From Streptomyces humicola (GTDB lineage Bacteria > Actinomycetota > Actinomycetes > Streptomycetales > Streptomycetaceae): a stretch of 57,345 bases of DNA. Of the stretch, positions 1 through 57,345 are shown piece after piece; within the stretch, counting starts at the first letter, position 1, and each line of letters starts with the position of its first letter. The position numbers and the translations under genes are program-made. The notes under the pieces were generated by a model. That model made no database searches. It was not told where the DNA came from and was given only the letters and a program-made list of their open reading frames with translations. The DNA is taken from contig NZ_JANFNG010000038.1 in the NCBI RefSeq assembly GCF_024436035.1, positions 1-57,345 on the forward strand. Reading direction: 5' to 3'.

Positions 1-6
1 TTGAGA

Positions 7-48
7 AAGAAGCCCTTCCTGGGGAGTGATCCCCAGGAAGGGCTTCTT
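7..48 (-). terminator. Strong terminator hairpin closing the leftward T4SS-like operon
   Basis: An 18-bp perfect stem (7-24 paired with 31-48) encloses the 6-nt loop AGTGAT. It lies 14 nt beyond the stop codon of the leftward coupling-protein gene. The stem is nearly symmetric and could also stop rightward transcription entering from outside the window. There is no long U-tract, as is common in streptomycetes. Confidence 0.8.
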
Positions 49-61
49 CGCGTTGGCGTCG

Positions 62-1618
62 TCAATCGTCCACCGTCAGACGGGTCTTGGCGGCCTGCCA
101 GATGTTCTGGGCCTCGCGGGCCGGCCAGCGGTGACGTGCCTGTTCCTCGGAGCGGAGGACGGCCAGCACCGGGATGCCCATGCCTGGTCCATCGGCCATC
201 AGCACGGGGAGCTCAGGGATCGGGGCGATCGAGGCGACGTCGTCGAGGACGCAAGTGAGTGGTGGGTCGAGCCGACCGGGGGATGACCCTGCGGCCATGC
301 GCCGGCCGTGCTCGACCACGCTGGAGACAAGTGCGGTGAGCAGCGGCATCGCACCTGGGTCGGTCCGCGGGTCCTCCCGCGACGTGCCGACTACATATAG
401 CGTTCCCCGGTCGTTTATAAACGATTCCAGATCGAGGGCATCGGAACGACCCGGGTTGCACGCGTCCCTGATGTGGATCGAGTTGAGTCCCGACAGCGCC
501 TTCTGGATCAACTCCTGAGCATCGTCGCGGCGTTCGGGATGCGCGTGCAGTGTGGCTTCGAGCTCGCCACTCCATCCTGAGGCGGCGTCACGCGCGGTGC
601 GCAGGACGCGCACGGCATCGCCGATCCCCGTTCCCGCGGCCCAGCGATGCAGTTGACGGAACGGCAGACCGTCCACGGCGGCAGCGTGCAGCCAGCACCG
701 CAGCAGGGTGGCGGCGGCGTCGTTGGTTGTGACGTCGTGGGTACGCAACGGCGCAAGGAGGGCACGGGCGCGGCCCGCCGCCACCTCTGGGGCGTCGCAG
801 CCGCTGTGCGGGGCCCAACGCAGCCGGTCGGGGGTGTCGAGCAGGTGCTCGGGGTCGAAGATGTGCACTGGGCCGAGCTTGGAGCGGTTGCCGACCGTCT
901 GTTCCCAGGTGGTGGCGTCGGCGCAGGTGACGACGACTGGGCCTTCGCTGTCCAGGACAGCGGGCTGAATGATGCGCTTGCCCTTGTCGCTGCGCGGCCC
1001 GGCGAAGAGCACATGAGAGCCGGTGAGTTGGGATTGGGTCCGGGGTTCGGGAAGAGCAACGGTCTGCGGGGCTTGCGGGACCTGGGGGGCTTCGGGGAGG
1101 CCCGGCGCCGGCTGTGGCGCCGCAGGCCTGCCCTCCGCTACGGGGGGGTGCGCTTGCGGCGACGGCTCCGTTCGCGCAGCCGAACGAGTTCGGCCGTTCC
1201 CCGGTTGGCGCGCGGCGGCCCGTACCGCACGCAGGCGGGTGAGCGTTCCGATAGCGAAGACGCCAAGGACGATCAGCACCATCAGCTGGCCGAGGAGGAC
1301 GCCCCAGAAGAGGCCGGGCCGTGGCAGGTCGGTCGCCGGGACGCCTTGCCATGCGGCCGACATGTCCTTGGGGTTGCTGAGGAGTTGGCGCATCGCCTCC
1401 GGGGTGTTGGTGAAGTGGAGATCGTGCGGCCAGTGGCCGTTCGCGAGCAGGCCGGCGAGGCCAGTGGCTGTCCACGACAGGACGGTGATGCCGAGGAGGA
1501 AGCAGATGAGGGCCACCAGCAGCCCGTCCGGGATGCCGCCTTCGCCGCGGCTCCACCAACCGCCACGGCGAGGGGACCACGACGGGCCGCCCTGGCCGCT
1601 GCGTGGGTCCATGACCAT
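62..1618 (-). CDS. VirD4/TraG-like type IV coupling protein (atypical Walker A)
   Basis: 518 aa. Two membrane helices (about 32-55 and 103-127) precede a Pro/Ala-rich linker and a cytoplasmic ATPase domain. The order matches VirD4/TraG coupling proteins: small N-terminal membrane region, a P-loop-like segment GPRSDKGKR (207-215), then VVVTCAD and, near the C-terminus, the Walker B-like VLDDVA. Such proteins bring substrate DNA or protein to a type IV secretion channel. The P-loop is unusual: GPRSDKGKR has five residues between the first Gly and the GK pair instead of four, and Arg follows Lys where Ser/Thr is normal. The start is 2 nt past the stop of the VirB4-like gene; an ATG at 1612 is an alternative. 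It is the last gene of the leftward operon. ATPase activity is uncertain. Confidence 0.75.
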   Translation of the reverse strand: MVMDPRSGQGGPSWSPRRGGWWSRGEGGIPDGLLVALICFLLGITVLSWTATGLAGLLANGHWPHDLHFTNTPEAMRQLLSNPKDMSAAWQGVPATDLPRPGLFWGVLLGQLMVLIVLGVFAIGTLTRLRAVRAAARQPGNGRTRSAARTEPSPQAHPPVAEGRPAAPQPAPGLPEAPQVPQAPQTVALPEPRTQSQLTGSHVLFAGPRSDKGKRIIQPAVLDSEGPVVVTCADATTWEQTVGNRSKLGPVHIFDPEHLLDTPDRLRWAPHSGCDAPEVAAGRARALLAPLRTHDVTTNDAAATLLRCWLHAAAVDGLPFRQLHRWAAGTGIGDAVRVLRTARDAASGWSGELEATLHAHPERRDDAQELIQKALSGLNSIHIRDACNPGRSDALDLESFINDRGTLYVVGTSREDPRTDPGAMPLLTALVSSVVEHGRRMAAGSSPGRLDPPLTCVLDDVASIAPIPELPVLMADGPGMGIPVLAVLRSEEQARHRWPAREAQNIWQAAKTRLTVDD

Positions 1619-1620
1619 TG

Positions 1621-3006
1621 CTACGCCACCACGTCGTCGGTGAGCTGCTTCGTCAGTGACACCTCGGCCTCCGTACGCTCCTTGCTGATCGTCGTCTGCG
1701 AACCTTCGGTCATCGCACGGTCGGTGTAAACGAGCGGGCGTTCCGTCTCCGTGATCAGATGCTTGACGACCTGCACATTGCCGTTGACGTCCCAGACCGC
1801 GATGCCGGGGGTGAGGGTCGGGATGATCTCCACCGCCCAGCGCGGCAAGCCGAGCACGCGTCCCGTTGCGCGTGCCTCGTCGGCCTTCTGGGCGTAGATG
1901 GTCCGTGTCGAGGCCATTTTCAGGATTGCCGCGGCCTCCTTCGCGGCGGCGCCGTCGACGACGTCCGAGAGATGGTGGACGACGGCGACGAAGGAGAGGC
2001 CGAGCCGCCGGCCGAACTTCAGCAGCCGTTGGAAGAGCTGGGCGACGAAGGGGCTGTTGATGATGTGCCAGGCCTCTTCGACGAGGAAGATGCGCTTGAC
2101 GCGATCCGGCCTGATCCAGGTGTGTTCGAGCCAGACACCGACGATCGCCATGAGGATCGGCATCGCGATCGAATTGCGATCGATGTGCGAAAGATCGAAA
2201 ACGATCAGCGGTGCGTCGAGATCGATCCCGGCGGTCGTTGGGCCGTCGAACATACCGCGCAGGTCGCCGTCGACGAGACGGTCGAGGACGAGGGCGACGT
2301 CCAGGCCCCAGGCGCGGACGTCCTCTATGTCGACGTTCATCGACTCCGCGGATTCCTTCACCGGATGGCGGAGGCGTTCGACGATGTCGGTGAGGATCGG
2401 CTGGCGGTCGGTGATCGTGTCGTTCACGTACGCATGAGCGACTTTGAGCGCGAAACCTGATCGTTCGTCCAGACCGCGACCCATGGCGACTTCGATGATC
2501 GTTCGAAGTAGAGCGAGCTGACCGGTCGTGGTGATGGCCGGGTCGAGTGGGTTGAGCTTGATGCCGCCGTCGAGGGCCGACATCGGGTCGAGGCGGATCG
2601 GGGTTATCCCGAGCTGCTCGGCGATGAGGTTCCATTCACCGACGCCGTCCTCGCCCTGCGCGTCGAGAACGACGACCTGGCGGTCGCGGAAGCGGAGCTG
2701 GCGCAGGACGTACGTCTTCTCCAGCGCGGACTTGCCGTTGCCGGACTCGCCGAGCACCAGCCAGTGCGGGGCGGGGAGTTGTTGACCGTAGAGCTGGAAC
2801 GGGTCGTAGATGTAGCCCTTTCCGGAGTACACCTCCCGGCCGATGATCACGCCGGAGTCGCCCAAACCGGGCGCGGCAGTGGGCAGATAGACGGCCTGGG
2901 CCTGACCGGTGGAGGTGCGGACGGGCAGGCGCGTCGTCTCGACCTTGCCGAAGAGGAAGCTGGTGAAGGCATCGGTGAGGGCGGAGAGCGGATCCAGCAT
3001 GGCCAT
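1621..3006 (-). CDS. VirB4-like conjugation/secretion ATPase
   Basis: 461 aa. The Walker A motif GESGNGKS (86-93) and Walker B RIFLVEEAWH (305-314) are canonical for the VirB4/TraC/HerA ATPase superfamily, and the segment FGRRLGLSFVAVVHH fits the motif that follows Walker B in these proteins. Full VirB4 proteins are about 800 aa; this is essentially the ATPase half, with the N-terminal half probably supplied by the SCO6880-family protein encoded just upstream. No membrane segment is evident, so it should sit on the cytoplasmic face of the channel. It starts 12 nt after the upstream stop and ends 2 nt before the coupling-protein start, so the genes are almost certainly co-transcribed. Confidence 0.88.
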   Translation of the reverse strand: MAMLDPLSALTDAFTSFLFGKVETTRLPVRTSTGQAQAVYLPTAAPGLGDSGVIIGREVYSGKGYIYDPFQLYGQQLPAPHWLVLGESGNGKSALEKTYVLRQLRFRDRQVVVLDAQGEDGVGEWNLIAEQLGITPIRLDPMSALDGGIKLNPLDPAITTTGQLALLRTIIEVAMGRGLDERSGFALKVAHAYVNDTITDRQPILTDIVERLRHPVKESAESMNVDIEDVRAWGLDVALVLDRLVDGDLRGMFDGPTTAGIDLDAPLIVFDLSHIDRNSIAMPILMAIVGVWLEHTWIRPDRVKRIFLVEEAWHIINSPFVAQLFQRLLKFGRRLGLSFVAVVHHLSDVVDGAAAKEAAAILKMASTRTIYAQKADEARATGRVLGLPRWAVEIIPTLTPGIAVWDVNGNVQVVKHLITETERPLVYTDRAMTEGSQTTISKERTEAEVSLTKQLTDDVVA

Positions 3007-3018
3007 GGCGCAGCCTCC

Positions 3019-4545
3019 TCAGCGGCGGATGCCGGTCGCGAAGGGCAGGGTGTTGACGAACGCCCGGTGATGTTCGCGATCGCACCACTCCAGTTTGAGG
3101 TAGCTTTTGCCCGCGGAGGCGCGGATGGTGCGTTTGTCGCGGGCGAGCGCCTCGGGGGAGCGCGCGGAGACCGTGATGTAACCGACGAGGTTGACGCCTG
3201 CGGCGCCGGCGGCGAGGTCCTCGCCGCGCTGGTCAACGCGGCTGTGGTGGGCGACGTCCCGCGGGTCGACGACGCGGTTCATCTTCGCCGCGCGGCTCGC
3301 CTCTGCGTCGTCGTTGGTCTTCTCGGTCAACATGCGTTCGATCGCGACATCGGTTGGCTCGAGGTCCATGCAGACAGCGACGGTACGGATGACGTCCGGG
3401 GTGTGGACGAGTAGCGGAGCGAGGAAGTTGACGCCCACGGGGGTCAGCGGCCACTCCTTGATCCACGCGGTGGCGTGGCACCACGGCGCGCGCGTCGACG
3501 ACTCGCGCGTCTTCGCCTGCAGGTAGGTCGGCTCGGTGGCGTCGAGCTCGGCCGGCCAGGCGTTGCGGCGCGTCATGGCCTGGATGTGGTCTATGGGGTG
3601 GTCCGGGTCGTACATGGAGTGCACGAGCGAGGCGAGGCGGGCCTGGCCGAGTGGCTGGCGGACGCGGATGTCCGCCTCGGTGAGGCGCGCGCAGATGTCG
3701 TTCAGCTCGCGGGCCATGACGACGGCGAGGCCCTCGTCGCGGCTGTGGCCGGTGGCGCGCGCCATGGCGGTGGCCTCGGCGGCGAGTTCGCGGGAGTAGT
3801 GCATGCATGCGACGAGGTAGGCGCGGTGCTGCTCGGACGAGGTGGAGACCATCGACTGCAGCTGGTCGTACGAGCTGCGCAGCCACTGCGGGGATTTCGG
3901 GTCGCCGCGTCGTTCGACGTCCTTGGCGTGGGCGTCGGGGTCGGCGGGCAGGGTGCGGGCGAGCATCTGCAGGCGGGTGACGAAGCCGTCGCCGTTGGCG
4001 ACGTGCTTCAGCAGCGTGCCGAAACGCTCCACCAGGGCCTCTTGGTCCTCGCTGTCGCGCAGGCCCACGCCGGGTCCTTCGATCTCGATGGCGGCGGTGG
4101 CGGTCCTGTGGTCGAGGTGGAGGAGGACGGCGATCTCGTCCGGGCCGAAGGGCGCGGAGAGCCAGGTGATCCGGCCGATGCCGGGCGGCGGGCCGACCTC
4201 GACCTCGCGTCCGTCGAGGCGGGTCCCGGCCTCCGCGGCGCCGGAGCGGTAGGCGGCACCGGCGCGCAGGGTGCGGCGATAGGTGCGGTTGATCTCGAAC
4301 CAGCGGTAGAAGGTGCGGTGCCGGTACGGCATGAAGACGGCGGCGAAGGCGAGGAGCGGGAAGCCGACGAGGCCGGCGATGCGCAACGGCAGGAACGGGA
4401 TGAGCAGCCCGCAGCCCATGCCGAGACCGGCACCGGCGACGATGAGCGCGATCTCACCGGTTTCGCGGTTCCTGCCGACGATGGCATTGGGCCGGGCCTT
4501 GCCGATGAGATACGTACGGCGCTGGGCGATCGGCTGGGTGGTCAT
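3019..4545 (-). CDS. SCO6880-family T4SS membrane protein
   Basis: 508 aa. Two adjacent hydrophobic helices (about 30-52 and 54-72), flanked by basic residues, anchor the N-terminus; the remainder is soluble and mixed alpha/beta. The opening YLIGKARPNAIVGRNRETGEI and the arrangement match SCO6880-family proteins, which accompany VirB4-like ATPases in actinobacterial conjugation loci and resemble PrgI fused to the N-terminal half of VirB4. It has no P-loop. Its start overlaps the stop of the upstream VirB6-like gene in ATGA, so translation is coupled. Probable role: channel or pilus-base subunit. Family assignment is firm; molecular role is inferred. Confidence 0.8.
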   Translation of the reverse strand: MTTQPIAQRRTYLIGKARPNAIVGRNRETGEIALIVAGAGLGMGCGLLIPFLPLRIAGLVGFPLLAFAAVFMPYRHRTFYRWFEINRTYRRTLRAGAAYRSGAAEAGTRLDGREVEVGPPPGIGRITWLSAPFGPDEIAVLLHLDHRTATAAIEIEGPGVGLRDSEDQEALVERFGTLLKHVANGDGFVTRLQMLARTLPADPDAHAKDVERRGDPKSPQWLRSSYDQLQSMVSTSSEQHRAYLVACMHYSRELAAEATAMARATGHSRDEGLAVVMARELNDICARLTEADIRVRQPLGQARLASLVHSMYDPDHPIDHIQAMTRRNAWPAELDATEPTYLQAKTRESSTRAPWCHATAWIKEWPLTPVGVNFLAPLLVHTPDVIRTVAVCMDLEPTDVAIERMLTEKTNDDAEASRAAKMNRVVDPRDVAHHSRVDQRGEDLAAGAAGVNLVGYITVSARSPEALARDKRTIRASAGKSYLKLEWCDREHHRAFVNTLPFATGIRR

Positions 4546-5855
4546 GTCCGGTCCCCTCGGGTCCCTCGGTTACTGACGTTCGACGTGCGCGGGGCGGGAG
4601 TGGCGGGTGCGGGGGTGGGTGCCGGAGGGGACTTCGGGGTGGGCGCGGTGCCACCGCGCGAGCTGTGGGCGGCGATGCCACCGCTGACGGCGCCGGCGGG
4701 CCGATCGCCGCTGCTGCCGCTGCCGTTGGCCTGTTCTTGCGGGCCGCGTGCGCTGTGGGTCTTGATGCCCTGTTTGACGAGGGCGGCGGGCGAGGAGATG
4801 AGAGCGGCGCCGGGGGAGCCCGCTGCCTTGTGGTCGCCGCGCAGTTTCACGACGTCGTCGCCGAAGCCCGGGACGAAGCGGTAGATCATCGCGCTGGCGA
4901 AGATGGCGAGGAAGATGATCGCGAGGCCGGAGACGACGGCGGAGAACGAACTGGGCCCGCCGGAACCGGAGAGCGCGCCCGCGAGCCCGAGCACGATGAC
5001 GATCACCGGCTTGACGAGGATCACGGCCAACATGATCCCGGCCCAACGGCGCACGTGGTGCCACATGTTCTTGTCGACAAGGCCTGCGTAGACGGCGGTG
5101 CCGAGCAGCGCCCCGACGTAGAGGAGTGCGGCACGGATGACGAGTTCCAGCCAGAGCACGCCTGCGGCGAGCACGGAGACGAGCGAGACGACGATCAGCA
5201 TGATCGGGCCGCCGCCGATGTCGTTGCCCTTCTTGAGGGCGTCGGAGAACGCGCCGAAGAACATGTCCGTGTGCGCGCCCGTACTGGTGCCGAGGACTTG
5301 CGTGACCGCGTCGACGGCGGAGACGACGGTGTACAGGATGAGCGGGGTGAACGCGGAGGCGAGAACGGTCAGCCAGAGGAACCCGACGGCTTCGGTGAGC
5401 GCTTCGGTGAGCGGCACGCCCCGCACGGCACGTTTGGCGACGGCCAGCAGCCACAGCACGAGGGTGAGGATCGTGGAGGCGGCGAAGACGACGGCGTACT
5501 GGCGGAGGAACGTGGTGTTGGTGAAGTCGACCTGGGTGGTGGAGGTGATGGCGCTGGAGAGCTTGCCGATGATGTAGGCGGCGGCGGTGGCGCAGCCCTT
5601 GGCGAGCGAATCGAGCGGGTCGAGCGCGGAGGGCAGGCCGGTGGTGGTCGGGGTGGTGACGCCGCTGCCGCCGCCGGTGTTGCCGCGTTCGCAGTACGCC
5701 TGGGCAGGGCCCACGATGAGGCTGCACGAGTCCTTGGTTGAGCTCGGGCTGGGCGACGGAGCCGCTACGGCTCGGGATGCGAGAAGGACGGCGGTGGTCT
5801 GGACCCCGATCAGCACGGTGGCAAGCGAGAACGCGTGGCGACGGCTACCTGGCAT
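4542..5855 (-). CDS. VirB6/TrbL-like polytopic membrane protein
   Basis: 437 aa. A signal-like N-terminus is followed by a short extracytoplasmic stretch with two Cys (SCSLIVGPAQAYC), then at least six membrane helices (about residues 105-350), and a long Pro/Ser/Ala-rich hydrophilic C-terminal tail. This layout is typical of TrbL/VirB6 inner-membrane channel proteins and of the SCO6881-type proteins next to SCO6880 homologues. The chosen ATG (5855) overlaps the upstream stop by 11 nt; longer readings would run further into the upstream gene. The 3' end overlaps the next gene by 4 nt. The Cys pair could form a disulfide outside the membrane. Confidence 0.75.
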   Translation of the reverse strand: MPGSRRHAFSLATVLIGVQTTAVLLASRAVAAPSPSPSSTKDSCSLIVGPAQAYCERGNTGGGSGVTTPTTTGLPSALDPLDSLAKGCATAAAYIIGKLSSAITSTTQVDFTNTTFLRQYAVVFAASTILTLVLWLLAVAKRAVRGVPLTEALTEAVGFLWLTVLASAFTPLILYTVVSAVDAVTQVLGTSTGAHTDMFFGAFSDALKKGNDIGGGPIMLIVVSLVSVLAAGVLWLELVIRAALLYVGALLGTAVYAGLVDKNMWHHVRRWAGIMLAVILVKPVIVIVLGLAGALSGSGGPSSFSAVVSGLAIIFLAIFASAMIYRFVPGFGDDVVKLRGDHKAAGSPGAALISSPAALVKQGIKTHSARGPQEQANGSGSSGDRPAGAVSGGIAAHSSRGGTAPTPKSPPAPTPAPATPAPRTSNVSNRGTRGDRT

Positions 5856-6678
5856 AAGTGAAGCCTCCGTACTGCTCGACGGCCTTTGTGATGTCGTCGG
5901 CGCTGGACGCGGTGTTGTCACCTGCGATGGGAGCCGGGCCGCTCGCCTGGGAGAAACTGTCGACCTTCCAGTCGTTCTCCGTCCACCTCAGGCCCAGGGT
6001 CATGGTGAACCAGTCGCTGGTGACCGGCTTGGTCGAACCGACACCGGCGGTGCCGTAGAGGCCGGTGCACCATACCTGCACGGTGGCGGTGTCACCGCTG
6101 TATGCGGACGTTGTCGTGCCGATCGGCACGGTGCGCGAGATGTAGGTCTGACCTTGTGGCGCGTCGCCGTTCGGGTCAAGCCCGAGCTTGGCGAGGAAGT
6201 TCGTGTTGTACGCGGCGTCCAGCTTCGCCTGCAGGGCACTGGTGGTGTCAGGTGTGAACAACTGCTGGACTATCTGGTGCCGTTGGTCGGGCTTCAGGAT
6301 ATTGGCGGATACGAGCGCCACCGCGTAGTTAGCCGCCGCCGACTGTGCGCCCTCGCCGGTGTGGGGGAAGCCGGTGGCGATGCCGGTCGTCTGGCCGGTG
6401 ACCGGGCGTTGGCCCGTCGGGGCCGTTGCCGTCGCGTCGGGGGCCTTGGCGCCCGTGCCCGTGTCGCCGCTGTCGGCGGAGCCGGGGGATCCGGATCCGC
6501 CTCTCGTGGCGAACGCCAGCGCCGCGATGAGCAGGACCACGACGCCGACGACCGTCACCAGCGACCGCGAGGTACGGACCGGTGGTCGGCGCGCAGACGG
6601 GTCGCCTTCGGGCAGGCGGGTGCGCGTCGTGCCGTCGGGGTCGCCGTCCGGTTCGAGGTGGCTCGGGTGAGTGGGCAT
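5845..6678 (-). CDS. VirB8/TcpC-like bitopic membrane protein
   Basis: 277 aa. A hydrophilic cytoplasmic N-terminus (about 45 aa) leads to one membrane helix (SLVTVVGVVVLLIAALAFA), a Gly/Ser/Ala/Thr-rich linker, and an extracytoplasmic domain of about 160 aa. That domain ends in WTENDWKVDSF, a pattern common in NTF2-like domains. Single-pass proteins with an external NTF2-like domain are the VirB8/TcpC scaffolds of type IV secretion systems, so that role is proposed from topology and neighbours. The ATG at 6678 is preceded by AAGG; a GTG at 6684 is also in frame. Its 3' end overlaps the VirB6-like gene. Confidence 0.6.
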   Translation of the reverse strand: MPTHPSHLEPDGDPDGTTRTRLPEGDPSARRPPVRTSRSLVTVVGVVVLLIAALAFATRGGSGSPGSADSGDTGTGAKAPDATATAPTGQRPVTGQTTGIATGFPHTGEGAQSAAANYAVALVSANILKPDQRHQIVQQLFTPDTTSALQAKLDAAYNTNFLAKLGLDPNGDAPQGQTYISRTVPIGTTTSAYSGDTATVQVWCTGLYGTAGVGSTKPVTSDWFTMTLGLRWTENDWKVDSFSQASGPAPIAGDNTASSADDITKAVEQYGGFTYAR

Positions 6679-6791
6679 CAGCACGCAGCCTTGGTGAGGG
6701 TGGCGGGCCTGGGACGGGCCCTCGATATAGGTGATAGGCGATGGGTGATGGGGCGGCTGGGAAGAGAGGTGAGTTGGGGGTGTGGCCGGGC

Positions 6792-7100
6792 TCAGACCGC
6801 CATCCCGTACACGATGGTGAACAGGGTGCCGAGCGAACCGATGATGAACACGCCGGTCAGCCCCGCGATGATCAGGCCCTTGCCCTGCTCGGCACTGAAG
6901 GTATCGCGTAGCGCCGTCGCGCCGATCCGCTGCTTGGCCGCGCCCCAGATGGCGATGGCCAGGCAGAGCAGGATGGCTGTCGCCATCACCACCTCGACCA
7001 TTACCCGTGCCTCGTTCCCGAGGTTGCCGAAGGGCCCCCAATTGGGTGCGATTCCACCGATGATGGTGTTGATGTCGCCCTTCGAGGCTGCCAGGAACAT
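6792..7100 (-). CDS. Small two-helix membrane protein, possible VirB2/TrbC-like subunit
   Basis: 102 aa with two membrane helices (about residues 35-58 and 77-98) separated by a short polar loop containing Lys and Arg. Size and topology resemble VirB2/TrbC pilin-type subunits or the small PrgI-adjacent proteins at the head of Gram-positive T4SS operons. It is the first gene of the leftward block, 113 nt before the VirB8-like gene. The ATG at 7100 has GGTGAG 6 nt upstream; an ATG at 7121 would add 7 residues. Sequence alone does not prove the pilin role. Confidence 0.55.
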   Translation of the reverse strand: MFLAASKGDINTIIGGIAPNWGPFGNLGNEARVMVEVVMATAILLCLAIAIWGAAKQRIGATALRDTFSAEQGKGLIIAGLTGVFIIGSLGTLFTIVYGMAV

Positions 7101-7377
7101 GGATAACTCACCGCCCCGCATGATCAGTTGGGACCCTTGCAGGGGCGCAAGGGTCCAGACTCTATATTGGCCGACGTTGCCGCTGGTGTATGTCGACTCA
7201 GCGACTTTATCGGCGGATTCCGCGTGTGATCCACGACGTAGCGTCCACACTGGTGCGCATGGCCGGTGTCCGCTGGGGCGCCGGACATCACCGTGTGTAT
7301 CACGGGCATGAGCTCAGAGCAATGATCCGCGGTCGGGCAGACGGTCGGCCCGGCGGTCAGGGAGGGGTTGGGCGGGG
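7101..7377. promoter_or_regulatory. Divergent intergenic region between the T4SS-like operon and the VirB1-like gene
   Basis: 277 nt separate the two divergent start codons. The leftward side is comparatively AT-rich and holds a TATAGA-like hexamer on the minus strand near 7161-7166, about 60 nt before the leftward start, a plausible -10. No convincing -35 or operator was recognised. A 61-codon reading frame here (7124-7309, minus) has no ribosome binding site and is not called. Confidence 0.4.
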
Positions 7378-8403
7378 ATGGGCGGGACGACCACTCGCAA
7401 GGCCTGGCTCGCCGTCACCGTCGTCGCCGGGGTGTGCTTCTCGTTCCTCGCGCTGCTCGTCATCGGTACGTACTCGGCGGCGGCTTCGCTCTTCGGGAGC
7501 ACGCAGGCGGCCGTCGGGCTCGCACCGGGCACGGTGCCCGCCGCGTACCAGTCGCTGGTGCAGCGGTGGGGCACCATGTGCTCCGCGATAAGCCCGCCGC
7601 TCCTGGCGGCCCAGCTGTACCAGGAGAGCGGCTGGAACCCCTCTGCCCAAAGCTCGGCGGGGGCGCAGGGGATAGCGCAGTTCATGCCCGGCACCTGGGC
7701 CACTTACGGCCTCGACGCGAGCGGCGACGGCACCGCGAATGTGTGGGACCCGGCGGACGCGATCCCGTCGGCAGCGGCCTACGACTGCGAACTGGCCAAG
7801 GACGTCAGCAGCGTGCCCGGCGACACCACCGACAACATGCTCGCCGCCTACAACGCGGGCGTCTACGCGGTCATTCAGGCGCATGGTGTGCCGCCGTTCG
7901 GCGAGACGCAGAACTACGTCAAGTCGATCCGCACCCTCGCGCAGAGCTTCTCCGCCCCCGTCGGGGCGCTTGCGGTCTCGGAGCAGGCGGCCGGCGCCAT
8001 CTACTACGCGCAGTCCAAGCTGGGCACGCCATATCTCTGGGGTGGTACGGGCACGGCCGCCGAGGGCGGTCGGTTCGACTGCTCGGGGCTGACCCAGGCC
8101 GCGTACGCGTCGGTCGGCATCCAGCTGCCGCGTGTCGCCAACGACCAGTGGAACGCGGGACCGCATCCCTCGCGCAGTGAACTGCTCCCCGGTGACCTGG
8201 TGTTCTTCGCCACTGATCTGAACGATCCGCGGTCCATCCACCATGTCGGGATTTATGTCGGAGGCGGGTACATGATCGACGCTCCGCACACAGGGGCGAC
8301 GATCCGCTTCGACCCGATCGACGAGCCGGACTACATCGGTGCGACCCGGGTGACGCAGGCGGGCGCCGCAGCACTGCCCACGGCGCTGCCCGGCTCGCGG
8401 TGA
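7378..8403 (+). CDS. Bifunctional lytic transglycosylase-NlpC/P60 peptidoglycan hydrolase (VirB1-like)
   Basis: 341 aa. A signal anchor (about 8-30) precedes a soluble lytic transglycosylase domain with catalytic Glu83 (YQESGWNP) and the fold signatures GIAQFMPGTW and AAYNAG. A C-terminal NlpC/P60 domain follows with Cys235 in FDCSGL and His289 in HHVGIYVG. It should cleave both glycan strands and stem peptides outside the membrane. Such two-domain enzymes act as VirB1-type wall-opening components beside Gram-positive T4SS genes, which fits its divergent position next to the leftward block. The start ATG is preceded by GGGAGGGG. Both active sites look intact. Confidence 0.9.
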   Translation: MGGTTTRKAWLAVTVVAGVCFSFLALLVIGTYSAAASLFGSTQAAVGLAPGTVPAAYQSLVQRWGTMCSAISPPLLAAQLYQESGWNPSAQSSAGAQGIAQFMPGTWATYGLDASGDGTANVWDPADAIPSAAAYDCELAKDVSSVPGDTTDNMLAAYNAGVYAVIQAHGVPPFGETQNYVKSIRTLAQSFSAPVGALAVSEQAAGAIYYAQSKLGTPYLWGGTGTAAEGGRFDCSGLTQAAYASVGIQLPRVANDQWNAGPHPSRSELLPGDLVFFATDLNDPRSIHHVGIYVGGGYMIDAPHTGATIRFDPIDEPDYIGATRVTQAGAAALPTALPGSR

Positions 8404-8597
8404 CTGGCTCGCGGGCGCCGGGCTCACGGTGACTGTCGGTCAACCAATGACCTCGGCGTGCCGCGTGGGGTCTCCCTTCGGTAACTTCCTGGTGATCATC
8501 CGGTAAGGACTGAACCTTTCTCGCCCTGTGGACCGTTCAATGGAATGGGAACGTGGCGGTCCGGGCGAACGGCTCGAATGGCTAAGGGGTGCACTGG

Positions 8598-9305
8598 ATG
8601 GCTGAGCTCGCGTTCGATGGCGCCAACCCCGATACCGGCTTGCTCTACAACATCAACGATGTCGCCAGGGCCGCTCCGGGCTGGCTCGACCGTACGCTGG
8701 TCTTCCTCGGCCAGTACGGACTGATCGCGGGGATGGCGCTGCTGGTGCTGTGGTGCTGGTGGCGGGTGGCCAGGCGGCAGGGCGAGAGCGCGCCGACGGC
8801 GGTGGCCGGGGTGGTGTGGGCGGTGCTCGCCGCCGTGATCGCGCTGTCGTTGAACGGGCCGATCAGCGGGCTGGTCCAGCGGCCGATGCCGTTCGTGGAT
8901 AACGAGAACCTCGATGTGCTGCTCAACGTCCACGGCCCGACGGGCTATTCGTTCCCGAGCACCCGGGCGACGCTGACGATGGCCGTCGCCGTCGGGCTCT
9001 ACATGGTCAACCGCAGGGCAGGTCTTGCCGCGCTCGGGCTTGCGCTGCTCGAAGGCTTCACACGGGTCTTCATGGGGGTGCAGTATCCGACCGATGTGGC
9101 CGGCGGCTACGCCCTGGGCATGGCGACGACGTTGCTGCTCGCGCCGCTCGCCATGATGCTGCTCGTGCCGATGACGAAGGCCGTGGTACGCAGCCGCGCG
9201 CGCTTTCTCGTACGGTCCGGCAAGCGGCTCGCCGCCGCGGGGGTACGAGGTGAGCCACGGCAGCGGCCCGAGCCGTCGATGCGCGAGAAGGACTTGGCGG
9301 CATAA
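8598..9305 (+). CDS. PAP2-fold membrane protein lacking catalytic histidines
   Basis: 235 aa with about five membrane helices in the order of type 2 phosphatidic acid phosphatases. The three phosphatase motifs are recognisable but broken: motif 1 keeps RP (95-96) but lacks its Lys; motif 2 is PSTR (120-123) instead of PSGH; motif 3 is RVFMGVQYPTD, keeping Arg156 and Asp166 but carrying Gln162 in place of the catalytic His. Both catalytic histidines are therefore absent. The frame is open, with normal codon use, AAGGGG 8 nt before ATG 8598, and a basic C-terminal tail, so it looks like a maintained non-enzymatic or altered protein. A GTG at 8589 is a weaker start. It ends 3 nt from the converging flavoprotein gene. 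Confidence 0.8.
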   Translation: MAELAFDGANPDTGLLYNINDVARAAPGWLDRTLVFLGQYGLIAGMALLVLWCWWRVARRQGESAPTAVAGVVWAVLAAVIALSLNGPISGLVQRPMPFVDNENLDVLLNVHGPTGYSFPSTRATLTMAVAVGLYMVNRRAGLAALGLALLEGFTRVFMGVQYPTDVAGGYALGMATTLLLAPLAMMLLVPMTKAVVRSRARFLVRSGKRLAAAGVRGEPRQRPEPSMREKDLAA

Positions 9306-9308
9306 GAC

Positions 9309-10847
9309 CTAGAGAGCCTGGGGGAAGTCGAAGAGCCGCTCCGGGTCCCACTGGTGCTTCAGCTGCGTCAGGCGGCCGGCAGCGGCGCCGTAGTAGGCCC
9401 GGCGCCAGTCGGTGAGCGCCGGGTCGGTGTAGTTCTGGTACGCCTCGCCCGATGCGTAGGGGCGCATCGCCGCGTAGAGGCCGTTCAGCCACGAGCCGTT
9501 GCTCAGCGCGCCGGAGGCGATGTACTGGGCGAGGAAGCGCGAGCCGCGGTGGACGAACGCGGTGGCGGTCGGCGCGACCCTGTTCACCGCGCCGCCCAGC
9601 GCCGTCAGGGCGACGCTGCCCGCGCCCCCGCCGCCGGCCGAACGCAGCCGCTCCACCCCGGCGACGAGGGCGGCGGCCCCGGACGCCGGGAGCGAGCGGG
9701 CGTAGAAGTCGGAGCGCGCGGTGTAGGTCTCGCGGGCGAGCCGGCCGGTGGGGGTGCGGCCCGGCGTGGTGCCGGGCAGATGGCATTGGGTGGGTGAGCG
9801 GTCGGTGCAGCCCGCGTAGGCGTTCATCGCCTCCAGGTAGGTGTGGCGGCGCAGCGAGACGGAGGTGGCGCGCCCGCCGATGCGGAAGACCAGCTGGTCG
9901 ACGGCGCTCGCTAGGTCGTCGTACGAGCCCAGCGAGAAGGCGGCGACGGAGAGCGAGGGCGCGCCGCCCGTCGCGCAGTCCAGGTGGAGCGAGGACCAGA
10001 TCTCGTCCCGCTGCGACGGCCCCCACGCCTGCCATGCGCCGATCGCCGCGGCCGCTGTGGACCAGGGGAGGGTGACGTAGGCGGTGACGCAGTCGGGTGC
10101 GGGGTGGGTGCGGAAGCGCAGCTCGGTCACGACGCCGAAGTTGCCGCATCCGGCGCCGCGAAGCCCCCAGAACAGATCGGGGTTGGTGCGGGCGTCGGCG
10201 GTGACGGTCCGGCCGTCGGCGGTGACGAGGGTGGCGCCGGTGAGGTTGTCGCAGGTGAGTCCGTAGGCACGCGCGGCGACGCCGTGGCCGCCGCCGAGGG
10301 CGAGTCCGGATACGCCGACGGTGGGGCACGAGCCGGCGGGGATCGTCACGCCGCGTGCGCCGAGGGTGTTGTAGACGTCAATGAGTTTGGCGCCTGCGCC
10401 GATCGTCGCGCTGCCGGTGGAGGTGGTGACGGCGGCGAGGTTGGAGACGTCGATGACGAGGCGCCCGGTGCCCGAGGACCAACCGGCGTAGGAGTGGCCG
10501 CCGTTGCGGACGGATACGGGGATGCCGCTGCGGCGGGCGAAGGCGAGGCACTCGGTGATGTCGGCGGTGCCTGCGACATAGGCGACGGCCGCCGGACGCA
10601 GGCCGTCGAAGCGGGTGTTGTACAGGCGGCGGGCGATGTCGTAGCGGGCGTCGCCCGGGCGTATGAGGGGGCCGTGCAGGCCGCGGGCGAGCGCGTTCCA
10701 GTCGGTGCCCGGGCGTACGGTGCGGGCTTGCGCGGTCGTGGTGAGCCGCGGGGCGTCGGGCTGTTGGTCGGTACTTGCGCAACCGGTCAGCCATGCGCCG
10801 GTGGCGAGGGCGGCGCTGCCGCGCAGTACGGTTCGCCGGTCGGCCAT
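9309..10847 (-). CDS. Tat-exported FAD-linked oxidoreductase, berberine-bridge type
   Basis: 512 aa. The N-terminus carries a twin-arginine motif (RRTVLRG) and a lipobox-like LTGC (Cys23), so it is probably exported folded as a lipoprotein. The FAD-binding PCMH domain shows RNGGHSY with His118, and PAGSCPTVG with Cys174; in berberine-bridge enzymes these positions bind the flavin through both a histidyl and a cysteinyl bond. The C-terminal BBE segment ends WDPERLFDFPQAL. Relatives oxidise carbohydrates, alkaloids or antibiotic intermediates; nothing nearby identifies the substrate. It stands alone, convergent with the PAP2-like gene. Confidence 0.88.
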   Translation of the reverse strand: MADRRTVLRGSAALATGAWLTGCASTDQQPDAPRLTTTAQARTVRPGTDWNALARGLHGPLIRPGDARYDIARRLYNTRFDGLRPAAVAYVAGTADITECLAFARRSGIPVSVRNGGHSYAGWSSGTGRLVIDVSNLAAVTTSTGSATIGAGAKLIDVYNTLGARGVTIPAGSCPTVGVSGLALGGGHGVAARAYGLTCDNLTGATLVTADGRTVTADARTNPDLFWGLRGAGCGNFGVVTELRFRTHPAPDCVTAYVTLPWSTAAAAIGAWQAWGPSQRDEIWSSLHLDCATGGAPSLSVAAFSLGSYDDLASAVDQLVFRIGGRATSVSLRRHTYLEAMNAYAGCTDRSPTQCHLPGTTPGRTPTGRLARETYTARSDFYARSLPASGAAALVAGVERLRSAGGGGAGSVALTALGGAVNRVAPTATAFVHRGSRFLAQYIASGALSNGSWLNGLYAAMRPYASGEAYQNYTDPALTDWRRAYYGAAAGRLTQLKHQWDPERLFDFPQAL

Positions 10848-10971
10848 GCGGGCCGCCTCTCGTGGATTCCTGTGCGTCGGATGTGTGTCCGATGGCAGGG
10901 ATGCACAAGAGGCGGGCGGCGGTTCCCGGGAGTCGCGAGCGGTAAGGCGTCAGGCGCCGAGCCTTCCTCTC

Positions 10972-11004
10972 GGTCGGATCGGTCGGATCGGTCGGATCGG
11001 TCGG
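10972..11004. repeat. Short tandem repeat, 9-nt unit GATCGGTCG
   Basis: About three and a half head-to-tail copies of a 9-nt unit lie in the spacer between the flavoprotein start and the stop of the small leftward gene at 11006. It is low-complexity sequence just downstream of that gene; no hairpin role is obvious. Confidence 0.75.
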
Positions 11005-11005
11005 C

Positions 11006-11203
11006 TCAGGTGGTGTCGGCGTCCGCGTGCTCGGATGCGTCCAGGCGTGCTCGGTCGCGGGCCCTGCGCGCCGGGCCGTGCCAGCCGCAGCAGCAGTGGG
11101 CGGTCGCGAAAGAACCCCATTCCGTGACGGTGGTGTAGTGGTGGATGGGCTCGATGCCCTGGTCGGCGTCGGATTCCGGTGCGTCGGCTTCTAGGTTGAG
11201 CAC
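11006..11203 (-). CDS. Small conserved hypothetical protein with a CCC motif
   Basis: 65 aa from a GTG start. The protein is acidic at its N-terminus (LEADAPESDADQG), then HHYTTVTEWGSFATAHCCCGW, and ends in a basic-then-acidic tail (RRARDRARLDASEHADADTT). The CCC run followed by GW resembles small metal- or redox-active streptomycete proteins of unknown function. No signal peptide or membrane helix is present. The start was chosen because sequence upstream of it is arginine-rich and unlike the rest. Function unknown. Confidence 0.55.
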   Translation of the reverse strand: MLNLEADAPESDADQGIEPIHHYTTVTEWGSFATAHCCCGWHGPARRARDRARLDASEHADADTT

Positions 11204-11402
11204 GCGAACAACGCTACCGGCGATACCCGGACAACGGGACCGCCGCCGTGGCAAAGCCCGGATAATGCGGATATCTATTCGGGAAAGAACGATCCGGCCG
11301 AGGGTGGCCGGCCGAAATGGTCCGTACGTGCCATGCGCCGCACCTGTGTCCGTCCCTAGTCTGGAATTCCCGGCCTGGGGCTCGGACGAGGAGGTGGTGC
11401 AC

Positions 11403-11615
11403 GTGGCGTCGTCGTGTGGTCCGCACGCAACGGACCATCAGGACCACGTGGCCCTCGCCGAGATCGAGCTGTGCTCGGAGCTGATGATCGCGGCATCGGC
11501 GGTGGACGACGACGCGCGGCTCAGCCCCGCCCGTATCGACGAGGTGCTCAAGGTGGACCACGGCGCCCGCGTGCCACCCCAGGGGCGGCACGCGGGCGCT
11601 GACCGGACGCGCTGA
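11403..11615 (+). CDS. Small conserved hypothetical protein
   Basis: 70 aa. GAGGAGG lies 8 nt before the GTG start, one of the clearest ribosome binding sites in this part of the window. The sequence is largely helical and soluble, with the distinctive stretch HVALAEIELCSELMIAASA and a second segment LSPARIDEVLKV. This resembles short proteins found in many streptomycetes beside csoR and phosphate genes. It converges on csoR. No function can be proposed from sequence. Confidence 0.6.
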   Translation: MASSCGPHATDHQDHVALAEIELCSELMIAASAVDDDARLSPARIDEVLKVDHGARVPPQGRHAGADRTR

Positions 11616-11637
11616 CCCGGCGGGCTGACCGGACCCA

Positions 11638-11673
11638 CAGCCGCCGCTACGTGCGCAGCCGCCGCTACGTGCG
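11638..11673. repeat. Exact 18-nt tandem duplication at the csoR stop codon
   Basis: The 18-mer CAGCCGCCGCTACGTGCG occurs twice in direct succession (11638-11655 and 11656-11673). The second copy contains the csoR stop codon (11665-11667). The duplication leaves the CsoR protein end intact and merely repeats the last codons and stop downstream. Confidence 0.85.
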
Positions 11674-12003
11674 CAGCAGGCGCGCGATCGCCGCCGTCGC
11701 CTCGGCGACCTTGTCGTTGGCCTCGGGGCCGCCCTGGAGTGCCGCGTCCGCCACGCAGTGCCGCAGGTGCTCCTCCAGTAGCTGCAGGGCGAAGGACTGC
11801 AGCGCCTTGGTGCCGGCGGAGACCTGGGTGAGGATGTCGATGCAGTAGACGTCCTCCTCGACCATGCGCTGCAGGCCGCGGATCTGGCCCTCGATGCGGC
11901 GCAGCCGCTTCAGATGCTGATCCTTCTGCTTGCTGTAGCCGTACGGGCCGTGCGGCGCCGGAGCCTGTGGCGTCCCGGCCGTCTGGTCGCCGACCGTCGT
12001 CAT
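11665..12003 (-). CDS. csoR: CsoR-family copper-sensing repressor
   Basis: 112 aa. CsoR proteins are four-helix dimers or tetramers that release DNA on binding Cu(I). The Cu(I) ligand set is intact: Cys54 (VYCIDIL), His79 and Cys83 (EEHLRHC). The DNA-contact signature HLKRLRRIEGQIRGLQRM is complete. A short Gly/Pro/Ala-rich N-terminal extension is typical of actinobacterial members. The perfect operator-like dyad at 12080-12100 lies 77 nt upstream of its start, so autoregulation is likely. No copper exporter or chaperone is next door, so other regulated genes must lie elsewhere. Confidence 0.9.
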   Translation of the reverse strand: MTTVGDQTAGTPQAPAPHGPYGYSKQKDQHLKRLRRIEGQIRGLQRMVEEDVYCIDILTQVSAGTKALQSFALQLLEEHLRHCVADAALQGGPEANDKVAEATAAIARLLRT

Positions 12004-12079
12004 CGTGTCCTCCGTCCGCCCGTTTCCCGAGGGTCCGGCCATTCCCGGGCGTTCCACCCGTTTCATGGAGCTCGGCCCG

Positions 12080-12100
12080 ATATACCCCCTGCGGGTATAT
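12080..12100. promoter_or_regulatory. CsoR operator
   Basis: Perfect inverted repeat: ATATACCC, a 5-nt centre CCTGC, then GGGTATAT. This matches the known CsoR operator pattern TATACCC...GGGTATA of actinobacteria. It sits between the divergent csoR and DUF47 genes, nearer csoR. Confidence 0.85.
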
Positions 12101-12244
12101 CCTAGCCGAATCGGCCTTGGGTGCGACCCACCTGTATCGAGCACTCTGCCCCATGGGCGACACTGGGGGAACGCCGGTTCGCAGTGGCCGGACGATGCAC
12201 CTAGCATCATCGAGACCGAATCCAGAGCACCCCGAGGACTCCCC

Positions 12245-12865
12245 GTGCGCCTTCGTCTGACCCCCAGGGAGACGAGCTTCTACGACATGTTCGCCGCCTC
12301 CGCGGACAACATCGTCACCGGTTCGAAGCTCCTGATGGAATTGCTCGGGGCGGACTCATCCGCACGCTCCGAGATCGCTGATCGGATGCGCGCAGCCGAA
12401 CACGCCGGGGACGACGCGACACACGCGATCTTCCACCAGCTGAACTCCTCGTTCATCACGCCGTTCGACCGGCACGACATCTACAATCTCGCCGGCTCGC
12501 TCGACGACATCATGGACTACATGGAGGAAGCCGTTGACCTGGTCGTCCTCTACCAGATCGAAGAGCTGCCGAAGGGCGTCGAGCAGCAGATCGAGGTGCT
12601 GGCGCGGGCCGCGGAGCTGACCGCGGAGGCCATGCCGAACCTGCGCACGATGCAGAACCTCACCGAGTACTGGATCGAGGTCAACCGGCTGGAGAACCAG
12701 GCCGACCAGATCCACCGCAAGCTCCTCGCGCACCTGTTCAACGGCAAGTACGAAGCCATGGACGTGCTCAAGCTCAAGCAGATCGTGGACGTCCTCGAAG
12801 AGGCAGCGGACGCGTTCGAACACGTGGCGAATACGGTCGAGACCATCGCGGTCAAGGAGTCCTGA
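12245..12865 (+). CDS. DUF47/PhoU-like protein, partner of the Pit transporter
   Basis: 206 aa, almost entirely helical and soluble, with the DUF47 features DNIVTGSKLLMELL near the N-terminus and NRLENQADQIHRKLLAHLF in the C-terminal half; the acidic/His pattern resembles PhoU-type metal-cluster motifs. DUF47 proteins usually precede Pit genes and are thought to modulate low-affinity phosphate uptake. The GTG start has GAGGA 6 nt upstream, and the gene ends 5 nt before the transporter start, so they form an operon. A TAGCAT hexamer at 12202-12207 could be its -10. Confidence 0.88.
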   Translation: MRLRLTPRETSFYDMFAASADNIVTGSKLLMELLGADSSARSEIADRMRAAEHAGDDATHAIFHQLNSSFITPFDRHDIYNLAGSLDDIMDYMEEAVDLVVLYQIEELPKGVEQQIEVLARAAELTAEAMPNLRTMQNLTEYWIEVNRLENQADQIHRKLLAHLFNGKYEAMDVLKLKQIVDVLEEAADAFEHVANTVETIAVKES

Positions 12866-12870
12866 AACAC

Positions 12871-13866
12871 GTGGGCACCTTCGCGCTAGTCGTCACGATC
12901 GGCGTCGCATTCTTCTTCACCTACACCAACGGCTTTCACGACTCCGCCAACGCGATTGCCACGTCCATCTCCACGCGGGCGCTGACGCCCAAGGCAGCGC
13001 TGCTGATGTCCGCGCTGATGAACATGGCAGGCGCATTCCTGGGCAGCGGCGTCGCCCAGACGGTCAGCAAGGGGCTGATCGCCACGCCGACCGGCAGCAA
13101 GGGGATGACCATCCTCTTCGCCGCTCTGATCGGCGCGATCACCTGGAACCTGGTCACCTGGTACTTCGGGCTGCCGTCGTCGTCGAGCCATGCCCTGTTC
13201 GGCGGCCTGGTCGGCGCCGCGCTCGCCGGGTCCAGCACGGTGCACTGGAACGGGGTGCTGGACAAGATCGTGATCCCGATGGTGCTCTCCCCGGTGGTCG
13301 GCCTGATCGTCGGCTACCTGGCGATGGTCGCCATCCTGTGGCTGTTCCGCAGGGCCAACCCGCGCAAGACCAAGCGCGGGTTCCGGGCGGCCCAGACCGT
13401 CTCTGCGGCGGGCATGGCGCTGGGCCACGGCCTGCAGGACGCCCAGAAGACGATGGGTGTGGTGGTGATGGCGCTCACCATCGCCGGAGTGCAGCGCGGC
13501 AGCGGCATTCCGATCTGGGTCAAGATCGCGGCCGCGGTGATGATGTCATTCGGTACGTACGCGGGCGGCTGGCGCGTCATGCGGACCCTCGGGCGCCGAA
13601 TCATCGACCTGGAGCCGCCGCAGGGCTTCGCCGCCGAGACGACGTCGGCGACGATCCTCTACCTGACCTCCTACATCTTCACGGCGCCGATCTCCACGAC
13701 CCACTTGATCACGGCGTCGATCATGGGCGTGGGCGCGACGAAGCGGCCCAAGGCGGTGCGCTGGGGCGTCGCCAAGAACATCGTGCTCGGCTGGATCATC
13801 ACCATGCCGGCGGCCGCCGCCGTGGCCGCGCTGATGTTCGTGGTGGTGAACTTCGCCGTCGGCTGA
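12871..13866 (+). CDS. pit: Low-affinity inorganic phosphate transporter (Pit family)
   Basis: 331 aa from a GTG start, with about ten membrane helices. The Pit/PiT signature TNGFHDSANAIATSIST (about 18-35) and the second-half equivalent GHGLQDAQKTMGVV (about 187-201) are both present, together with GLPSSSSHALFGGLVG and APISTTHLITASIMGVG, the mirrored re-entrant halves of this family. It imports metal-phosphate driven by the proton gradient. Its position after the DUF47 gene and before pstB places low- and high-affinity phosphate uptake side by side, converging on a shared terminator. Confidence 0.93.
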   Translation: MGTFALVVTIGVAFFFTYTNGFHDSANAIATSISTRALTPKAALLMSALMNMAGAFLGSGVAQTVSKGLIATPTGSKGMTILFAALIGAITWNLVTWYFGLPSSSSHALFGGLVGAALAGSSTVHWNGVLDKIVIPMVLSPVVGLIVGYLAMVAILWLFRRANPRKTKRGFRAAQTVSAAGMALGHGLQDAQKTMGVVVMALTIAGVQRGSGIPIWVKIAAAVMMSFGTYAGGWRVMRTLGRRIIDLEPPQGFAAETTSATILYLTSYIFTAPISTTHLITASIMGVGATKRPKAVRWGVAKNIVLGWIITMPAAAAVAALMFVVVNFAVG

Positions 13867-13880
13867 CGCCGGCCGCACAG

Positions 13881-13920
13881 CACCTCGTAACACCTCGCAA
13901 CACCTCGTAACGCCTCGTAA
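13881..13920. repeat. Four tandem 10-nt units, consensus CACCTCGTAA
   Basis: Copies at 13881, 13891, 13901 and 13911 differ at one position each at most. They lie between the pit stop codon and the terminator hairpin. Confidence 0.9.
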
Positions 13921-13926
13921 AAGTAA

Positions 13927-13957
13927 GGGCCCGTCCCCTGGGTGAGGGGACGGGCCC
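13927..13957. terminator. Bidirectional terminator between pit and pstB
   Basis: A 13-bp perfect GC-rich stem (13927-13939 with 13945-13957) and a 5-nt loop lie between the convergent pit and pstB genes. AAGTAA precedes the stem, giving an A-rich flank on the left, which reads as a short U-rich run for leftward transcripts. Confidence 0.85.
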
Positions 13958-14013
13958 GCGCCTACGCGGTGGCACCGCCATGCAGCACCGCGTCGGCGGC
14001 TAATGGCCGGATC

Positions 14014-14790
14014 TCAGCCGAACCGTCCGGAGATGTAGTCCTCCGTGGCCTGCACGGACGGGTTCGAGAAGATCCGCTCGGTGTCGTCGATCTCGATGAG
14101 CCTGCCCGACTCGCCCACGTGGGCCAGGTTGAAGAACGCGGTGCGGTCGGAGACGCGCGCCGCCTGCTGCATGTTGTGGGTCACGATGACGATCGTGAAC
14201 TGCTCCTTCAACTCGCCGATCAGGTCTTCGATCGCCAGGGTCGAGATCGGGTCGAGCGCCGAGCACGGCTCGTCCATCAGCAGCACCTGCGGTTCGACGG
14301 CTATCGCCCGCGCGATGCACAGCCGCTGCTGCTGGCCGCCGGACAGGCCCGCGCCGGGCTTGTTCAGGCGGTCCTTGACCTCGTTCCACAGGTTCGCGCC
14401 CCTGAGCGACTTCTCCACGACGGCGTCGAGATCCCGCTTCTTCTTGGTGCCGTTGAGCCGCAGCCCGGCCGCCACGTTGTCGTAGATGGACATCGTGGGG
14501 AACGGGTTGGGCCGCTGGAAGACCATGCCGACGGTGCGGCGGACGGCGACCGGGTCGACCCCGGCCCCGTAGAGGTTCTCGTCGTCCAGCATCACCTTGC
14601 CCTCGACCCGGCCGCCGGGCGTGACCTCGTGCATGCGGTTCAAGGTGCGCAGGAAGGTCGACTTGCCGCAGCCGGACGGGCCGATGAAGGCGGTCACGGA
14701 ACGCGGCTCCACGGTCATCGAGATGTCGTCGATGGCCTTGTGGTTCCCGTAGTAGGCGGTGAGGCCGCTGACGTCGATGCGCTTGGCCAT
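14014..14790 (-). CDS. pstB: Phosphate ABC transporter ATPase PstB
   Basis: 258 aa, full length for PstB. Walker [10 protein letters not shown] (about 37-45), signature motif LSGGQQQR, Walker [14 protein letters not shown] and the switch His in IVTHNMQQA are all intact. The PstB-specific stretches [11 protein letters not shown] and [21 protein letters not shown] confirm phosphate specificity. It powers PstCA in the membrane. It is the last gene of the leftward pstSCAB operon; a GTG at 14799 would add only three residues. Confidence 0.97.
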
Positions 14791-14821
14791 GTGAATCACT
14801 TCTCTTCTGGTTCGCAGGCCG

Positions 14822-15895
14822 TCAGCGGCCCGTGGTCTTGGGGGCCTTCCATCGGGCGATGCCGCGGGCCACCAGGTTCAGGATCATGACGAAGGCGATC
14901 AGCACCAGCGCGGCCGCCCAAGCCCGGTCGTAGGCGTACTGGTTGCCGAGGGAGTACTGCTCGAACACGTAGAACGGCAACGAGGACTGGGCGCCACTGA
15001 ACGGATTGTTGTTGATCAGCTGGTTGCCGAAGACCAGCAACAGCACCGGAGCGGTTTCGCCCGCGATACGTGCTACGGCCAGCATGACACCGGTCAGGAT
15101 GCCACCGATCGACGTGGGCAGCACGACCCTGAGGATCGTGCGCCACTTCGGCACACCGAGCGCAAGGGCGGATTCGCGCAGCTCGTTCGGGACCAGCTTG
15201 AGCATTTCCTCCGTCGAGCGGACGACCACCGGCACCATCAGGATCGCGAGTGCGAGCGAGCCGGCGAAGCCGGAGTAGCCGAAGCCCAGGATGATGATCC
15301 AGAAGGACAGGATGAACAGGCCGGAGACGATCGACGGGATGCCGGTCATCACGTCGACGAAGAAGGTGACGACCTGCGCCAGCTTTCCGCGGCCGTACTC
15401 GACCAGATAGATGGCGGTGAGCATGCCGATCGGGACGGCGATCACCGAGGCGAGGCCGACCTGCTCCAGGGTGCCGATGATCGCGTGGTAGACACCGCCA
15501 CCGGCTTCCGTGGGGATGATGCCGCCCATGGAGTGGGTGAGGAAGTCGGTGTTGAGGACCTTCAGACCGTCGGCGATCGTCGTCTCGACCAGGGAGTAGA
15601 GCGGGATCACGGCGACCACGAAGCACGCCCACACCAGGCTGGTGGCGACCCGGTCCCGGGCCTGGCGGCGGCCCTCCACACGTGCGGTGATCGCGTAGGT
15701 GCCGATCACGAAGAGGACCAGTGCGATCAGGCCCCACTGGACGTGGCTGGTGAGCCCGGCCCCGAGGCCGATGGCTGCGCCGAGGGCGACCGCGCCCACG
15801 GCGATGCCGAACGGTGCCCAGCGCGGCAGGCGCCGGTGCGTGAGCACCGCGTGCAACTGCGGGGAAGTCGGGGCGTCCTGGGTCACGGCGCTCAT
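14822..15895 (-). CDS. pstA: Phosphate ABC transporter permease PstA
   Basis: 357 aa. Two extra hydrophobic helices near the N-terminus (about 30-66) precede the usual six-helix binding-protein-dependent permease core. The EAA loop that docks onto PstB is visible ([23 protein letters not shown]). It pairs with PstC to form the channel. Its start overlaps the pstC stop in ATGA and it ends 31 nt before the pstB start. Confidence 0.96.
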
Positions 15896-16875
15896 GCGTT
15901 GGCTCCCGAGTACTCCTTGCGGCGGGCGATGATCAGCCGCGCGGCGCCGTTGACCAGCAGAGTGATGACGAACAAGACGAGTCCGGAGGCGATGAGGGCG
16001 TCACGGCCGAAGTTCGTGGCCTCGCCGAAGTGGGAGGCGATGTTCTGGGCGAAGGTGCCGCCGGCCGGGTCGAGGATGTGCGCGGTCAGTACCGGGGAGG
16101 ACGACAGCACGGTCGCAACCGCCATCGTCTCGCCGAGCGCGCGGCCCAGGCCCAGCATCGACGCGCTGATGATGCCGGAGCGCGCGAACGGCAGGACGGC
16201 GGTGCGCACGACCTCCCAACGGGTCGCGCCGAGAGCCAGGGCGGCTTCCTCATGGGCCTTCGGCACCTGCCGGAAGACCTCGCGGCTCACGTTGGTGATG
16301 ATCGGCAGGATCATGATCGCGAGCAGGATGCCGACGGTGAACAGTGACCGCGCGGCCGTGCCGGGGTTGGACTGCTTGAAGACGACCGTCCAGCCGAGGT
16401 ACTCGTTCAGCCACGCGGTCAGGCCCTGCATGCGCGGCACGAGATACAGGGCGCCCCACAGGCCGTAGACGATGCTGGGCACGGCGGCGAGCAGGTCCAC
16501 CACGTACGCCAGCGCCCCGGCGAGTCGTCGCGGAGCGTAGTGCGAGATGAACAGGGCGATGCCGATCGCGACCGGGACGGCGATGACCATCGCGATGATC
16601 GAGCTGACGATCGTGCCGTAGGCGAGCACGGCTATGCCGAAAACCGGCGGGGTGGCGTCGGCGTTCCACTCGAACGTCGTCAGGAAGTTGCCGTGGTCCT
16701 GAGAGACCGCGCTGAAGGTGCGGAAGGTGAGGAAGGCCGCGATGGCGGCCATGACCAGCAGCAGGAGGATGCCGGAACCGCGGGTGAGACCGAAGAATAT
16801 GCGGTCTCCGGGGCGGGTGACGGCACGTGGCTGACCCTTGGCTGGGGGAAGCGTTGCAGTTGGTGTCGCGTCCAT
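15892..16875 (-). CDS. pstC: Phosphate ABC transporter permease PstC
   Basis: 327 aa with six core membrane helices and the EAA loop VPKAHEEAALALGATRWEVVRTAVLP. The first helix is preceded by a polar N-terminus; the periplasmic-side loop after it (SQDHGNFLTTFEW) is typical of PstC. It is separated from pstS by a 120-nt spacer containing a large hairpin, and coupled to pstA by a 4-nt overlap. Confidence 0.96.
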   Translation of the reverse strand: MDATPTATLPPAKGQPRAVTRPGDRIFFGLTRGSGILLLLVMAAIAAFLTFRTFSAVSQDHGNFLTTFEWNADATPPVFGIAVLAYGTIVSSIIAMVIAVPVAIGIALFISHYAPRRLAGALAYVVDLLAAVPSIVYGLWGALYLVPRMQGLTAWLNEYLGWTVVFKQSNPGTAARSLFTVGILLAIMILPIITNVSREVFRQVPKAHEEAALALGATRWEVVRTAVLPFARSGIISASMLGLGRALGETMAVATVLSSSPVLTAHILDPAGGTFAQNIASHFGEATNFGRDALIASGLVLFVITLLVNGAARLIIARRKEYSGANA

Positions 16876-16936
16876 TTATGGCTCCGGTCTGTCAGGGCTG
16901 GCGGGCCCAGTGGCGGTGCACCGGATGGGTAGTGGG

Positions 16937-16977
16937 CGGCCGGCCTTGCGGATTGGGGTCGTTCACAAGGCCGGCCG
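16937..16977 (-). terminator. Intergenic hairpin between pstS and pstC (partial terminator/processing site)
   Basis: A 12-bp perfect GC-rich stem (16937-16948 with 16966-16977) has a 17-nt loop in the 120-nt gap after pstS. There is no U-tract on the leftward side. A stem-loop here in streptomycetes is known to leave most pstS message monocistronic, giving more binding protein than permease; the same role is inferred here. Confidence 0.75.
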
Positions 16978-16995
16978 GCCCGGTGGCGGGCAGGG

Positions 16996-18117
16996 TCAGG
17001 ACATAGCTGCGATCGCGGACTTGACCTTCTCCGCGATGTTGGTGGGCAGCGGTGCGTAGCTCTGGGAGGAGAGCGGCTGCTGGGCTGCCGGGGACACGAT
17101 GTAGTTCAGGAACGACTTCGTCGCGGCCAGGGTCGCGGGCTTGTTGCCCTTGTCGCACACGATCTCGTTGGTGACGAGAACGATTGGCCATGCGCCCTCG
17201 GCCTTGGTGGCGTAGTTCAGCTTCAGCGCCAGGTCGCCGTTGGTGCCGACGATCTGCGCGTCAGCGATCGCCTTGGAGGCGGCGTCGGTGCTGATCGCGA
17301 CCGGCGCGGAGGCACCGGTGTCCAGCTCCGCCGTCTGCAGGTTGTTGGAGGTGGCGTACGACAACTCGTCGTAGGCGATCGCGCCAGGAGTCTGCTTGAC
17401 CCCGGCGGAAACGCCCTGCGAGCCCTGCGCGGACTGGCCGCCCTTGGCCTGCCAGGACTTGCCGCCGGAGTACGGCCAGTCGCTGGGCGCAGCGGCCTTG
17501 AGGTACTTGGTGAAGTTGTCGGTGGTGCCGGAGTCCTCGGTGCGGTGGAACGCCTGGATGGGCATCGAGGGGAGGTTGGCGCTCGGGTTGAGCTTCTTGA
17601 TCGCCGGGTCGTTCCAGGTGGTGATCTGGGAGTTGAAGATCTTCGCCAGCGTCGGGGCGTCGAGCACCAGGTTCTTCACGCCGGGCAGGTTGTAGATGAC
17701 CGCGATCGGGCCGCCGACCATGGGCAGGTCGATCGCCTGGCCGCCCTTGCAGACCGCCTTGGACTTCTCGATCTCGTCGGGCTTGAGCGGGGAGTCGGAG
17801 CCGGCGAAAGCGGTGCTGCCCTGCAGGAACTCGGTGATACCGGCGCCCGAGCCGGTGCCCTTGTAGTTGATCTGGGTGTTCGGGCAGGCCTGCATGTAGT
17901 TCTTGAGCCACTGGTTGATCGCGTTCTGCTGCGCAGTGGAGCCGGAGGCGAGCAGTTGGCCGCTGCCGTCGCACTTGATGCCGGAGGCGGAACTGGTCGA
18001 GCTGCCTGACGACGGGGTGTTGTTGTTGGAGCCACAGGCCGTCAGGACCAGGGCGCCGGAGACGGCCGCGGCGCCGACGGCCAGGGCGCGCAGCCCGCTC
18101 TTCCGCTGAAGCTTCAC
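16996..18117 (-). CDS. pstS: Phosphate-binding lipoprotein PstS
   Basis: 373 aa. Signal peptide MKLQRKSGLRALAVGAAAV with lipobox LTAC (Cys28) marks an exported lipoprotein. The mature part follows the PBP-like PstS fold with phosphate-contact motifs: ASGSTAQQNA, GTGSGAGITEFLQG, FAGSDSPL and RTEDSGTTDNFTKYL. It delivers phosphate to PstCA. It heads the leftward pst operon, has a PHO box upstream and a hairpin after its stop. A paralogue lies at 50742-51830. Confidence 0.96.
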   Translation of the reverse strand: MKLQRKSGLRALAVGAAAVSGALVLTACGSNNNTPSSGSSTSSASGIKCDGSGQLLASGSTAQQNAINQWLKNYMQACPNTQINYKGTGSGAGITEFLQGSTAFAGSDSPLKPDEIEKSKAVCKGGQAIDLPMVGGPIAVIYNLPGVKNLVLDAPTLAKIFNSQITTWNDPAIKKLNPSANLPSMPIQAFHRTEDSGTTDNFTKYLKAAAPSDWPYSGGKSWQAKGGQSAQGSQGVSAGVKQTPGAIAYDELSYATSNNLQTAELDTGASAPVAISTDAASKAIADAQIVGTNGDLALKLNYATKAEGAWPIVLVTNEIVCDKGNKPATLAATKSFLNYIVSPAAQQPLSSQSYAPLPTNIAEKVKSAIAAMS

Positions 18118-18252
18118 CTTCGAGTGTTCCTTCCTGGAGCCCGCCGGCGGACGGCGAAGCAGAGGGTTGGTACTGCCGTGTTCGTTCTGTGTTCAACCGG
18201 CAGCGGGCCCGCGCAAGGCACGGCGCTCACCGGTACGGCCGAAATTAGGCAG

Positions 18253-18296
18253 ATCAGGTGAAGCGGCCGACGGGAGAGGGTGAACGCAAGGTGAAC
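18253..18296 (-). promoter_or_regulatory. PHO box of pstS (PhoP binding site)
   Basis: On the minus strand, 11-nt direct repeat units run in perfect register: GTTCACCTTGC, GTTCACCCTCT, a degenerate third unit, then CTTCACCTGAT. The GTTCACC cores fall at 18296, 18285 and 18263, i.e. multiples of 11. This is the classical Streptomyces PhoP operator. A TAATTT-like -10 follows (about 18242-18247). Confidence 0.9.
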
Positions 18297-18342
18297 CTCG
18301 GCCATCGGGCCGTCGTACGAGCCAGGGGAGGGGACGCAGCGG

Positions 18343-18792
18343 TTACGTGATGTTGCCGAGCGTGCCCAGGGCCCGCATGAGCTCGTCGACGAGCGGCCGG
18401 TCGCGGTCGTACGTCAGGCGCCGCCGGGCCTCGGACGGTGGCAGCCACACCAGGCGGTCCACCTCGCGGTTGGGCACGAACGAACCCGAAACGGCCTGCG
18501 CCGCCCAGTAGCGGACCTCCTTGGGCCGGCCGGCCACCAGGTAGTGCGAGGAGGGCAGCGCGGGGCCGAGCACGCACTCCAGGCCCGTCTCCTCCCTCAC
18601 CTCGCGCAGCGCCGCCTGCGCGAACGGCTCGCCCGGCTTCACCTTGCCCTTTGGGTGCGAGTAGTCGTCGTACCGGGGGCGGTGGATCAAGGCGATCTCC
18701 ACGGACCCGTCGTAGGGCGAACGGCGCCAGACCACCGCGCCGGCCGCGCGGATGGTTTTCGAGGTGCCGGTCGCCGTCTGCCGGTCGGCCAT
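18343..18792 (-). CDS. NUDIX hydrolase (MutT-like)
   Basis: 149 aa, a single NUDIX domain. The NUDIX box is complete: GKVKPGE, seven residues, then REVREETGL (about 48-70), with the catalytic Glu residues present. Substrate is probably an oxidised or polyphosphorylated nucleotide; the MutT1-like beginning AAGAVVWRR and the neighbouring ppk suggest a diadenosine-polyphosphate or 8-oxo-nucleotide enzyme. Mycobacterial MutT1 has an added phosphoglycerate-mutase-like domain, absent here. It lies 50 nt after the CHAD gene, co-oriented with ppk, and upstream of the PHO box. Confidence 0.9.
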   Translation of the reverse strand: MADRQTATGTSKTIRAAGAVVWRRSPYDGSVEIALIHRPRYDDYSHPKGKVKPGEPFAQAALREVREETGLECVLGPALPSSHYLVAGRPKEVRYWAAQAVSGSFVPNREVDRLVWLPPSEARRRLTYDRDRPLVDELMRALGTLGNIT

Positions 18793-18842
18793 GCCTCTCC
18801 TTACGCTCCTTACGGCTTCCTATGACTTCCCATGGCGTCGGC

Positions 18843-19895
18843 TCACGGCGCCGTCGCCGGCGCAGGCGCGGGGACCATCCCCTGCCACATGTGGCTGAAC
18901 GCGTACCGCGCCGCCTCGACCTCCGATCGCTGGTCGGTGTGGAGCACGCCCAGCGCATACGCGGTCGCCGGCGTGATCCGGGGGGTCCGCGCCGCGCCCG
19001 CCACGGCGGCGGCGGCATCGGCCGCCTCCCGGTGCCGATCGAGGGCGCGTGCCGCGCCGTGCAGCCGTGCGGCGTTCGGTGACCCGGCGGGCGGCGGGGC
19101 GGCGCCGTCCAGAACCTCCAGCGCATAGCGGCTGAGCCGCACCAGCGCCCGGGTGCGGTGCCAGGGCGCGTCCTGCGCCTCGTCGGCACCGGCGTCGGCC
19201 GGCGACTCGGCGAGCACGGTGCGCAGCGCGTACCCGTTGTACGGGCGGGCGGCCACCGCCAGCGGGAGCGCCTGGGCCGCCTCCACGAGCCGCCGGTGCG
19301 CGGCCTCGGCGAGCGGCGTCAGCACCCGCGGGGCGGGCGCCGCAGCCGCCGTGGTGAGGGGCAGCTCGGAGACGAGCAGCGCGACGGAGTCGGCGACGGC
19401 GTGGAAGCGCGAGGAACCGAACGCCTGCAGCGTGGAGGAGTGCGCCCGGGTCCGCACCAGCGTCAACTGCCGCTCCAGCAGCGCCCCGGCGCGCGCCGCG
19501 CCGACCGCCATCGTGGAGCGCGCCTGGCCCCCGCCCTCATCGGAGGTGAGGCGGGCGAGCGCCGAGCGCAGCCGCGCCAGGTGCACCGCGCACTGCTGCT
19601 CGCGCGACAACGTGGCGTTGAGCCAACCCAGTTCGCCGCGCAGCCGCTCCGCCCACACCGCCTCGACGAGCGGCTCGTACGTATGCAGGGCCGCGCTGAT
19701 CCGCCGCGCCGAGCCGCGCATCAGCTGCACCGCGGAGGCCTCGTCCTCCTCGCCCAGCCGCAGCGCGCGCAGGAACTCGCCTGCGTGCGCTCCCAGGTAT
19801 GCGGCGAGCACCTCGCCACCGGTCCGGTCGGCGGAGGGCAGGTGCGCTCCCGGGGCAGTCGGTGCGAGCGGGCTGTCAGGGTGTCGCTGGGCCAC
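18843..19895 (-). CDS. CHAD-domain (polyphosphate-binding) protein
   Basis: 350 aa, helical, with many conserved His/Arg/Lys residues in two CHAD repeats: [18 protein letters not shown] (first half) and [17 protein letters not shown] (second half). CHAD domains bind polyphosphate through such basic helices, and here the gene overlaps the 3' end of ppk by 20 nt, so the products are co-expressed. Most CHAD proteins in streptomycete ppk operons lack a CYTH domain, as here. The GTG start at 19895 gives [10 protein letters not shown]. Confidence 0.88.
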
Positions 19896-22242
19896 GCCGG
19901 CGCCTCCGCGCGTCGATGAGCATTTCCTGTACGTTCCGCAGCGGGCGGCCCTCGGCGTCGGTGCTGTGCCGGGTCCAGTTGCCGTCCGGGCCGAGATGCC
20001 AGGACGAGGTCTCGTCGGAAACCCCGATCTCCACCAGGCGGTTGAGCGCCGCGCGGTGCGCGGCATCGGTGACCCGGACGATCGCCTCGATGCGGCGGTC
20101 CAGGTTACGGTGCATCATATCCGCGCTGCCGATCCACACTTCGGGCCCGCCGCCGTTGCCGAAGACGAAGATCCGCGAGTGCTCCAGGAACCGGCCGAGG
20201 ATGCTGCGCACCCGGATGTTCTCCGACAGGCCTGCCACACCGGGCCGCAGCGCGCAGATGCCGCGCACCCAGATGTCGACCGGCACACCGGCCATCGCCG
20301 CCCGGTACAGCGCGTCGATGATCGCCTCGTCGACCATCGAGTTGACCTTGATGCGGATGAACGCGGGTTGCCCGGCGCGGTGGTACTCGATCTCCCTGTT
20401 GATGCGGGAGATCAGACCGTCGCGCAGGGAGCGCGGTGCGACGAGCAGACGGCGGTAGGACTCGCGGCGCGAGTAGCCGGAGAGCCGGTTGAACAGGTCC
20501 GACAGGTCCGCGCCGACCTGCGGGTCGGAGGTCAGAAGCCCCAGGTCCTCGTACAGCCGCGCGGTCTTGGGGTGGTAGTTCCCGGTGCCCACGTGCGAGT
20601 AGCGGCGCAGCGTGTCGCCCTCCTGCCGTACGACCAGCGACAGTTTGGAGTGGGTCTTGAGCCCGACCAGCCCGTACACGACGTGGCAGCCCGATTCCTC
20701 CAGTTTGCGTGCCCACTTGATGTTCGCCTGCTCGTCGAAGCGCGCCTTGATCTCGACGAGCACCAGCACCTGTTTGCCCGACTCCGCCGCGTCTATCAGG
20801 GCGTCGACGATCGGCGAGTCGCCCGTCTCGCTACCAGAGGTGCGGTAGAGCGTCTGCTTGATCGCGAGCACGTCGGGGTCGGCTGCGGCCTGTTCGAGGA
20901 ACGCCTGGACGGAGGTGGAGAAGCTGTCGTAGGGGTGGTGGAGCAGCACGTCGCGTTCGCGCAGCGCGGCGAAGATGTCGGGCGGCGTGGCCGACTCGAC
21001 CTCGGCGAGATCGCGGTGCGTGCCCGCGACGAACTTCGGGTACTTCAGATCCGGCCGGTCCAGCCCGGCGATGCCGAAGAGCCCGGTCAGGTCGAGCGGC
21101 CCGGGCAGCGGGTAGACCTCGGCGTCCGAGACCTTCAGCTCGCGCACGAGCAGGTCGAGGACGTACGGGTCGATCGACTCCTCGACCTCGAGCCGCACCG
21201 GCGGGCCGAAGCGGCGGCGCATCAGCTCCTTCTCCAGCGCCTGCAGGAGGTTCTCGGCGTCGTCCTCCTCGACCTCGAGATCCTCGTTGCGGGTGACGCG
21301 GAACGTGTGGTGGGCGAGCACGTCCATGCCCGGGAAGAGCTCTTCGAGGTGGGCGGCGATCACGTCCTCGAGGGGCACGTAGCGCTGCGGCCCGGCTTCG
21401 AGGAAGCGGGAGAGCAGCGGCGGGACCTTGACGCGGGCGAAGTGCTGGTGGCCGCTGACGGGGTTGCGCACGACGACCGCGAGATTGAGCGAGAGCCCCG
21501 AGATGTACGGGAAGGGGTGCGCTGGGTCGACCGCGAGCGGGGTCAGTACCGGGTAGATGCGCTGGCGGAAGAGGGTGAACAGGCGGGACTGCTCCTTCTC
21601 CGTCAGCTCGTTCCAGCGGATGACATCGATGCCCTCGGCGGCGAGTGCGGGGGCGACGTCGTTCTGGAAGCAGGCGGCGTGCCGGGCCATGAGCTCCCGC
21701 GACCGGCTCCAGATCAGGTCGAGCACCTCGCGTGGCTGCAGTCCGGAGGCGGAGCGGGTGGCGACGCCGGTGGCGATGCGGCGCTTGAGGCCGGCGACGC
21801 GCACCATGAAGAACTCGTCCAGGTTGCCGGCGAAGATCGCCAGGAAATTGGCGCGTTCGAGGAGCGGGGTGGCCGGGTCCTCGGCGAGTTCGAGCACCCG
21901 TTCGTTGAACGCGAGCCAGCTGCGTTCCCGGTCGAGGAAGCGGCCCTGCGGCAGCTCCTCGGCGGCCTCGGCGATGATCACGTCCTCGCTGACCTCGTCG
22001 GCGTCGGAGTCGAGGTCCGGCACCGCGAGGGGGCGGTGGGGGCCCATGCCGCCGCCGAGGCCGCCCACGCCTGCGACACCGCCGGCGGGCCGCGGGGTGA
22101 CGGGCACCGCGGGTGGCGCGCCGGTGTCGGCGCTCGCGAGGTCCGCGGTGTCGGCGGTGTCGGAGGTGTCGGAGGCGTGGGCGGTGTTCACCGCATCCGC
22201 AGCGCGAGCTGCTTCGCTCAGGGCACGATCCGTAGTACGCAT
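19876..22242 (-). CDS. ppk: Polyphosphate kinase (RNA degradosome family)
   Basis: 788 aa. All four PPK1 domains are recognisable: N-terminal [19 protein letters not shown], head domain, and the C-terminal catalytic pair with the autophosphorylated His in [11 protein letters not shown] and the [18 protein letters not shown] and [11 protein letters not shown] segments. It makes polyphosphate from ATP reversibly. The N-terminal 85 residues are a low-complexity tail with repeated SDT/ADT and Gly-rich segments, longer than in most orthologues. The ATG at 22242 has GAGGAGG upstream. It heads the ppk-CHAD-NUDIX set. Confidence 0.96.
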
Positions 22243-22543
22243 GGTGGCGCCGTCCTCCTCGAAACCGGGGGCGTCATTCCCATTGTCCCGTGTCGCGGAG
22301 GGAAACGGCAGGTCGGAGGTGGTCCGGCGAGGGCCTGCCACTGCTCGGAGGTGGTCGTGGCCACGATGGTCCCGGCGGTCCCGGTGGTCTCGCGGGGTCG
22401 GCACAGCGGGCTGCATTCACCGATGCTCGCAAGCAAGTTTGAATCACGGGTAACGAGCACATGGCGCACAGGAAAGCGCGGCACGTCCCGCGGGAGGACT
22501 CCTGGGGTACCGGGTACCGGGTACCGGGCGCCGGGCGTCGACG
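22243..22543. other. Intergenic region between ppk and mshD with a GGGTACC repeat
   Basis: 301 nt carrying the leftward ppk promoter region. A tandem 7-nt repeat GGGTACC lies at 22505-22525 (three exact copies). No convincing PHO box was found; only loose GTTACCC and ATTCAAA-like blocks occur on the minus strand around 22435-22455. No open reading frame here has a ribosome binding site. Confidence 0.6.
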
Positions 22544-23473
22544 TCAGAGCTCGGTGCGGTACATGAGGTCGACCTCGTGGACGGTGAAGCCGAGCCGCTC
22601 GTACACCGTCACCGCCGCGGTGTTGTCGGCGTCCACATAGAGCATCGCCGTGGGCATGCCCCGGTCGTACGCCAGATGGCGCAGGCCGATCAGCGTCAGC
22701 GCCCTGCCCAGCCCCGAGCCCTGCTCCGACGGGTGCACGCCGAGGACGTACACCTCGCCGAGCTCCTCGGCGGCATGGACCTTCGTCCAGTGGAAACCGA
22801 CGACCTCCGGCCCCCTGAGAGCGAGAAAGAAACCGTCCGGGTCGAACCAGGGCTGCGCGATGCGGTCATCCAGGTCACGCTGGGTGAGCGAGCCCTGCTC
22901 GGGGTGGTGGGCGAAGGCGGCGGCGTTCACCGCGAGCCAGGAGGCGTCGTCCTGCCCGGGCACGAACGTACGGACGGTGACGCCCGCCGGGAGAGCGGGC
23001 TCGGCGAGTGGCGGATCGCCCGGCAACGGCCGCCGCATCTGCCGCAGCTCCCGGAAGAGCGCGAGCCCCAGCTGCGCCGCCAGATGCCGTGCGGCGGGGT
23101 GGCCGCCGTGCGCCCACACGCGCAGCCGCTTGTCCGACGCGTCCAGCAGCGCATGCCCGAGTGTGCGGCCGTGGCCACGCCCCCGGTGCCGCGGGTGTAC
23201 GACGAGCTCCGCCGCCGGCGCCTCCACCGGATCGACGTCCTCCAACTGCGCGTACCCGACCAGCTCTTCACCTGCGTAGAGCACCAGGTGCCGCACCCCG
23301 GGCCGCCGCCCTCCGCGCAGATTGAGCCGCCCCTGCTCCGACACCGCCGCCTGCCCGTCGGCGGCCGCGGCCTGCCCGATGAGATCGTTCAAGACCTGCG
23401 CGATCCCGGCCGGCACGTCGTCGAAAGTCTCGATCCGCCGCGGTCCGGGGGGAAGCTGTACGGGGTCGGTCAT
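22544..23473 (-). CDS. mshD: Mycothiol synthase MshD
   Basis: 309 aa, the expected length, made of two tandem GNAT domains. Acetyl-CoA-binding signatures are seen in both: HPRHRGRGHGRTLGHALL (N-terminal) and VHPSEQGSGLGRALTLIGL (C-terminal). The WFDPDGFFLAL and VDADNTAAVTVYERLGF stretches are characteristic of MshD, which acetylates Cys-GlcN-Ins in the last step of mycothiol synthesis. It stands alone, leftward, with an ATG at 23473 lacking a strong ribosome binding site. Confidence 0.95.
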   Translation of the reverse strand: MTDPVQLPPGPRRIETFDDVPAGIAQVLNDLIGQAAAADGQAAVSEQGRLNLRGGRRPGVRHLVLYAGEELVGYAQLEDVDPVEAPAAELVVHPRHRGRGHGRTLGHALLDASDKRLRVWAHGGHPAARHLAAQLGLALFRELRQMRRPLPGDPPLAEPALPAGVTVRTFVPGQDDASWLAVNAAAFAHHPEQGSLTQRDLDDRIAQPWFDPDGFFLALRGPEVVGFHWTKVHAAEELGEVYVLGVHPSEQGSGLGRALTLIGLRHLAYDRGMPTAMLYVDADNTAAVTVYERLGFTVHEVDLMYRTEL

Positions 23474-23786
23474 GACTACGAGTTTAACGATCCCAGGGCT
23501 AACGAGCGGCGGGTGGGGGCGCGTTGGACCGTGCGAAACGTGTGAGAGGGGCCGACTCGGCACGGATGGAGGGGAAACGTTTATGCCGTAAGAAATGAAT
23601 AAGGAATTTGAGGCGGACGTCATTTCTGAGAAATGGAATCACCGTAATCTCATGCGCCTCTCATTGGTTTCCGCGTCCGCGGCCGGTGCCGCCGGGTAAC
23701 GTTTTGTGCGTCGCGACAGAAAAGGCCAAGTGCCGAAAGGCCGAGCGCCGAATAATCGAAACCTTGTCCATCCGAAGGAGATCGCC
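23474..23786 (+). promoter_or_regulatory. AT-rich upstream region of basic peptide A, with a shared regulatory dyad
   Basis: 313 nt without a gene and noticeably AT-richer than its surroundings. A 26-nt dyad-like block (23627-23652) begins TGAGAAATG and ends TAATCTCA. Further down, GGTAACGTTTT (23695-23705) resembles a promoter. Both blocks recur upstream of peptide B (26016-26041 and 26084-26095) at exactly the same spacing: 52 nt from the T of TAATCTCA to the T of TAA(C/T)G. This is strong evidence for a common control region. Confidence 0.65.
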
Positions 23787-23924
23787 GTGATCGTCCGTAA
23801 GATCGCCCGCTTCGTCCCCGCCACCGACCGCCGGGTCGTCTCCCGTCAAGGTGAGGGCTTCGGCCGGGGTGAGGGCCGCGGACGCAGGGTCATCATCCGC
23901 CGTCACCGTCGCCACCACGGCTGA
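23787..23924 (+). CDS. Small Arg-rich basic peptide A (paralogue of peptide B)
   Basis: 45 aa from a GTG start with an excellent ribosome binding site (GAAGGAG, 6 nt upstream). It has 13 Arg, 1 Lys and 3 His against 3 acidic residues. N-terminal half: IVRKIARFVPATDRRVV; C-terminal half: EGRGRRVIIRRHRRHHG. It aligns with peptide B (26159-26305): R4, I6, R8, V10, P11, R15, V17 and V18 are identical without gaps, as is the block EGRGRRV. No Cys, leader-cleavage motif, signal peptide or membrane helix is present. Its own terminator follows. It could be a nucleic-acid-binding, antimicrobial or secreted peptide; no known family was recognised. Confidence 0.75.
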   Translation: MIVRKIARFVPATDRRVVSRQGEGFGRGEGRGRRVIIRRHRRHHG

Positions 23925-23948
23925 GCCTGCTTGACGGCAACGCACTGC

Positions 23949-23980
23949 GGGCCCACGGCGCGATGCCGTGGGCCCTTTTC
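23949..23980 (+). terminator. Intrinsic terminator after basic peptide A
   Basis: An 11-bp perfect stem (23949-23959 with 23965-23975), loop GCGAT, is followed by TTTTCTCT. It lies 24 nt after the peptide stop and 26 nt before the ABC exporter start, making a short monocistronic peptide mRNA with possible read-through into the exporter. Confidence 0.85.
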
Positions 23981-24001
23981 TCTGTCGCCGCGGGAGCACC
24001 G

Positions 24002-25963
24002 ATGAACGCCTACGAAGACCAACGGACCGTCGAACTGCGCCGCGTAGACGCACCCGGCGCACCCGGCGCACCCGGCGAGTACGACGGGTACGCCGACGCC
24101 ACGATCGAACTGCGCGCGGTGCCCGCGGCCGTCGAGCCCGGCACGCTCGCCGCACCCGTCGAAGCCGCCGCACCCGCCGCCGGAGATGCTGCGGCCGCTC
24201 CGGCCCCCGCCGTCCGCCTCTCGGCACGTGAAGCATTCGGCCGCTTCTGGCCGTTGACCAAGGGCGACCGGCCGCGGCTGGCCCTGGTCTGCCTGTGCAT
24301 CGTGCTCGGCGTGCTCGGCGAGACCGCCGCGATCCTCCTGTTCGGCGAGATCACCGACACCGCGCTGCGCGCCGGTTCCGTCTCCGCGTTCTGGCGCCCG
24401 GCGGAGCAGTGGATCGCGCTCACCGTCGTCGGCGCGATCACCGGGTACCTCGGCAACTGGCTCGCGGCATGGACCGCCGAGCGCTTCGTGATGCGCCTGC
24501 GCGCCCGTGTCTTCAGCCACGTCCAGGAGCTGCCGCCCGACTTCTTCGGCCGCCACCGCCTCGGCGACCTCGTCGAGCGGCTCACCGGCGACATCGACGC
24601 GATCGAGCAGATGGTCGTCTCGGGCGTCGTCGGTGCCGTCTCGGCCGTCTTCAGCGTGCTCTTCTTCTCCGCGGCCGCCATCTGGATGCGCTGGGACCTG
24701 GCCGTCGCCACCTTCGCGCTCGCCCCGCTCTTCTGGCTGGCCGCCCGTCGCTTCTCCGGCCGCATCAAGACCGTCTCGCGGCAGGAGCGTGCCTCGGACG
24801 GCGCGATCACCTCGATCGTCGAGGAGTCGCTCAGCAACGTGCTGCTCACCCAGGCCTACAACCGCAAGAGCGCGGAGGAGCAGCGGCTGGCGCGCGAGGC
24901 CCGTACATGGATGCGCGCCTCCGTCACCGGCGCCCGGCTGAGCGAGCTTTACCAGCAGATCGTGGTGGTCGTCGAGACGGTGTGCGTGCTGGCCGTCATC
25001 GGCCTGGGCGCGTGGGAGATCTCCGCGCACCGGATGACGCTCGGCGAGCTGCTCGCCTTCGCCGCGTTCATGGGCTACCTGTACCCGCCGATCCAGTCCC
25101 TCGGCCACCTCGGCCTGACGTTCACGGCGGCGACGGCCGGCGCCGAGCGGCTGGTGGAGATCCTCGACGCACAGCCCGCGGTCAGCGACCCGGCTCCCGG
25201 AGCGGGCCCGGTACCGGAACGGGCCCATGGACACGTCGAGTTCAATGCCGTCGGCTTCCGCTACCCGGGAGCCGAGGCCGACGCCCTGCGCGGTGTGTCC
25301 TTCGCCGCGCGCCCCGGAGAGTTGGTGATCGTCACGGGGGCGAGCGGAGCGGGCAAGTCCACGGTCTCCAAGCTGCTCCTGCGCTTCTACGACCCGGACG
25401 CGGGCGGTGTCACGCTGGACGGCCACGACCTGTCCCGGCTCCCCCTCGCCTTCGTCCGTGAACAGATCACCCTGCTCCCGCAACAGACCCTGATCCTCCA
25501 CGACACGATCGCCGCGAACATCGCCTGCGGACGGCCGGGCGCGACGCGGCACGAGATCGTCGGCGCCGCCCGCGCCGCCGACGCCCACGACTTCATCGCG
25601 GCCCTCCCGGACGGTTACGACACGCGCATCGACGCGCACACCGCCCACCTCTCCGGCGGCCAGCTCCAACGCATCGCCATCGCGCGCGCGATGCTGCGCC
25701 AAGCGCCCGTCCTGGTCCTCGACGAACCCACGACCGGCCTCGACGCCCTCGCCGCACGCCGCGTGATCGAACCGCTGCGCCGCCTGATGTCCGGCCGCAC
25801 GACGATCATGATCACCCACGACCTCAACCTCGCGCCGGATGCCGACCGCATCCTCGTCCTCGACCGGGGCCACCTCGTTGAGACGGGCACGCACGCGGAG
25901 CTGCTGGCGTGGGGCGGCGCGTACGCGCGGTTGCACGCCTCACAGAACGGCGGGCGCGGCTGA
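24002..25963 (+). CDS. ABC exporter half-transporter (fused permease-ATPase)
   Basis: 653 aa. A hydrophilic N-terminal extension of about 80 residues, rich in Ala/Pro, carries two similar pieces (VELRRV and IELRAV). Six membrane helices follow (about 95-370), then the nucleotide-binding domain: Walker A TGASGAGKST (about 445-454), signature LSGGQLQR (about 550), Walker B VLVLDEPTTGLD (about 570), switch His in ITHD (about 606). It belongs to the type IV/B-family exporters; no C39 peptidase domain is present. It should act as a homodimer pumping a drug, lipid or peptide out. Its location between two paralogous basic peptides makes peptide export a testable idea, not a conclusion. Confidence 0.92.
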   Translation: MNAYEDQRTVELRRVDAPGAPGAPGEYDGYADATIELRAVPAAVEPGTLAAPVEAAAPAAGDAAAAPAPAVRLSAREAFGRFWPLTKGDRPRLALVCLCIVLGVLGETAAILLFGEITDTALRAGSVSAFWRPAEQWIALTVVGAITGYLGNWLAAWTAERFVMRLRARVFSHVQELPPDFFGRHRLGDLVERLTGDIDAIEQMVVSGVVGAVSAVFSVLFFSAAAIWMRWDLAVATFALAPLFWLAARRFSGRIKTVSRQERASDGAITSIVEESLSNVLLTQAYNRKSAEEQRLAREARTWMRASVTGARLSELYQQIVVVVETVCVLAVIGLGAWEISAHRMTLGELLAFAAFMGYLYPPIQSLGHLGLTFTAATAGAERLVEILDAQPAVSDPAPGAGPVPERAHGHVEFNAVGFRYPGAEADALRGVSFAARPGELVIVTGASGAGKSTVSKLLLRFYDPDAGGVTLDGHDLSRLPLAFVREQITLLPQQTLILHDTIAANIACGRPGATRHEIVGAARAADAHDFIAALPDGYDTRIDAHTAHLSGGQLQRIAIARAMLRQAPVLVLDEPTTGLDALAARRVIEPLRRLMSGRTTIMITHDLNLAPDADRILVLDRGHLVETGTHAELLAWGGAYARLHASQNGGRG

Positions 25964-26015
25964 ACGCGGCTGAATTCTTATCCGTCCCCTACTGCTCGCG
26001 GTTCCCGCGATTCAA

Positions 26016-26100
26016 TGAGAACTGAAATCAGGTTAATCTCAGCCGCAATTCACTGAAATCGGCCACCGAGGACCGGAAATGCGGTTAATGTTTTTCCTGT
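26016..26100 (+). promoter_or_regulatory. Upstream control region of basic peptide B, matching that of peptide A
   Basis: The block 26016-26041 (starting TGAGAACTG, ending TAATCTCA) matches 23627-23652 at 21 of 26 positions. TTAATGTTTTT (26085-26095) matches TAACGTTTT upstream of peptide A. The spacing between the two blocks is identical in both copies. It sits about 60-140 nt before the peptide B start. Confidence 0.65.
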
Positions 26101-26158
26101 CGAAGCCGGAAAGGCGGAGACAGGGAAATACTCGAAGCCTTCAAATGAGGAGAACACC

Positions 26159-26305
26159 ATGGCCATCCGCACCATCACCCGCATCGTCCCCGTCGCCGGC
26201 CGCCACGTCGTTGCCGCCGACGACAAGCGCCCGATGTCCTTCCGCCGGAGCGAGGGCCGTGGCCGCCGGGTCGTCGTCCGCCACCGTCGCTACGACGCTC
26301 GCTGA
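26159..26305 (+). CDS. Small Arg-rich basic peptide B (paralogue of peptide A)
   Basis: 48 aa from ATG with GAGGAG 7 nt upstream. N-terminal half: MAIRTITRIVPVAGRHVV; C-terminal half: EGRGRRVVVRHRRYDAR. It has 13 Arg, 1 Lys and 2 His against 4 acidic residues. The middle (DDKRPMSFRR) differs from peptide A, whereas both ends are conserved, as is the ribosome binding site and upstream control region. No signal peptide, Cys or membrane helix is present. A 16-bp terminator follows 29 nt after the stop. The conservation of two separated blocks suggests selection on the peptide rather than chance. Function unknown. Confidence 0.75.
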   Translation: MAIRTITRIVPVAGRHVVAADDKRPMSFRRSEGRGRRVVVRHRRYDAR

Positions 26306-26334
26306 GCGCGAACAGTCGGCTGACCCCCCAACCC

Positions 26335-26373
26335 GAGGCGGGGCCCGCGGCATTGCGCCGCGGGCCCCGCCTC
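26335..26373 (+). terminator. Terminator after basic peptide B
   Basis: A 16-bp perfect stem (26335-26350 with 26358-26373) encloses the 7-nt loop CATTGCG. There is no U-tract. It closes the short peptide B transcript. Confidence 0.85.
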
Positions 26374-26527
26374 GTTGCTCCGCCTCGGCCTGACCGAGGT
26401 CGCCCAGTCATGGAGCTCGGGAAGCCGAGAGGGAGGGGCACGGTGCTGTGACGCAACCGGGGCTACCACCGTCCACTGGTCGGTAGGCTTCCCATGAGGC
26501 GAACCGAACAGGTAAGGCAGGCACGCC

Positions 26528-26887
26528 ATGAGCACACCACAGGTACCGTCCGGGCAACCTGGCGAGCTGATTCCCCGGCCCCAGCGCACTCCAGACGCCC
26601 TGCGCCTCGCGCTGGCCCGCATCGCCCCGCATCGCCTCGGCGAAATGGACCGGCAGAAAGACGAGGCGTTCGCACTCGCGGCACAGCACGACACCCTGGC
26701 CCCCATCCACCAGTGGCTTTCCGTCTGGGCGGGCGAGGTGGAGATCGAGCGCCGCCCGGACCTCTCGCAGCGCCGCCGCCACGCCGAGCAGGCATGCCAG
26801 ACACTCGACCGGGACGATCCGTCCTGGCGGGCGGCCATGGACGAAGTGCTCGCGGTAGTGAACGAGGCCCGGCGGGCGGCCGCGTGA
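26528..26887 (+). CDS. DUF6247-family protein (putative antitoxin)
   Basis: 119 aa, soluble, helical. The layout PRPQRTPDALRLALARIAP, then MDRQKDEAFALAAQHDTLAPIHQWLSVWAGEVEIERRPD, matches DUF6247 proteins, which in streptomycetes are usually followed directly by a short RelE/ParE-like gene. Here too the next reading frame encodes a RelE-like protein whose expected start overlaps this stop codon. On that basis it is the likely antitoxin. The partner is frameshifted (see 26884-27134), so the pair may no longer be a working toxin-antitoxin system. Confidence 0.75.
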   Translation: MSTPQVPSGQPGELIPRPQRTPDALRLALARIAPHRLGEMDRQKDEAFALAAQHDTLAPIHQWLSVWAGEVEIERRPDLSQRRRHAEQACQTLDRDDPSWRAAMDEVLAVVNEARRAAA

Positions 26888-27134
26888 CCTCGGCTGGGAG
26901 TACGACCCGAGCGAGCAGCACGTGATCGGGGACGCCCCGCCTGCCCTGGTCGCCGAGGTGGAAAAGCGGGCGGATGAGCTGGTTCGCGCCGCCGAGGCCT
27001 TGCACATCGAGGGCACTGCCTACTCCGGCTACTCGCCGAACGGTGGGACGGCACTCGTTCCGGGCGGCATGTTCGAATACCAGGTCATTCCTCGGCACGA
27101 GCGGGTGTACATCCTTCAAATGACAGCCTGGTAG
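26884..27134 (+). pseudogene. RelE/ParE-like toxin, frameshifted at its start
   Basis: The 3' part is open and typical of short RelE-type toxins: VAEVEKRADELVRAAEALHIEGTAYSGYSP, ending PRHERVYILQMTAW. Upstream in the same frame, LGWEYDPSEQH looks like the family's N-terminus, but no start codon precedes it before stop codons at 26856 and 26859. The expected GTG overlaps the DUF6247 stop at 26884 and lies one base out of frame: GTG ACC T then CGGCTGGGAGTAC. A single lost base between start and CGGCTGG would explain this. A GTG at 26922 could give a 70-aa truncated protein. Probably inactive. Confidence 0.6.
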
Positions 27135-27143
27135 GCCGAGTCC

Positions 27144-27500
27144 TCAACCTAGGCGCCTCACGCAGTTCCGTGCCCAGGCCTGGACCCAGTTGAGGTCGCG
27201 GTGGAACGGGCCGTGGCGCTCACGTTCGTTGTCGAGGCGGATGTCGACGACCTCGAAGTCCGCGCGGGTGAGCAGGGCGCGAGCGGTGGCGACTTGAAGC
27301 AGGGTGGCCATCGACCACACCCCGGCGATGCTCGCGTCGCCGAAGCGCAGCGCGCGCACGTCCATCTCCTCGAAGCGGAGCCCGGGGTGGAGTGCGCGCG
27401 CACGCGCGATGAAGCTCGCCGTCAGGTCGATCCCGACAACGTCGAGCCCCGCGCGCCGCGAGCCGAGGCGCGGCCCACGGCCGGTCGGCGCGGCACCGCG
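27144..27500 (-). pseudogene. Internally deleted SAM-dependent methyltransferase remnant
   Basis: On the minus strand a class I methyltransferase core is visible: GLDVVGIDLTASFIARARALHPGL with the acidic ribose-binding position, followed by MDVRALRFGDASIAGVWSMATLLQV. The next residues jump directly to a C-terminal segment (LLTRADFEVVDIRLDNE, then WVQAWARNC). Roughly 60-70 residues of the Rossmann core that should lie between are missing, with the junction near 27285. The glycine-rich motif I is also eroded (GRGPRLGSRRAG). No ribosome binding site is evident. It is best read as a decaying gene. Confidence 0.55.
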
Positions 27501-27589
27501 GTTCGGGTCCGCGCACTTCCGGTTGACTGCAGAGACGTTGACGCGGACCACGTTCTGCTACCCGGACAGCTCCACCGGACCGTCGGATT

Positions 27590-27849
27590 TCGGTGTCGCG
27601 GCCCGCATGCGGCTGGTCGATCGCCCAGGGCGACGGCCGGGACGCCCTCGACGATTACGTCGAGGCGCAGGTGCACAGGCCGGTCCGACTGGACCGCGAT
27701 GCGCATCGTCATGGAGCCGACCGACTTCGAGTACGGCGAGCGGCAAGTACACCGCCGAGGATCCTGCCGGTCACCAGTGGACGTTCTCGGAGACGCTCGC
27801 GGACGCCGCCCCCGAGGAGTGGGGCGGGATGTCCGTCACGGCCGGCTGA
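27590..27849 (+). pseudogene. Frameshifted VOC/glyoxalase-family remnant
   Basis: Two adjacent frames carry consecutive pieces of a VOC (glyoxalase/bleomycin-resistance) C-terminus. First MRIVMEPTDFEYGERQ, then, one base out of register, YTAEDPAGHQWTFSETLADAAPEEWGG. An extra G near 27746 explains the shift. The residues GHQWTF and the preceding DP are characteristic. Sequence further 5' no longer resembles the family, so the N-terminal half is lost or badly eroded. Confidence 0.6.
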
Positions 27850-27877
27850 CGTGCGTCAGTCGCGACGTACGTCAGCC

Positions 27878-29287
27878 TTACTCGTCGGATTCCGGCGGAG
27901 CCGTGGGGGTGCCCGGGAGGTTGACCACCGCAGTCGTGCCGCCGCCCGGAGCCGGGTGGAGTGCGACGGCGCCGCCCGCCTGCTGGATGGTTCGTGCGAC
28001 GATGGACAGGCCGAGGCCGGAGCCGGGCAGGCTACGGGCGGACGGGGAGCGCCAGAAGCGCTCGAAGACGTGCGGGAGGTCCTCGGCGGGAATGCCGGGG
28101 CCGTGGTCGCGCACGGTCAGTTCGCCGCCCGCCAGGTGCACCTCGATGCTCCCGCCCGGCGGGCTGAACTTCACCGCGTTGTCGAGCAAGTTGACGACGG
28201 CGCGTTCGAGCGAGGCCGGCTCGGCCTCGACGTACCAGGGGGAGAGCTCCGCGGCGATCTTCAGGTCGGGGCCGCGCAACCGGGCGCGCTTCAAAGCGTG
28301 TTCGATCACGTCGTGCAGGCCCACGGTCTGGACCGGGCCGCTGCCGGGTAGGGCGTCGGGGCGCGAGAGTTCCTGCAAGTCGCCAATGAGCAGGGCGAGC
28401 TCCGACATCTGCGCCTTGACGGACGCCATCAGCGCCCTGCGGTCCTCGGGCGGCAGCGGACGTCCCGTCTCCTCGCTGCGGCTGAGCAGCTCGATGTTGG
28501 TGCGCAGTGAGGTGAGCGGGGTGCGCAGCTCGTGCCCCGCGTCGGCGATCAGCTGCTGCTGGCGCTCGCGCGAGGAGGCGAGGGCCGCGGTCATGGAGTT
28601 GAACGAGGCCGACAGGCGCGCGATCTCGTCTTCACCCTCGACGGGGATGCGGACCTCCAGGTCCTCGGTGCGCGCGATGTGTTCGACGGCGTCGGTGAGC
28701 CGGTCGACGGGCTTGAGCCCGGCGCGGGCGATGCCGAGGCCGGCCGTGGTGGCGCCGACGACTCCTATCCCGGCGACGATGAACAGGACGACGGCAAGGG
28801 CGTCGAGGGGACGCTCGACGGCGTTGAGTGGGGCGGCGATGGACAGTGCGGCGCCGGGCACGAGCCCGCTGGGCAGACGCAAGGGTTGGGTGACCACCCG
28901 CGCGTTTGCGCCGTTCGAGAGGGTGGTGTCGCGTTCAGTCTCCTGCCGCTGACCTGTGGCTACGGCGATGTCGCTGCTGGTGACACGGAAGGTCACCGCA
29001 TCAGGGTCCGGGTCTTTGCAGACGGTGCCATCGGACCGGACGATCTGGACCGCATACTCACTGGGGCGGAGTGGGATCCCAGACTGGGGGTTGCACAGAG
29101 CCTCGACGAGCGTGCCACTGACGTGCTGGCCCTCCTTCAGCTGCGAATCGAACTGCGCAAGCACTTCTTCCCGGGTGACCAGCCACGACGTAATGGCGAC
29201 GATCGCCACCGCCACCGCCACCGCGACGCCCGTCAGCAGCGCCAGGCGCGAGCGCAGCGGCAACGAGCGGAAGCGCCACCGTCTCAC
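27878..29287 (-). CDS. cssS: Sensor histidine kinase of the htrA-linked two-component system (CssS/MprB-like)
   Basis: 469 aa. Two membrane helices (about 16-37 and 161-185) bracket an external sensor domain of about 120 aa. Then come HAMP, HisKA with the phospho-acceptor His in [13 protein letters not shown] (about 251), and a HATPase with the N box [16 protein letters not shown], and GSGLGLSI. The GTG start overlaps the regulator's stop in GTGA. With a trypsin-like HtrA protease in the same leftward run, it matches the secretion-stress CssRS of Streptomyces (and MprAB of mycobacteria). The signal is presumably misfolded envelope protein; that is inferred from relatives. Confidence 0.88.
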
Positions 29288-30024
29288 TGCTTGCCCTCCG
29301 CGGCGCGGAGCACGTAGCCGACGCCCCGAACCGTGTGGACGAGGCGCGGCATGCCGCCCGCCTCGGTCTTGCGGCGCAGGTACATCACGTACACATCGAG
29401 GGAGTTGGAGCTCGGCTCGAAGTCGAAGCCCCAGACCGCCTTCAGGATCTGTTCGCGGGTGAGCACCTGGCGCGGATGGGCCATGAACAGTTCGAGCAGC
29501 GTGTATTCGGTGCGCGTGAGCTCGATGAGGTTGCCCGCGCGCGTCACCTCCCGGGTTGCGGGGTCCATGCGCAGGTCGGCGAAGGTGAGCGCGGCACTGG
29601 TGCCCTGGTCGGCGGCGGCGGCTGCCGCCGCGTACGAGCTGCGGCGCAGCAGGGCGCGCAGTCGCGCGAGCAGCTCGTCGAGCTCGAAGGGTTTGACGAG
29701 GTAGTCGTCGGCGCCGGCGTCGAGGCCGGTGACGCGGTCGCCGACCGTGTCGCGGGCGGTGAGCATGAGGATGGGCGTGGTCACGCCACTCGCGCGCAGC
29801 CGGCGGGCGGTGGTCAGTCCGTCCATGCGCGGCATGAGCACGTCGAGAACGATCGCGTCGGGGTGACAGGCCTCGACCTGTTCGATCGCGGCGAGGCCGT
29901 CCGCGGCCAGCTCGGTCTCGTACCCCTCGAAGGCGAGGCTGCGGCGGATCGCCTCGCGTACCGCGGGTTCGTCGTCCACGACCAGGATCCGGGACGGCTG
30001 TTCGCCGCTCTCGGCGGGGCTCAT
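29284..30024 (-). CDS. cssR: OmpR-family response regulator (CssR/MprA-like)
   Basis: 246 aa. Receiver domain with Asp-pocket DDE (17-19), phospho-acceptor Asp61 ([11 protein letters not shown]), and Lys111 (LVKPF); winged-helix output domain with [23 protein letters not shown] and the recognition helix [14 protein letters not shown] linker rich in Ala separates the domains. Coupled to the kinase gene by a 4-nt overlap. GAGGTAG lies 8 nt before the ATG. Target genes probably include the htrA upstream, as in the S. lividans/S. coelicolor CssRS system. Confidence 0.9.
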
Positions 30025-30128
30025 CGCGTTGCTACCTCGTGCCTTGTGTGTGTGATCGGGGTGTGTGTGATCCGGGGGCTGATTCGGAGGGTACGGCAAC
30101 GGGCGTCTGGGGTGCCCCATGCCGACGG

Positions 30129-30395
30129 CTAGGGGCGCGTTGCCGCCGCGCGGCGACGCCCCGCCCGCTTGGCGGCGGTACGCCCACGGGGACGCGCGGT
30201 GCCGGGACCGGCCAGCTCCGCGGGGCGTGACGCCTGGGGGAGCGTGAGCACGAGGTCCAGGTCGGCGGGGCCGGTGCGGTTCGTACGGTGCTCCCAACGG
30301 CTCACCTTGGTGACGACGGCGTTGAGGGCACGCCGGGCGCGGTGGGCCGAGACGGTGAGTGTGCTGGGTGACGCGGTGAGTGACGGTGTGGCCAT
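30129..30395 (-). CDS. Small basic protein inside the htrA-cssRS run
   Basis: 88 aa. It begins [41 protein letters not shown], continues with a short central segment [14 protein letters not shown], and ends in an Arg/Ala-rich tail ([21 protein letters not shown]). AAGGAG sits 7 nt before the ATG, so it is certainly a translatable gene. No signal peptide or membrane helix was seen. Co-oriented between htrA (33 nt after... its stop is upstream by 41 nt) and the response regulator (104 nt downstream). The basic tail suggests nucleic-acid or polyanion binding, otherwise unknown. Confidence 0.7.
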
Positions 30396-30436
30396 GAGGG
30401 GCTCCTTCGTCCCGGTTTCGACCCGGTTCGTCCCGG

Positions 30437-31507
30437 TCAGGTGTTGCTGCCGTTCTCCAGGCTGTTCAGGTCGGCCTTGGCGGTGTTGATCGGGATGGCG
30501 AAGCCGAGCCCGACACTGCCGGCGTTGCTGGAGCCGGAGGAGTAGCTGCTGGAATTGGGCGAGTACATCGCGGAGTTGATGCCGATCACCTGGCCGGCCG
30601 TGTTGATCAGGGCGCCGCCGGAGTTGCCGGGGTTGAGCGAGGCGTCGGTCTGGATCGCCTTGTACGTGGTGGTGTTGCCGCCGACCTGGCCGTTGTACTG
30701 ACCGCCACCGAAGGAGAACGGCCACTGGTTGCCGCTGCGACCGCCGTAGCCGCCGCCACTGTTGCCCGTCTCCACGGGGACCGTCACGTCACGGCCCAGC
30801 GCGGAGACGACGCCGCTGGTGACCGTGCCCGCGAGGCCGTCGGGCGAGCCGATCGCCACGACCTGGTCGCCGACCGCGACGGCGTCGGAGTTGCCGAGCG
30901 CGGCGGGCTTGAGGCCGCTGACGCCCTCGGCCTTGACCACCGCGAGGTCCTTGGTGCTGTCGGTGCCGACGACCTTCGCGTTCGCGGTGTTGCCGTTGCT
31001 GAACGTGATCTTGATGGTGTCGGCGCCCGCGATCACGTGGTTGTTGGTGAGGATGGTGCCGTCGGAGGAGAGGATCACGCCGGAGCCGATCGACTCGTCG
31101 CTGGCGGAGTCCGCAGTGATCTCGACGATGCTGGGGGAGACCGCGGCGGCCACCGCTGCGATGCTGCCGCCGGACTTCGATGAGGTCGGGGTGACGACGG
31201 CGGAGGTGTCGGTCGAGGTGGTGTGCGTCGAGTTCGCTATGAGCGCCGCCGTGCCGCCGCCTATCAGGCCGGAGACGATGGCGACCGCGGCGAGCAGCGC
31301 AACGGGCTTGCGTGCCTTGGCCGGACGCTCCGGCGCGCCGAGGGGCTGCGCCTGGGCCGACGGGTGGGCCCACGGGTCCTGCGCCGGACGTTGCGGCTGG
31401 GTCGCCCACGGGTCCGCGTACGGCTGGTGGGGCTGCTGAGGCTGGTGAGGCTGGTGAGGCCCTCCGGGCTGCTGCGAGCCGCTGCTGGGGTAGTTGCTGT
31501 CCGTCAT
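30437..31507 (-). CDS. htrA: HtrA-like trypsin-family serine protease, PDZ-less
   Basis: 356 aa. A cytoplasmic Pro/Gln/His-rich tail (repeated PHQP) is followed by one membrane helix (about 68-91) and an external protease domain. The catalytic triad is intact: His157 (TNNHVIAG), Asp187 (TKDLAVV) and Ser296 ([10 protein letters not shown]). The protein stops about 45 residues after the catalytic Ser motif region, so the PDZ domain usual in HtrA is absent. It should degrade misfolded exported proteins. Located upstream of the two-component genes that in relatives control it. Confidence 0.88.
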
Positions 31508-31654
31508 GGCACTGACTCTGATCGCCGATCATGAGAGCTGTCTGAGTGGTGGCTGAGAAGCCCAAGAGAAGTAGGTATGCCCGAAATAAGGGCGCAGTGG
31601 CACGTGTGCGCCCAGGGGCCTGGCCGCCCCGGGTGTCCCCGGCACCGCATACGT

Positions 31655-32677
31655 CTACGCGCAACCGCACGAGCGGCGTACGACGAGCCGGGACGGGAAC
31701 TGTCGCAGCCGTTCGCGGCGTGAACCCGCCACTCGCAGGCCGTCGTCGAGGACGAGATCGATGGCGGCGCGCGCCATCGCCTGACGGTCGGAGGCGACCG
31801 TCGTCAACGGCGGGTCGGTAAGCGCCGCTTCCTTTACGTCGTCGAAGCCGGCGACGGCGAGCTCGGTCGGCACGTCGATGCGCAGTTCGCGCGCGGCACG
31901 CAGCAGGCCGATCGCCTGGTCGTCGGTGGAGCAGAAGACGGCCGGCGGCCTGTCGGGGCGCGAGAGCAGGTTCAGGCCGACCTGGTAGGCGTCGTAGCGG
32001 TTGTACGCGGCCTGGAAGAGCCGTCCGTCGGTGGGGCGTTTGGCCTCCCGCATGGCCCGTCGCCAGCCCTCGACATGGTTGGTGATCGGGTCGCCGACCG
32101 TCGGGGTCTCCTCGGTGCCGCCGATGCAGGCCACATACGGGTGCCCGTGCTCCAGCAGATGGCGCACGGCGAGGTGCGCGCCGCCGATGTCGTCCGTCAC
32201 GACGGCGACGTCGTCGATCGCCTCGGGCCGTTCGTGGAGCAGCACGACGCGGGCATCCCACGCGTCGATCTCTATCGCCGCACGTTCGCTCGGGCCCTGG
32301 CAGATCAGGATCAGCCCCGAGACGCGCATGCCGAGGAACGCGCGCAGATAGTGCACCTCGCGGTCGTCGAGGTAGTCGGAGTTGCCGACCAGCACCATCT
32401 TCCCGCGCTCGGACGCGGCCTGTTCCACGGCGTGCGCCATCTCCGCGAAGAACGGCTGGCGCGCGTCGGGCACTATCAGGCCGATGAGATCCGTGCGGCG
32501 GCTGGCCATCGCCTGGGCCACCCGGTCCGGGCGATAGCCGAGCTGCTTGATCGCTGCGAGCACGCGATCGCGCGTGGCCGGTGCGACCGGCCGGGGTCCG
32601 TTGTTGATGACGTAGCTGACGACTGCGGTCGAGGTCCCCGCAAGCCTGGCCACATCGTCACGCGTCACCTTGGGCAC
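31655..32677 (-). CDS. LacI-family transcriptional regulator
   Basis: 340 aa. N-terminal [25 protein letters not shown] and hinge [22 protein letters not shown], then a periplasmic-binding-like effector domain of two lobes ending with [22 protein letters not shown]. Ligand is probably a sugar or small metabolite; no transport genes are adjacent. The GTG start is 10 nt after the glnR stop, so the two are likely co-transcribed. The C-terminal ...RRSCGCA carries two Cys. The same glnR-lacI order is found in other streptomycetes. Confidence 0.9.
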
Positions 32678-32687
32678 GGGGAGAAGT

Positions 32688-33524
32688 CTACGCGGGTGTA
32701 CCACTGTCCTTACCGTCTGTGCGCACGGTACGGGCGCCGGCGACAGCGGTCGCCTCCGCGTGGTCCTCGGCACGGGTGTGAGCCTCGGCGGCGGCCTGCT
32801 TCTCCCGCGCCTGCTTCTCCCGCGCCTTCGCCTCCTCGGCGGCGCGCTCGACCTTCTCGGGGACGACGAAGCGGTATCCGACGTTGCGCACCGTTCCGAT
32901 CAGGGACTCGTGCTCGGGTCCGAGCTTCGCGCGCAGCCGCCGCACGTGGACGTCTACCGTGCGGGTGCCGCCGAAGTAGTCGTAACCCCAGACCTCCTGC
33001 AGCAGTTGGGCGCGGGTGAAGACCCGGCCGGGGTGCTGCGCGAGATACTTGAGCAGCTCGAACTCCTTGAAGGTCAGGTCCAGGACCCGGCCCTTGAGCT
33101 TCGCGCTGTAGGTCGCCTCGTCGACCGACAGGTCGCCGGTGCGGATCTCCAGGGGGCTGTCGTCGGTGCCGATCTGCTGGCGCCCCATGGCAAGGCGCAG
33201 TCGCGCCTCGACCTCGGCCGGTCCCGCGGTGTCGAGGAGGACGTCGTCGATGCCCCAGTCGGCGGTGACGGCGGCGAGCCCGCCCTCGGTGACGACGAGC
33301 ACCAGTGGGCAGCCGGGCCCCGTCGACCGCAGCAGCTGGCACAGGCTGCGGACCTGCGGCAGGTCGCGGCGGCCGTCGATGAGGATGACGTCCGCGCCGG
33401 GGGTGTCCACGAGCGCCGGCCCCTCGGCGGGGGCCACGCGCACGCTGTGGAGCAGGAGGCCGAGCGCGGGCAGGACCTCGGTGGAGGGCTGGAGGGCGTT
33501 GGTCAGCAGGAGAAGTGAGCTCAC
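32688..33524 (-). CDS. glnR: GlnR, global nitrogen regulator (OmpR-type)
   Basis: 278 aa. The N-terminal receiver-like domain [20 protein letters not shown] is the characteristic GlnR beginning; Asp50 (ILIDGRRD) is present but the usual acidic pocket is incomplete, as in orphan GlnR proteins that work unphosphorylated as dimers. The winged-helix domain shows [22 protein letters not shown] and [19 protein letters not shown] charged Glu/Ala/Lys tail follows. It activates or represses ammonium-assimilation genes. It starts a leftward glnR-lacI pair. Confidence 0.93.
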
Positions 33525-33713
33525 CGGTCGCTCCCGTCGTCGGTGGTCCGGTCGTTTTGTACGCGATCCACGGGTTGTTTATCGCGGCATCTGTCTCGAT
33601 TGTCCGGCTTGTTCATCGCGAACCCTCCTCGGTCCCCGCGAGGACGCCCAGAAAGCAGGAAAGGACCCGGGGGCGGCACTGCCCGGATCCTCTTTCGAAG
33701 GAGAATAGCCGAC

Positions 33714-34607
33714 ATGGGCGCCGAGGGTGAGTGCGAGATTCAACCAGCGGGTGTTTTGTCGATCACTCCGGGTGGTGAATCCGGTAGTAAAAACGACATC
33801 CGAAGGAGATCGTCGCGTCACGTGCTGTTGACCGAGGACGGGGTCGGGATCGAGGCCGAGCACCTCGCGTTCCGGGACGGAAACGGGGGCTCCGGGGGCT
33901 CCTGCGACACCGCGATAGTGGTGGCCCACGGCTTCACCGGAGCGTTGGACCGGCCCGCGGTGCGACGGGCGGCGCAGGAATTCGCGCACTTCGCAGGGGT
34001 GATCACGTTCTCCTTCCGGGGACACGGCGGGTCGGGCGGGCGCTCGACCGTCGGCGACCGGGAGATCCTCGACCTGGACGCGGCGGTGCGGTGGGCCCGG
34101 GAAATCGGCTACGGGCGCGTGGTCACCGTGGGTTTCTCGATGGGCGGCTCGGTGGTGGTCCGCCATGCGGCGGCTCGTGGCGGCGTTCAGGAGCGCGGGG
34201 GGCGCACGGATGCGTGGGTGGGAGCACGGACGGATGCCGTCGTTGCCGTGAGCGCTCCTGCCCGCTGGTACTACCGCGGCACCGCGCCGATGCGGCGCCT
34301 GCACTGGATCGTCACGCAGCCGGTCGGGCGCGCGGTCTCGCGGTACGGTCTCAGGACGCGGATCCACCCGGAGAAGTGGAACCCGGTGCCGCTCTCGCCG
34401 GTCGAGTCGGCTCCTCTGATCGCGCCCACGCCACTGCTGATCGTCCACGGGGACCGTGACGCGTACTTCCCCCTCGACCACCCGCTGTCGCTGGCGCGCG
34501 CCGCGGGGGAGACGGCGGAGCTGTGGATCGAGCGGGGCTTCGGTCATGCGGAGAACGCGGCGGAACCGGAGCTCCTGCGGCGTATCGCCGCGTGGATCGT
34601 CCCGTGA
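33714..34607 (+). CDS. Alpha/beta hydrolase
   Basis: 297 aa from ATG with AAGGAG 10 nt upstream. The hydrolase core shows VVAHGFTGALDRPA (oxyanion loop), nucleophile Ser in GFSMGGS (about 140-146), acid residue in LIVHGDRDAYFP and His in GFGHAENA. Streptomycete orthologues start around the residue VLLTEDGVGIEAEH; the first 36 residues here are poorly structured, so a GTG at 33822, preceded by another GAAGGAG, is a possible start. Substrate unknown. It is divergent from glnR. Confidence 0.85.
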   Translation: MGAEGECEIQPAGVLSITPGGESGSKNDIRRRSSRHVLLTEDGVGIEAEHLAFRDGNGGSGGSCDTAIVVAHGFTGALDRPAVRRAAQEFAHFAGVITFSFRGHGGSGGRSTVGDREILDLDAAVRWAREIGYGRVVTVGFSMGGSVVVRHAAARGGVQERGGRTDAWVGARTDAVVAVSAPARWYYRGTAPMRRLHWIVTQPVGRAVSRYGLRTRIHPEKWNPVPLSPVESAPLIAPTPLLIVHGDRDAYFPLDHPLSLARAAGETAELWIERGFGHAENAAEPELLRRIAAWIVP

Positions 34608-34695
34608 CCCCTCAGGCCGCCACCGGGCGCGCCGCGCGACGGGCGGGGTGCGTCATCATGGACGGCGGCAGTGGACCGTGACGTGAGGAGCCGCC

Positions 34696-34986
34696 ATGGC
34701 CGCAACCGATGCGGTAGATGTGCCCGTCGCCATAGGCACCATCCGGTACTGGGCTGCGGCGAAAGCGGCCGCCGGAACGGCGGAGGAGCCGTACCGGGCG
34801 GTGACGCTCGCCGACGCGCTGGCCGCGGCGCGTGAGCGCCACGCCGGGCGGCCGGAGTTCGCACGCGTCCTCGCGAACTGCTCCTTCCTCGTCGACGGTG
34901 ACCCCGTCGGCACACGCGACCACGCACGGGTCCGGCTGGCCGCCGGCGGCACCGTAGAGGTACTGCCGCCCTTCGCCGGAGGGTGA
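34696..34986 (+). CDS. MoaD/ThiS-family sulfur-carrier protein
   Basis: 96 aa ubiquitin-fold protein ending in PPFAGG; the C-terminal Gly-Gly is the site of thiocarboxylate formation. GIGTIRYWAAAKAA and LANCSFLVDGDPV are family features. GTGAGGAG precedes the ATG. Sulfur carriers serve molybdopterin, thiamine or cysteine synthesis; the sulfurtransferase 2 kb downstream fits a sulfur-transfer context. It is followed 7 nt later by a membrane-protein gene. Confidence 0.85.
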   Translation: MAATDAVDVPVAIGTIRYWAAAKAAAGTAEEPYRAVTLADALAAARERHAGRPEFARVLANCSFLVDGDPVGTRDHARVRLAAGGTVEVLPPFAGG

Positions 34987-34993
34987 GCGCGAC

Positions 34994-35803
34994 ATGACGA
35001 CCGACGCGACCGAGCGGACTGCAGTGACGACAACCTCAGCCGATGCGCCCGTCCGCCGGACGGGCTCGCCGATCATCCCGCCCGGGATCCAGCCCGCGCT
35101 GCTCACCGCCGTGCTCGCCGCGCTGACGGCGGCGACGGCGTCGCTCGCGCGGCCCGCGCTCGCCGTCGCCGTCGTGCTGCTCCAGGCCGTCACCGCGGCC
35201 GGCTGGTTCCGCCTGAACGGGATGTGGCCCGCGCGCCAGGGCATCGCGCTCGCCTTCCTCGCCGGCCTCGTCACCGATGTGGCGTTGCTCACCACTCCCG
35301 GCGACCGGGCGCCGACCGTCATGGTGGGCACGCTCGGCGTGTGGGTGGTGCTCGTCCTCGTCCAGCAGATGCGCCATCACGGCAGCGCGGACGAGCGGCT
35401 CGCGAGCCTGACCGCGACCGCCGCATCCACGGTGCTCACCGTGCTCGCCGCCGGATACCTGGCGGTGGCCGGTACGGCAGCGGGCGGCACGCCCGTGGTG
35501 GTGGGCGCGGTCGCGGTCGCCGTTGCGGCGGTGGTCCGTGCCGTGCCCTTCCCGCCGGTGGTCTCGGCGGTCGTCGCGCTGCTCGCGGCGGCGGGCAGCG
35601 GCATGGTCACGGGACGGATGACGGGCACGGGCACCGACGGCGTGCTGCTCGCCGCGGCGGCCGGGTGCTGCGCGCTGATCGGCCTGCGGGTCGCCAGCTA
35701 CGACTTCCCCTCGCGCTTCGTCCACTTCACCGCCGGGGTCGCGCTTCCCCTGACGGCGGCGGCTCCCGCCATGTATCTGCTCGGCCGCATCCTCGTCGGC
35801 TGA
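34994..35803 (+). CDS. Polytopic membrane protein, unknown function
   Basis: 269 aa with about eight membrane helices from residue 34 onward, after a short Thr-rich cytoplasmic tail. It has a tail-end SRFVHFTAGVALPLTAAAPAMYLLG. Small residues (Ala, Gly, Val) dominate. No nucleotide-binding or catalytic motif was found; some features resemble streptomycete membrane proteins annotated loosely as cytidylyltransferase-like, but that is unproven. It is 7 nt downstream of the MoaD-like gene, same strand. Confidence 0.75.
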   Translation: MTTDATERTAVTTTSADAPVRRTGSPIIPPGIQPALLTAVLAALTAATASLARPALAVAVVLLQAVTAAGWFRLNGMWPARQGIALAFLAGLVTDVALLTTPGDRAPTVMVGTLGVWVVLVLVQQMRHHGSADERLASLTATAASTVLTVLAAGYLAVAGTAAGGTPVVVGAVAVAVAAVVRAVPFPPVVSAVVALLAAAGSGMVTGRMTGTGTDGVLLAAAAGCCALIGLRVASYDFPSRFVHFTAGVALPLTAAAPAMYLLGRILVG

Positions 35804-35878
35804 CCGGGTCCCCGAGCGGCTCACCGTTCATTAACCGGTTCTTTCACCCGAACGGGGTACCCTCGCGCCTCGGACGGG

Positions 35879-36646
35879 ATGCCAGACCAGATGACCGACC
35901 AACCGGGAAGAGGACGGATGCGGCGCGGGATACGCATACTGCTGATACTTGTCGTAGTGCTAGGCGGGCTCTTCGTGGCCGCCGACCGGCTCGCGGTGTC
36001 GTACGCGGAGTCGCAGGCGGCGGACAAGATCCAGAGCGCGAAGGGGCTCACGGACAGGCCGAGCGTGTCCATCAAGGGCTTCCCGTTCCTGACGCAGGTC
36101 GTCGCGCGTGACCTGAACGAGGTCACGGTGACCGTCGACAACGTCACGGCCTCCACCGGCGGTGTCTCCACCGACGGCTCGGATCCGCTGCACGTCGCCC
36201 GCTTCACGGCCGACCTGCACAACGTCCGCATCAACGGCAACTTCTCCAGCGCCGTCGCCGACACGGCCACCGGCACCGCGCTCATCCCGTACTCCGAGGT
36301 GACCAAGCTCGCCGCCGGCCAGCTGTCCGGCGCCGTCTCGAACGTCGCCGTCGGCTACGGAGGCACCACCTCCTCCGGGCAGGGCCAGGTCAAGATCTCC
36401 GGCTCGGTGCAGGTCCCGTTCCTGGGCAGCCAGCAGGTCAGCGGGGAGGCCCCGGTCGACATCAGGAACGGGAACTCGCTGGCGCTCTCGCTGCCGTACG
36501 GGGTGGGACGGCTGATCGGCGGGCAGACCGGCATGTCGTGGCCGCTGACCGGCCTGCCCAGCGGGATCACGCTGAGCGGCGTGCAGGCCACGCCGCAGGG
36601 GCTCCAGGTGTCGCTCAGCGGGAACAACGTCCAGCTGACCGGCTGA
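35879..36646 (+). CDS. DUF2993/LmeA-family lipid-binding exported protein
   Basis: 255 aa. A signal anchor (about residues 15-38) leads to an external domain, and DKIQSAKGLTDRPSVSIKGFPFLTQVVARDLNEVTV matches the DUF2993 N-terminus. DUF2993/LmeA proteins are thought to bind phospholipid in the cell envelope. Start is uncertain among ATG 35879, 35891 and 35918; none has a strong ribosome binding site. It lies 75 nt after the membrane-protein gene and before the sulfur cluster. Confidence 0.85.
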   Translation: MPDQMTDQPGRGRMRRGIRILLILVVVLGGLFVAADRLAVSYAESQAADKIQSAKGLTDRPSVSIKGFPFLTQVVARDLNEVTVTVDNVTASTGGVSTDGSDPLHVARFTADLHNVRINGNFSSAVADTATGTALIPYSEVTKLAAGQLSGAVSNVAVGYGGTTSSGQGQVKISGSVQVPFLGSQQVSGEAPVDIRNGNSLALSLPYGVGRLIGGQTGMSWPLTGLPSGITLSGVQATPQGLQVSLSGNNVQLTG

Positions 36647-36796
36647 GCCGGCGTCCGGGCGTCCGGCCGGTGAGACGGATTGTCCGTCCATCAGTCGGAG
36701 CAGCGATGCCAATGGGGTGACCCCGGCTTCCGGCGTGCTGCGACGCGGCTGAGGTCCCGCCATACGGACGATCGCGTCTCGAATGGCGACACACCG

Positions 36797-36826
36797 GTGA
36801 CACTCGGGCCGCTGCTTCCCTACGAT
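36797..36826 (+). promoter_or_regulatory. Promoter giving a leaderless transcript for the Cys leader peptide
   Basis: GTGACA (36797-36802), an 18-nt spacer, then TACGAT (36821-36826). The -10 end lies 7 nt before ATG 36834, so transcription should start at, or next to, the leader peptide's start codon. Confidence 0.55.
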
Positions 36827-36833
36827 CGGGGCC

Positions 36834-36914
36834 ATGAAGCGACAGGCGGATCTGACGAAGCGGCGGGCAGTAGACCTGTGCCGCGTTGCCGCCATGCTCT
36901 GTCGCATGCCCTGA
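36834..36914 (+). CDS. Cysteine-containing leader peptide upstream of the sulfurtransferase
   Basis: 26 aa: begins MKRQADLTKRRAVDLCRVAA and ends MLCRMP. It belongs to a well-known streptomycete leader-peptide group with the core TKRRAVDLCRVA and Cys residues near the C-terminal end. Such peptides precede cysteine/sulfur genes and are believed to act in attenuation: when cysteine is scarce the ribosome stalls at the Cys codons, altering expression of the gene downstream. Here it lies 160 nt before the rhodanese start. Too short to be called by length alone; recognition rests on the family pattern and promoter spacing. Confidence 0.75.
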   Translation: MKRQADLTKRRAVDLCRVAAMLCRMP

Positions 36915-37073
36915 GACTGGGCACAGCCGCCTGAAGGGCCCAGCATCCGTCGGCCTCCCCGCCTGCGTCCGCGCCCTTCACGCGCCCCCGCCCTGTCGTC
37001 CCTCATCCACGCCATCAGGGCACCCTCGTGCCCGCGTCCGCGCCCCGCCGCAACTGCCCCGGAGGAGAACAGC

Positions 37074-37913
37074 ATGAGCCGCAGCGACGTCCTGGTCGAT
37101 GCCGACTGGGTCCAGGACCACATCGACGACCCCAAGGTCGTGATCGTCGAGGTCGACGAGGACACCTCGGCCTACGAGAAGAACCACATCCGCAACGCGA
37201 TCCGCATCGACTGGAAGAAGGACCTCCAGGACCCGGTGCGCCGCGACTTCGTCGACCAGGCCGGTTTCGAGAAGCTCCTGTCGGAGCGCGGCATCGCCAA
37301 CGACGACACCGTCGTCCTCTACGGCGGCAACAACAACTGGTTCGCCTCCTACGCCTACTGGTACTTCAAGCTCTACGGTCACCAGGACGTCCGTCTCCTC
37401 GACGGCGGCCGCAAGAAGTGGGAGCTGGACTCCCGCGACCTGGTCGTCGACGTCCCGGCGCCGCGGCCGCAGACGCAGTACAAGGCCAAGGAGCAGGACC
37501 TGACGATCCGCGCCTTCCGCGACGACGCCGAAAAGGCGATCGGCAACCTCAACCTCGTCGACGTCCGCTCGCCCGACGAGTTCAGCGGCAAGCTGCTCGC
37601 CCCCGCCCACCTGCCGCAGGAGCAGTCCCAGCGCCCCGGCCACATCCCGAGCGCCCGCAACATCCCGTGGTCGAAGGCGGCCAACGACGACGGCACCTTC
37701 AAGTCGGACGACGAGCTGAAGGAGCTCTACGAAGCCGAGGGCGTGGACCTGTCCAAGGACACCATCGCCTACTGCCGCATCGGCGAGCGCTCCGCCCACA
37801 CCTGGTTCGTGCTGCACGAGCTGCTCGGCCAGCCGAACGTCAAGAACTATGACGGCTCCTGGACCGAGTACGGCTCCCTGGTGGGTGTGCCGATCGAGCT
37901 CGGCGCCAACTGA
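37074..37913 (+). CDS. cysA: Thiosulfate sulfurtransferase (tandem rhodanese)
   Basis: 279 aa, two rhodanese domains: an inactive N-terminal one and a C-terminal one with active-site Cys in the loop AYCRIGERS. It moves sulfane sulfur from thiosulfate to thiophilic acceptors such as cyanide or enzyme carriers. GGAGG lies upstream of its ATG. It is followed 32 nt later by the DUF1416 gene; the CysA-DUF1416 pairing is conserved in actinobacteria. The leader peptide upstream suggests control by cysteine or sulfur supply. Confidence 0.94.
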   Translation: MSRSDVLVDADWVQDHIDDPKVVIVEVDEDTSAYEKNHIRNAIRIDWKKDLQDPVRRDFVDQAGFEKLLSERGIANDDTVVLYGGNNNWFASYAYWYFKLYGHQDVRLLDGGRKKWELDSRDLVVDVPAPRPQTQYKAKEQDLTIRAFRDDAEKAIGNLNLVDVRSPDEFSGKLLAPAHLPQEQSQRPGHIPSARNIPWSKAANDDGTFKSDDELKELYEAEGVDLSKDTIAYCRIGERSAHTWFVLHELLGQPNVKNYDGSWTEYGSLVGVPIELGAN

Positions 37914-37945
37914 CCCCGACCCGAAACAGCAGAAAGAAGACATCC

Positions 37946-38236
37946 ATGTGTGGAGCGAAGGCCGGCGGTCCTGACCTGGCAGGCGTCGACGTCGCGGCCG
38001 AGACGATCATCCAGGGATCGCTGACCCGCGACGGTGAGCCGGTCTCCGGCTACGTGCGCCTCCTCGACGGCGGCGGCGAGTTCACCGCCGAGGTACCGAC
38101 CTCGGCGACCGGGCAGTTCCGCTTCTTCGCGGCGCCCGGCACCTGGACGCTGCGTGCGCTCGTCCCCGGCGGCTCCGTCGACCGGTCGGTCGTGGCGCAG
38201 AAGGGCAACCTCACCGAGGTCGCCATCGCCGTCTGA
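37946..38236 (+). CDS. DUF1416 protein
   Basis: 96 aa. The protein starts MCGAKAGGPDLAGVD, with Cys2, and continues with a beta-rich body (GYVRLLDGGGEFTAEVPTSATG; FRFFAAPGTWTLRALVPGG). DUF1416 proteins almost always follow CysA rhodaneses in actinobacteria and probably act with them; the N-terminal Cys may be the acceptor. AGAAAGA precedes the start. A terminator follows 14 nt after the stop. Confidence 0.9.
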   Translation: MCGAKAGGPDLAGVDVAAETIIQGSLTRDGEPVSGYVRLLDGGGEFTAEVPTSATGQFRFFAAPGTWTLRALVPGGSVDRSVVAQKGNLTEVAIAV

Positions 38237-38250
38237 CCCGGTGGCGAGGA

Positions 38251-38291
38251 GGGCCGTACCCCAGGGTTGGACGCCTGGCGGGGTGCGGCCC
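38251..38291 (+). terminator. Terminator after the sulfurtransferase-DUF1416 operon
   Basis: A 12-bp stem with a single G-U pair (38251-38262 with 38280-38291) lies 15 nt after the DUF1416 stop; pairing can extend a further five bases (CCAGG with CCTGG) into the loop. No U-tract. Confidence 0.75.
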
Positions 38292-38355
38292 TTCGCACGC
38301 GCCGGTGGCCTGCTGATGATCCCCCGGCCACCGCTCCGCGACGTACCGTAGAGAT

Positions 38356-38658
38356 ATGTACGCGCGGCGTCGTCGCTGGTACTTCATCATGATGGGCGGC
38401 TGCATCACCCTGTTCGTCCTGGCGTGGGCAGTGGTGCGCCTGTGGTCCGTCCCGGCCGCCGTCGGGATGTGCGTGGTGGCGATGGTGATCCCGCCGTTCG
38501 CCGCCATCGTCGCCAACCGCAGGGGCCCGGACGACACGTGGTGGGACGAGCCGGACGACAGCTGGCTGCAGGACGAGCCGCCGGACGACACATGGCGGGA
38601 GAAGGAACGCGACGCCACCGAGCGCCTCAAGGGCGGCGGGGGCGATTCGCGCCAGTAG
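38356..38658 (+). CDS. DUF3099 small membrane protein
   Basis: 100 aa. Two adjacent membrane helices (about 9-52) with a basic N-terminus (MYARRRRWYF) are followed by an acidic, Trp-rich tail (DDTWWDEPDDSWLQDEPPDDTW) and a Lys/Glu/Gly end. This pattern is DUF3099, a streptomycete family of unknown function. It stands between two independent terminator/convergent sites. No role is proposed. Confidence 0.8.
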   Translation: MYARRRRWYFIMMGGCITLFVLAWAVVRLWSVPAAVGMCVVAMVIPPFAAIVANRRGPDDTWWDEPDDSWLQDEPPDDTWREKERDATERLKGGGGDSRQ

Positions 38659-38691
38659 CCGGGCCGCGTCGGTAGCCGGCCCGTCAGCACA

Positions 38692-39054
38692 TCAGTAGAC
38701 GAGCGCCTGGACGCTGTCCGCCATCGCCTCCTGGACGAACACCTGTGCGCCCGCGATGCGGACACCCTTGATCACGTCCGCCTCCGTGATCTCCCGGCGC
38801 GCGGCGCACTGCGTGCACAGCGTGATCTGCCCGCCGGCCAGGATGCCGTCGATCAGCTCCGGCAGCGGCGCCGCGTGCGGCAGCTCGAACTCCGCCGCCC
38901 GCCCCGGCAGCGCGAACCACGACGACTCGCCGGTCAGCCACAGCGACACCTCGACGCCGCTCGCCGCCGCCACCGCCGCGACGGTGAACGCCTGCGAGCA
39001 CCGCTCGGGCGCGTCCGCGCCCGCCGTCACCTTGATCACGAGCTTCTTCGCCAC
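38692..39054 (-). CDS. DsrE-family protein
   Basis: 120 aa, a single DsrE/DsrF-like fold: LVIKVTAGADAPERCSQAF, then WLTGESSW, and LCTQCAARREI, a CxxC pair (about 82-85) that could relay sulfur. It fits the sulfur genes alongside. It is convergent with the DUF3099 gene (33-nt gap). No partner DsrF/DsrH was seen. Confidence 0.85.
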   Translation of the reverse strand: MAKKLVIKVTAGADAPERCSQAFTVAAVAAASGVEVSLWLTGESSWFALPGRAAEFELPHAAPLPELIDGILAGGQITLCTQCAARREITEADVIKGVRIAGAQVFVQEAMADSVQALVY

Positions 39055-39167
39055 GCGACCACCTTAGATCGCGGCGGACCTCACGACAGCGCACCCCCGG
39101 CCGCCGACTAGACTCGGTATCGGTCCGTAGCCCCTCAGAACCATTCAGCCGCACTAGGAGCGCCGCC

Positions 39168-39269
39168 GTGCTTGAGGCCTTCTTCGAAACCCTTCTCGTC
39201 CTGGTCGCCCTCGGCGTCATCGCCTTCGCGGGCCTGACCGTGAAGAAGCTCTTCCAGGGCCAGCGCTGA
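39168..39269 (+). CDS. Tiny single-helix membrane peptide upstream of the nitrobindin gene
   Basis: 33 aa from GTG: VLEAFFETLLVLVALGVIAF then AGLTVKKLFQGQR. One membrane helix and a basic tail. AGGAG lies 9 nt upstream, and the stop is 5 nt before the next start, so it is translated with the downstream gene. Short membrane peptides at this place are common in streptomycetes; role unknown. Confidence 0.7.
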   Translation: MLEAFFETLLVLVALGVIAFAGLTVKKLFQGQR

Positions 39270-39274
39270 CCACC

Positions 39275-39838
39275 ATGATCGAAATCCCCTCCGACCTCCA
39301 CCCGGACGTCCTCCCGCTCGCCTTCCTCCTCGGCAACTGGGAAGGCGCGGGCGTCTCCGACTTCCCGGGCGCCGAAAAGTGCAACTTCGGGCAGGAGGTC
39401 ATCTTCACGCACGACGGCCGCCCGTTCCTGGAGTACACCTCGCGGACCTGGGTACTCGACGGCGACGGCAAGAAGGTCCGGCCGCTGGAGAGTGAGAGCG
39501 GCTATTGGCGCATCGACGCCGAGCGCAAGGTCGAGGTGGTGATGTCGCGCGACAGCGGCGTCATCGAGATCTGGTACGGCGAGCTCGCCGACAAGAAACC
39601 GCAGATCGACCTGGTGACGGACGCGGTGGCCCGGCTCGGCTCCGCCGCCCCCTACAGCGGCGGCAAGCGGCTGTACGGATACGTCAAGGGCGACCTGATG
39701 TGGGTCGGGGAGAAGGCCACCCCCGACGTCGAGCTGCGCCCCTACATGTCGGCGCACCTGAAGAAGGTCGTCGACCCGCGCGAGTGGGCCAAGGACATCA
39801 AGGATCTTCCGGACGACGGGATCGCCTTCTTCAAGTAA
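39275..39838 (+). CDS. Nitrobindin-like / FABP-family beta-barrel protein
   Basis: 187 aa. The family hallmark LLGNWEGAGVSDFPG near the N-terminus is followed by a beta-barrel body and the C-terminal stretch YMSAHLKKVVDP, whose His is the likely haem ligand. DUF1794/nitrobindin proteins bind haem and peroxynitrite/NO. It precedes nur by 30 nt and follows the membrane peptide by 5 nt. Confidence 0.85.
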   Translation: MIEIPSDLHPDVLPLAFLLGNWEGAGVSDFPGAEKCNFGQEVIFTHDGRPFLEYTSRTWVLDGDGKKVRPLESESGYWRIDAERKVEVVMSRDSGVIEIWYGELADKKPQIDLVTDAVARLGSAAPYSGGKRLYGYVKGDLMWVGEKATPDVELRPYMSAHLKKVVDPREWAKDIKDLPDDGIAFFK

Positions 39839-39855
39839 GGCCTTGGGGAGGTCCT

Positions 39856-39861
39856 TACAAT
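39856..39861 (+). promoter_or_regulatory. -10 hexamer TACAAT giving a leaderless nur transcript
   Basis: TACAAT ends 7 nt before the GTG of nur, so initiation would fall at the start codon. No good -35 was found (weak AAGTAA at 39833-39838), hence moderate confidence. Confidence 0.4.
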
Positions 39862-39868
39862 CGGGGAT

Positions 39869-40336
39869 GTGGTGAGTACCGACTGGCAGAAGGAGCTGCG
39901 TGAGCGCGGCTACCGGCTGACGCCGCAGCGCCAGCTGGTGCTCGAAGCCGTCGGCACACTGGAACACGCCACCCCCGACGACATCCTCTGCCAGGTGCGG
40001 CGCACCGCCAGCGGCGTCAACATCTCGACCGTCTACCGGACGCTCGAGCTGCTCGAGGAGCTGGGGCTGGTCAGCCACGCGCATCTGGGTCACGGCGCGC
40101 CCACGTACCACCTCGCCGACCGCCACCACCACATGCATCTGGTGTGCCGGGACTGTGGCACCGTGCTCGAAGCGGACGTCTCGGTCGCGGCAGCGCTCAC
40201 CGACAAGCTGCGCGGGTCCTTCGGCTTCGAGACCGACATGAAGCACTTCGCGATCTTCGGCCGGTGCGCGGACTGCTCACGGAAGGCCGCCGAAGGAACA
40301 GCTGCAGGAAGAGCTGCAGGAACAGGGGCACGATGA
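39869..40336 (+). CDS. nur: Nur, nickel-responsive Fur-family regulator
   Basis: 155 aa. The sequence matches the S. coelicolor Nur pattern closely: MVSTDW, RGYRLTPQRQLVLEAV, ATPDDILCQVR, NISTVYRTLELLEELGLVSHAHLGHGAPTYHLADRHHHMHLVC. The metal-binding cluster HHHMH and structural Cys pairs (VCRDC and RCADC) are intact. Nur represses nickel uptake and sodF, and acts on sodN. Two adjacent GTG codons (39869, 39872) both could start it; the promoter implies a leaderless message. The stop overlaps the ygfZ-like start in ATGA. Confidence 0.9.
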   Translation: MVSTDWQKELRERGYRLTPQRQLVLEAVGTLEHATPDDILCQVRRTASGVNISTVYRTLELLEELGLVSHAHLGHGAPTYHLADRHHHMHLVCRDCGTVLEADVSVAAALTDKLRGSFGFETDMKHFAIFGRCADCSRKAAEGTAAGRAAGTGAR

Positions 40337-41301
40337 CGAAGAGTCCGCTGCTGTCGCTGCCGGGTGCCGTCCCCGCCGAGGGGCCGGACGAGGGCGTCGC
40401 CGCACACTACGGGGACCTGTTCCGCGAACAACGTGCGCTCGCCGACGGGACCGGCTTCGTCGACCTCTCGCACCGGCCCGTTGTCGCCGTCTCCGGTGAG
40501 GACAGGCTGAGTTGGCTGCATCTGCTGCTCACCCAGCACGTCAGCGGGCTGCCGCCCGGCCGGGCGGCCGAGGCGCTGATCCTGTCCGCCCACGGCCATA
40601 TCGAGCACGCGCTCTACCTCGTCGACGACGGCACGACGACGTGGATGCACGTCGAGCCCGGCACGCAGGACGACCTGCTGGCGTACCTGGAGAGCATGCG
40701 GTTCTTCTACCGTGTCGAGTTGCGGGACGCGACGGGCGACTACGCCGTCGTCCACCTGCCGGCCGGGTCGATCGCGACGGTGCCCGACGGCTGGGTAGTG
40801 CGCGAGACCCCGTACGGGCGTGACGTCTTCGTGCCCCGTGGCGAGCTGGAGTCGTTCGCCGAGCAAGCAGGGCCGCCCATCGGGACGCTCGCGCTCGAAG
40901 CGCTCCGGATCGAGGCGCACCGGCCGCGTCTCGGCCTGGAGACCGACCACCGCACCATCCCGCACGAGCTGGGCTGGCTGGACACCGCCGTCCACCTCGA
41001 CAAGGGCTGCTACCGCGGGCAGGAGACCGTCGCCCGGGTGCACAACCTCGGCCGTCCGCCGCGCCGCCTGGTCTTTCTGCACCTGGATGGCAGCGAGGTG
41101 AAGCTGCCGGGGCACGGCACGCCGGTACGGCTCGCGGACGAGGGGCCCGAAGGGCGTCAGATCGGGTTCGTCACCTCGTCGGCGCGCCACTACGAGCTCG
41201 GGCCCATCGCGCTCGCGCTGGTGAAGCGGAACGTTCCCGCGGACGCCGTCCTGCTCGCCGGCTCGGTGCCGGCCAACCAGGAGATCGTCGTCGCGCCCTA
41301 G
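40333..41301 (+). CDS. ygfZ: YgfZ/GcvT-type folate-binding protein
   Basis: 322 aa. The YgfZ signature KGCYRGQE (about 224-231) is present, with its Cys, and DLSHRPVVAVSGEDRLSWLHLLLTQHV forms the N-terminal GcvT-like fold. YgfZ proteins use tetrahydrofolate to help build or repair Fe-S clusters. Its translation is coupled to nur by a 4-nt overlap. It converges with dtd at a 46-nt gap. Confidence 0.93.
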   Translation: MTKSPLLSLPGAVPAEGPDEGVAAHYGDLFREQRALADGTGFVDLSHRPVVAVSGEDRLSWLHLLLTQHVSGLPPGRAAEALILSAHGHIEHALYLVDDGTTTWMHVEPGTQDDLLAYLESMRFFYRVELRDATGDYAVVHLPAGSIATVPDGWVVRETPYGRDVFVPRGELESFAEQAGPPIGTLALEALRIEAHRPRLGLETDHRTIPHELGWLDTAVHLDKGCYRGQETVARVHNLGRPPRRLVFLHLDGSEVKLPGHGTPVRLADEGPEGRQIGFVTSSARHYELGPIALALVKRNVPADAVLLAGSVPANQEIVVAP

Positions 41302-41347
41302 CCCCGTCGCCCCCCAGCCCCCCATGGCCTCGGGGCGGCGCGGCCGG

Positions 41348-41773
41348 TCACATCTCCACGACGACGGTGAACGGCCCGTCGTTGGTGAGCGAGACCTTCA
41401 TCTGCGCCCCGAAACGGCCCGTCTCCACATGGGCGCCGAGCGCGCGCAGCTGCGCCACCACCTCGTCGACGAGCGGCTCGGCGACCGGGCCGGGTGCGGC
41501 GGCGTTCCATGTCGGACGGCGTCCCTTGCGGGCATCCCCGTAAAGGGTGAACTGGCTGATGACGAGGAGTGGTGCGCCGATGTCGGAGCACGACTGCTCA
41601 TCGGGCAGGATGCGCAGCGACCACAGTTTGCGGGCGAGCGCCGCGGCCTTCTCGGGCGTGTCGTCGTGGGTGACGCCGACCAGGACGCACAGCCCAGGGC
41701 CGGTGATCTTTCCTACGGTCTCCCCGTCGACGGTCACGGACGCTTCGGTCACTCGCTGAGCCACTGCACGCAT
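41348..41773 (-). CDS. dtd: D-aminoacyl-tRNA deacylase
   Basis: 141 aa, single DTD domain, standard length. The catalytic loops [12 protein letters not shown] and LTNDGPFTV are both intact. The enzyme clears D-amino acids from mischarged tRNA. It is leftward and stands alone; ATG at 41773 gives [18 protein letters not shown], the usual N-terminus. Confidence 0.95.
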
Positions 41774-41965
41774 GACCCCATTGTGTCCTGCGCGTCCCGC
41801 GCGACCGACCCCACTCCTAGGGGTGAATTCCGGCGACGCGCGCCCCGGCGCGCACGCCCCGGTGGAGCGGCCGGGTAAAGAGCGCCGGGGCCGTTCGGGT
41901 GCAGAGTCGATGCGAGCTGTCAGTCCTCAGTGGCACGATCTAAGGCGAGCCCGCTGCCCCTGAAC

Positions 41966-42005
41966 CAGACCGCATCAAACAGCATCAGACCGCATCAGAC
42001 CGCAT
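41966..42005. repeat. Four tandem 10-nt units (CAGACCGCAT) in the rsiG leader
   Basis: Units start at 41966, 41976, 41986 and 41996; the second is CAAACAGCAT, the others exact. They end 13 nt before the rsiG start, just ahead of the ribosome binding site (GAGGAAGG). Confidence 0.9.
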
Positions 42006-42018
42006 CGAGGAAGGCCGC

Positions 42019-42615
42019 ATGTTGCAGGCCGACGCACGCAATCCCCGCCCGTCGCGGCCGCGCGCCCCGCGCACGCACCGGCCCGCCACCGCCGATGCGC
42101 CGCAGTGCGCGCCGGGCCCGCTCACTCTCGCCGAGTTGCGCGCCCTGCGCCGCGACGCTCAGCGGGAGGAGGCCGATCTGTCGTATCTGCGGCGGCTGCT
42201 GCAGGGGCGGATCGACATCCTGCAGGCCGAGCTCGCCCGCCGCAGCGCGCCCGAGGGCCCTGCGGCCGACGCGCCCGACCCCGAGGCCCAGGTGCTCGAC
42301 CGGCTGCCGGAGATCCTCACCGACGGCCCGTCGCACGTCCGCTCGTCCGCCCGGCATGTCACCTTGGGCACACCGCACAGCGAGGAGTACCGGCAACGGG
42401 CGGAGGAGATGCTCGCCGACGTAGAGCTGTCCGACCTCGCGGCCCGCACGGACAGCGAGCTGCACGCCGGGATGGCCCGGCTCGTCCGCCATGAACAGCA
42501 GGTTTCCCGGCGCCGCCGCAAGCTGCAGGAGACCGTGGACGGCTGCAGCGCGGAAATCACCCGCAGGTACCGTGAAGGAGAAGCTCGAGTCGACGACCTG
42601 CTCTCCGGAGGCTGA
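42019..42615 (+). CDS. rsiG: RsiG, c-di-GMP-binding anti-sigma factor for WhiG
   Basis: 198 aa, two long helices joined by a loop. The c-di-GMP motif E(X3)S(X2)R(X3)Q(X3)D occurs twice, exactly: EADLSYLRRLLQGRID (Glu51, Ser55, Arg58, Gln62, Asp66) and EQQVSRRRRKLQETVD (Glu159, Ser163, Arg166, Gln170, Asp174). This duplicated motif is diagnostic of RsiG, which in Streptomyces holds the sporulation sigma factor WhiG in check when c-di-GMP is high. GAGGAAGG precedes the ATG. An Arg/Pro-rich stretch at residues 8-22 is longer than needed for function. It lies 71 nt before the asparaginase gene. Confidence 0.93.
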   Translation: MLQADARNPRPSRPRAPRTHRPATADAPQCAPGPLTLAELRALRRDAQREEADLSYLRRLLQGRIDILQAELARRSAPEGPAADAPDPEAQVLDRLPEILTDGPSHVRSSARHVTLGTPHSEEYRQRAEEMLADVELSDLAARTDSELHAGMARLVRHEQQVSRRRRKLQETVDGCSAEITRRYREGEARVDDLLSGG

Positions 42616-42686
42616 AAGCCCACCCGGTAATCCCGGGTCACGCCGTCATCCGGGGGGCCGGCGCCACCCCTCCCGGAAGGCCGACG

Positions 42687-43670
42687 ATGACGTCCTGCAC
42701 CACCCCTGCGCCCGCAGCCGCCGCCCCCGCCGAGCAGCCCGTTCTCGCCGAGGTCATACGTTCGGGGTTCACCGAGGGCCGTCACCGCGGCTCGCTGGTG
42801 GTGCTGGGCGCCGGCGGCGAGGTGGAGTTCGCGCTGGGCGAGGTCGCCGCGCCGATCTTCCCGCGGTCGAGCAACAAGCCGATGCAGGCGGACGCGGTCC
42901 TGCGGGCCGGCGTCGACCTCGACGGCGAACTGCTCGCGCTCGCCGCCGCCAGCCACTCCGGCGAGCCCTTCCACCTCGACGGCGTACGCAAGATCCTCTC
43001 CGGCGCCGGCCTCACCGAGTCCGCCCTGCGCACCCCCGCGGACCTGCCGCTCGACCCGGAGGAGCGGGAGCGCTGGCTGAGCAGCGGCGCCTCACGCGAG
43101 CCGATCGCCATGAACTGCTCCGGCAAGCACGCCGCCATGCTCGCCGCCTGCGCGCGCAACGGCTGGCCGCTGGAGAGTTACCTCGCCGCCGACCACCCAC
43201 TGCAGCAGCTCGTCCTCGACGTCGTCCGTGAGGCCGGCGGCGAGCCCGTCGAGCACATCGGCGTCGACGGGTGCGGCGCGCCCCTGATGGCCCTCAGCCT
43301 CACCGGCCTCGCCCGCGCCTTCCGCTCGTACGTCACCGCCGCGCCGGGCACCACCCAGCGCCGTGTCGCCGACGCGATGCGGGCGCACCCCGAGTACGTG
43401 GCCGGCACCCGGCGGATCGACACCTGGCTGATGCGCGAGGTGCCCGGGGTGCTGTCGAAGATGGGCGCGGAGGCCGTGCAGGCGGTGGCGCTGCCGGACG
43501 GCCGGGCGCTCGCCTTCAAGATCGACGACGGCGGCAAGCGCGCCATGGGCCCGGTACTCGGCCGCGCGCTGCGGATGCTGGGCATCGACGCCCCGGTCGT
43601 CGACCGCATCGGGCGGGAGCCGCTGCTGGGCGGCGGCCGCCCGGTCGGCGAGGTCCGCGTCGCCTTCTAG
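42687..43670 (+). CDS. Asparaginase II-type (Rhizobium type) protein
   Basis: 327 aa. The family signature PRSSNKPMQADAVL near the N-terminus and AMNCSGKHAAML (about 150-161) in the centre, with a CGAP patch (VDGCGAPL), identify the AnsA/asparaginase II group. It converts asparagine to aspartate and ammonia, probably in the cytoplasm. It lies between rsiG and the Eis-type gene, all rightward. The ATG has GGAAGG 9 nt upstream. Confidence 0.88.
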   Translation: MTSCTTPAPAAAAPAEQPVLAEVIRSGFTEGRHRGSLVVLGAGGEVEFALGEVAAPIFPRSSNKPMQADAVLRAGVDLDGELLALAAASHSGEPFHLDGVRKILSGAGLTESALRTPADLPLDPEERERWLSSGASREPIAMNCSGKHAAMLAACARNGWPLESYLAADHPLQQLVLDVVREAGGEPVEHIGVDGCGAPLMALSLTGLARAFRSYVTAAPGTTQRRVADAMRAHPEYVAGTRRIDTWLMREVPGVLSKMGAEAVQAVALPDGRALAFKIDDGGKRAMGPVLGRALRMLGIDAPVVDRIGREPLLGGGRPVGEVRVAF

Positions 43671-43743
43671 CTGCTTCCAACTGCTCGGCCGCGGCGCCAA
43701 AACCCGGATGCGATGCGGGCGGTGCCCGTCCTAGCCTGCGGGG

Positions 43744-45003
43744 ATGAGCCGTGAGGTGCGTGACCTGGACGTCCGCTACATCGACGAGTCCGAGTTCGGC
43801 GAATGGATCACCGCCTGCCGCCGCGGGTTCCTGCGACCGCCGGAGGTCAGCGACGAGGAGCTCGCGTTCAGCCCGGCGGCCATGGCGCTCGACCCGGCAC
43901 GCACCCAGGGCGCGTTCGACGGCGGCCGCTGCGTCGGCACCTTCCGCTCGTTCCCGCGCGAACTCACCGTGCCGGGAGGCGGTCTCGTTCCCGCCTCGGC
44001 GGTCTCCGGCGTCACGGTGACCGCGACGCACCGCCGCCGCGGCCTGCTCAGCCGGATGATGGCGGCCGACCTGAGGGCGTCTAAGGAGCGCGAGGAGGCG
44101 GTCGCGATCCTGATCGCGGCCGAGTACCCGATCTACGGCCGGTTCGGTTTCGGTCCGGCCACCTGGGTCACCGACTGGACGGTGGACATACCGCGCGCCG
44201 CACTCGGCCGCTACGAACCGCCGTCCGGCGGCCGCATCGACCTCGCCGACGCGGCCGAGGTTCGCAAGGTGGGGCCCGAACTCCACGGACGCGTACGCAG
44301 GTTGACGCCGGGTGCGATCAACCGGACGGAGAACTGGTGGCGCATCAACACCGGCGAGATCCGCTTCCCGTCCCGCCCCTGGACCGAACCGTTCCACGCC
44401 GTCTACCGGGATGCCGCCACCGGCCGCATCGACGGCATGCTCAGCTACACCATCGACGACGTGTGGGACGGCAAGCTTCCGCAGGACACGCTCACTGTGC
44501 GGCAGATGATCACGGCCACCCCGCGGGCGGAGCGCGAGCTGTGGCAGTACGCGCTCTGCGTCGACTGGGTGGTCAAGCTGGCCTCGGGCCACCGCGCGCC
44601 CGACGACATCCTGCCGCTGCTGCTCGGCGACCCCCGAGCGGCGCGGGTCACCTCGCACGCCGACCACATGTGGCTGCGGATCCTCGATGTCACAAGGGCG
44701 TTGGAGGCGCGCACGTACGCAATCGCCGGATCGCTCGTGCTCGAACTGCATGACGCGGCGGGCCTCGCGAGCGGCCGTTACCGCCTGGACGCCTCGCCGG
44801 AGGGGGCCGAGGTCCGGGGCACCACGGCGCCGTCCGATCTCGCCATGGACATCGGGGAGTTGGGGGCGCTCTACCTCGGCGACGAGTCCGCGGTGCGGCT
44901 CGCCGCGCTCGGCCGGATCGAGGAGCACAGGCCGGGAGCCGCTGCCGATGCGGACCTCCTGCTGCGAACCTCGCGCCGCCCGTGGTGCCCGGACACGTTC
45001 TGA
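43744..45003 (+). CDS. Eis-type GNAT N-acetyltransferase
   Basis: 419 aa, the three-part Eis layout: an N-terminal GNAT domain with [17 protein letters not shown] (acetyl-CoA loop) and catalytic Tyr in [10 protein letters not shown], a middle GNAT-like domain, and a sterol-carrier-like C-terminal domain. The C-terminal residue is Phe (WCPDTF), whose carboxylate is the general base in Eis enzymes. In mycobacteria these acetylate aminoglycosides and peptides; substrate here unknown. It ends 65 nt before the NmrA-type gene. Confidence 0.9.
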
Positions 45004-45016
45004 TGTCTGATGGTGC

Positions 45017-45046
45017 TGCACGTGCAATGCATCACGTGCAATGCAT
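45017..45046. repeat. Tandem 14-mer containing palindromic elements upstream of an NmrA-type gene
   Basis: CACGTGCAATGCAT is repeated exactly (45019-45032 and 45033-45046). The stretch includes TGCACGTGCA (45017-45026), a perfect palindrome, and ATGCAT palindromes. It lies 23-52 nt before the GTG at 45069 and may be an operator. Confidence 0.8.
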
Positions 45047-45068
45047 CTCGAGCGGGAGGCAGAACATC

Positions 45069-45929
45069 GTGATCGTAGTGACCGGAGCGACGGGCAACGT
45101 CGGTCGTGCGCTGGTGGACCAACTCCTCGCGGAAGCAGCCCCCGTACGCGCCCTGAGCCGCCATCCGGAACGGGCCGGGCTGCCCGCGCAGGCGGAGACC
45201 GTTCGGGCCCGGTTCGGCGAGGGGGAGCCGCTGGAACCGCTCCTCGACGGCGCGGACGCGCTCTTCCTCAATCCGGCGGCGGCCAGTGGTGACGCGGCGG
45301 CCGGGCTCATCGACGCCGCCGCCAAGTCGGGTGTGCGCCGGATCGTCCTGCTCTCGTCGGCGTCCATCACCGACACCCCGGACGACGAGCAGCACTTCAT
45401 TTCGCGCATGCACCTCGGGATCGAGCGGGCGATCCGCGACTCGGGCCTGGAGTGGACGTTCGTCCGTGGCGGGATGTTCGCGACCAACACCCTGCAGTGG
45501 GCCGAGCAGATCCGGCACGGCGACGTCGTCCGCGGCCCGTATGCCGACGCCGTCGCCGCACCCGTCCACGAGAAGGACCTCGCCGCGGTCGCGGCGGCTG
45601 CGCTCCTCGACCGCGTCGGCGCCCACGACGGCGCCGTCTATGTCGTCACCGGGCCGGAGGGTCTGACCACCGCCGAACAGGTGGCGGCGGTCGGCCGCGC
45701 GGTCGGCCGCGACCTGCGCTACGAGGAACTCCCGCGCGACGCCGCGCTCCAGGCGATGTCGGAGCGTCAGGGCATTCCGCGCGAGGTGGCCGAGAGCCTC
45801 CTGGACTACTTCGCCGCGACGGTCGGCCGCCCGGCCCACATCAGCCATGACGTGGAACGGGTCGTCGGGCGCACCGCGCTGACGTACACCCAGTGGGCCG
45901 CGGACCACGCGGCCGACTTCACGGCGTAG
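45069..45929 (+). CDS. NmrA-type NAD(P)-binding reductase (paralogue of 47735-48601)
   Basis: 286 aa. The glycine-rich nucleotide motif VTGATGNVGR begins the protein, with the LSSASITDTP and GLEWTFVRGGMF stretches typical of the atypical short-chain NmrA/NAD(P)H azoreductase-like group. The catalytic Tyr of classical SDRs is absent, as usual here. GGGAGG lies 10 nt before the GTG start. The best neighbour relative is the gene at 47735-48601 (shared VTGATG, VVRGPYA, NTL-W motifs). Substrate unknown. Confidence 0.88.
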   Translation: MIVVTGATGNVGRALVDQLLAEAAPVRALSRHPERAGLPAQAETVRARFGEGEPLEPLLDGADALFLNPAAASGDAAAGLIDAAAKSGVRRIVLLSSASITDTPDDEQHFISRMHLGIERAIRDSGLEWTFVRGGMFATNTLQWAEQIRHGDVVRGPYADAVAAPVHEKDLAAVAAAALLDRVGAHDGAVYVVTGPEGLTTAEQVAAVGRAVGRDLRYEELPRDAALQAMSERQGIPREVAESLLDYFAATVGRPAHISHDVERVVGRTALTYTQWAADHAADFTA

Positions 45930-45997
45930 CGATGCTTCATGACGCCGTGTAGATGTCGTAAGTAGACCTGAAGTGTCGGGTGGGCCATGCTCGCCAT

Positions 45998-46951
45998 ATG
46001 AACCCCATGCAGCCGGCCGCACCGTATGCACAGCAGCTCGACGGCATTCACGTACCGCTGGTGACGCCGTTCGCGGTGGACGGTTCGGTCGCCTGCGACG
46101 CGCTGGAATCGCTCGCCCACCAGGTGCTCGACGACGGCGCGACCGGCCTCGTGGCCCTCGGCACGACCGCCGAAGCCGCCACGCTCGACGAGGACGAACG
46201 GCGTGCCGTGACCGACGTGGTCGCCCGGGTGTGCCGGGAACGCTCCGCCCCGCTGATCATCGGGGCCGGGTCGAACGACACCCGGGCCACCGCGGCCGCG
46301 CTGCGCGGGCTCAAGGCCTGGCCGGAGGCGACGGCCGCGCTCGTGCCCGTCCCGTACTTCACACGGCCCTCCGAGGCGGGCGTCGTCGCCCACTTCACGG
46401 CGCTCGCGCAGGCGAGCCCACTGCCGCTCGTCGTCTACAACATCCCCTCCCGCACCGGCCGGACAGTCGGCGTGGACACCCTGCGGCGGCTCGCGGAGCT
46501 GCCCGGCGTGGCAGGGGTCAAGCACGCGGTCGGCGCGGTGGACGCCGACACGGTGGCACTCCTCGCCGATCCGCCGGCCGACTTCGCCGTCCTGTGCGGC
46601 GAGGACGACTTCGCCTCCGCGATGTTCGCGCTCGGCGCAGCCGGCGGCATCCTCGCCGCCGCGCACATCGCGACCGGTCGTTGGGCCGAGTTGGCGGCGG
46701 CCTGGCGGACGGGCGAGACGGCCCGGGCGCGCCGACTCGGTGGAGAGCTGACGGTGCTGGCGCAGGCGCTGTTCGCCGAGCCCAACCCCGGCGTGATCAA
46801 GGGCGTTCTCCATGCGCAGGGCCGCATCCCGACCCCGTCGGTGCGCCTGCCGCTGCTGCCCGCGAGCAGCGCGGCCGTCGAGGCCGCGCACGGCGCGGCG
46901 CACGACGGGCTCGGCCAGGCGCCGGTGTCGGCTAGTGCAGGAAGCCGCTGA
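45998..46951 (+). CDS. DapA-like (dihydrodipicolinate synthase/N-acetylneuraminate lyase) protein
   Basis: 317 aa, (beta/alpha)8 barrel. The Schiff-base Lys lies in GVKHAVG, the Tyr motif is YNIPSRTG, and GTTAEAATLDEDERRAV is the GTT-E-type loop. Family members condense pyruvate with an aldehyde; whether this one makes dihydrodipicolinate or another product cannot be told, since no lysine genes adjoin. Its 3' end overlaps the convergent hydrolase by 20 nt. No strong ribosome binding site precedes the ATG. Confidence 0.88.
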   Translation: MNPMQPAAPYAQQLDGIHVPLVTPFAVDGSVACDALESLAHQVLDDGATGLVALGTTAEAATLDEDERRAVTDVVARVCRERSAPLIIGAGSNDTRATAAALRGLKAWPEATAALVPVPYFTRPSEAGVVAHFTALAQASPLPLVVYNIPSRTGRTVGVDTLRRLAELPGVAGVKHAVGAVDADTVALLADPPADFAVLCGEDDFASAMFALGAAGGILAAAHIATGRWAELAAAWRTGETARARRLGGELTVLAQALFAEPNPGVIKGVLHAQGRIPTPSVRLPLLPASSAAVEAAHGAAHDGLGQAPVSASAGSR

Positions 46952-47609
46952 GCGTCGCGGCGAAGTCCGTCGGCCGCGCGGCATGGACGCAATGGCCGGC
47001 GGGGATGGTGACGAGCCGGCTGTCCGGGATGCGCTTCGCCATCGCGGCTATGCCGTCCTGCGGTATGTGACTGGTCATGCCGCCGGCGACCAGCAGCGTC
47101 GGCGCGGTGATCTCCTCCAGCCTCGACTCCCACTCGCCATCGGGGGAGTTGAGCTGTTCGTGGAGGGCGGGCACGACTGCCCAGTCGAAGTCCGGTCCCT
47201 TGTCGGGCCGTTCGGGCACGGTTCTGTCGTGCGGGTATGGGGGTGGCGCCTCTTCGAGGACGAGCCTGTCCACACGGTGCGGCTGCTCCTGCGCCAGCAG
47301 ATACGCCACCACACCGCCCATGGAGTGCCCGACGAGCGACACCTGCTCCAGGCCGAGCGCGTCGAGCAGCCCGAGCACATCGTCCCGCATCAGCTCGAAC
47401 GAATAGCGTTCGGGGCGCTCGCTGCGCCCGTGCCCGCGCAGATCGGGCACGTAGACCCGGCGGCGAGGGCCGAACTCCTCCGTCACGGCCTCCCAGTCGG
47501 AGCCGTCCTCCCCGAGCGCGTGCAACAGCACGAGCGGGGCGCCGCCGGGAGCGCCCGACACCCGGCAGGCCAACCGGACTTCACCGGTGTCGATCATGCG
47601 CAGATCCAT
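46932..47609 (-). CDS. Alpha/beta hydrolase
   Basis: 225 aa. The nucleophile elbow GHSMGG (about 93-98), LLHALGEDGSDW for the oxyanion site, and GHCVHAARP with the catalytic His near the end are visible. It is small for the fold. The 3' end overlaps the DapA-like gene's 3' end, so transcripts converge. Substrate unknown. Confidence 0.87.
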   Translation of the reverse strand: MDLRMIDTGEVRLACRVSGAPGGAPLVLLHALGEDGSDWEAVTEEFGPRRRVYVPDLRGHGRSERPERYSFELMRDDVLGLLDALGLEQVSLVGHSMGGVVAYLLAQEQPHRVDRLVLEEAPPPYPHDRTVPERPDKGPDFDWAVVPALHEQLNSPDGEWESRLEEITAPTLLVAGGMTSHIPQDGIAAMAKRIPDSRLVTIPAGHCVHAARPTDFAATLSGFLH

Positions 47610-47654
47610 TCCGCGAAGCTACCAATGCCCCAGCGGCCACTGCCATAGAGTTAC

Positions 47655-47747
47655 GGGAAGTCGCTCAGCGGAAGCCGTTCACCGGAAGCCGTACACAGGA
47701 GCCGGCCCCCCGGAAGCCGCTCACCGGAAGCCGCTCACCGGAAGTCG
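47655..47747. repeat. Imperfect tandem 14-nt repeat around the NmrA-type stop codon
   Basis: Five to six units of CGGAAGCCGCTCAC follow one another with a few changes. The array covers the spacer after the hydrolase start and reaches over the stop codon (47735-47737) of the leftward reductase. Confidence 0.8.
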
Positions 47748-48601
47748 TCGGCGTGGTCGGCCGCCCATTCGCGGAAGCTGCGGGCCGGGACGCCGGTGAT
47801 CTCTTCCACCGCGTGAGACACCGGTTCGGGCTCCGACAGGAACGCGGCATGGGCGGCGAGCAGTCCGCGCGCGGCGCCGGCGGGCCAGCCCTGCTCGGTC
47901 ATGTGCCGCAACGCCGTCTCCGGTGGGATCTCCTCGTACGTCACCGGGCGGCCGATGGCCTCGCCGATGGTGTGCGCCTGCTCGGCCTGGGTGATCGACG
48001 CCGGCCCGGTGATCGGGGGCTTCGTCCCGTGGTGCGCATCGCCGACCAGGGCGCGCACGGCGACCGCGGCGATGTCGGCCTCGTGAATGAGCGGCCGGGC
48101 CACCGCTGCGTAGGGGCCGCGCACCACACCGTCGGCGCGGATCTGTGCCGCCCAGCCGAGCGTGTTCCCCGCGAAGCCGCTGGGCCGCAGGAACGTCCAC
48201 TGCAGCCCGGACGACTCGATCAGGCGCTCGATGTCGGCGTGGAACTGATGGATCGGATCGGCCTGGCGCGCGGTGCCGTCGCGAACGCCCAGCGAGGAGA
48301 GGTAGACGATCGAGCGGGCGTGCTCGCCGATGGCGTCGATGACCGGGGGCGCGGCCTCGGCGGTGAGAAACGGCCAGACCAGGAACACCGCGTCGACGCG
48401 GTCCAGGCAGCCGACGAGCGTGTCCGGATCGGCCAGGTCGCCACGCACGAGCTCGGTGCCGGAGGGGAGCCGGGCGCGCTCCGGCTCGCGGACCATCGCG
48501 CGGACGTGGGCATCGATGTCCGCGGCGAGCAGCTGGTCGACGACCTGCCGTCCGACCTTGCCGGTCGCACCGGTCACCAGAATCGAGATCTTCGACGTCA
48601 T
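47735..48601 (-). CDS. NmrA-type NAD(P)-binding reductase (paralogue of 45069-45929)
   Basis: 288 aa. VTGATGKVGRQVVDQLLAA is the Rossmann motif; VYLSSLGVRDG and GLQWTFLRPSGF follow. It shares block order and the distinctive stretch VVRGPYA with the upstream paralogue and is transcribed in the opposite direction, 1.8 kb away. Its C-terminal codons and stop lie in a tandem 14-nt repeat, and alternative frames through it remain open, so the C-terminus may have been altered by repeat slippage. Function unknown. Confidence 0.88.
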   Translation of the reverse strand: MTSKISILVTGATGKVGRQVVDQLLAADIDAHVRAMVREPERARLPSGTELVRGDLADPDTLVGCLDRVDAVFLVWPFLTAEAAPPVIDAIGEHARSIVYLSSLGVRDGTARQADPIHQFHADIERLIESSGLQWTFLRPSGFAGNTLGWAAQIRADGVVRGPYAAVARPLIHEADIAAVAVRALVGDAHHGTKPPITGPASITQAEQAHTIGEAIGRPVTYEEIPPETALRHMTEQGWPAGAARGLLAAHAAFLSEPEPVSHAVEEITGVPARSFREWAADHADDFR

Positions 48602-48709
48602 GCCCCGAGGCTAGAACGCTGCGGGCCCGTGCGAGTGGTGATAGGGGGCTTTTCGGGAGCACGATGGAGGTGAGCGCGGTGAGTGCGGTGAGTGCTGGAG
48701 GTGGTCACC

Positions 48710-48979
48710 GTGAAGACACTCGTCGGATGGCACGTCGAGATCGAATTCCAGGAGATCGGAAACCGGACCCAGGCGGCGGCGCTGCTGCGGCTCGCCGACG
48801 GCACGGAACTACGGGCGCACGGCCACGCCGTCCGCCACCCGAAGGACGCCGAGCAGCTGCGCGTGGGTGAGGAGCTGGCGGCGGCCAGGACGCTGAACGA
48901 CCTGGCCCGTCAGCTGCTGGAGAAGTCCGCGAGGGACATCGAGTCGGCCACGCATGTGCCGGCGCACCCGCATATGTGA
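48710..48979 (+). CDS. DUF1876 protein
   Basis: 89 aa from GTG with GGAGG 8 nt upstream. It has the DUF1876 pattern: VGWHVEIEFQEIGNRTQAAALLRLADGTELRAHGHAVRHPKDAEQLRVGEELAAARTLNDLARQLL. Small, acidic, widespread in actinobacteria, no known function. It stands alone between the leftward reductase and DUF397 gene. Confidence 0.88.
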   Translation: MKTLVGWHVEIEFQEIGNRTQAAALLRLADGTELRAHGHAVRHPKDAEQLRVGEELAAARTLNDLARQLLEKSARDIESATHVPAHPHM

Positions 48980-49208
48980 GCACACGGGTGCGCGCGACGC
49001 GGGTGCGCGTGCGGGTGGTCGGGCGCGTGGGCGTGCGCGGCTCCGCGCCGCGGGGCGGCATTCGGCTCGGCCGGGCGTGGGCATCGTGTCGCGCCCCGCC
49101 GGGCGCAAAGATCAGCGGGCTACGACGGAGGCGCGGAGGTGGCCGGGTGCCGTACGTCGGCGCTCGGCCGATGGGGTGCGGGCGGACGCCTCCGGCGCCG
49201 CACCTAGC
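48980..49208. other. Non-coding spacer, 229 nt
   Basis: High GC, with repeated gcgcgtg-type runs directly after the DUF1876 gene (48980-49040). No hairpin, promoter or gene could be supported. Confidence 0.6.
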
Positions 49209-49430
49209 TCATCCCGGCAGACCGATCCCGTTGTCGCCTTGCACTGCGCGGACGAACGTTGACCATGCGGTGGCCGGGATGACGAGGACGGGGCCGTGGG
49301 CGTTCTTGCTGTCGCGGACGGGGACCACGCCGGGGAAGCCGTCGGCGATCTCTATGCATGCGCCGCCGTTCTCGCCGCTGTAGCTGCTCTTGCGCCAGCG
49401 GGCGTCCGTCAGGCTCTCTGCGGTGATCAT
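49209..49430 (-). CDS. DUF397 protein
   Basis: 73 aa, the usual DUF397 size, with RWRKSSYSGENGGACIEIAD and VPVRDSKNAHGPVLVIP. DUF397 proteins accompany XRE-family regulators in actinobacteria and probably act as their partner. The start overlaps the XRE gene stop (ATGA), giving translational coupling. Confidence 0.93.
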   Translation of the reverse strand: MITAESLTDARWRKSSYSGENGGACIEIADGFPGVVPVRDSKNAHGPVLVIPATAWSTFVRAVQGDNGIGLPG

Positions 49431-50260
49431 GGACTCAAATCCTTTATGGCGGAGGCGATCAGGTCGGCCGACGCCTCAGGGGACAGGGCGAGGGCCCTGA
49501 GCAGATCATAGGCATGGTGCGTCGCGGCGACGACCTCCGGCTCGGCCCGCAGTTGGCCTTCGTAGAAGCTGTCCATATGGACGACATCCGGTCCTTCATC
49601 GAAAGAGAATGTCCAGAACGCTCCGGTGAGAACAGGGTGGTTGCGCACGTCGAACGGGACGACCTGCACGACGATTCGCGGGATCTGCGCAGCTTCGAGG
49701 AGTCGGGCCAATTGGGCGCGCATGACGGCTGCGCCGCCGATCCGCCGCCGGATGGCCGTCTCGTCCAGGATCACCCACAGACGAGGCGGGTCGTCGCGGC
49801 TCAGGACGCGCTGGCGGTGCATTCGCGCCACGACGAGCTCTTCCAGCTTGACGCTGTCCGGGCGGCCACCTGCAAGGATGGCGCGCGCGTACTCCTCGGT
49901 CTGGAGAAGACCCGGTACGAACTGCATCTCGAACGACCGGATGGCGACGGCCTGTTGCTCCAGATCGACAAAGGGCCGGAACCACGCCGGATACGCGTTC
50001 CGGATCATCACCGGCCACAACCGCCCGAAGAAGCCGTCCGTCCCCAGTGCGCAGTCGCACAGTTCGGCCATGTCCTCCTTCGGGACGCGCTTGGCCGATT
50101 CGATCTTGCTCAGCAGCGAGGGCGCGCAGTGCACCAGTCGCGCGAGTTCTGTCTGCGACAACCCCGCGGCCTCGCGCCGCAACCGGAGCTCCGAGCCGAA
50201 GAAGGCCAGCGTCGATGACGTGGGGTCAGGTGCTGGCTCTACATGGTGTTCCGTGGTCAA
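49427..50260 (-). CDS. XRE-family regulator with DUF5753 (DUF397 partner)
   Basis: 277 aa. The N-terminal HTH (LRLRREAAGLSQTELARLVHCAPSLLSKIESAKR) is followed by the DUF5753 C-terminal domain (PGLLQTEEYARAIL). The TTG at 50260 is preferred: AGGAGG lies 5 nt upstream, whereas the ATGs at 50281 and 50323 have no ribosome binding site. Such orphan regulators occur many times per streptomycete genome. Target unknown. Confidence 0.9.
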   Translation of the reverse strand: MTTEHHVEPAPDPTSSTLAFFGSELRLRREAAGLSQTELARLVHCAPSLLSKIESAKRVPKEDMAELCDCALGTDGFFGRLWPVMIRNAYPAWFRPFVDLEQQAVAIRSFEMQFVPGLLQTEEYARAILAGGRPDSVKLEELVVARMHRQRVLSRDDPPRLWVILDETAIRRRIGGAAVMRAQLARLLEAAQIPRIVVQVVPFDVRNHPVLTGAFWTFSFDEGPDVVHMDSFYEGQLRAEPEVVAATHHAYDLLRALALSPEASADLIASAIKDLSP

Positions 50261-50377
50261 GCGAGCCTCCTGTCGTGACATCCCCGCTGTCACAGCGCTC
50301 CCCCTGTCGGAGGTGGCCGTCATCCCGCAATCATCACGATACACACGGTGATTGGCACTGGTGGAAGGGCGAAAGAA

Positions 50378-50608
50378 GTGAGCGGCGAGATGCAACGTCA
50401 TCGGGTCGGTGAGGTGGCACGGGACGTCAGGACGGATCGCATCGGCGTGGTGATGGCCGTCGTCGGCGGTCGCACGTATCTGCGGCCGCTCGGTGGCGGA
50501 CGTGAATGGGAAACCGCGGCTGACGACGTCGTGCCGGTCCCGCCGCATGAAGAGCTCAGCGCTCGGCTCGCTGTCGCCAACGCCCGTAGCAGGAGCGAGC
50601 GCCGATGA
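50378..50608 (+). CDS. Small conserved protein divergent from the XRE gene
   Basis: 76 aa from GTG, or 72 from ATG at 50390. RHRVGEVARDVRTDRIGVVMAVVGGRTYLRPLGGGREWE is similar to short streptomycete proteins found beside XRE/DUF397 genes. An ATG overlaps the stop (50605-50607) and starts a further frame. Function unknown. Confidence 0.65.
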   Translation: MSGEMQRHRVGEVARDVRTDRIGVVMAVVGGRTYLRPLGGGREWETAADDVVPVPPHEELSARLAVANARSRSERR

Positions 50609-50701
50609 ACCCGCACCCTGCCATCTGCGTCATCCGCCGCGCTGCGGCTCACCGACGACGACCTGGCGCCCCTCGACTCCGTCCGCCGGGACGGGGAGTG
50701 A
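50605..50701 (+). pseudogene. Possible frameshifted short reading frame
   Basis: The frame opening at ATG 50605 (coupled to the previous stop) reads MNPHPAICVI. One base on, the sequence gives AALRLTDDDLAPLDSVRRDGE before a stop at 50701. Joining the two requires removing one C, near 50636. This may be a broken gene of about 33 aa, or chance. Confidence 0.3.
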
Positions 50702-50741
50702 GCGCGACGTCAGGAAAGACGAACGTGACGTCAGGAAGACG

Positions 50742-51830
50742 TCAGGAGAGGTGGTCGACGGCGCTGCGGACCTTGTCCAGGATGGCGGCGGACAGCGGCG
50801 CGTAGCCCTCGAAGCTCAGGTTCGCCTGGCCCTGCCGACCGGCGACGTAGGTGAGGAACGCCCTGGTGGTGTCCCAAGTGTTGGGCTTGTTGCCCTTGTC
50901 GCAGACGATCTCGTAGGTGACCAGGTCGATCGGATAGGCCTCGGGCGCCTTGGTGGAGTAGTCGAGTTTCAGCGTGAGGTCGTCGCCGGTGCCGACGATC
51001 TTCGCGTTGGACAGGGCCTTCGACGCACTCATCACGTTGGGGTAGACGGGCATTTGTGCGCCGGTGGCGATGGAGGCCAGCAAGAGGTTGGCGCTGATCG
51101 CGTACGACAACTCCATGTAGCCGATCGCGCCAGGGGTTTGCCTCACCTGGGAGGTGACTCCCGCGGATCCGACGGCCGACTGTCCGCCCGTGGCCGTCCA
51201 CTGCTTGCCGTGGGAGTACGGCCAGGCGCTCGGTGCGACAGCGCTCAGGTAGGAGGTGAAGTTGTCCGTCGTGCCCGAGGCGTCGGCCCGGTGGAACGGC
51301 TGGATGGTGGTGGACGGCAGCTTGGCGCCCGGGTTCAGCTTCGCGATCTGCGGATCGTTCCATTTGGTGATCCGCGATGAGAAGATCTTGGCGAGCGTCG
51401 GGGCGTCCAGCGTCAGGTTGGGGACGCCGGGGAGGTTGTAGCCGATGGCGATCGGACCGCCGACCATCGGCAGGTCGATGGCGTGACCGCCGTGGGAGCA
51501 GGCGCCGGTTGACTGGGCGATCTGCTGGGAGGTCAACGGGGAGTCGGAGCCGGCGAAGGCCGTGCTGCCCTGCAGGAACTCCGTCTGTCCCGCGCCGGAG
51601 CCGGTGCCCTTGTAGTTGATTTTGCTGCCCGGGCACGCCTGCATGTAGTCCTTGACCCACACCTGCATCGCGTTCTGCTGCGCCGTCGAGCCCGAGGCCA
51701 GCAGGGTCTCCGGCTTGCCGCAGGCGATGCCGCTTGCCGACGGGCCGGAGGGCGAGGGCGGCGGCGAGGACTTCCCGTTCGAGCCGCATGCCGTCAGGAG
51801 CAGAGCGCCGCACAGGGTCGCCGCACCCAT
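50742..51830 (-). CDS. pstS2: Second PstS-type phosphate-binding lipoprotein, orphan
   Basis: 362 aa. Body motifs match PstS: ASGSTAQQNAM, GTGSGAGQTEFLQGSTAFAGSDSPL, RADASGTTDNFTSYL. The lipobox LLLTAC (Cys15) is present, but the predicted signal peptide lacks a basic n-region: the first in-frame ATG is only 14 codons ahead of the Cys and a stop codon (TAG) occurs 8 codons upstream of it. A good ribosome binding site, GTG start and RKTRR basic stretch lie upstream in another frame, suggesting a frameshift at the start. No PHO box was found. No transporter genes adjoin. Confidence 0.85.
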   Translation of the reverse strand: MGAATLCGALLLTACGSNGKSSPPPSPSGPSASGIACGKPETLLASGSTAQQNAMQVWVKDYMQACPGSKINYKGTGSGAGQTEFLQGSTAFAGSDSPLTSQQIAQSTGACSHGGHAIDLPMVGGPIAIGYNLPGVPNLTLDAPTLAKIFSSRITKWNDPQIAKLNPGAKLPSTTIQPFHRADASGTTDNFTSYLSAVAPSAWPYSHGKQWTATGGQSAVGSAGVTSQVRQTPGAIGYMELSYAISANLLLASIATGAQMPVYPNVMSASKALSNAKIVGTGDDLTLKLDYSTKAPEAYPIDLVTYEIVCDKGNKPNTWDTTRAFLTYVAGRQGQANLSFEGYAPLSAAILDKVRSAVDHLS

Positions 51831-52004
51831 GGCTGATGGACGCGGACTGTTCTACGGGTCTTCCGGGCTTGCACGTTCGACACGCTCCTTCGGCTCCTTC
51901 GACCGGAACGGCCGCAGCCGCCCGGCATCAACCCTCTTTACTGTATGGAATCGGGCGATTGCGGACGCGCTTCACGGCTGCGTCATCCGGCTGAAACGTA
52001 ACGG

Positions 52005-52025
52005 TTGCAAGCGCTGCGCTTGCAA
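52005..52025. promoter_or_regulatory. Perfect 21-bp palindrome upstream of the HTH gene
   Basis: Arms TTGCAAGCGC and GCGCTTGCAA surround a single T, 10+1+10. It ends 29 nt before the start of the HTH gene (52055) and overlaps a plausible -35/-10 region (TAGTTA follows). Likely an operator, perhaps for the HTH protein itself. Confidence 0.75.
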
Positions 52026-52054
52026 TAGTTAGCACGGCGTGGCACCGTCGAGGC

Positions 52055-52438
52055 ATGGCTTCACTGAACGTCGGCAACCTCGGCGAGTATCTGCGTGAGC
52101 AGCGGCGGAACGCGCAACTGTCGCTGCGCCAGCTCGCCGAGGCGGCCGGGGTGTCGAACCCGTACCTCAGCCAGATCGAGCGCGGGCTGCGCAAGCCCAG
52201 CGCCGAGATCCTGCAGCAGATCGCCAAGGCGCTGAGGATCTCCGCCGAGACCCTCTACGTCCAGGCGGGAATCCTCGACGAGCGCGACCGGGACAGCGCC
52301 CCCGTGCACACCGCGATCCTGACGGACCCGACGATCAACGAGAAGCAAAAGCAGGTGCTCCTGCAGATCTACGAGTCGTTCCGCAGGGAGAACGGCGTCG
52401 CGGCGCACGATGGCAGCGCGGCCGCCGACGCCCCCTGA
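52055..52438 (+). CDS. XRE-family HTH regulator
   Basis: 127 aa. The HTH is complete: LGEYLREQRRNAQLSLRQLAEAAGVSNPYLSQIERGLRKPSAEILQQIAKALRIS. The remainder is short, with ILTDPTINEKQKQVLLQIYESFRRENG as a helical C-terminus. A perfect palindrome lies upstream. It precedes an HbhA-like gene by 79 nt, rightward, and orthologous pairs of this kind are common in streptomycetes. Ligand unknown. Confidence 0.9.
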   Translation: MASLNVGNLGEYLREQRRNAQLSLRQLAEAAGVSNPYLSQIERGLRKPSAEILQQIAKALRISAETLYVQAGILDERDRDSAPVHTAILTDPTINEKQKQVLLQIYESFRRENGVAAHDGSAAADAP

Positions 52439-52517
52439 CGAGCAGCCCGCACACCTGGCACAGCACTCATACGGCACAGCACTCATACGGCACGACCCAT
52501 CGGGAGGAAAGACCCTC

Positions 52518-53054
52518 ATGCCCATCACTGACAACGTCCGCAAGGTCCTCGCCGACGCCACCCCCCTCTACGCGGTGGCCGGCACCGTCGACCTCGCGGC
52601 CGAGAAGCTCCGCGAAGTGCAGCCGCTGATCGAGAGGGTCCGTGAGCAGGCCCCGGAGCGGTTCGAGAAGATCCGTGCCACCGACCCGAAGGAGGTGCAG
52701 GAGAACGTCACCAAGCAGGCGAAGGACGTCCAGGCCAGGCTGACCGAGGCGTTCGGCGGTGTCGAGGTCGACCTGAAGAAGCTGCGTGACAGCGCCCAGG
52801 AGTTCGCGCTCCAGCAGGTCGGGCGTGCCGCGGAGTACGCGGTCAAGGCGGGCGAGACCTACAACGGGCTCGTCGACCGTGGCCGTGGCGCGGTCAAGAC
52901 CTGGCGCGGCGAGGCGTCCGACGAGGCTTCCGAGATCGCAATCGCGATCAAGCCGGCGGAGGACAAGCCCGCGGAGGCGAAGCTTGCCGCCAAGAAGACG
53001 GCGGCGAAGAAGACCACGGCGAAGAAGACCACTCCCGCCAAGCCCGCCGAGTGA
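52518..53054 (+). CDS. HbhA-like lysine/alanine-rich protein
   Basis: 178 aa. A helical coiled-coil body (TVDLAAEKLREVQPLIERVREQAPERFEKI and DLKKLRDSAQEFALQQV) ends in KKTAAKKTTAKKTTPAKPAE, a Lys-Ala-Pro tail like that of mycobacterial heparin-binding hemagglutinin and histone H1-like proteins. It has no signal peptide. GGGAGG lies 9 nt before the ATG. Polyanion or nucleic-acid binding is likely; surface location cannot be decided. Terminator follows. Confidence 0.85.
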   Translation: MPITDNVRKVLADATPLYAVAGTVDLAAEKLREVQPLIERVREQAPERFEKIRATDPKEVQENVTKQAKDVQARLTEAFGGVEVDLKKLRDSAQEFALQQVGRAAEYAVKAGETYNGLVDRGRGAVKTWRGEASDEASEIAIAIKPAEDKPAEAKLAAKKTAAKKTTAKKTTPAKPAE

Positions 53055-53096
53055 GACGGGACTGACGGGACCGTCGAGACGGAACGGATGTGACAG

Positions 53097-53125
53097 GAGC
53101 CGGGCACGGATCGCGTGCCCGGCTC
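53097..53125 (+). terminator. Terminator after the HbhA-like gene
   Basis: A 12-bp perfect stem (53097-53108 with 53114-53125) has a 5-nt loop GATCG, 43 nt after the stop codon, with GTTCT following. Confidence 0.75.
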
Positions 53126-53182
53126 GTTCTCCGGGTACGGTGGCCATCAAGGGATCGCCGGAGTGACAAGGCGGTGGATGGC

Positions 53183-53518
53183 GTGTTGGTACAGGGCTTC
53201 TACAGCGTGCTGAGCTTCATCTCCTGGGCGCTGTTCGCGTTCGCGCTGTTCGCGATCGTCGATGCGGCGTTCCGGCGGGAGGATGCTTTCCGTGCGGCGG
53301 ACAAGCACACCAAGCCGTTCTGGCTGATCGTGCTCGTCGTCTCGGCCGCCGTGATCTGGCTGCTGCCGCTGCTGTCGATACTGCCGATCATCGGCGTGAT
53401 CGCCACCGCCGTGTACGTGGTGGATGTGCGGCCCGCCCTCAAGCATGTGACCGGCGGGCGCGGCGGCCGCTACCGGGGATCCAGCAGCGACGGGCCGTAC
53501 GGGCCGTTCCGCGGTTGA
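53183..53518 (+). CDS. DUF2516 membrane protein
   Basis: 111 aa with three membrane helices (about 7-27, 45-65 and 66-82), and a Gly/Arg-rich basic tail ending SSSDGPYGPFRG. DUF2516 proteins are small actinobacterial membrane proteins of unknown function. The start is uncertain: GTG 53183 is preferred; a GTG at 53174 adds three residues. It stands between the terminator and the convergent PP2C gene. Confidence 0.85.
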   Translation: MLVQGFYSVLSFISWALFAFALFAIVDAAFRREDAFRAADKHTKPFWLIVLVVSAAVIWLLPLLSILPIIGVIATAVYVVDVRPALKHVTGGRGGRYRGSSSDGPYGPFRG

Positions 53519-53552
53519 CCGGCTGGGCCGGCCGCGGCGCCCTCGGGCACTC

Positions 53553-54974
53553 TCAGCCGTGGTCGAGGAGGACGACGGCCACGTCGTCAGCGAGTTCGCC
53601 GCCGTTGAGGGCTCTCGCCTCGGTTACCGCGGCGTCCAGCAGCTCCTCGCCGCTGAGCCCGTCCCTCAGGCCGCGGTCGACCAGGCCGATCATGCCCTCT
53701 TGGCCGAGCCGCGCCGTGCCCTTGCCGATCCGGCCCTCGATCAGCCCGTCGGTGTAGAGCAGCAGGCTCCAGGCGTCGCCGAGCTCGACGTCGACCCTGT
53801 TCCACATCGCTTGAGGCAACAGTCCGAGCGCAGGCCCGCCCTGCTCGTACGGCAACAGTTCGGCCGGGCAGCCGCGGCGGGCGAGCAGCGGGGAGGGGTG
53901 GCCGGCGAGCGACACGCCCGCTCGCCGTCCGTCGGGGGCGATGTCCACGGTGCACAGCGTCGCGAAGATCTCGTCGTCCGGCCGCTCGCATTCCAGCACT
54001 TGCTGCAGCGTCTGCAGGATCGTGTCGCCGCTGAGCCCCGCGAACGTCAGCGCCCGCCAGGCGATCCGCAGCTCCACGCCGAGCGCAGCCTCGTCCGGAC
54101 CGTGGCCGCAGACGTCGCCGATCATCGCGTGCACCGTCCCGTCCGGGGTGCGTACGACGTCGTAGAAGTCGCCGCCCAGGAGGGCGCGGCTGCGGCCGGG
54201 GCGGTAGCGTGCGGCGAACCGCAGCCGCTCGGCGCCGTCGAGCAACGGCGTCGGCAACAGCCCGCGCTCCAGCCGGGCGTTTTCCTCGGCGCGCAGCCGG
54301 GACTCGGTGAGCTGTCGCTGGGCGAGGTCGGCGCGCTTGCGTTCGACGGCATAGCGCATGGCGCGGTTGAGCAGCGACGCTTCGATCTCGTCGCGGAAGA
54401 GGTAGTCCTGCGCACCGACGCGCACCGCCTCGGCGGCAAGCCCCGCGTCGGTCTTGCCCGAGGCGAGCGCGAGCACGGCGGTGGTGGGCGCCATCCGCAG
54501 GACCTGACGCAGCACGTCGAGCCCCTCGGCATGCGGCGCGCCGAGTTCGAGGTCGAGCAGGATGCAGCTCACGTCGTCGGTGAGGAGCCGCTCGGCCTCG
54601 GTGAGATTGCGGGCGTGACGGATGCGGGCCCGGTTGCCGGCGGCGTCGAGCAGATCGGGGACGGCGAAGGCGCTGGCCGGGTCCTCGCCTATGACCAGCA
54701 GGGTGAACGGCGGCGCAGCGGCGGCCGCAGCGGCCGGATCCGGCTCCGGCGGCCCTGCCACGTCCGGCTTCCCCACCGGCTGCGGCTCCGGCACAGGCGC
54801 GGGTTCCGCGATCCGCTGCCGCGGCAGCGCAGCGGCTTGCGACCCTGCGCCCGGCTGCGCGGGCAGCACTGAGGACGGCCCAACGGGCCGCTGCTCTTCC
54901 CCGGGCTGCTGGTCGGACAGCCCAGTCGGGCGCGGATCTTGTGCCCGGTCGGTTCGCCGGCCGGTCGCGGACAT
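53553..54974 (-). CDS. PP2C-family (RsbU/SpoIIE-like) phosphatase with receiver domain
   Basis: 473 aa. A Pro/Ala-rich N-terminus (about 90 aa) precedes a receiver-like domain (LLVIGEDPASAFAVPDLL, CILLDLELG with the acceptor Asp) and a PP2C phosphatase domain with metal-binding GGDFYDVV and GDVCGHG. Such proteins dephosphorylate anti-anti-sigma factors in response to a two-component signal. No sigma or anti-sigma gene is adjacent. It converges with the DUF2516 gene across 34 nt. Confidence 0.9.
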   Translation of the reverse strand: MSATGRRTDRAQDPRPTGLSDQQPGEEQRPVGPSSVLPAQPGAGSQAAALPRQRIAEPAPVPEPQPVGKPDVAGPPEPDPAAAAAAAPPFTLLVIGEDPASAFAVPDLLDAAGNRARIRHARNLTEAERLLTDDVSCILLDLELGAPHAEGLDVLRQVLRMAPTTAVLALASGKTDAGLAAEAVRVGAQDYLFRDEIEASLLNRAMRYAVERKRADLAQRQLTESRLRAEENARLERGLLPTPLLDGAERLRFAARYRPGRSRALLGGDFYDVVRTPDGTVHAMIGDVCGHGPDEAALGVELRIAWRALTFAGLSGDTILQTLQQVLECERPDDEIFATLCTVDIAPDGRRAGVSLAGHPSPLLARRGCPAELLPYEQGGPALGLLPQAMWNRVDVELGDAWSLLLYTDGLIEGRIGKGTARLGQEGMIGLVDRGLRDGLSGEELLDAAVTEARALNGGELADDVAVVLLDHG

Positions 54975-55222
54975 GACGTCATTCCTTCCCTCCCCCGAGG
55001 GTCTGGCGGCCGCGGTTGGCCGGGCCGCCGGGCGTCCGGGGCCGGATCACCGCCATATGCGGAAGATCCGGTACCGGGTACCGCCAGGCGACGATAGCGG
55101 CAGGAGGACGCCAGGGGGAGTGCGGACAGCCAAACCGTCAGCGGCATATTCGCTCGTGGGGAGGGGAATTTAGCCCGCCGGGGGATGATCCGGGCATGAC
55201 CAATGTCACGCAGTGCCGGACG
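54975..55222 (-). promoter_or_regulatory. Intergenic region upstream of the PP2C gene
   Basis: 248 nt between the PP2C start and the NlpC/P60 stop, presumably holding the leftward PP2C promoter. It contains two GGTACC copies (55070-55082). No clear -10/-35 or operator was recognised. Confidence 0.4.
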
Positions 55223-56269
55223 TCATCCGGGCCGGACGGCTCCGAGGATCGGCATCGAGCCCGCCCCGGCGATGTCGATCATGTGCCCCGGGCGAGGTGC
55301 CTGGATGACCGCGCCGCCGCCGATGTAGAGGGCGACATGGCTCGCATCCGAGTAGTAGACGATCAGATCGCCGGGCCGCAGCTCGTCGAGCGGCACATGC
55401 GGCAGCTGCGCCCACTGCTCCTGCGAGGTGCGCGGGATCATCACCCCGGCCGCCGCCCACGCCATCTCCGTCAGCCCCGAGCAGTCGTACGCGGACGGCC
55501 CCTGAGCGCCCCAGGCGTACGGCTTGCCGATCTGCGCGGTGGCGAAGCGCACCGCCCGCGCCCCCGGCGCATCGGCTGTGCCCGACGTCGCGCCGAGCCG
55601 CGAACCGGTACTGCTGCTCAGCCACGACATCTGCGACCGATAGGCGGCTTCGTCGTCCATCTGCTGCAACTGCGCGCGCTGCTGCGACTCCAGGGAGCCG
55701 AGCAGCGCCTTCGCCCGCGCCAGCCGCGCCTCGATCGTCGTCTTGGCGGCGGCCTGCTTGCCCTGCTCAGCGACGAGGTTCCCCCACCCGGCGGTCGCCG
55801 CGTTCGCGTACTCCTCCAGCTCGTTCTCGGTGGTACGCAGCTGCGCGAGCGCGGTGACGACCGCCTGCTGGCTGTTTGTGATCACTCCGGCGTCGTCGAG
55901 GAACGACTGCGGGTCGGGGGAGAGCAGCAACTGCGCGGCGAGCGGAAGCGCGGCGCTCCCGCTCTGGTACTGGGCGCGCGTGAGCGCGCCTGCCCGCTCG
56001 GTGAGCGCGTCCAGCTGGGCCTGCGTGGCCACGACGGCGCGGGCGAGGGTCACCAGATCCTTCTGCTGCTGGTCGACCTGCTGGGTCGCCGCGTCGTACG
56101 CGCCCGTGGCCGCCTCCGCCTGGCGGTAGAGGCCGTCCACCTCGGCCCGCACCTGCTCCAGCGTCCGCGGACCGGCGGCCTGCGCCTCGCCCGGCGTGGC
56201 CAGCGGTCCCGCCGCACACACCAGCACCGTCAAGGCCGCCGCCGCGCCCCGTATCCGCCCCGTCCTCAT
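55223..56269 (-). CDS. Secreted NlpC/P60 peptidoglycan hydrolase with coiled coil
   Basis: 348 aa. Signal peptide (about 1-32), then a long coiled coil (about 35-215, rich in Gln/Ala), then an NlpC/P60 domain with Cys in YDCSGLTE and His in SHVALYIGG. The design resembles RipA/CwlO-type DL-endopeptidases needed for cell separation and growth. ATG at 56269 gives MRTGRIRGAAAALTVL. It stands alone with an 85-nt gap to the methyltransferase. Confidence 0.92.
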   Translation of the reverse strand: MRTGRIRGAAAALTVLVCAAGPLATPGEAQAAGPRTLEQVRAEVDGLYRQAEAATGAYDAATQQVDQQQKDLVTLARAVVATQAQLDALTERAGALTRAQYQSGSAALPLAAQLLLSPDPQSFLDDAGVITNSQQAVVTALAQLRTTENELEEYANAATAGWGNLVAEQGKQAAAKTTIEARLARAKALLGSLESQQRAQLQQMDDEAAYRSQMSWLSSSTGSRLGATSGTADAPGARAVRFATAQIGKPYAWGAQGPSAYDCSGLTEMAWAAAGVMIPRTSQEQWAQLPHVPLDELRPGDLIVYYSDASHVALYIGGGAVIQAPRPGHMIDIAGAGSMPILGAVRPG

Positions 56270-56354
56270 ACGGCCACCCCCGTAATCTGACGCACCGTCA
56301 CTTAAGCGCGCATGGTGCCACGCGGCGCCGCAACAGGACAGAGCGAAAGGGAAA

Positions 56355-57161
56355 TCAGGCGTGCACCGGGGCGAGGGCGTCCCACGCGACAGTGACCTCG
56401 CCCTGACGCCAGCGGGCCGGCCCGTCGGCGACGGGCCACCCGCCTGCGCGCAGCGCACCGACCGCCCGGATCCAACGCTGCCGCGCACCCAACGACGCGA
56501 ACGGCGCGGCCGCCGCCCAGGCGCGGTCGAACTCCGTGAGGAAGGCGTGCACCGCCTCACCCGGCACGTTCCGGTGGATCAGCGCCTTGGGGAGCCGCTC
56601 GGCCAGGTCGGACGGCCGGTCGAGCGACCCGAGCCGGGCCGCGAAGGTGACCGTGCGCGGGCCCTCCGGCCCTATCGCCACCCACACGTGCCGCCGCCCT
56701 ATCTCGTCGCACGTTCCCTCGACGAGCAGCCCGCCCGGCGCGAGGCGGGCCCGCAGACGGTCCCATACGGTGGCGACCTCGGCCTCCGCGTACTGCCGCA
56801 GCACGTTGGCGGCGCGTATCAGCACGGGACGCCGACCGCCCGGCACCGGGACCTCGAAACCGCCGTGCACGAAGGCGAGCCCGTCGCGAACGTACGGGAC
56901 AGCGGCCGCGACCCGCGCGGGGTCTATCTCGACACCCACGACCTCGGTATCGGGGCGGATGGCGCGCAGGCGCGCCAGCAGTTCCACGGCGGTCCACGGG
57001 GCGGCGCCGTAACCGAGATCGACGGCTACGGGCGCGGCGGCGCGCCGCAGGGCCGCGGCGTGGGTCGCCGTGATCCAGCGGTCCATGCGGCGCAGGCGGT
57101 TCGGATTCGTCGTGCCGCGGGTTGCGGCCCCGACGGGCCGCAACCCGGAGCATTTCGGCAT
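56355..57161 (-). CDS. Class I SAM-dependent methyltransferase
   Basis: 268 aa. Motif I reads VAVDLGYGAAPWT and the acidic motif II is VVGVEIDPARV, followed by GGLLVEGTCDEIGRRHVW. The N-terminus (RGTTNPNRLRRMDRWI) is distinctive of an actinobacterial family of unknown substrate. No partner gene is adjacent. The ATG at 57161 is taken as start. Confidence 0.88.
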   Translation of the reverse strand: MPKCSGLRPVGAATRGTTNPNRLRRMDRWITATHAAALRRAAAPVAVDLGYGAAPWTAVELLARLRAIRPDTEVVGVEIDPARVAAAVPYVRDGLAFVHGGFEVPVPGGRRPVLIRAANVLRQYAEAEVATVWDRLRARLAPGGLLVEGTCDEIGRRHVWVAIGPEGPRTVTFAARLGSLDRPSDLAERLPKALIHRNVPGEAVHAFLTEFDRAWAAAAPFASLGARQRWIRAVGALRAGGWPVADGPARWRQGEVTVAWDALAPVHA

Positions 57162-57345
57162 GCGGCCTATTGTCCACGGTGGGTGACGCTGCGCTGGGCG
57201 CGGTTCGCGTGCTCCCGCGGTTGCGGCTTGCGTAGGTGTTTTTCCCGCCGCCCGCCCGTTGCCGTGACGCTGCGCTGGCGCTGGGCCTTCGGGGGTCGGT
57301 TTGCCCGTTCCCCGCGGTTGCGGCTGGGGTGGGGTGTTTTTCCCG
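57162..57345. repeat. Intergenic repeat at the right edge
   Basis: The sequence gacgctgcgctgg ... gttgcggctt/g ... gtgtttttcccg occurs twice (about 57184-57249 and 57265-57345), with a middle that differs. GTTTTTCCCG ends each copy. Such GTTTTTCCC runs are common between streptomycete genes. The window ends inside the second copy. Confidence 0.65.

What the first reader, a model, noticed from the sequence alone, without database searches (positions are those of the whole stretch)
23787..26305. Two paralogous Arg-rich micropeptides flanking an ABC exporter
Peptide A (45 aa, 23787-23924) and peptide B (48 aa, 26159-26305) align along their N-terminal 18 residues without gaps (R4, I6, R8, V10, P11, R15, V17, V18 identical) and share EGRGRRV plus an R-rich end. 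Each has a strong ribosome binding site and its own terminator. I recognise no family. They lack Cys, a cleavable leader or signal peptide, so classical RiPP or bacteriocin classes do not fit. A duplicated peptide gene on both sides of an exporter suggests a secreted or self-protecting peptide system, or a small RNA/DNA-binding pair.
Basis: partly seen in the sequence, partly recalled or inferred. Interest (0 to 1): 0.85.

Follow-up and report, generated by a model that had tools for sequence, protein, structure and literature searches.

The report
Stress-linked cationic peptides with their exporter
Two tiny, strongly positively charged proteins beside a membrane pump turn out to belong to a large, apparently undescribed set of short peptide genes that soil actinomycetes keep next to one particular kind of exporter, and here they seem to be switched on together with the cell's response to misfolded secreted proteins.

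Summary
In detail: peptides A (23787-23924) and B (26159-26305) are related short genes with ribosome sites and hairpin terminators. They are not a local oddity. Of 122 distinct relatives of the intervening ABC exporter with enough upstream sequence, 111 have a short, strongly basic ORF with a ribosome site upstream on the same strand (107 with the shared start pattern), against 5 of 123 on the downstream side and 2 of 25 for other ABC exporters. Some loci have tandem copies, up to five. Starts are conserved, tails are low-complexity and diverse, tail type follows the exporter tree, and codons of the relatives show purifying selection. The exporter clade has its own conserved acidic residues inside membrane helices. 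A promoter repeat learned from htrB promoters of 28 other genomes ranks htrB, A and B far above everything else in the window. The neighbouring kinase, regulator and protease look like CssS, CssR and HtrB, the secretion-stress system, whose regulon is stated to be undefined. Best reading: leaderless polycationic peptides exported by a dedicated ABC transporter and, here, induced by secretion stress. Export, CssR binding and activity outside the cell are inferred, not shown.

The parts
23637..23664 (+). operator-like triple repeat upstream of peptide A: AATCAC-N5-TCTCAT-N5-TCTCAT (11-bp period)
   Evidence: second best distinct site of 114,636 positions in the window with a half-site matrix learned from htrB promoters of 28 other genomes; one of 9 exact pattern matches in 7.07 Mb; a related site in the genus sibling L073
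23775..23780 (+). Shine-Dalgarno AAGGAG of peptide A
23787..23924 (+). peptide A, 45 aa, net charge +11, GTG start
   Evidence: A-like gene at the same place in L073
23949..23975 (+). terminator hairpin between peptide A and the exporter (12 bp stem, TTTT)
24002..25963 (+). ABC exporter (half-transporter of the MsbA/P-gp kind, no C39 peptidase domain); clade-specific membrane glutamates E107 and E325
26026..26053 (+). operator-like triple repeat upstream of peptide B: AATCAG-N5-TCTCAG-N5-ATTCAC
   Evidence: third best distinct site in the window; exact pattern match
26086..26091 (+). -10-like TAATGT inside a core promoter shared with peptide promoters of Streptomyces relatives
   Evidence: 18 of 22 positions identical to the string seen in relatives; calling it a -10 is inference, the sigma-70 scan found none
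26148..26152 (+). Shine-Dalgarno AGGAG of peptide B
26159..26305 (+). peptide B, 48 aa, net charge +10
26334..26374 (+). terminator-like hairpin after peptide B (18 bp stem)
27878..29287 (-). histidine kinase, CssS-like (HAMP 186-236, HisKA, HATPase_c; its only two cysteines, 65 and 90, lie before HAMP)
   Evidence: two conserved sensor-domain cysteines are described for CssS in PMC12802291
29284..30297 (-). response regulator, CssR-like (ORF as listed; the receiver domain begins at residue 104, so the true start probably lies further in)
30437..31507 (-). trypsin-like protease, HtrB-like
31531..31558 (-). triple repeat of the htrB promoter, TCTCAG-N5-ACTCAG-N5-TCTCAT (candidate CssR box)
   Evidence: best site in the window; the same block in 29 of 30 htrB upstream regions

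Best explanation
A and B encode leaderless, disordered, strongly cationic peptides that are the cargo of the ABC exporter between them. The unit is one case of a widespread actinomycete cassette: one to five short peptide genes with a conserved N-terminal segment and a fast-changing, usually basic low-complexity tail, in many cases followed by a hairpin that would let peptide mRNA exceed exporter mRNA, then a dedicated exporter whose membrane domain carries clade-specific acidic residues. In the window and in many Lys/Pro/Ala-type relatives the peptide promoter carries an 11-bp-period triple repeat that is also the hallmark of the htrB promoter, so the neighbouring CssRS-like secretion-stress system probably switches peptides and HtrB on together. 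Outside the cell the peptides most likely act on anionic envelopes, either as antimicrobial peptides released when the envelope is damaged (favoured, about 0.4) or as a protective polycation or anti-aggregation agent for the producer's own wall and misfolded secreted proteins (about 0.3). Shown: genes, linkage, selection on relatives, exporter features, shared repeat. Inferred: disorder, export, CssR binding, extracellular role.
For: Linkage: 111 of 122 distinct exporters tested have an upstream cationic ORF, 107 with the start pattern; downstream side of the same set 5 of 123 and 3 of 123, one of them B; other ABC exporters from four genomes 2 of 25 and 0 of 25. Linkage survives changes of neighbouring genes and is seen in Actinoallomurus, Actinomadura, a Streptosporangiaceae MAG and Pseudonocardia. 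Two or more pattern peptides in 14 of 122 loci under the strict filter, up to five. Coding: pN/pS below 1 in 30 of 35 independent pairs of relatives, median 0.50; first ten residues pN 0.052 against pS 0.144; tail 0.192 against 0.257; GC3 0.92. Tail class needs 16 changes on the exporter tree, shuffled mean 55.3, none of 200 as low. Exporter: E107 (helix 1) acidic in 100% of the clade against 11% of controls, E325 (helix 5) 99% against 0%, membrane-domain net charge +1.6 against +8.8 (122 clade rows, 25 controls of which 18-19 have a residue at these columns); Pro-type exporters add a short acidic N-terminal tail, median net charge -7 in 60. Regulation: best three distinct sites in the window are htrB, A and B; they are 3 of the 9 exact matches in the whole genome, reversed-pattern control 1; a cssS relative (over 40% identity) or htrB lies within the fetched flank in 19 of 35 Lys/Pro/Ala-type loci.
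Against: No expression, secretion or activity data. Selection was measured on relatives, not on A and B. Tail classes cannot be aligned with each other, so common descent of all peptides rests on position, start pattern and exporter phylogeny. Not all are cationic: L027 has net charge -4, L209 -1, L210 0. The linkage thins out with distance: at 46-50% exporter identity 11 of 16 loci show a pattern peptide, a 48% identical exporter of the own genome (L288) shows none, nor does L207. The triple repeat is over the shuffled 99th percentile in 26 of 57 upstream regions of the Lys/Pro/Ala type (later copies of an array counted as misses), 17 of 60 of the Pro type and 0 of 12 of the Arg/Gly type, so CssR control cannot be general. 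The core promoter string matches B (18 of 22) but not A (13 of 22, the level of unrelated regions). If the htrB start point reported for S. venezuelae (17 bases after the CutR site) holds here, the repeat would lie just downstream of it, odd for an activator site; its distance from the TTTAT element is 31 bases in 20 of 21 regions. The acidic N-terminal tail of the exporter is not seen as a median in the other classes.
Confidence: 0.65

Rival explanations
1. The short ORFs are regulatory leader peptides: ribosomes slowed by proline or basic stretches control transcription or translation of the exporter in cis.
For: Upstream position on the same strand in 111 of 122 loci, polyproline and polybasic tails, hairpin of at least 9 bp behind the last peptide gene in 46% of 127 loci against 2.4% of shuffles.
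Against: B lies downstream of the exporter with its own operator-like repeat, core promoter string and hairpin; arrays of up to five; Gly/Arg/Tyr tails without evident stalling logic; purifying selection strongest at the N terminus rather than at the C-terminal end.
Confidence: 0.08
2. The peptides stay inside and bind nucleic acid or polyphosphate (a gene that looks like ppk lies nearby); the exporter moves something else, such as a lipid or drug.
For: Arg/Lys-rich tails resemble histone-like tails (recalled); genes that look like ppk and mshD (names recalled, the latter a GNAT protein by Pfam) are neighbours in the window; the exporter is close to MsbA and P-gp by sequence.
Against: The constant partner across contexts is the exporter; mshD is found in the fetched flank of only 16 of 124 distinct loci. 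Acidic residues in the exporter's membrane helices and its lower positive charge fit a basic cargo. Tail type follows exporter type.
Confidence: 0.13
3. A signalling or morphogenetic peptide sensed by the producer itself, for instance through the neighbouring CssS-like kinase, rather than a toxin or protectant.
For: A CssS-like kinase or htrB in reach in 19 of 35 Lys/Pro/Ala-type loci; shared repeat.
Against: Low-complexity, fast-changing tails in several copies are unusual for a specific ligand; 1 of 57 Pro-type and 0 of 11 Arg/Gly-type loci have such genes in the fetched flank.
Confidence: 0.14

Closest known systems
Leaderless bacteriocins with a dedicated ABC exporter (recalled: aureocin A53, lacticin Q)
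   Same: short cationic peptides without leader or signal sequence, several copies possible, linked exporter
   Different: no sequence family match; long low-complexity tails instead of a folded helical bundle (recalled); no immunity gene was identified, though none was searched for systematically; antibacterial activity untested
Linear cationic host-defence peptides of animals (recalled: proline-rich, Trp/Arg-rich, His-rich, Gly-rich classes)
   Same: the tail classes seen here are of similar composition, including Arg/Trp/Cys-rich ones in another family (L283, L284)
   Different: bacterial, leaderless, beside an ABC exporter rather than with a signal peptide; likeness is of composition only and from memory
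CssRS secretion-stress regulon of Streptomyces (htrB, htrA1, htrA2)
   Same: the A and B promoters carry the repeat found in the htrB promoter, and a cssRS-htrB-like trio is next door
   Different: known members are proteases (PMC3498368, passages); the regulon is stated to be undefined in PMC12802291 (passages); the passages read mention no micropeptide
Double-glycine-leader bacteriocins and RiPPs with C39 peptidase exporters
   Same: peptide plus ABC exporter
   Different: no leader and no Cys in A or B, no C39 domain found, no modification enzyme among the window neighbours examined

Membership tests
leaderless bacteriocin | no leader or signal peptide, no modification enzyme beside the gene | tested here: met
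   sequences of A and B; window neighbours by Pfam; neighbours of the relatives were clustered but not named
leaderless bacteriocin | genetic linkage to a dedicated exporter | tested here: met
   111 of 122 distinct exporters; downstream side 5 of 123; other ABC exporters 2 of 25
leaderless bacteriocin | match to a described bacteriocin family | tested here: not met
   no NCBIfam hit for A, B and four relatives, no Pfam hit for A and B or five of six relatives; the sixth, an Arg/Gly peptide, has two hits below cut-off
leaderless bacteriocin | antibacterial activity of the unmodified peptide | not testable with these tools
   needs synthetic peptide and growth assays
RiPP or class II bacteriocin with cleaved leader | double-glycine leader and C39 peptidase exporter | tested here: not met
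   no leader in A or B; no C39 domain among the Pfam hits of the exporter
CssR regulon | promoter carries the repeat shared by htrB promoters | tested here: met
   best three distinct sites of the window are htrB, A, B with a matrix trained on other genomes; 29 of 30 htrB upstream regions carry the block
CssR regulon | CssR binds and activates the promoter | not testable with these tools
   that CssR reads the repeat is inference from htrB being a CssR target in S. lividans (PMC3498368 and PMC12802291, passages); the window trio was not compared with named CssRS sequences
regulatory leader peptide (attenuator) | lies in cis upstream of the gene it controls | tested here: not met
   met for A, not for B, which is downstream of the exporter with its own promoter-like region and hairpin
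known structured RNA element | Rfam match in the region | tested here: not met
   no match up to E 1 in 22500-27500

The most novel reading that the evidence does not exclude
Actinomycetes carry a large, undescribed class of exported, intrinsically disordered polycationic peptides, each type with its own co-evolved, acid-lined ABC exporter, and at least one branch is a secretion-stress output: when exported proteins misfold, CssRS releases both a protease (HtrB) and polycationic peptides that act outside the cell as weapon, shield or extracellular chaperone. The same repeat would then define the so far undefined CssR regulon.
Probability: 0.4. Interest if true: 0.87.

Novelty: new variant of a known kind. 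Interest (0 to 1): 0.76.

Why it matters
It turns two apparently orphan micropeptides into members of a recurrent gene cassette that none of the family libraries searched names, offers more than a hundred natural cationic peptides for testing, ties them to one exporter clade with its own sequence signature, and gives a sequence-level candidate for the CssR binding site, which the 2025 study of CutRS and CssRS names as an open question (PMC12802291, passages).

Tried and rejected
Direct protein searches with B alone found only A and B: own genome, two genus genomes, 394 family genomes (four weak hits inside frames of 218-656 codons, taken as chance), plasmids (a Lys/Pro/Ala composite likewise nothing), genome contigs. 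The tails diverge too fast; anchoring on the exporter was what worked. Rfam gave nothing and the sigma-70 scan no promoter. A first scan for TCTCAGNNNNAATT with two mismatches showed no excess in the window (4 matches, 8.9 expected); only the later matrix trained on htrB promoters separated the sites. Ribosomal or housekeeping protein: no family match. CutR as the regulator: its site TAWATAAA (PMC12802291) is a different sequence. A consensus of the mycobacterial MprA box was looked for in print and not found.

Paper searches gave no listing that describes such peptides (listings and abstract starts only; none of those papers was opened; only the openly licensed part of PubMed Central is held). 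Papers opened: PMC12802291 (abstract, passages), PMC3498368 (passages), PMC6833217 (passages, not used), PMC5855569 (passages, not used).

Slips and dropped rows: an early control had the minus-strand loci of the genome search in the wrong orientation; it was redone and its count (1 of 25) is not used. The control exporters are 25 of the 30 loci returned (5 orthologues removed), anchored at the membrane domain rather than the start codon. The tree still holds four wrongly oriented rows (L028, L029, L041, L042) as long branches outside the clade; they and L034 were dropped. Five tail labels (L073, L133, L194, L211, L209) were set by hand and L029's was removed. Shuffles keep base but not dinucleotide composition.
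Full report
What is there. Peptides A (23787-23924, GTG start) and B (26159-26305, ATG start) exist as described, each behind a good Shine-Dalgarno sequence and each followed by a strong hairpin, at 23949-23975 and 26334-26374. Their likeness is more than chance: 8 identities in residues 2-18, reached by 60 of 200,000 shuffles, and a shared seven-residue word in the tails, reached by 2 of 20,000. Between them lies a half-size ABC exporter, 24002-25963, with ABC_membrane and ABC_tran domains and no C39 peptidase hit; its best matches among solved structures are P-glycoproteins and plant ABCB proteins, followed by MsbA. A and B match no Pfam, NCBIfam or PHROGs family.

Why simple searches fail. 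With B as query only A and B come up in the own genome, and 394 family genomes give nothing convincing. Using the exporter as anchor gives 53 of 394 family genomes with a close relative at E 1e-200 or better and 80 loci from named genomes, the best of 324 candidates and a capped list. These are mostly Streptomyces and Actinacidiphila and, more distantly, Actinoallomurus, Actinomadura, Pseudonocardia and a few others.

The recurrent cassette. Upstream of most of these exporters, on the same strand, sit one to five short ORFs with good ribosome sites. After removing duplicates 124 exporters remain, 122 with at least 400 bases upstream; 111 of 122 have an ORF of 30-75 codons with net charge +7 or more outside larger genes within 1000 bases, 107 of them with the start pattern. 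Of the 11 misses, peptides are visible with looser filters in L080, L103, L107 and L113, L166 and L194 and L124; L074 has a 26-residue version and L162 one with an altered, barely basic tail; L190 and L197 have none. Two controls: on the downstream side of the same exporters 5 of 123 have a cationic ORF and 3 the pattern, B among them; 25 other ABC exporters from four genomes give 2, none with the pattern. Two or more pattern peptides occur in 14 of 122 loci. At 46-50% exporter identity 11 of 16 loci have a pattern peptide (one of the five misses, L032, has little upstream sequence). Two loci of family code f17 and one of f26 carry short Arg-rich ORFs at the same place, but with other starts (L283-L285). 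Another exporter of the own genome at 48% identity (L288) has none with the pattern, nor has the metagenome locus L207.

Anatomy of the peptides. The first ten or so residues follow a loose rule, M-S-F-x-K-[I/V/L]-x-P in many (window: MIVRKIARFVP, MAIRTITRIVP); the tails are low-complexity and fall into rough classes: Lys/Pro/Ala, Pro-rich with Lys, Arg/His, Arg/Gly with Tyr or Trp. A few are not cationic (L027 net charge -4, L209 -1, L210 0). The relatives are coding: in 35 independent pairs pN/pS is below 1 in 30, median 0.50, the N-terminal part is more constrained than the tail, and GC at third positions is 0.92. Tail class follows exporter phylogeny: 16 changes on a tree of 135 rows against a shuffled mean of 55.3 (four rows in that tree are wrongly oriented and fall outside the clade; five labels were set by hand; the shuffles show clustering only).

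Why export is the likely fate. The exporter is the constant partner while other neighbours change. Compared with 25 control exporters the clade has acidic residues where controls do not, two of them in the middle of very hydrophobic stretches: E107 (100% against 11% of 18) and E325 (99% against 0% of 19); the membrane domain's net charge is +1.6 against +8.8 (122 clade rows). Exporters of the Pro class also carry a short acidic N-terminal tail, median net charge -7 over 60, which the other classes lack as a median (start codons were chosen by rule). A hairpin of at least 9 bp follows the last peptide gene in 46% of 127 loci against 2.4% of shuffles, which could give many peptides per exporter. 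In the arrays shown in the cut listing only the first copy has the conserved promoter, so arrays read as operons.

Regulation. Upstream of many peptides of the Lys/Pro/Ala class lies a conserved string TAATGTTTTCCATGTCGAAAGC; B has 18 of these 22 bases although it lies downstream of the exporter, while A has only 13, the level of unrelated regions. In front of it stand direct repeats TCTCAG-N5-ATTCAT-N5-TCTCAG. The htrB promoter next door has the same layout. In 29 of 30 htrB upstream regions (the 30 best of 97 genomes with a hit) the block TCTCAG-N6-CTCAG-N5-TCTCAT is intact; the thirtieth, L244, is the genus sibling, where the start was placed wrongly, and one search shows the block there too. 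A half-site matrix made from 28 htrB promoters, window and sibling left out, was run over both strands of the window: of 114,636 positions the best distinct places are htrB (30.5), A (21.8) and B (14.3); the next unrelated one scores 7.7. In the whole 7.07-Mb genome a pattern of this kind has 9 matches, three of them these; the reversed pattern has 1. The kinase-regulator-protease trio at 27878-31507 has the order and domain make-up of cssS-cssR-htrB; it was not compared with named CssRS sequences. CssRS was defined in S. lividans as SCO4156-SCO4155 and is needed for expression of htrB, htrA1 and htrA2 (PMC3498368, passages); the 2025 study states that the CssR regulon is not yet defined and that CssS has two conserved sensor cysteines (PMC12802291, abstract and passages); the window kinase has exactly two cysteines, 65 and 90, both before the HAMP domain.

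Limits of the regulatory reading. A cssS relative above 40% identity or htrB is in the fetched flank (4 or 6 kb) in 19 of 35 Lys/Pro/Ala loci, 2 of 10 Arg/His, 1 of 57 Pro-type and 0 of 11 Arg/Gly-type loci; the Actinomadura loci L202-L204 are among these with kinase identities of 42-55%, so they may be paralogues. The repeat itself is over threshold in 26 of 57, 17 of 60 and 0 of 12 upstream regions of the Lys/Pro/Ala, Pro and Arg/Gly classes. CssR control is therefore proposed for the window and its near kin, not for the whole class. If the S. venezuelae start point (17 bases after the CutR site) holds, the htrB repeat would lie just downstream of it, which would be unusual for an activator; the spacing from the TTTAT element to the repeat is 31 bases in 20 of 21 regions measured.

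How it probably works. Misfolded secreted protein activates CssS; CssR turns on htrB and the peptide genes; the peptides, made in excess over the exporter, are recognised by their N-terminal segment and basic character, pass the acid-lined membrane domain, and act outside on anionic surfaces. Whether they kill competitors, shield the wall or hold misfolded proteins soluble cannot be decided from sequence. The composition classes recall animal linear antimicrobial peptides (from memory, not tested), which tips the balance towards a weapon; control by secretion stress speaks for a protective role.

Rivals. A cis-acting leader peptide is hard to square with B's position, with arrays of five and with the selection pattern. 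An intracellular nucleic-acid or polyphosphate binder does not explain the exporter. A self-sensed signal is possible where the kinase is near.

Novelty. I found no described family for these peptides in the libraries searched and no paper in the listings. The kind (leaderless peptide plus dedicated exporter) is known; the hypervariable polycationic tails, the exporter signature and the link to secretion stress are not, as far as these searches go.

Noticed in passing
window 31531-31558 (-) and L243, L245-L272: A triple TCTCAG-type repeat with 11-bp period is intact in 29 of 30 htrB upstream regions examined: a candidate CssR box that could be used to predict the undefined CssR regulon.
   Followed up: partly
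G000 contigs C3, C6, C7, C11, C22, C30 (L273-L278): Six further matches to the repeat pattern elsewhere in the own genome. Two (L277, L278) were glanced at; the one on C30 lies beside what looks like the start of infB. None was assessed as a regulon candidate.
   Followed up: partly
L099 and L107, upstream of the exporter: Five tandem peptide genes with near-identical starts and differing tails.
   Followed up: partly
L283 and L284, about 75-195 bases upstream of the exporter: Arg/Trp/Cys-rich peptides (39 and 37 aa) before exporters of another actinobacterial family at about 50% identity.
   Followed up: no
Pro-type loci such as L081, L090, L154: Their exporters begin with a short Asp/Glu/Tyr-rich tail, opposite in charge to the neighbouring peptide; a possible docking arm.
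   Followed up: partly
window 26528-26887 (+): Small ORF after peptide B with a sub-threshold match to DUF6247 (E 0.00055).
   Followed up: no
L027, L031, L209, L210, upstream of exporters at 46-50% identity: Peptides with the same start pattern but Arg/Asp/Gly or His/Asp repeats and little or no net charge: basic charge is not what unites the class.
   Followed up: no
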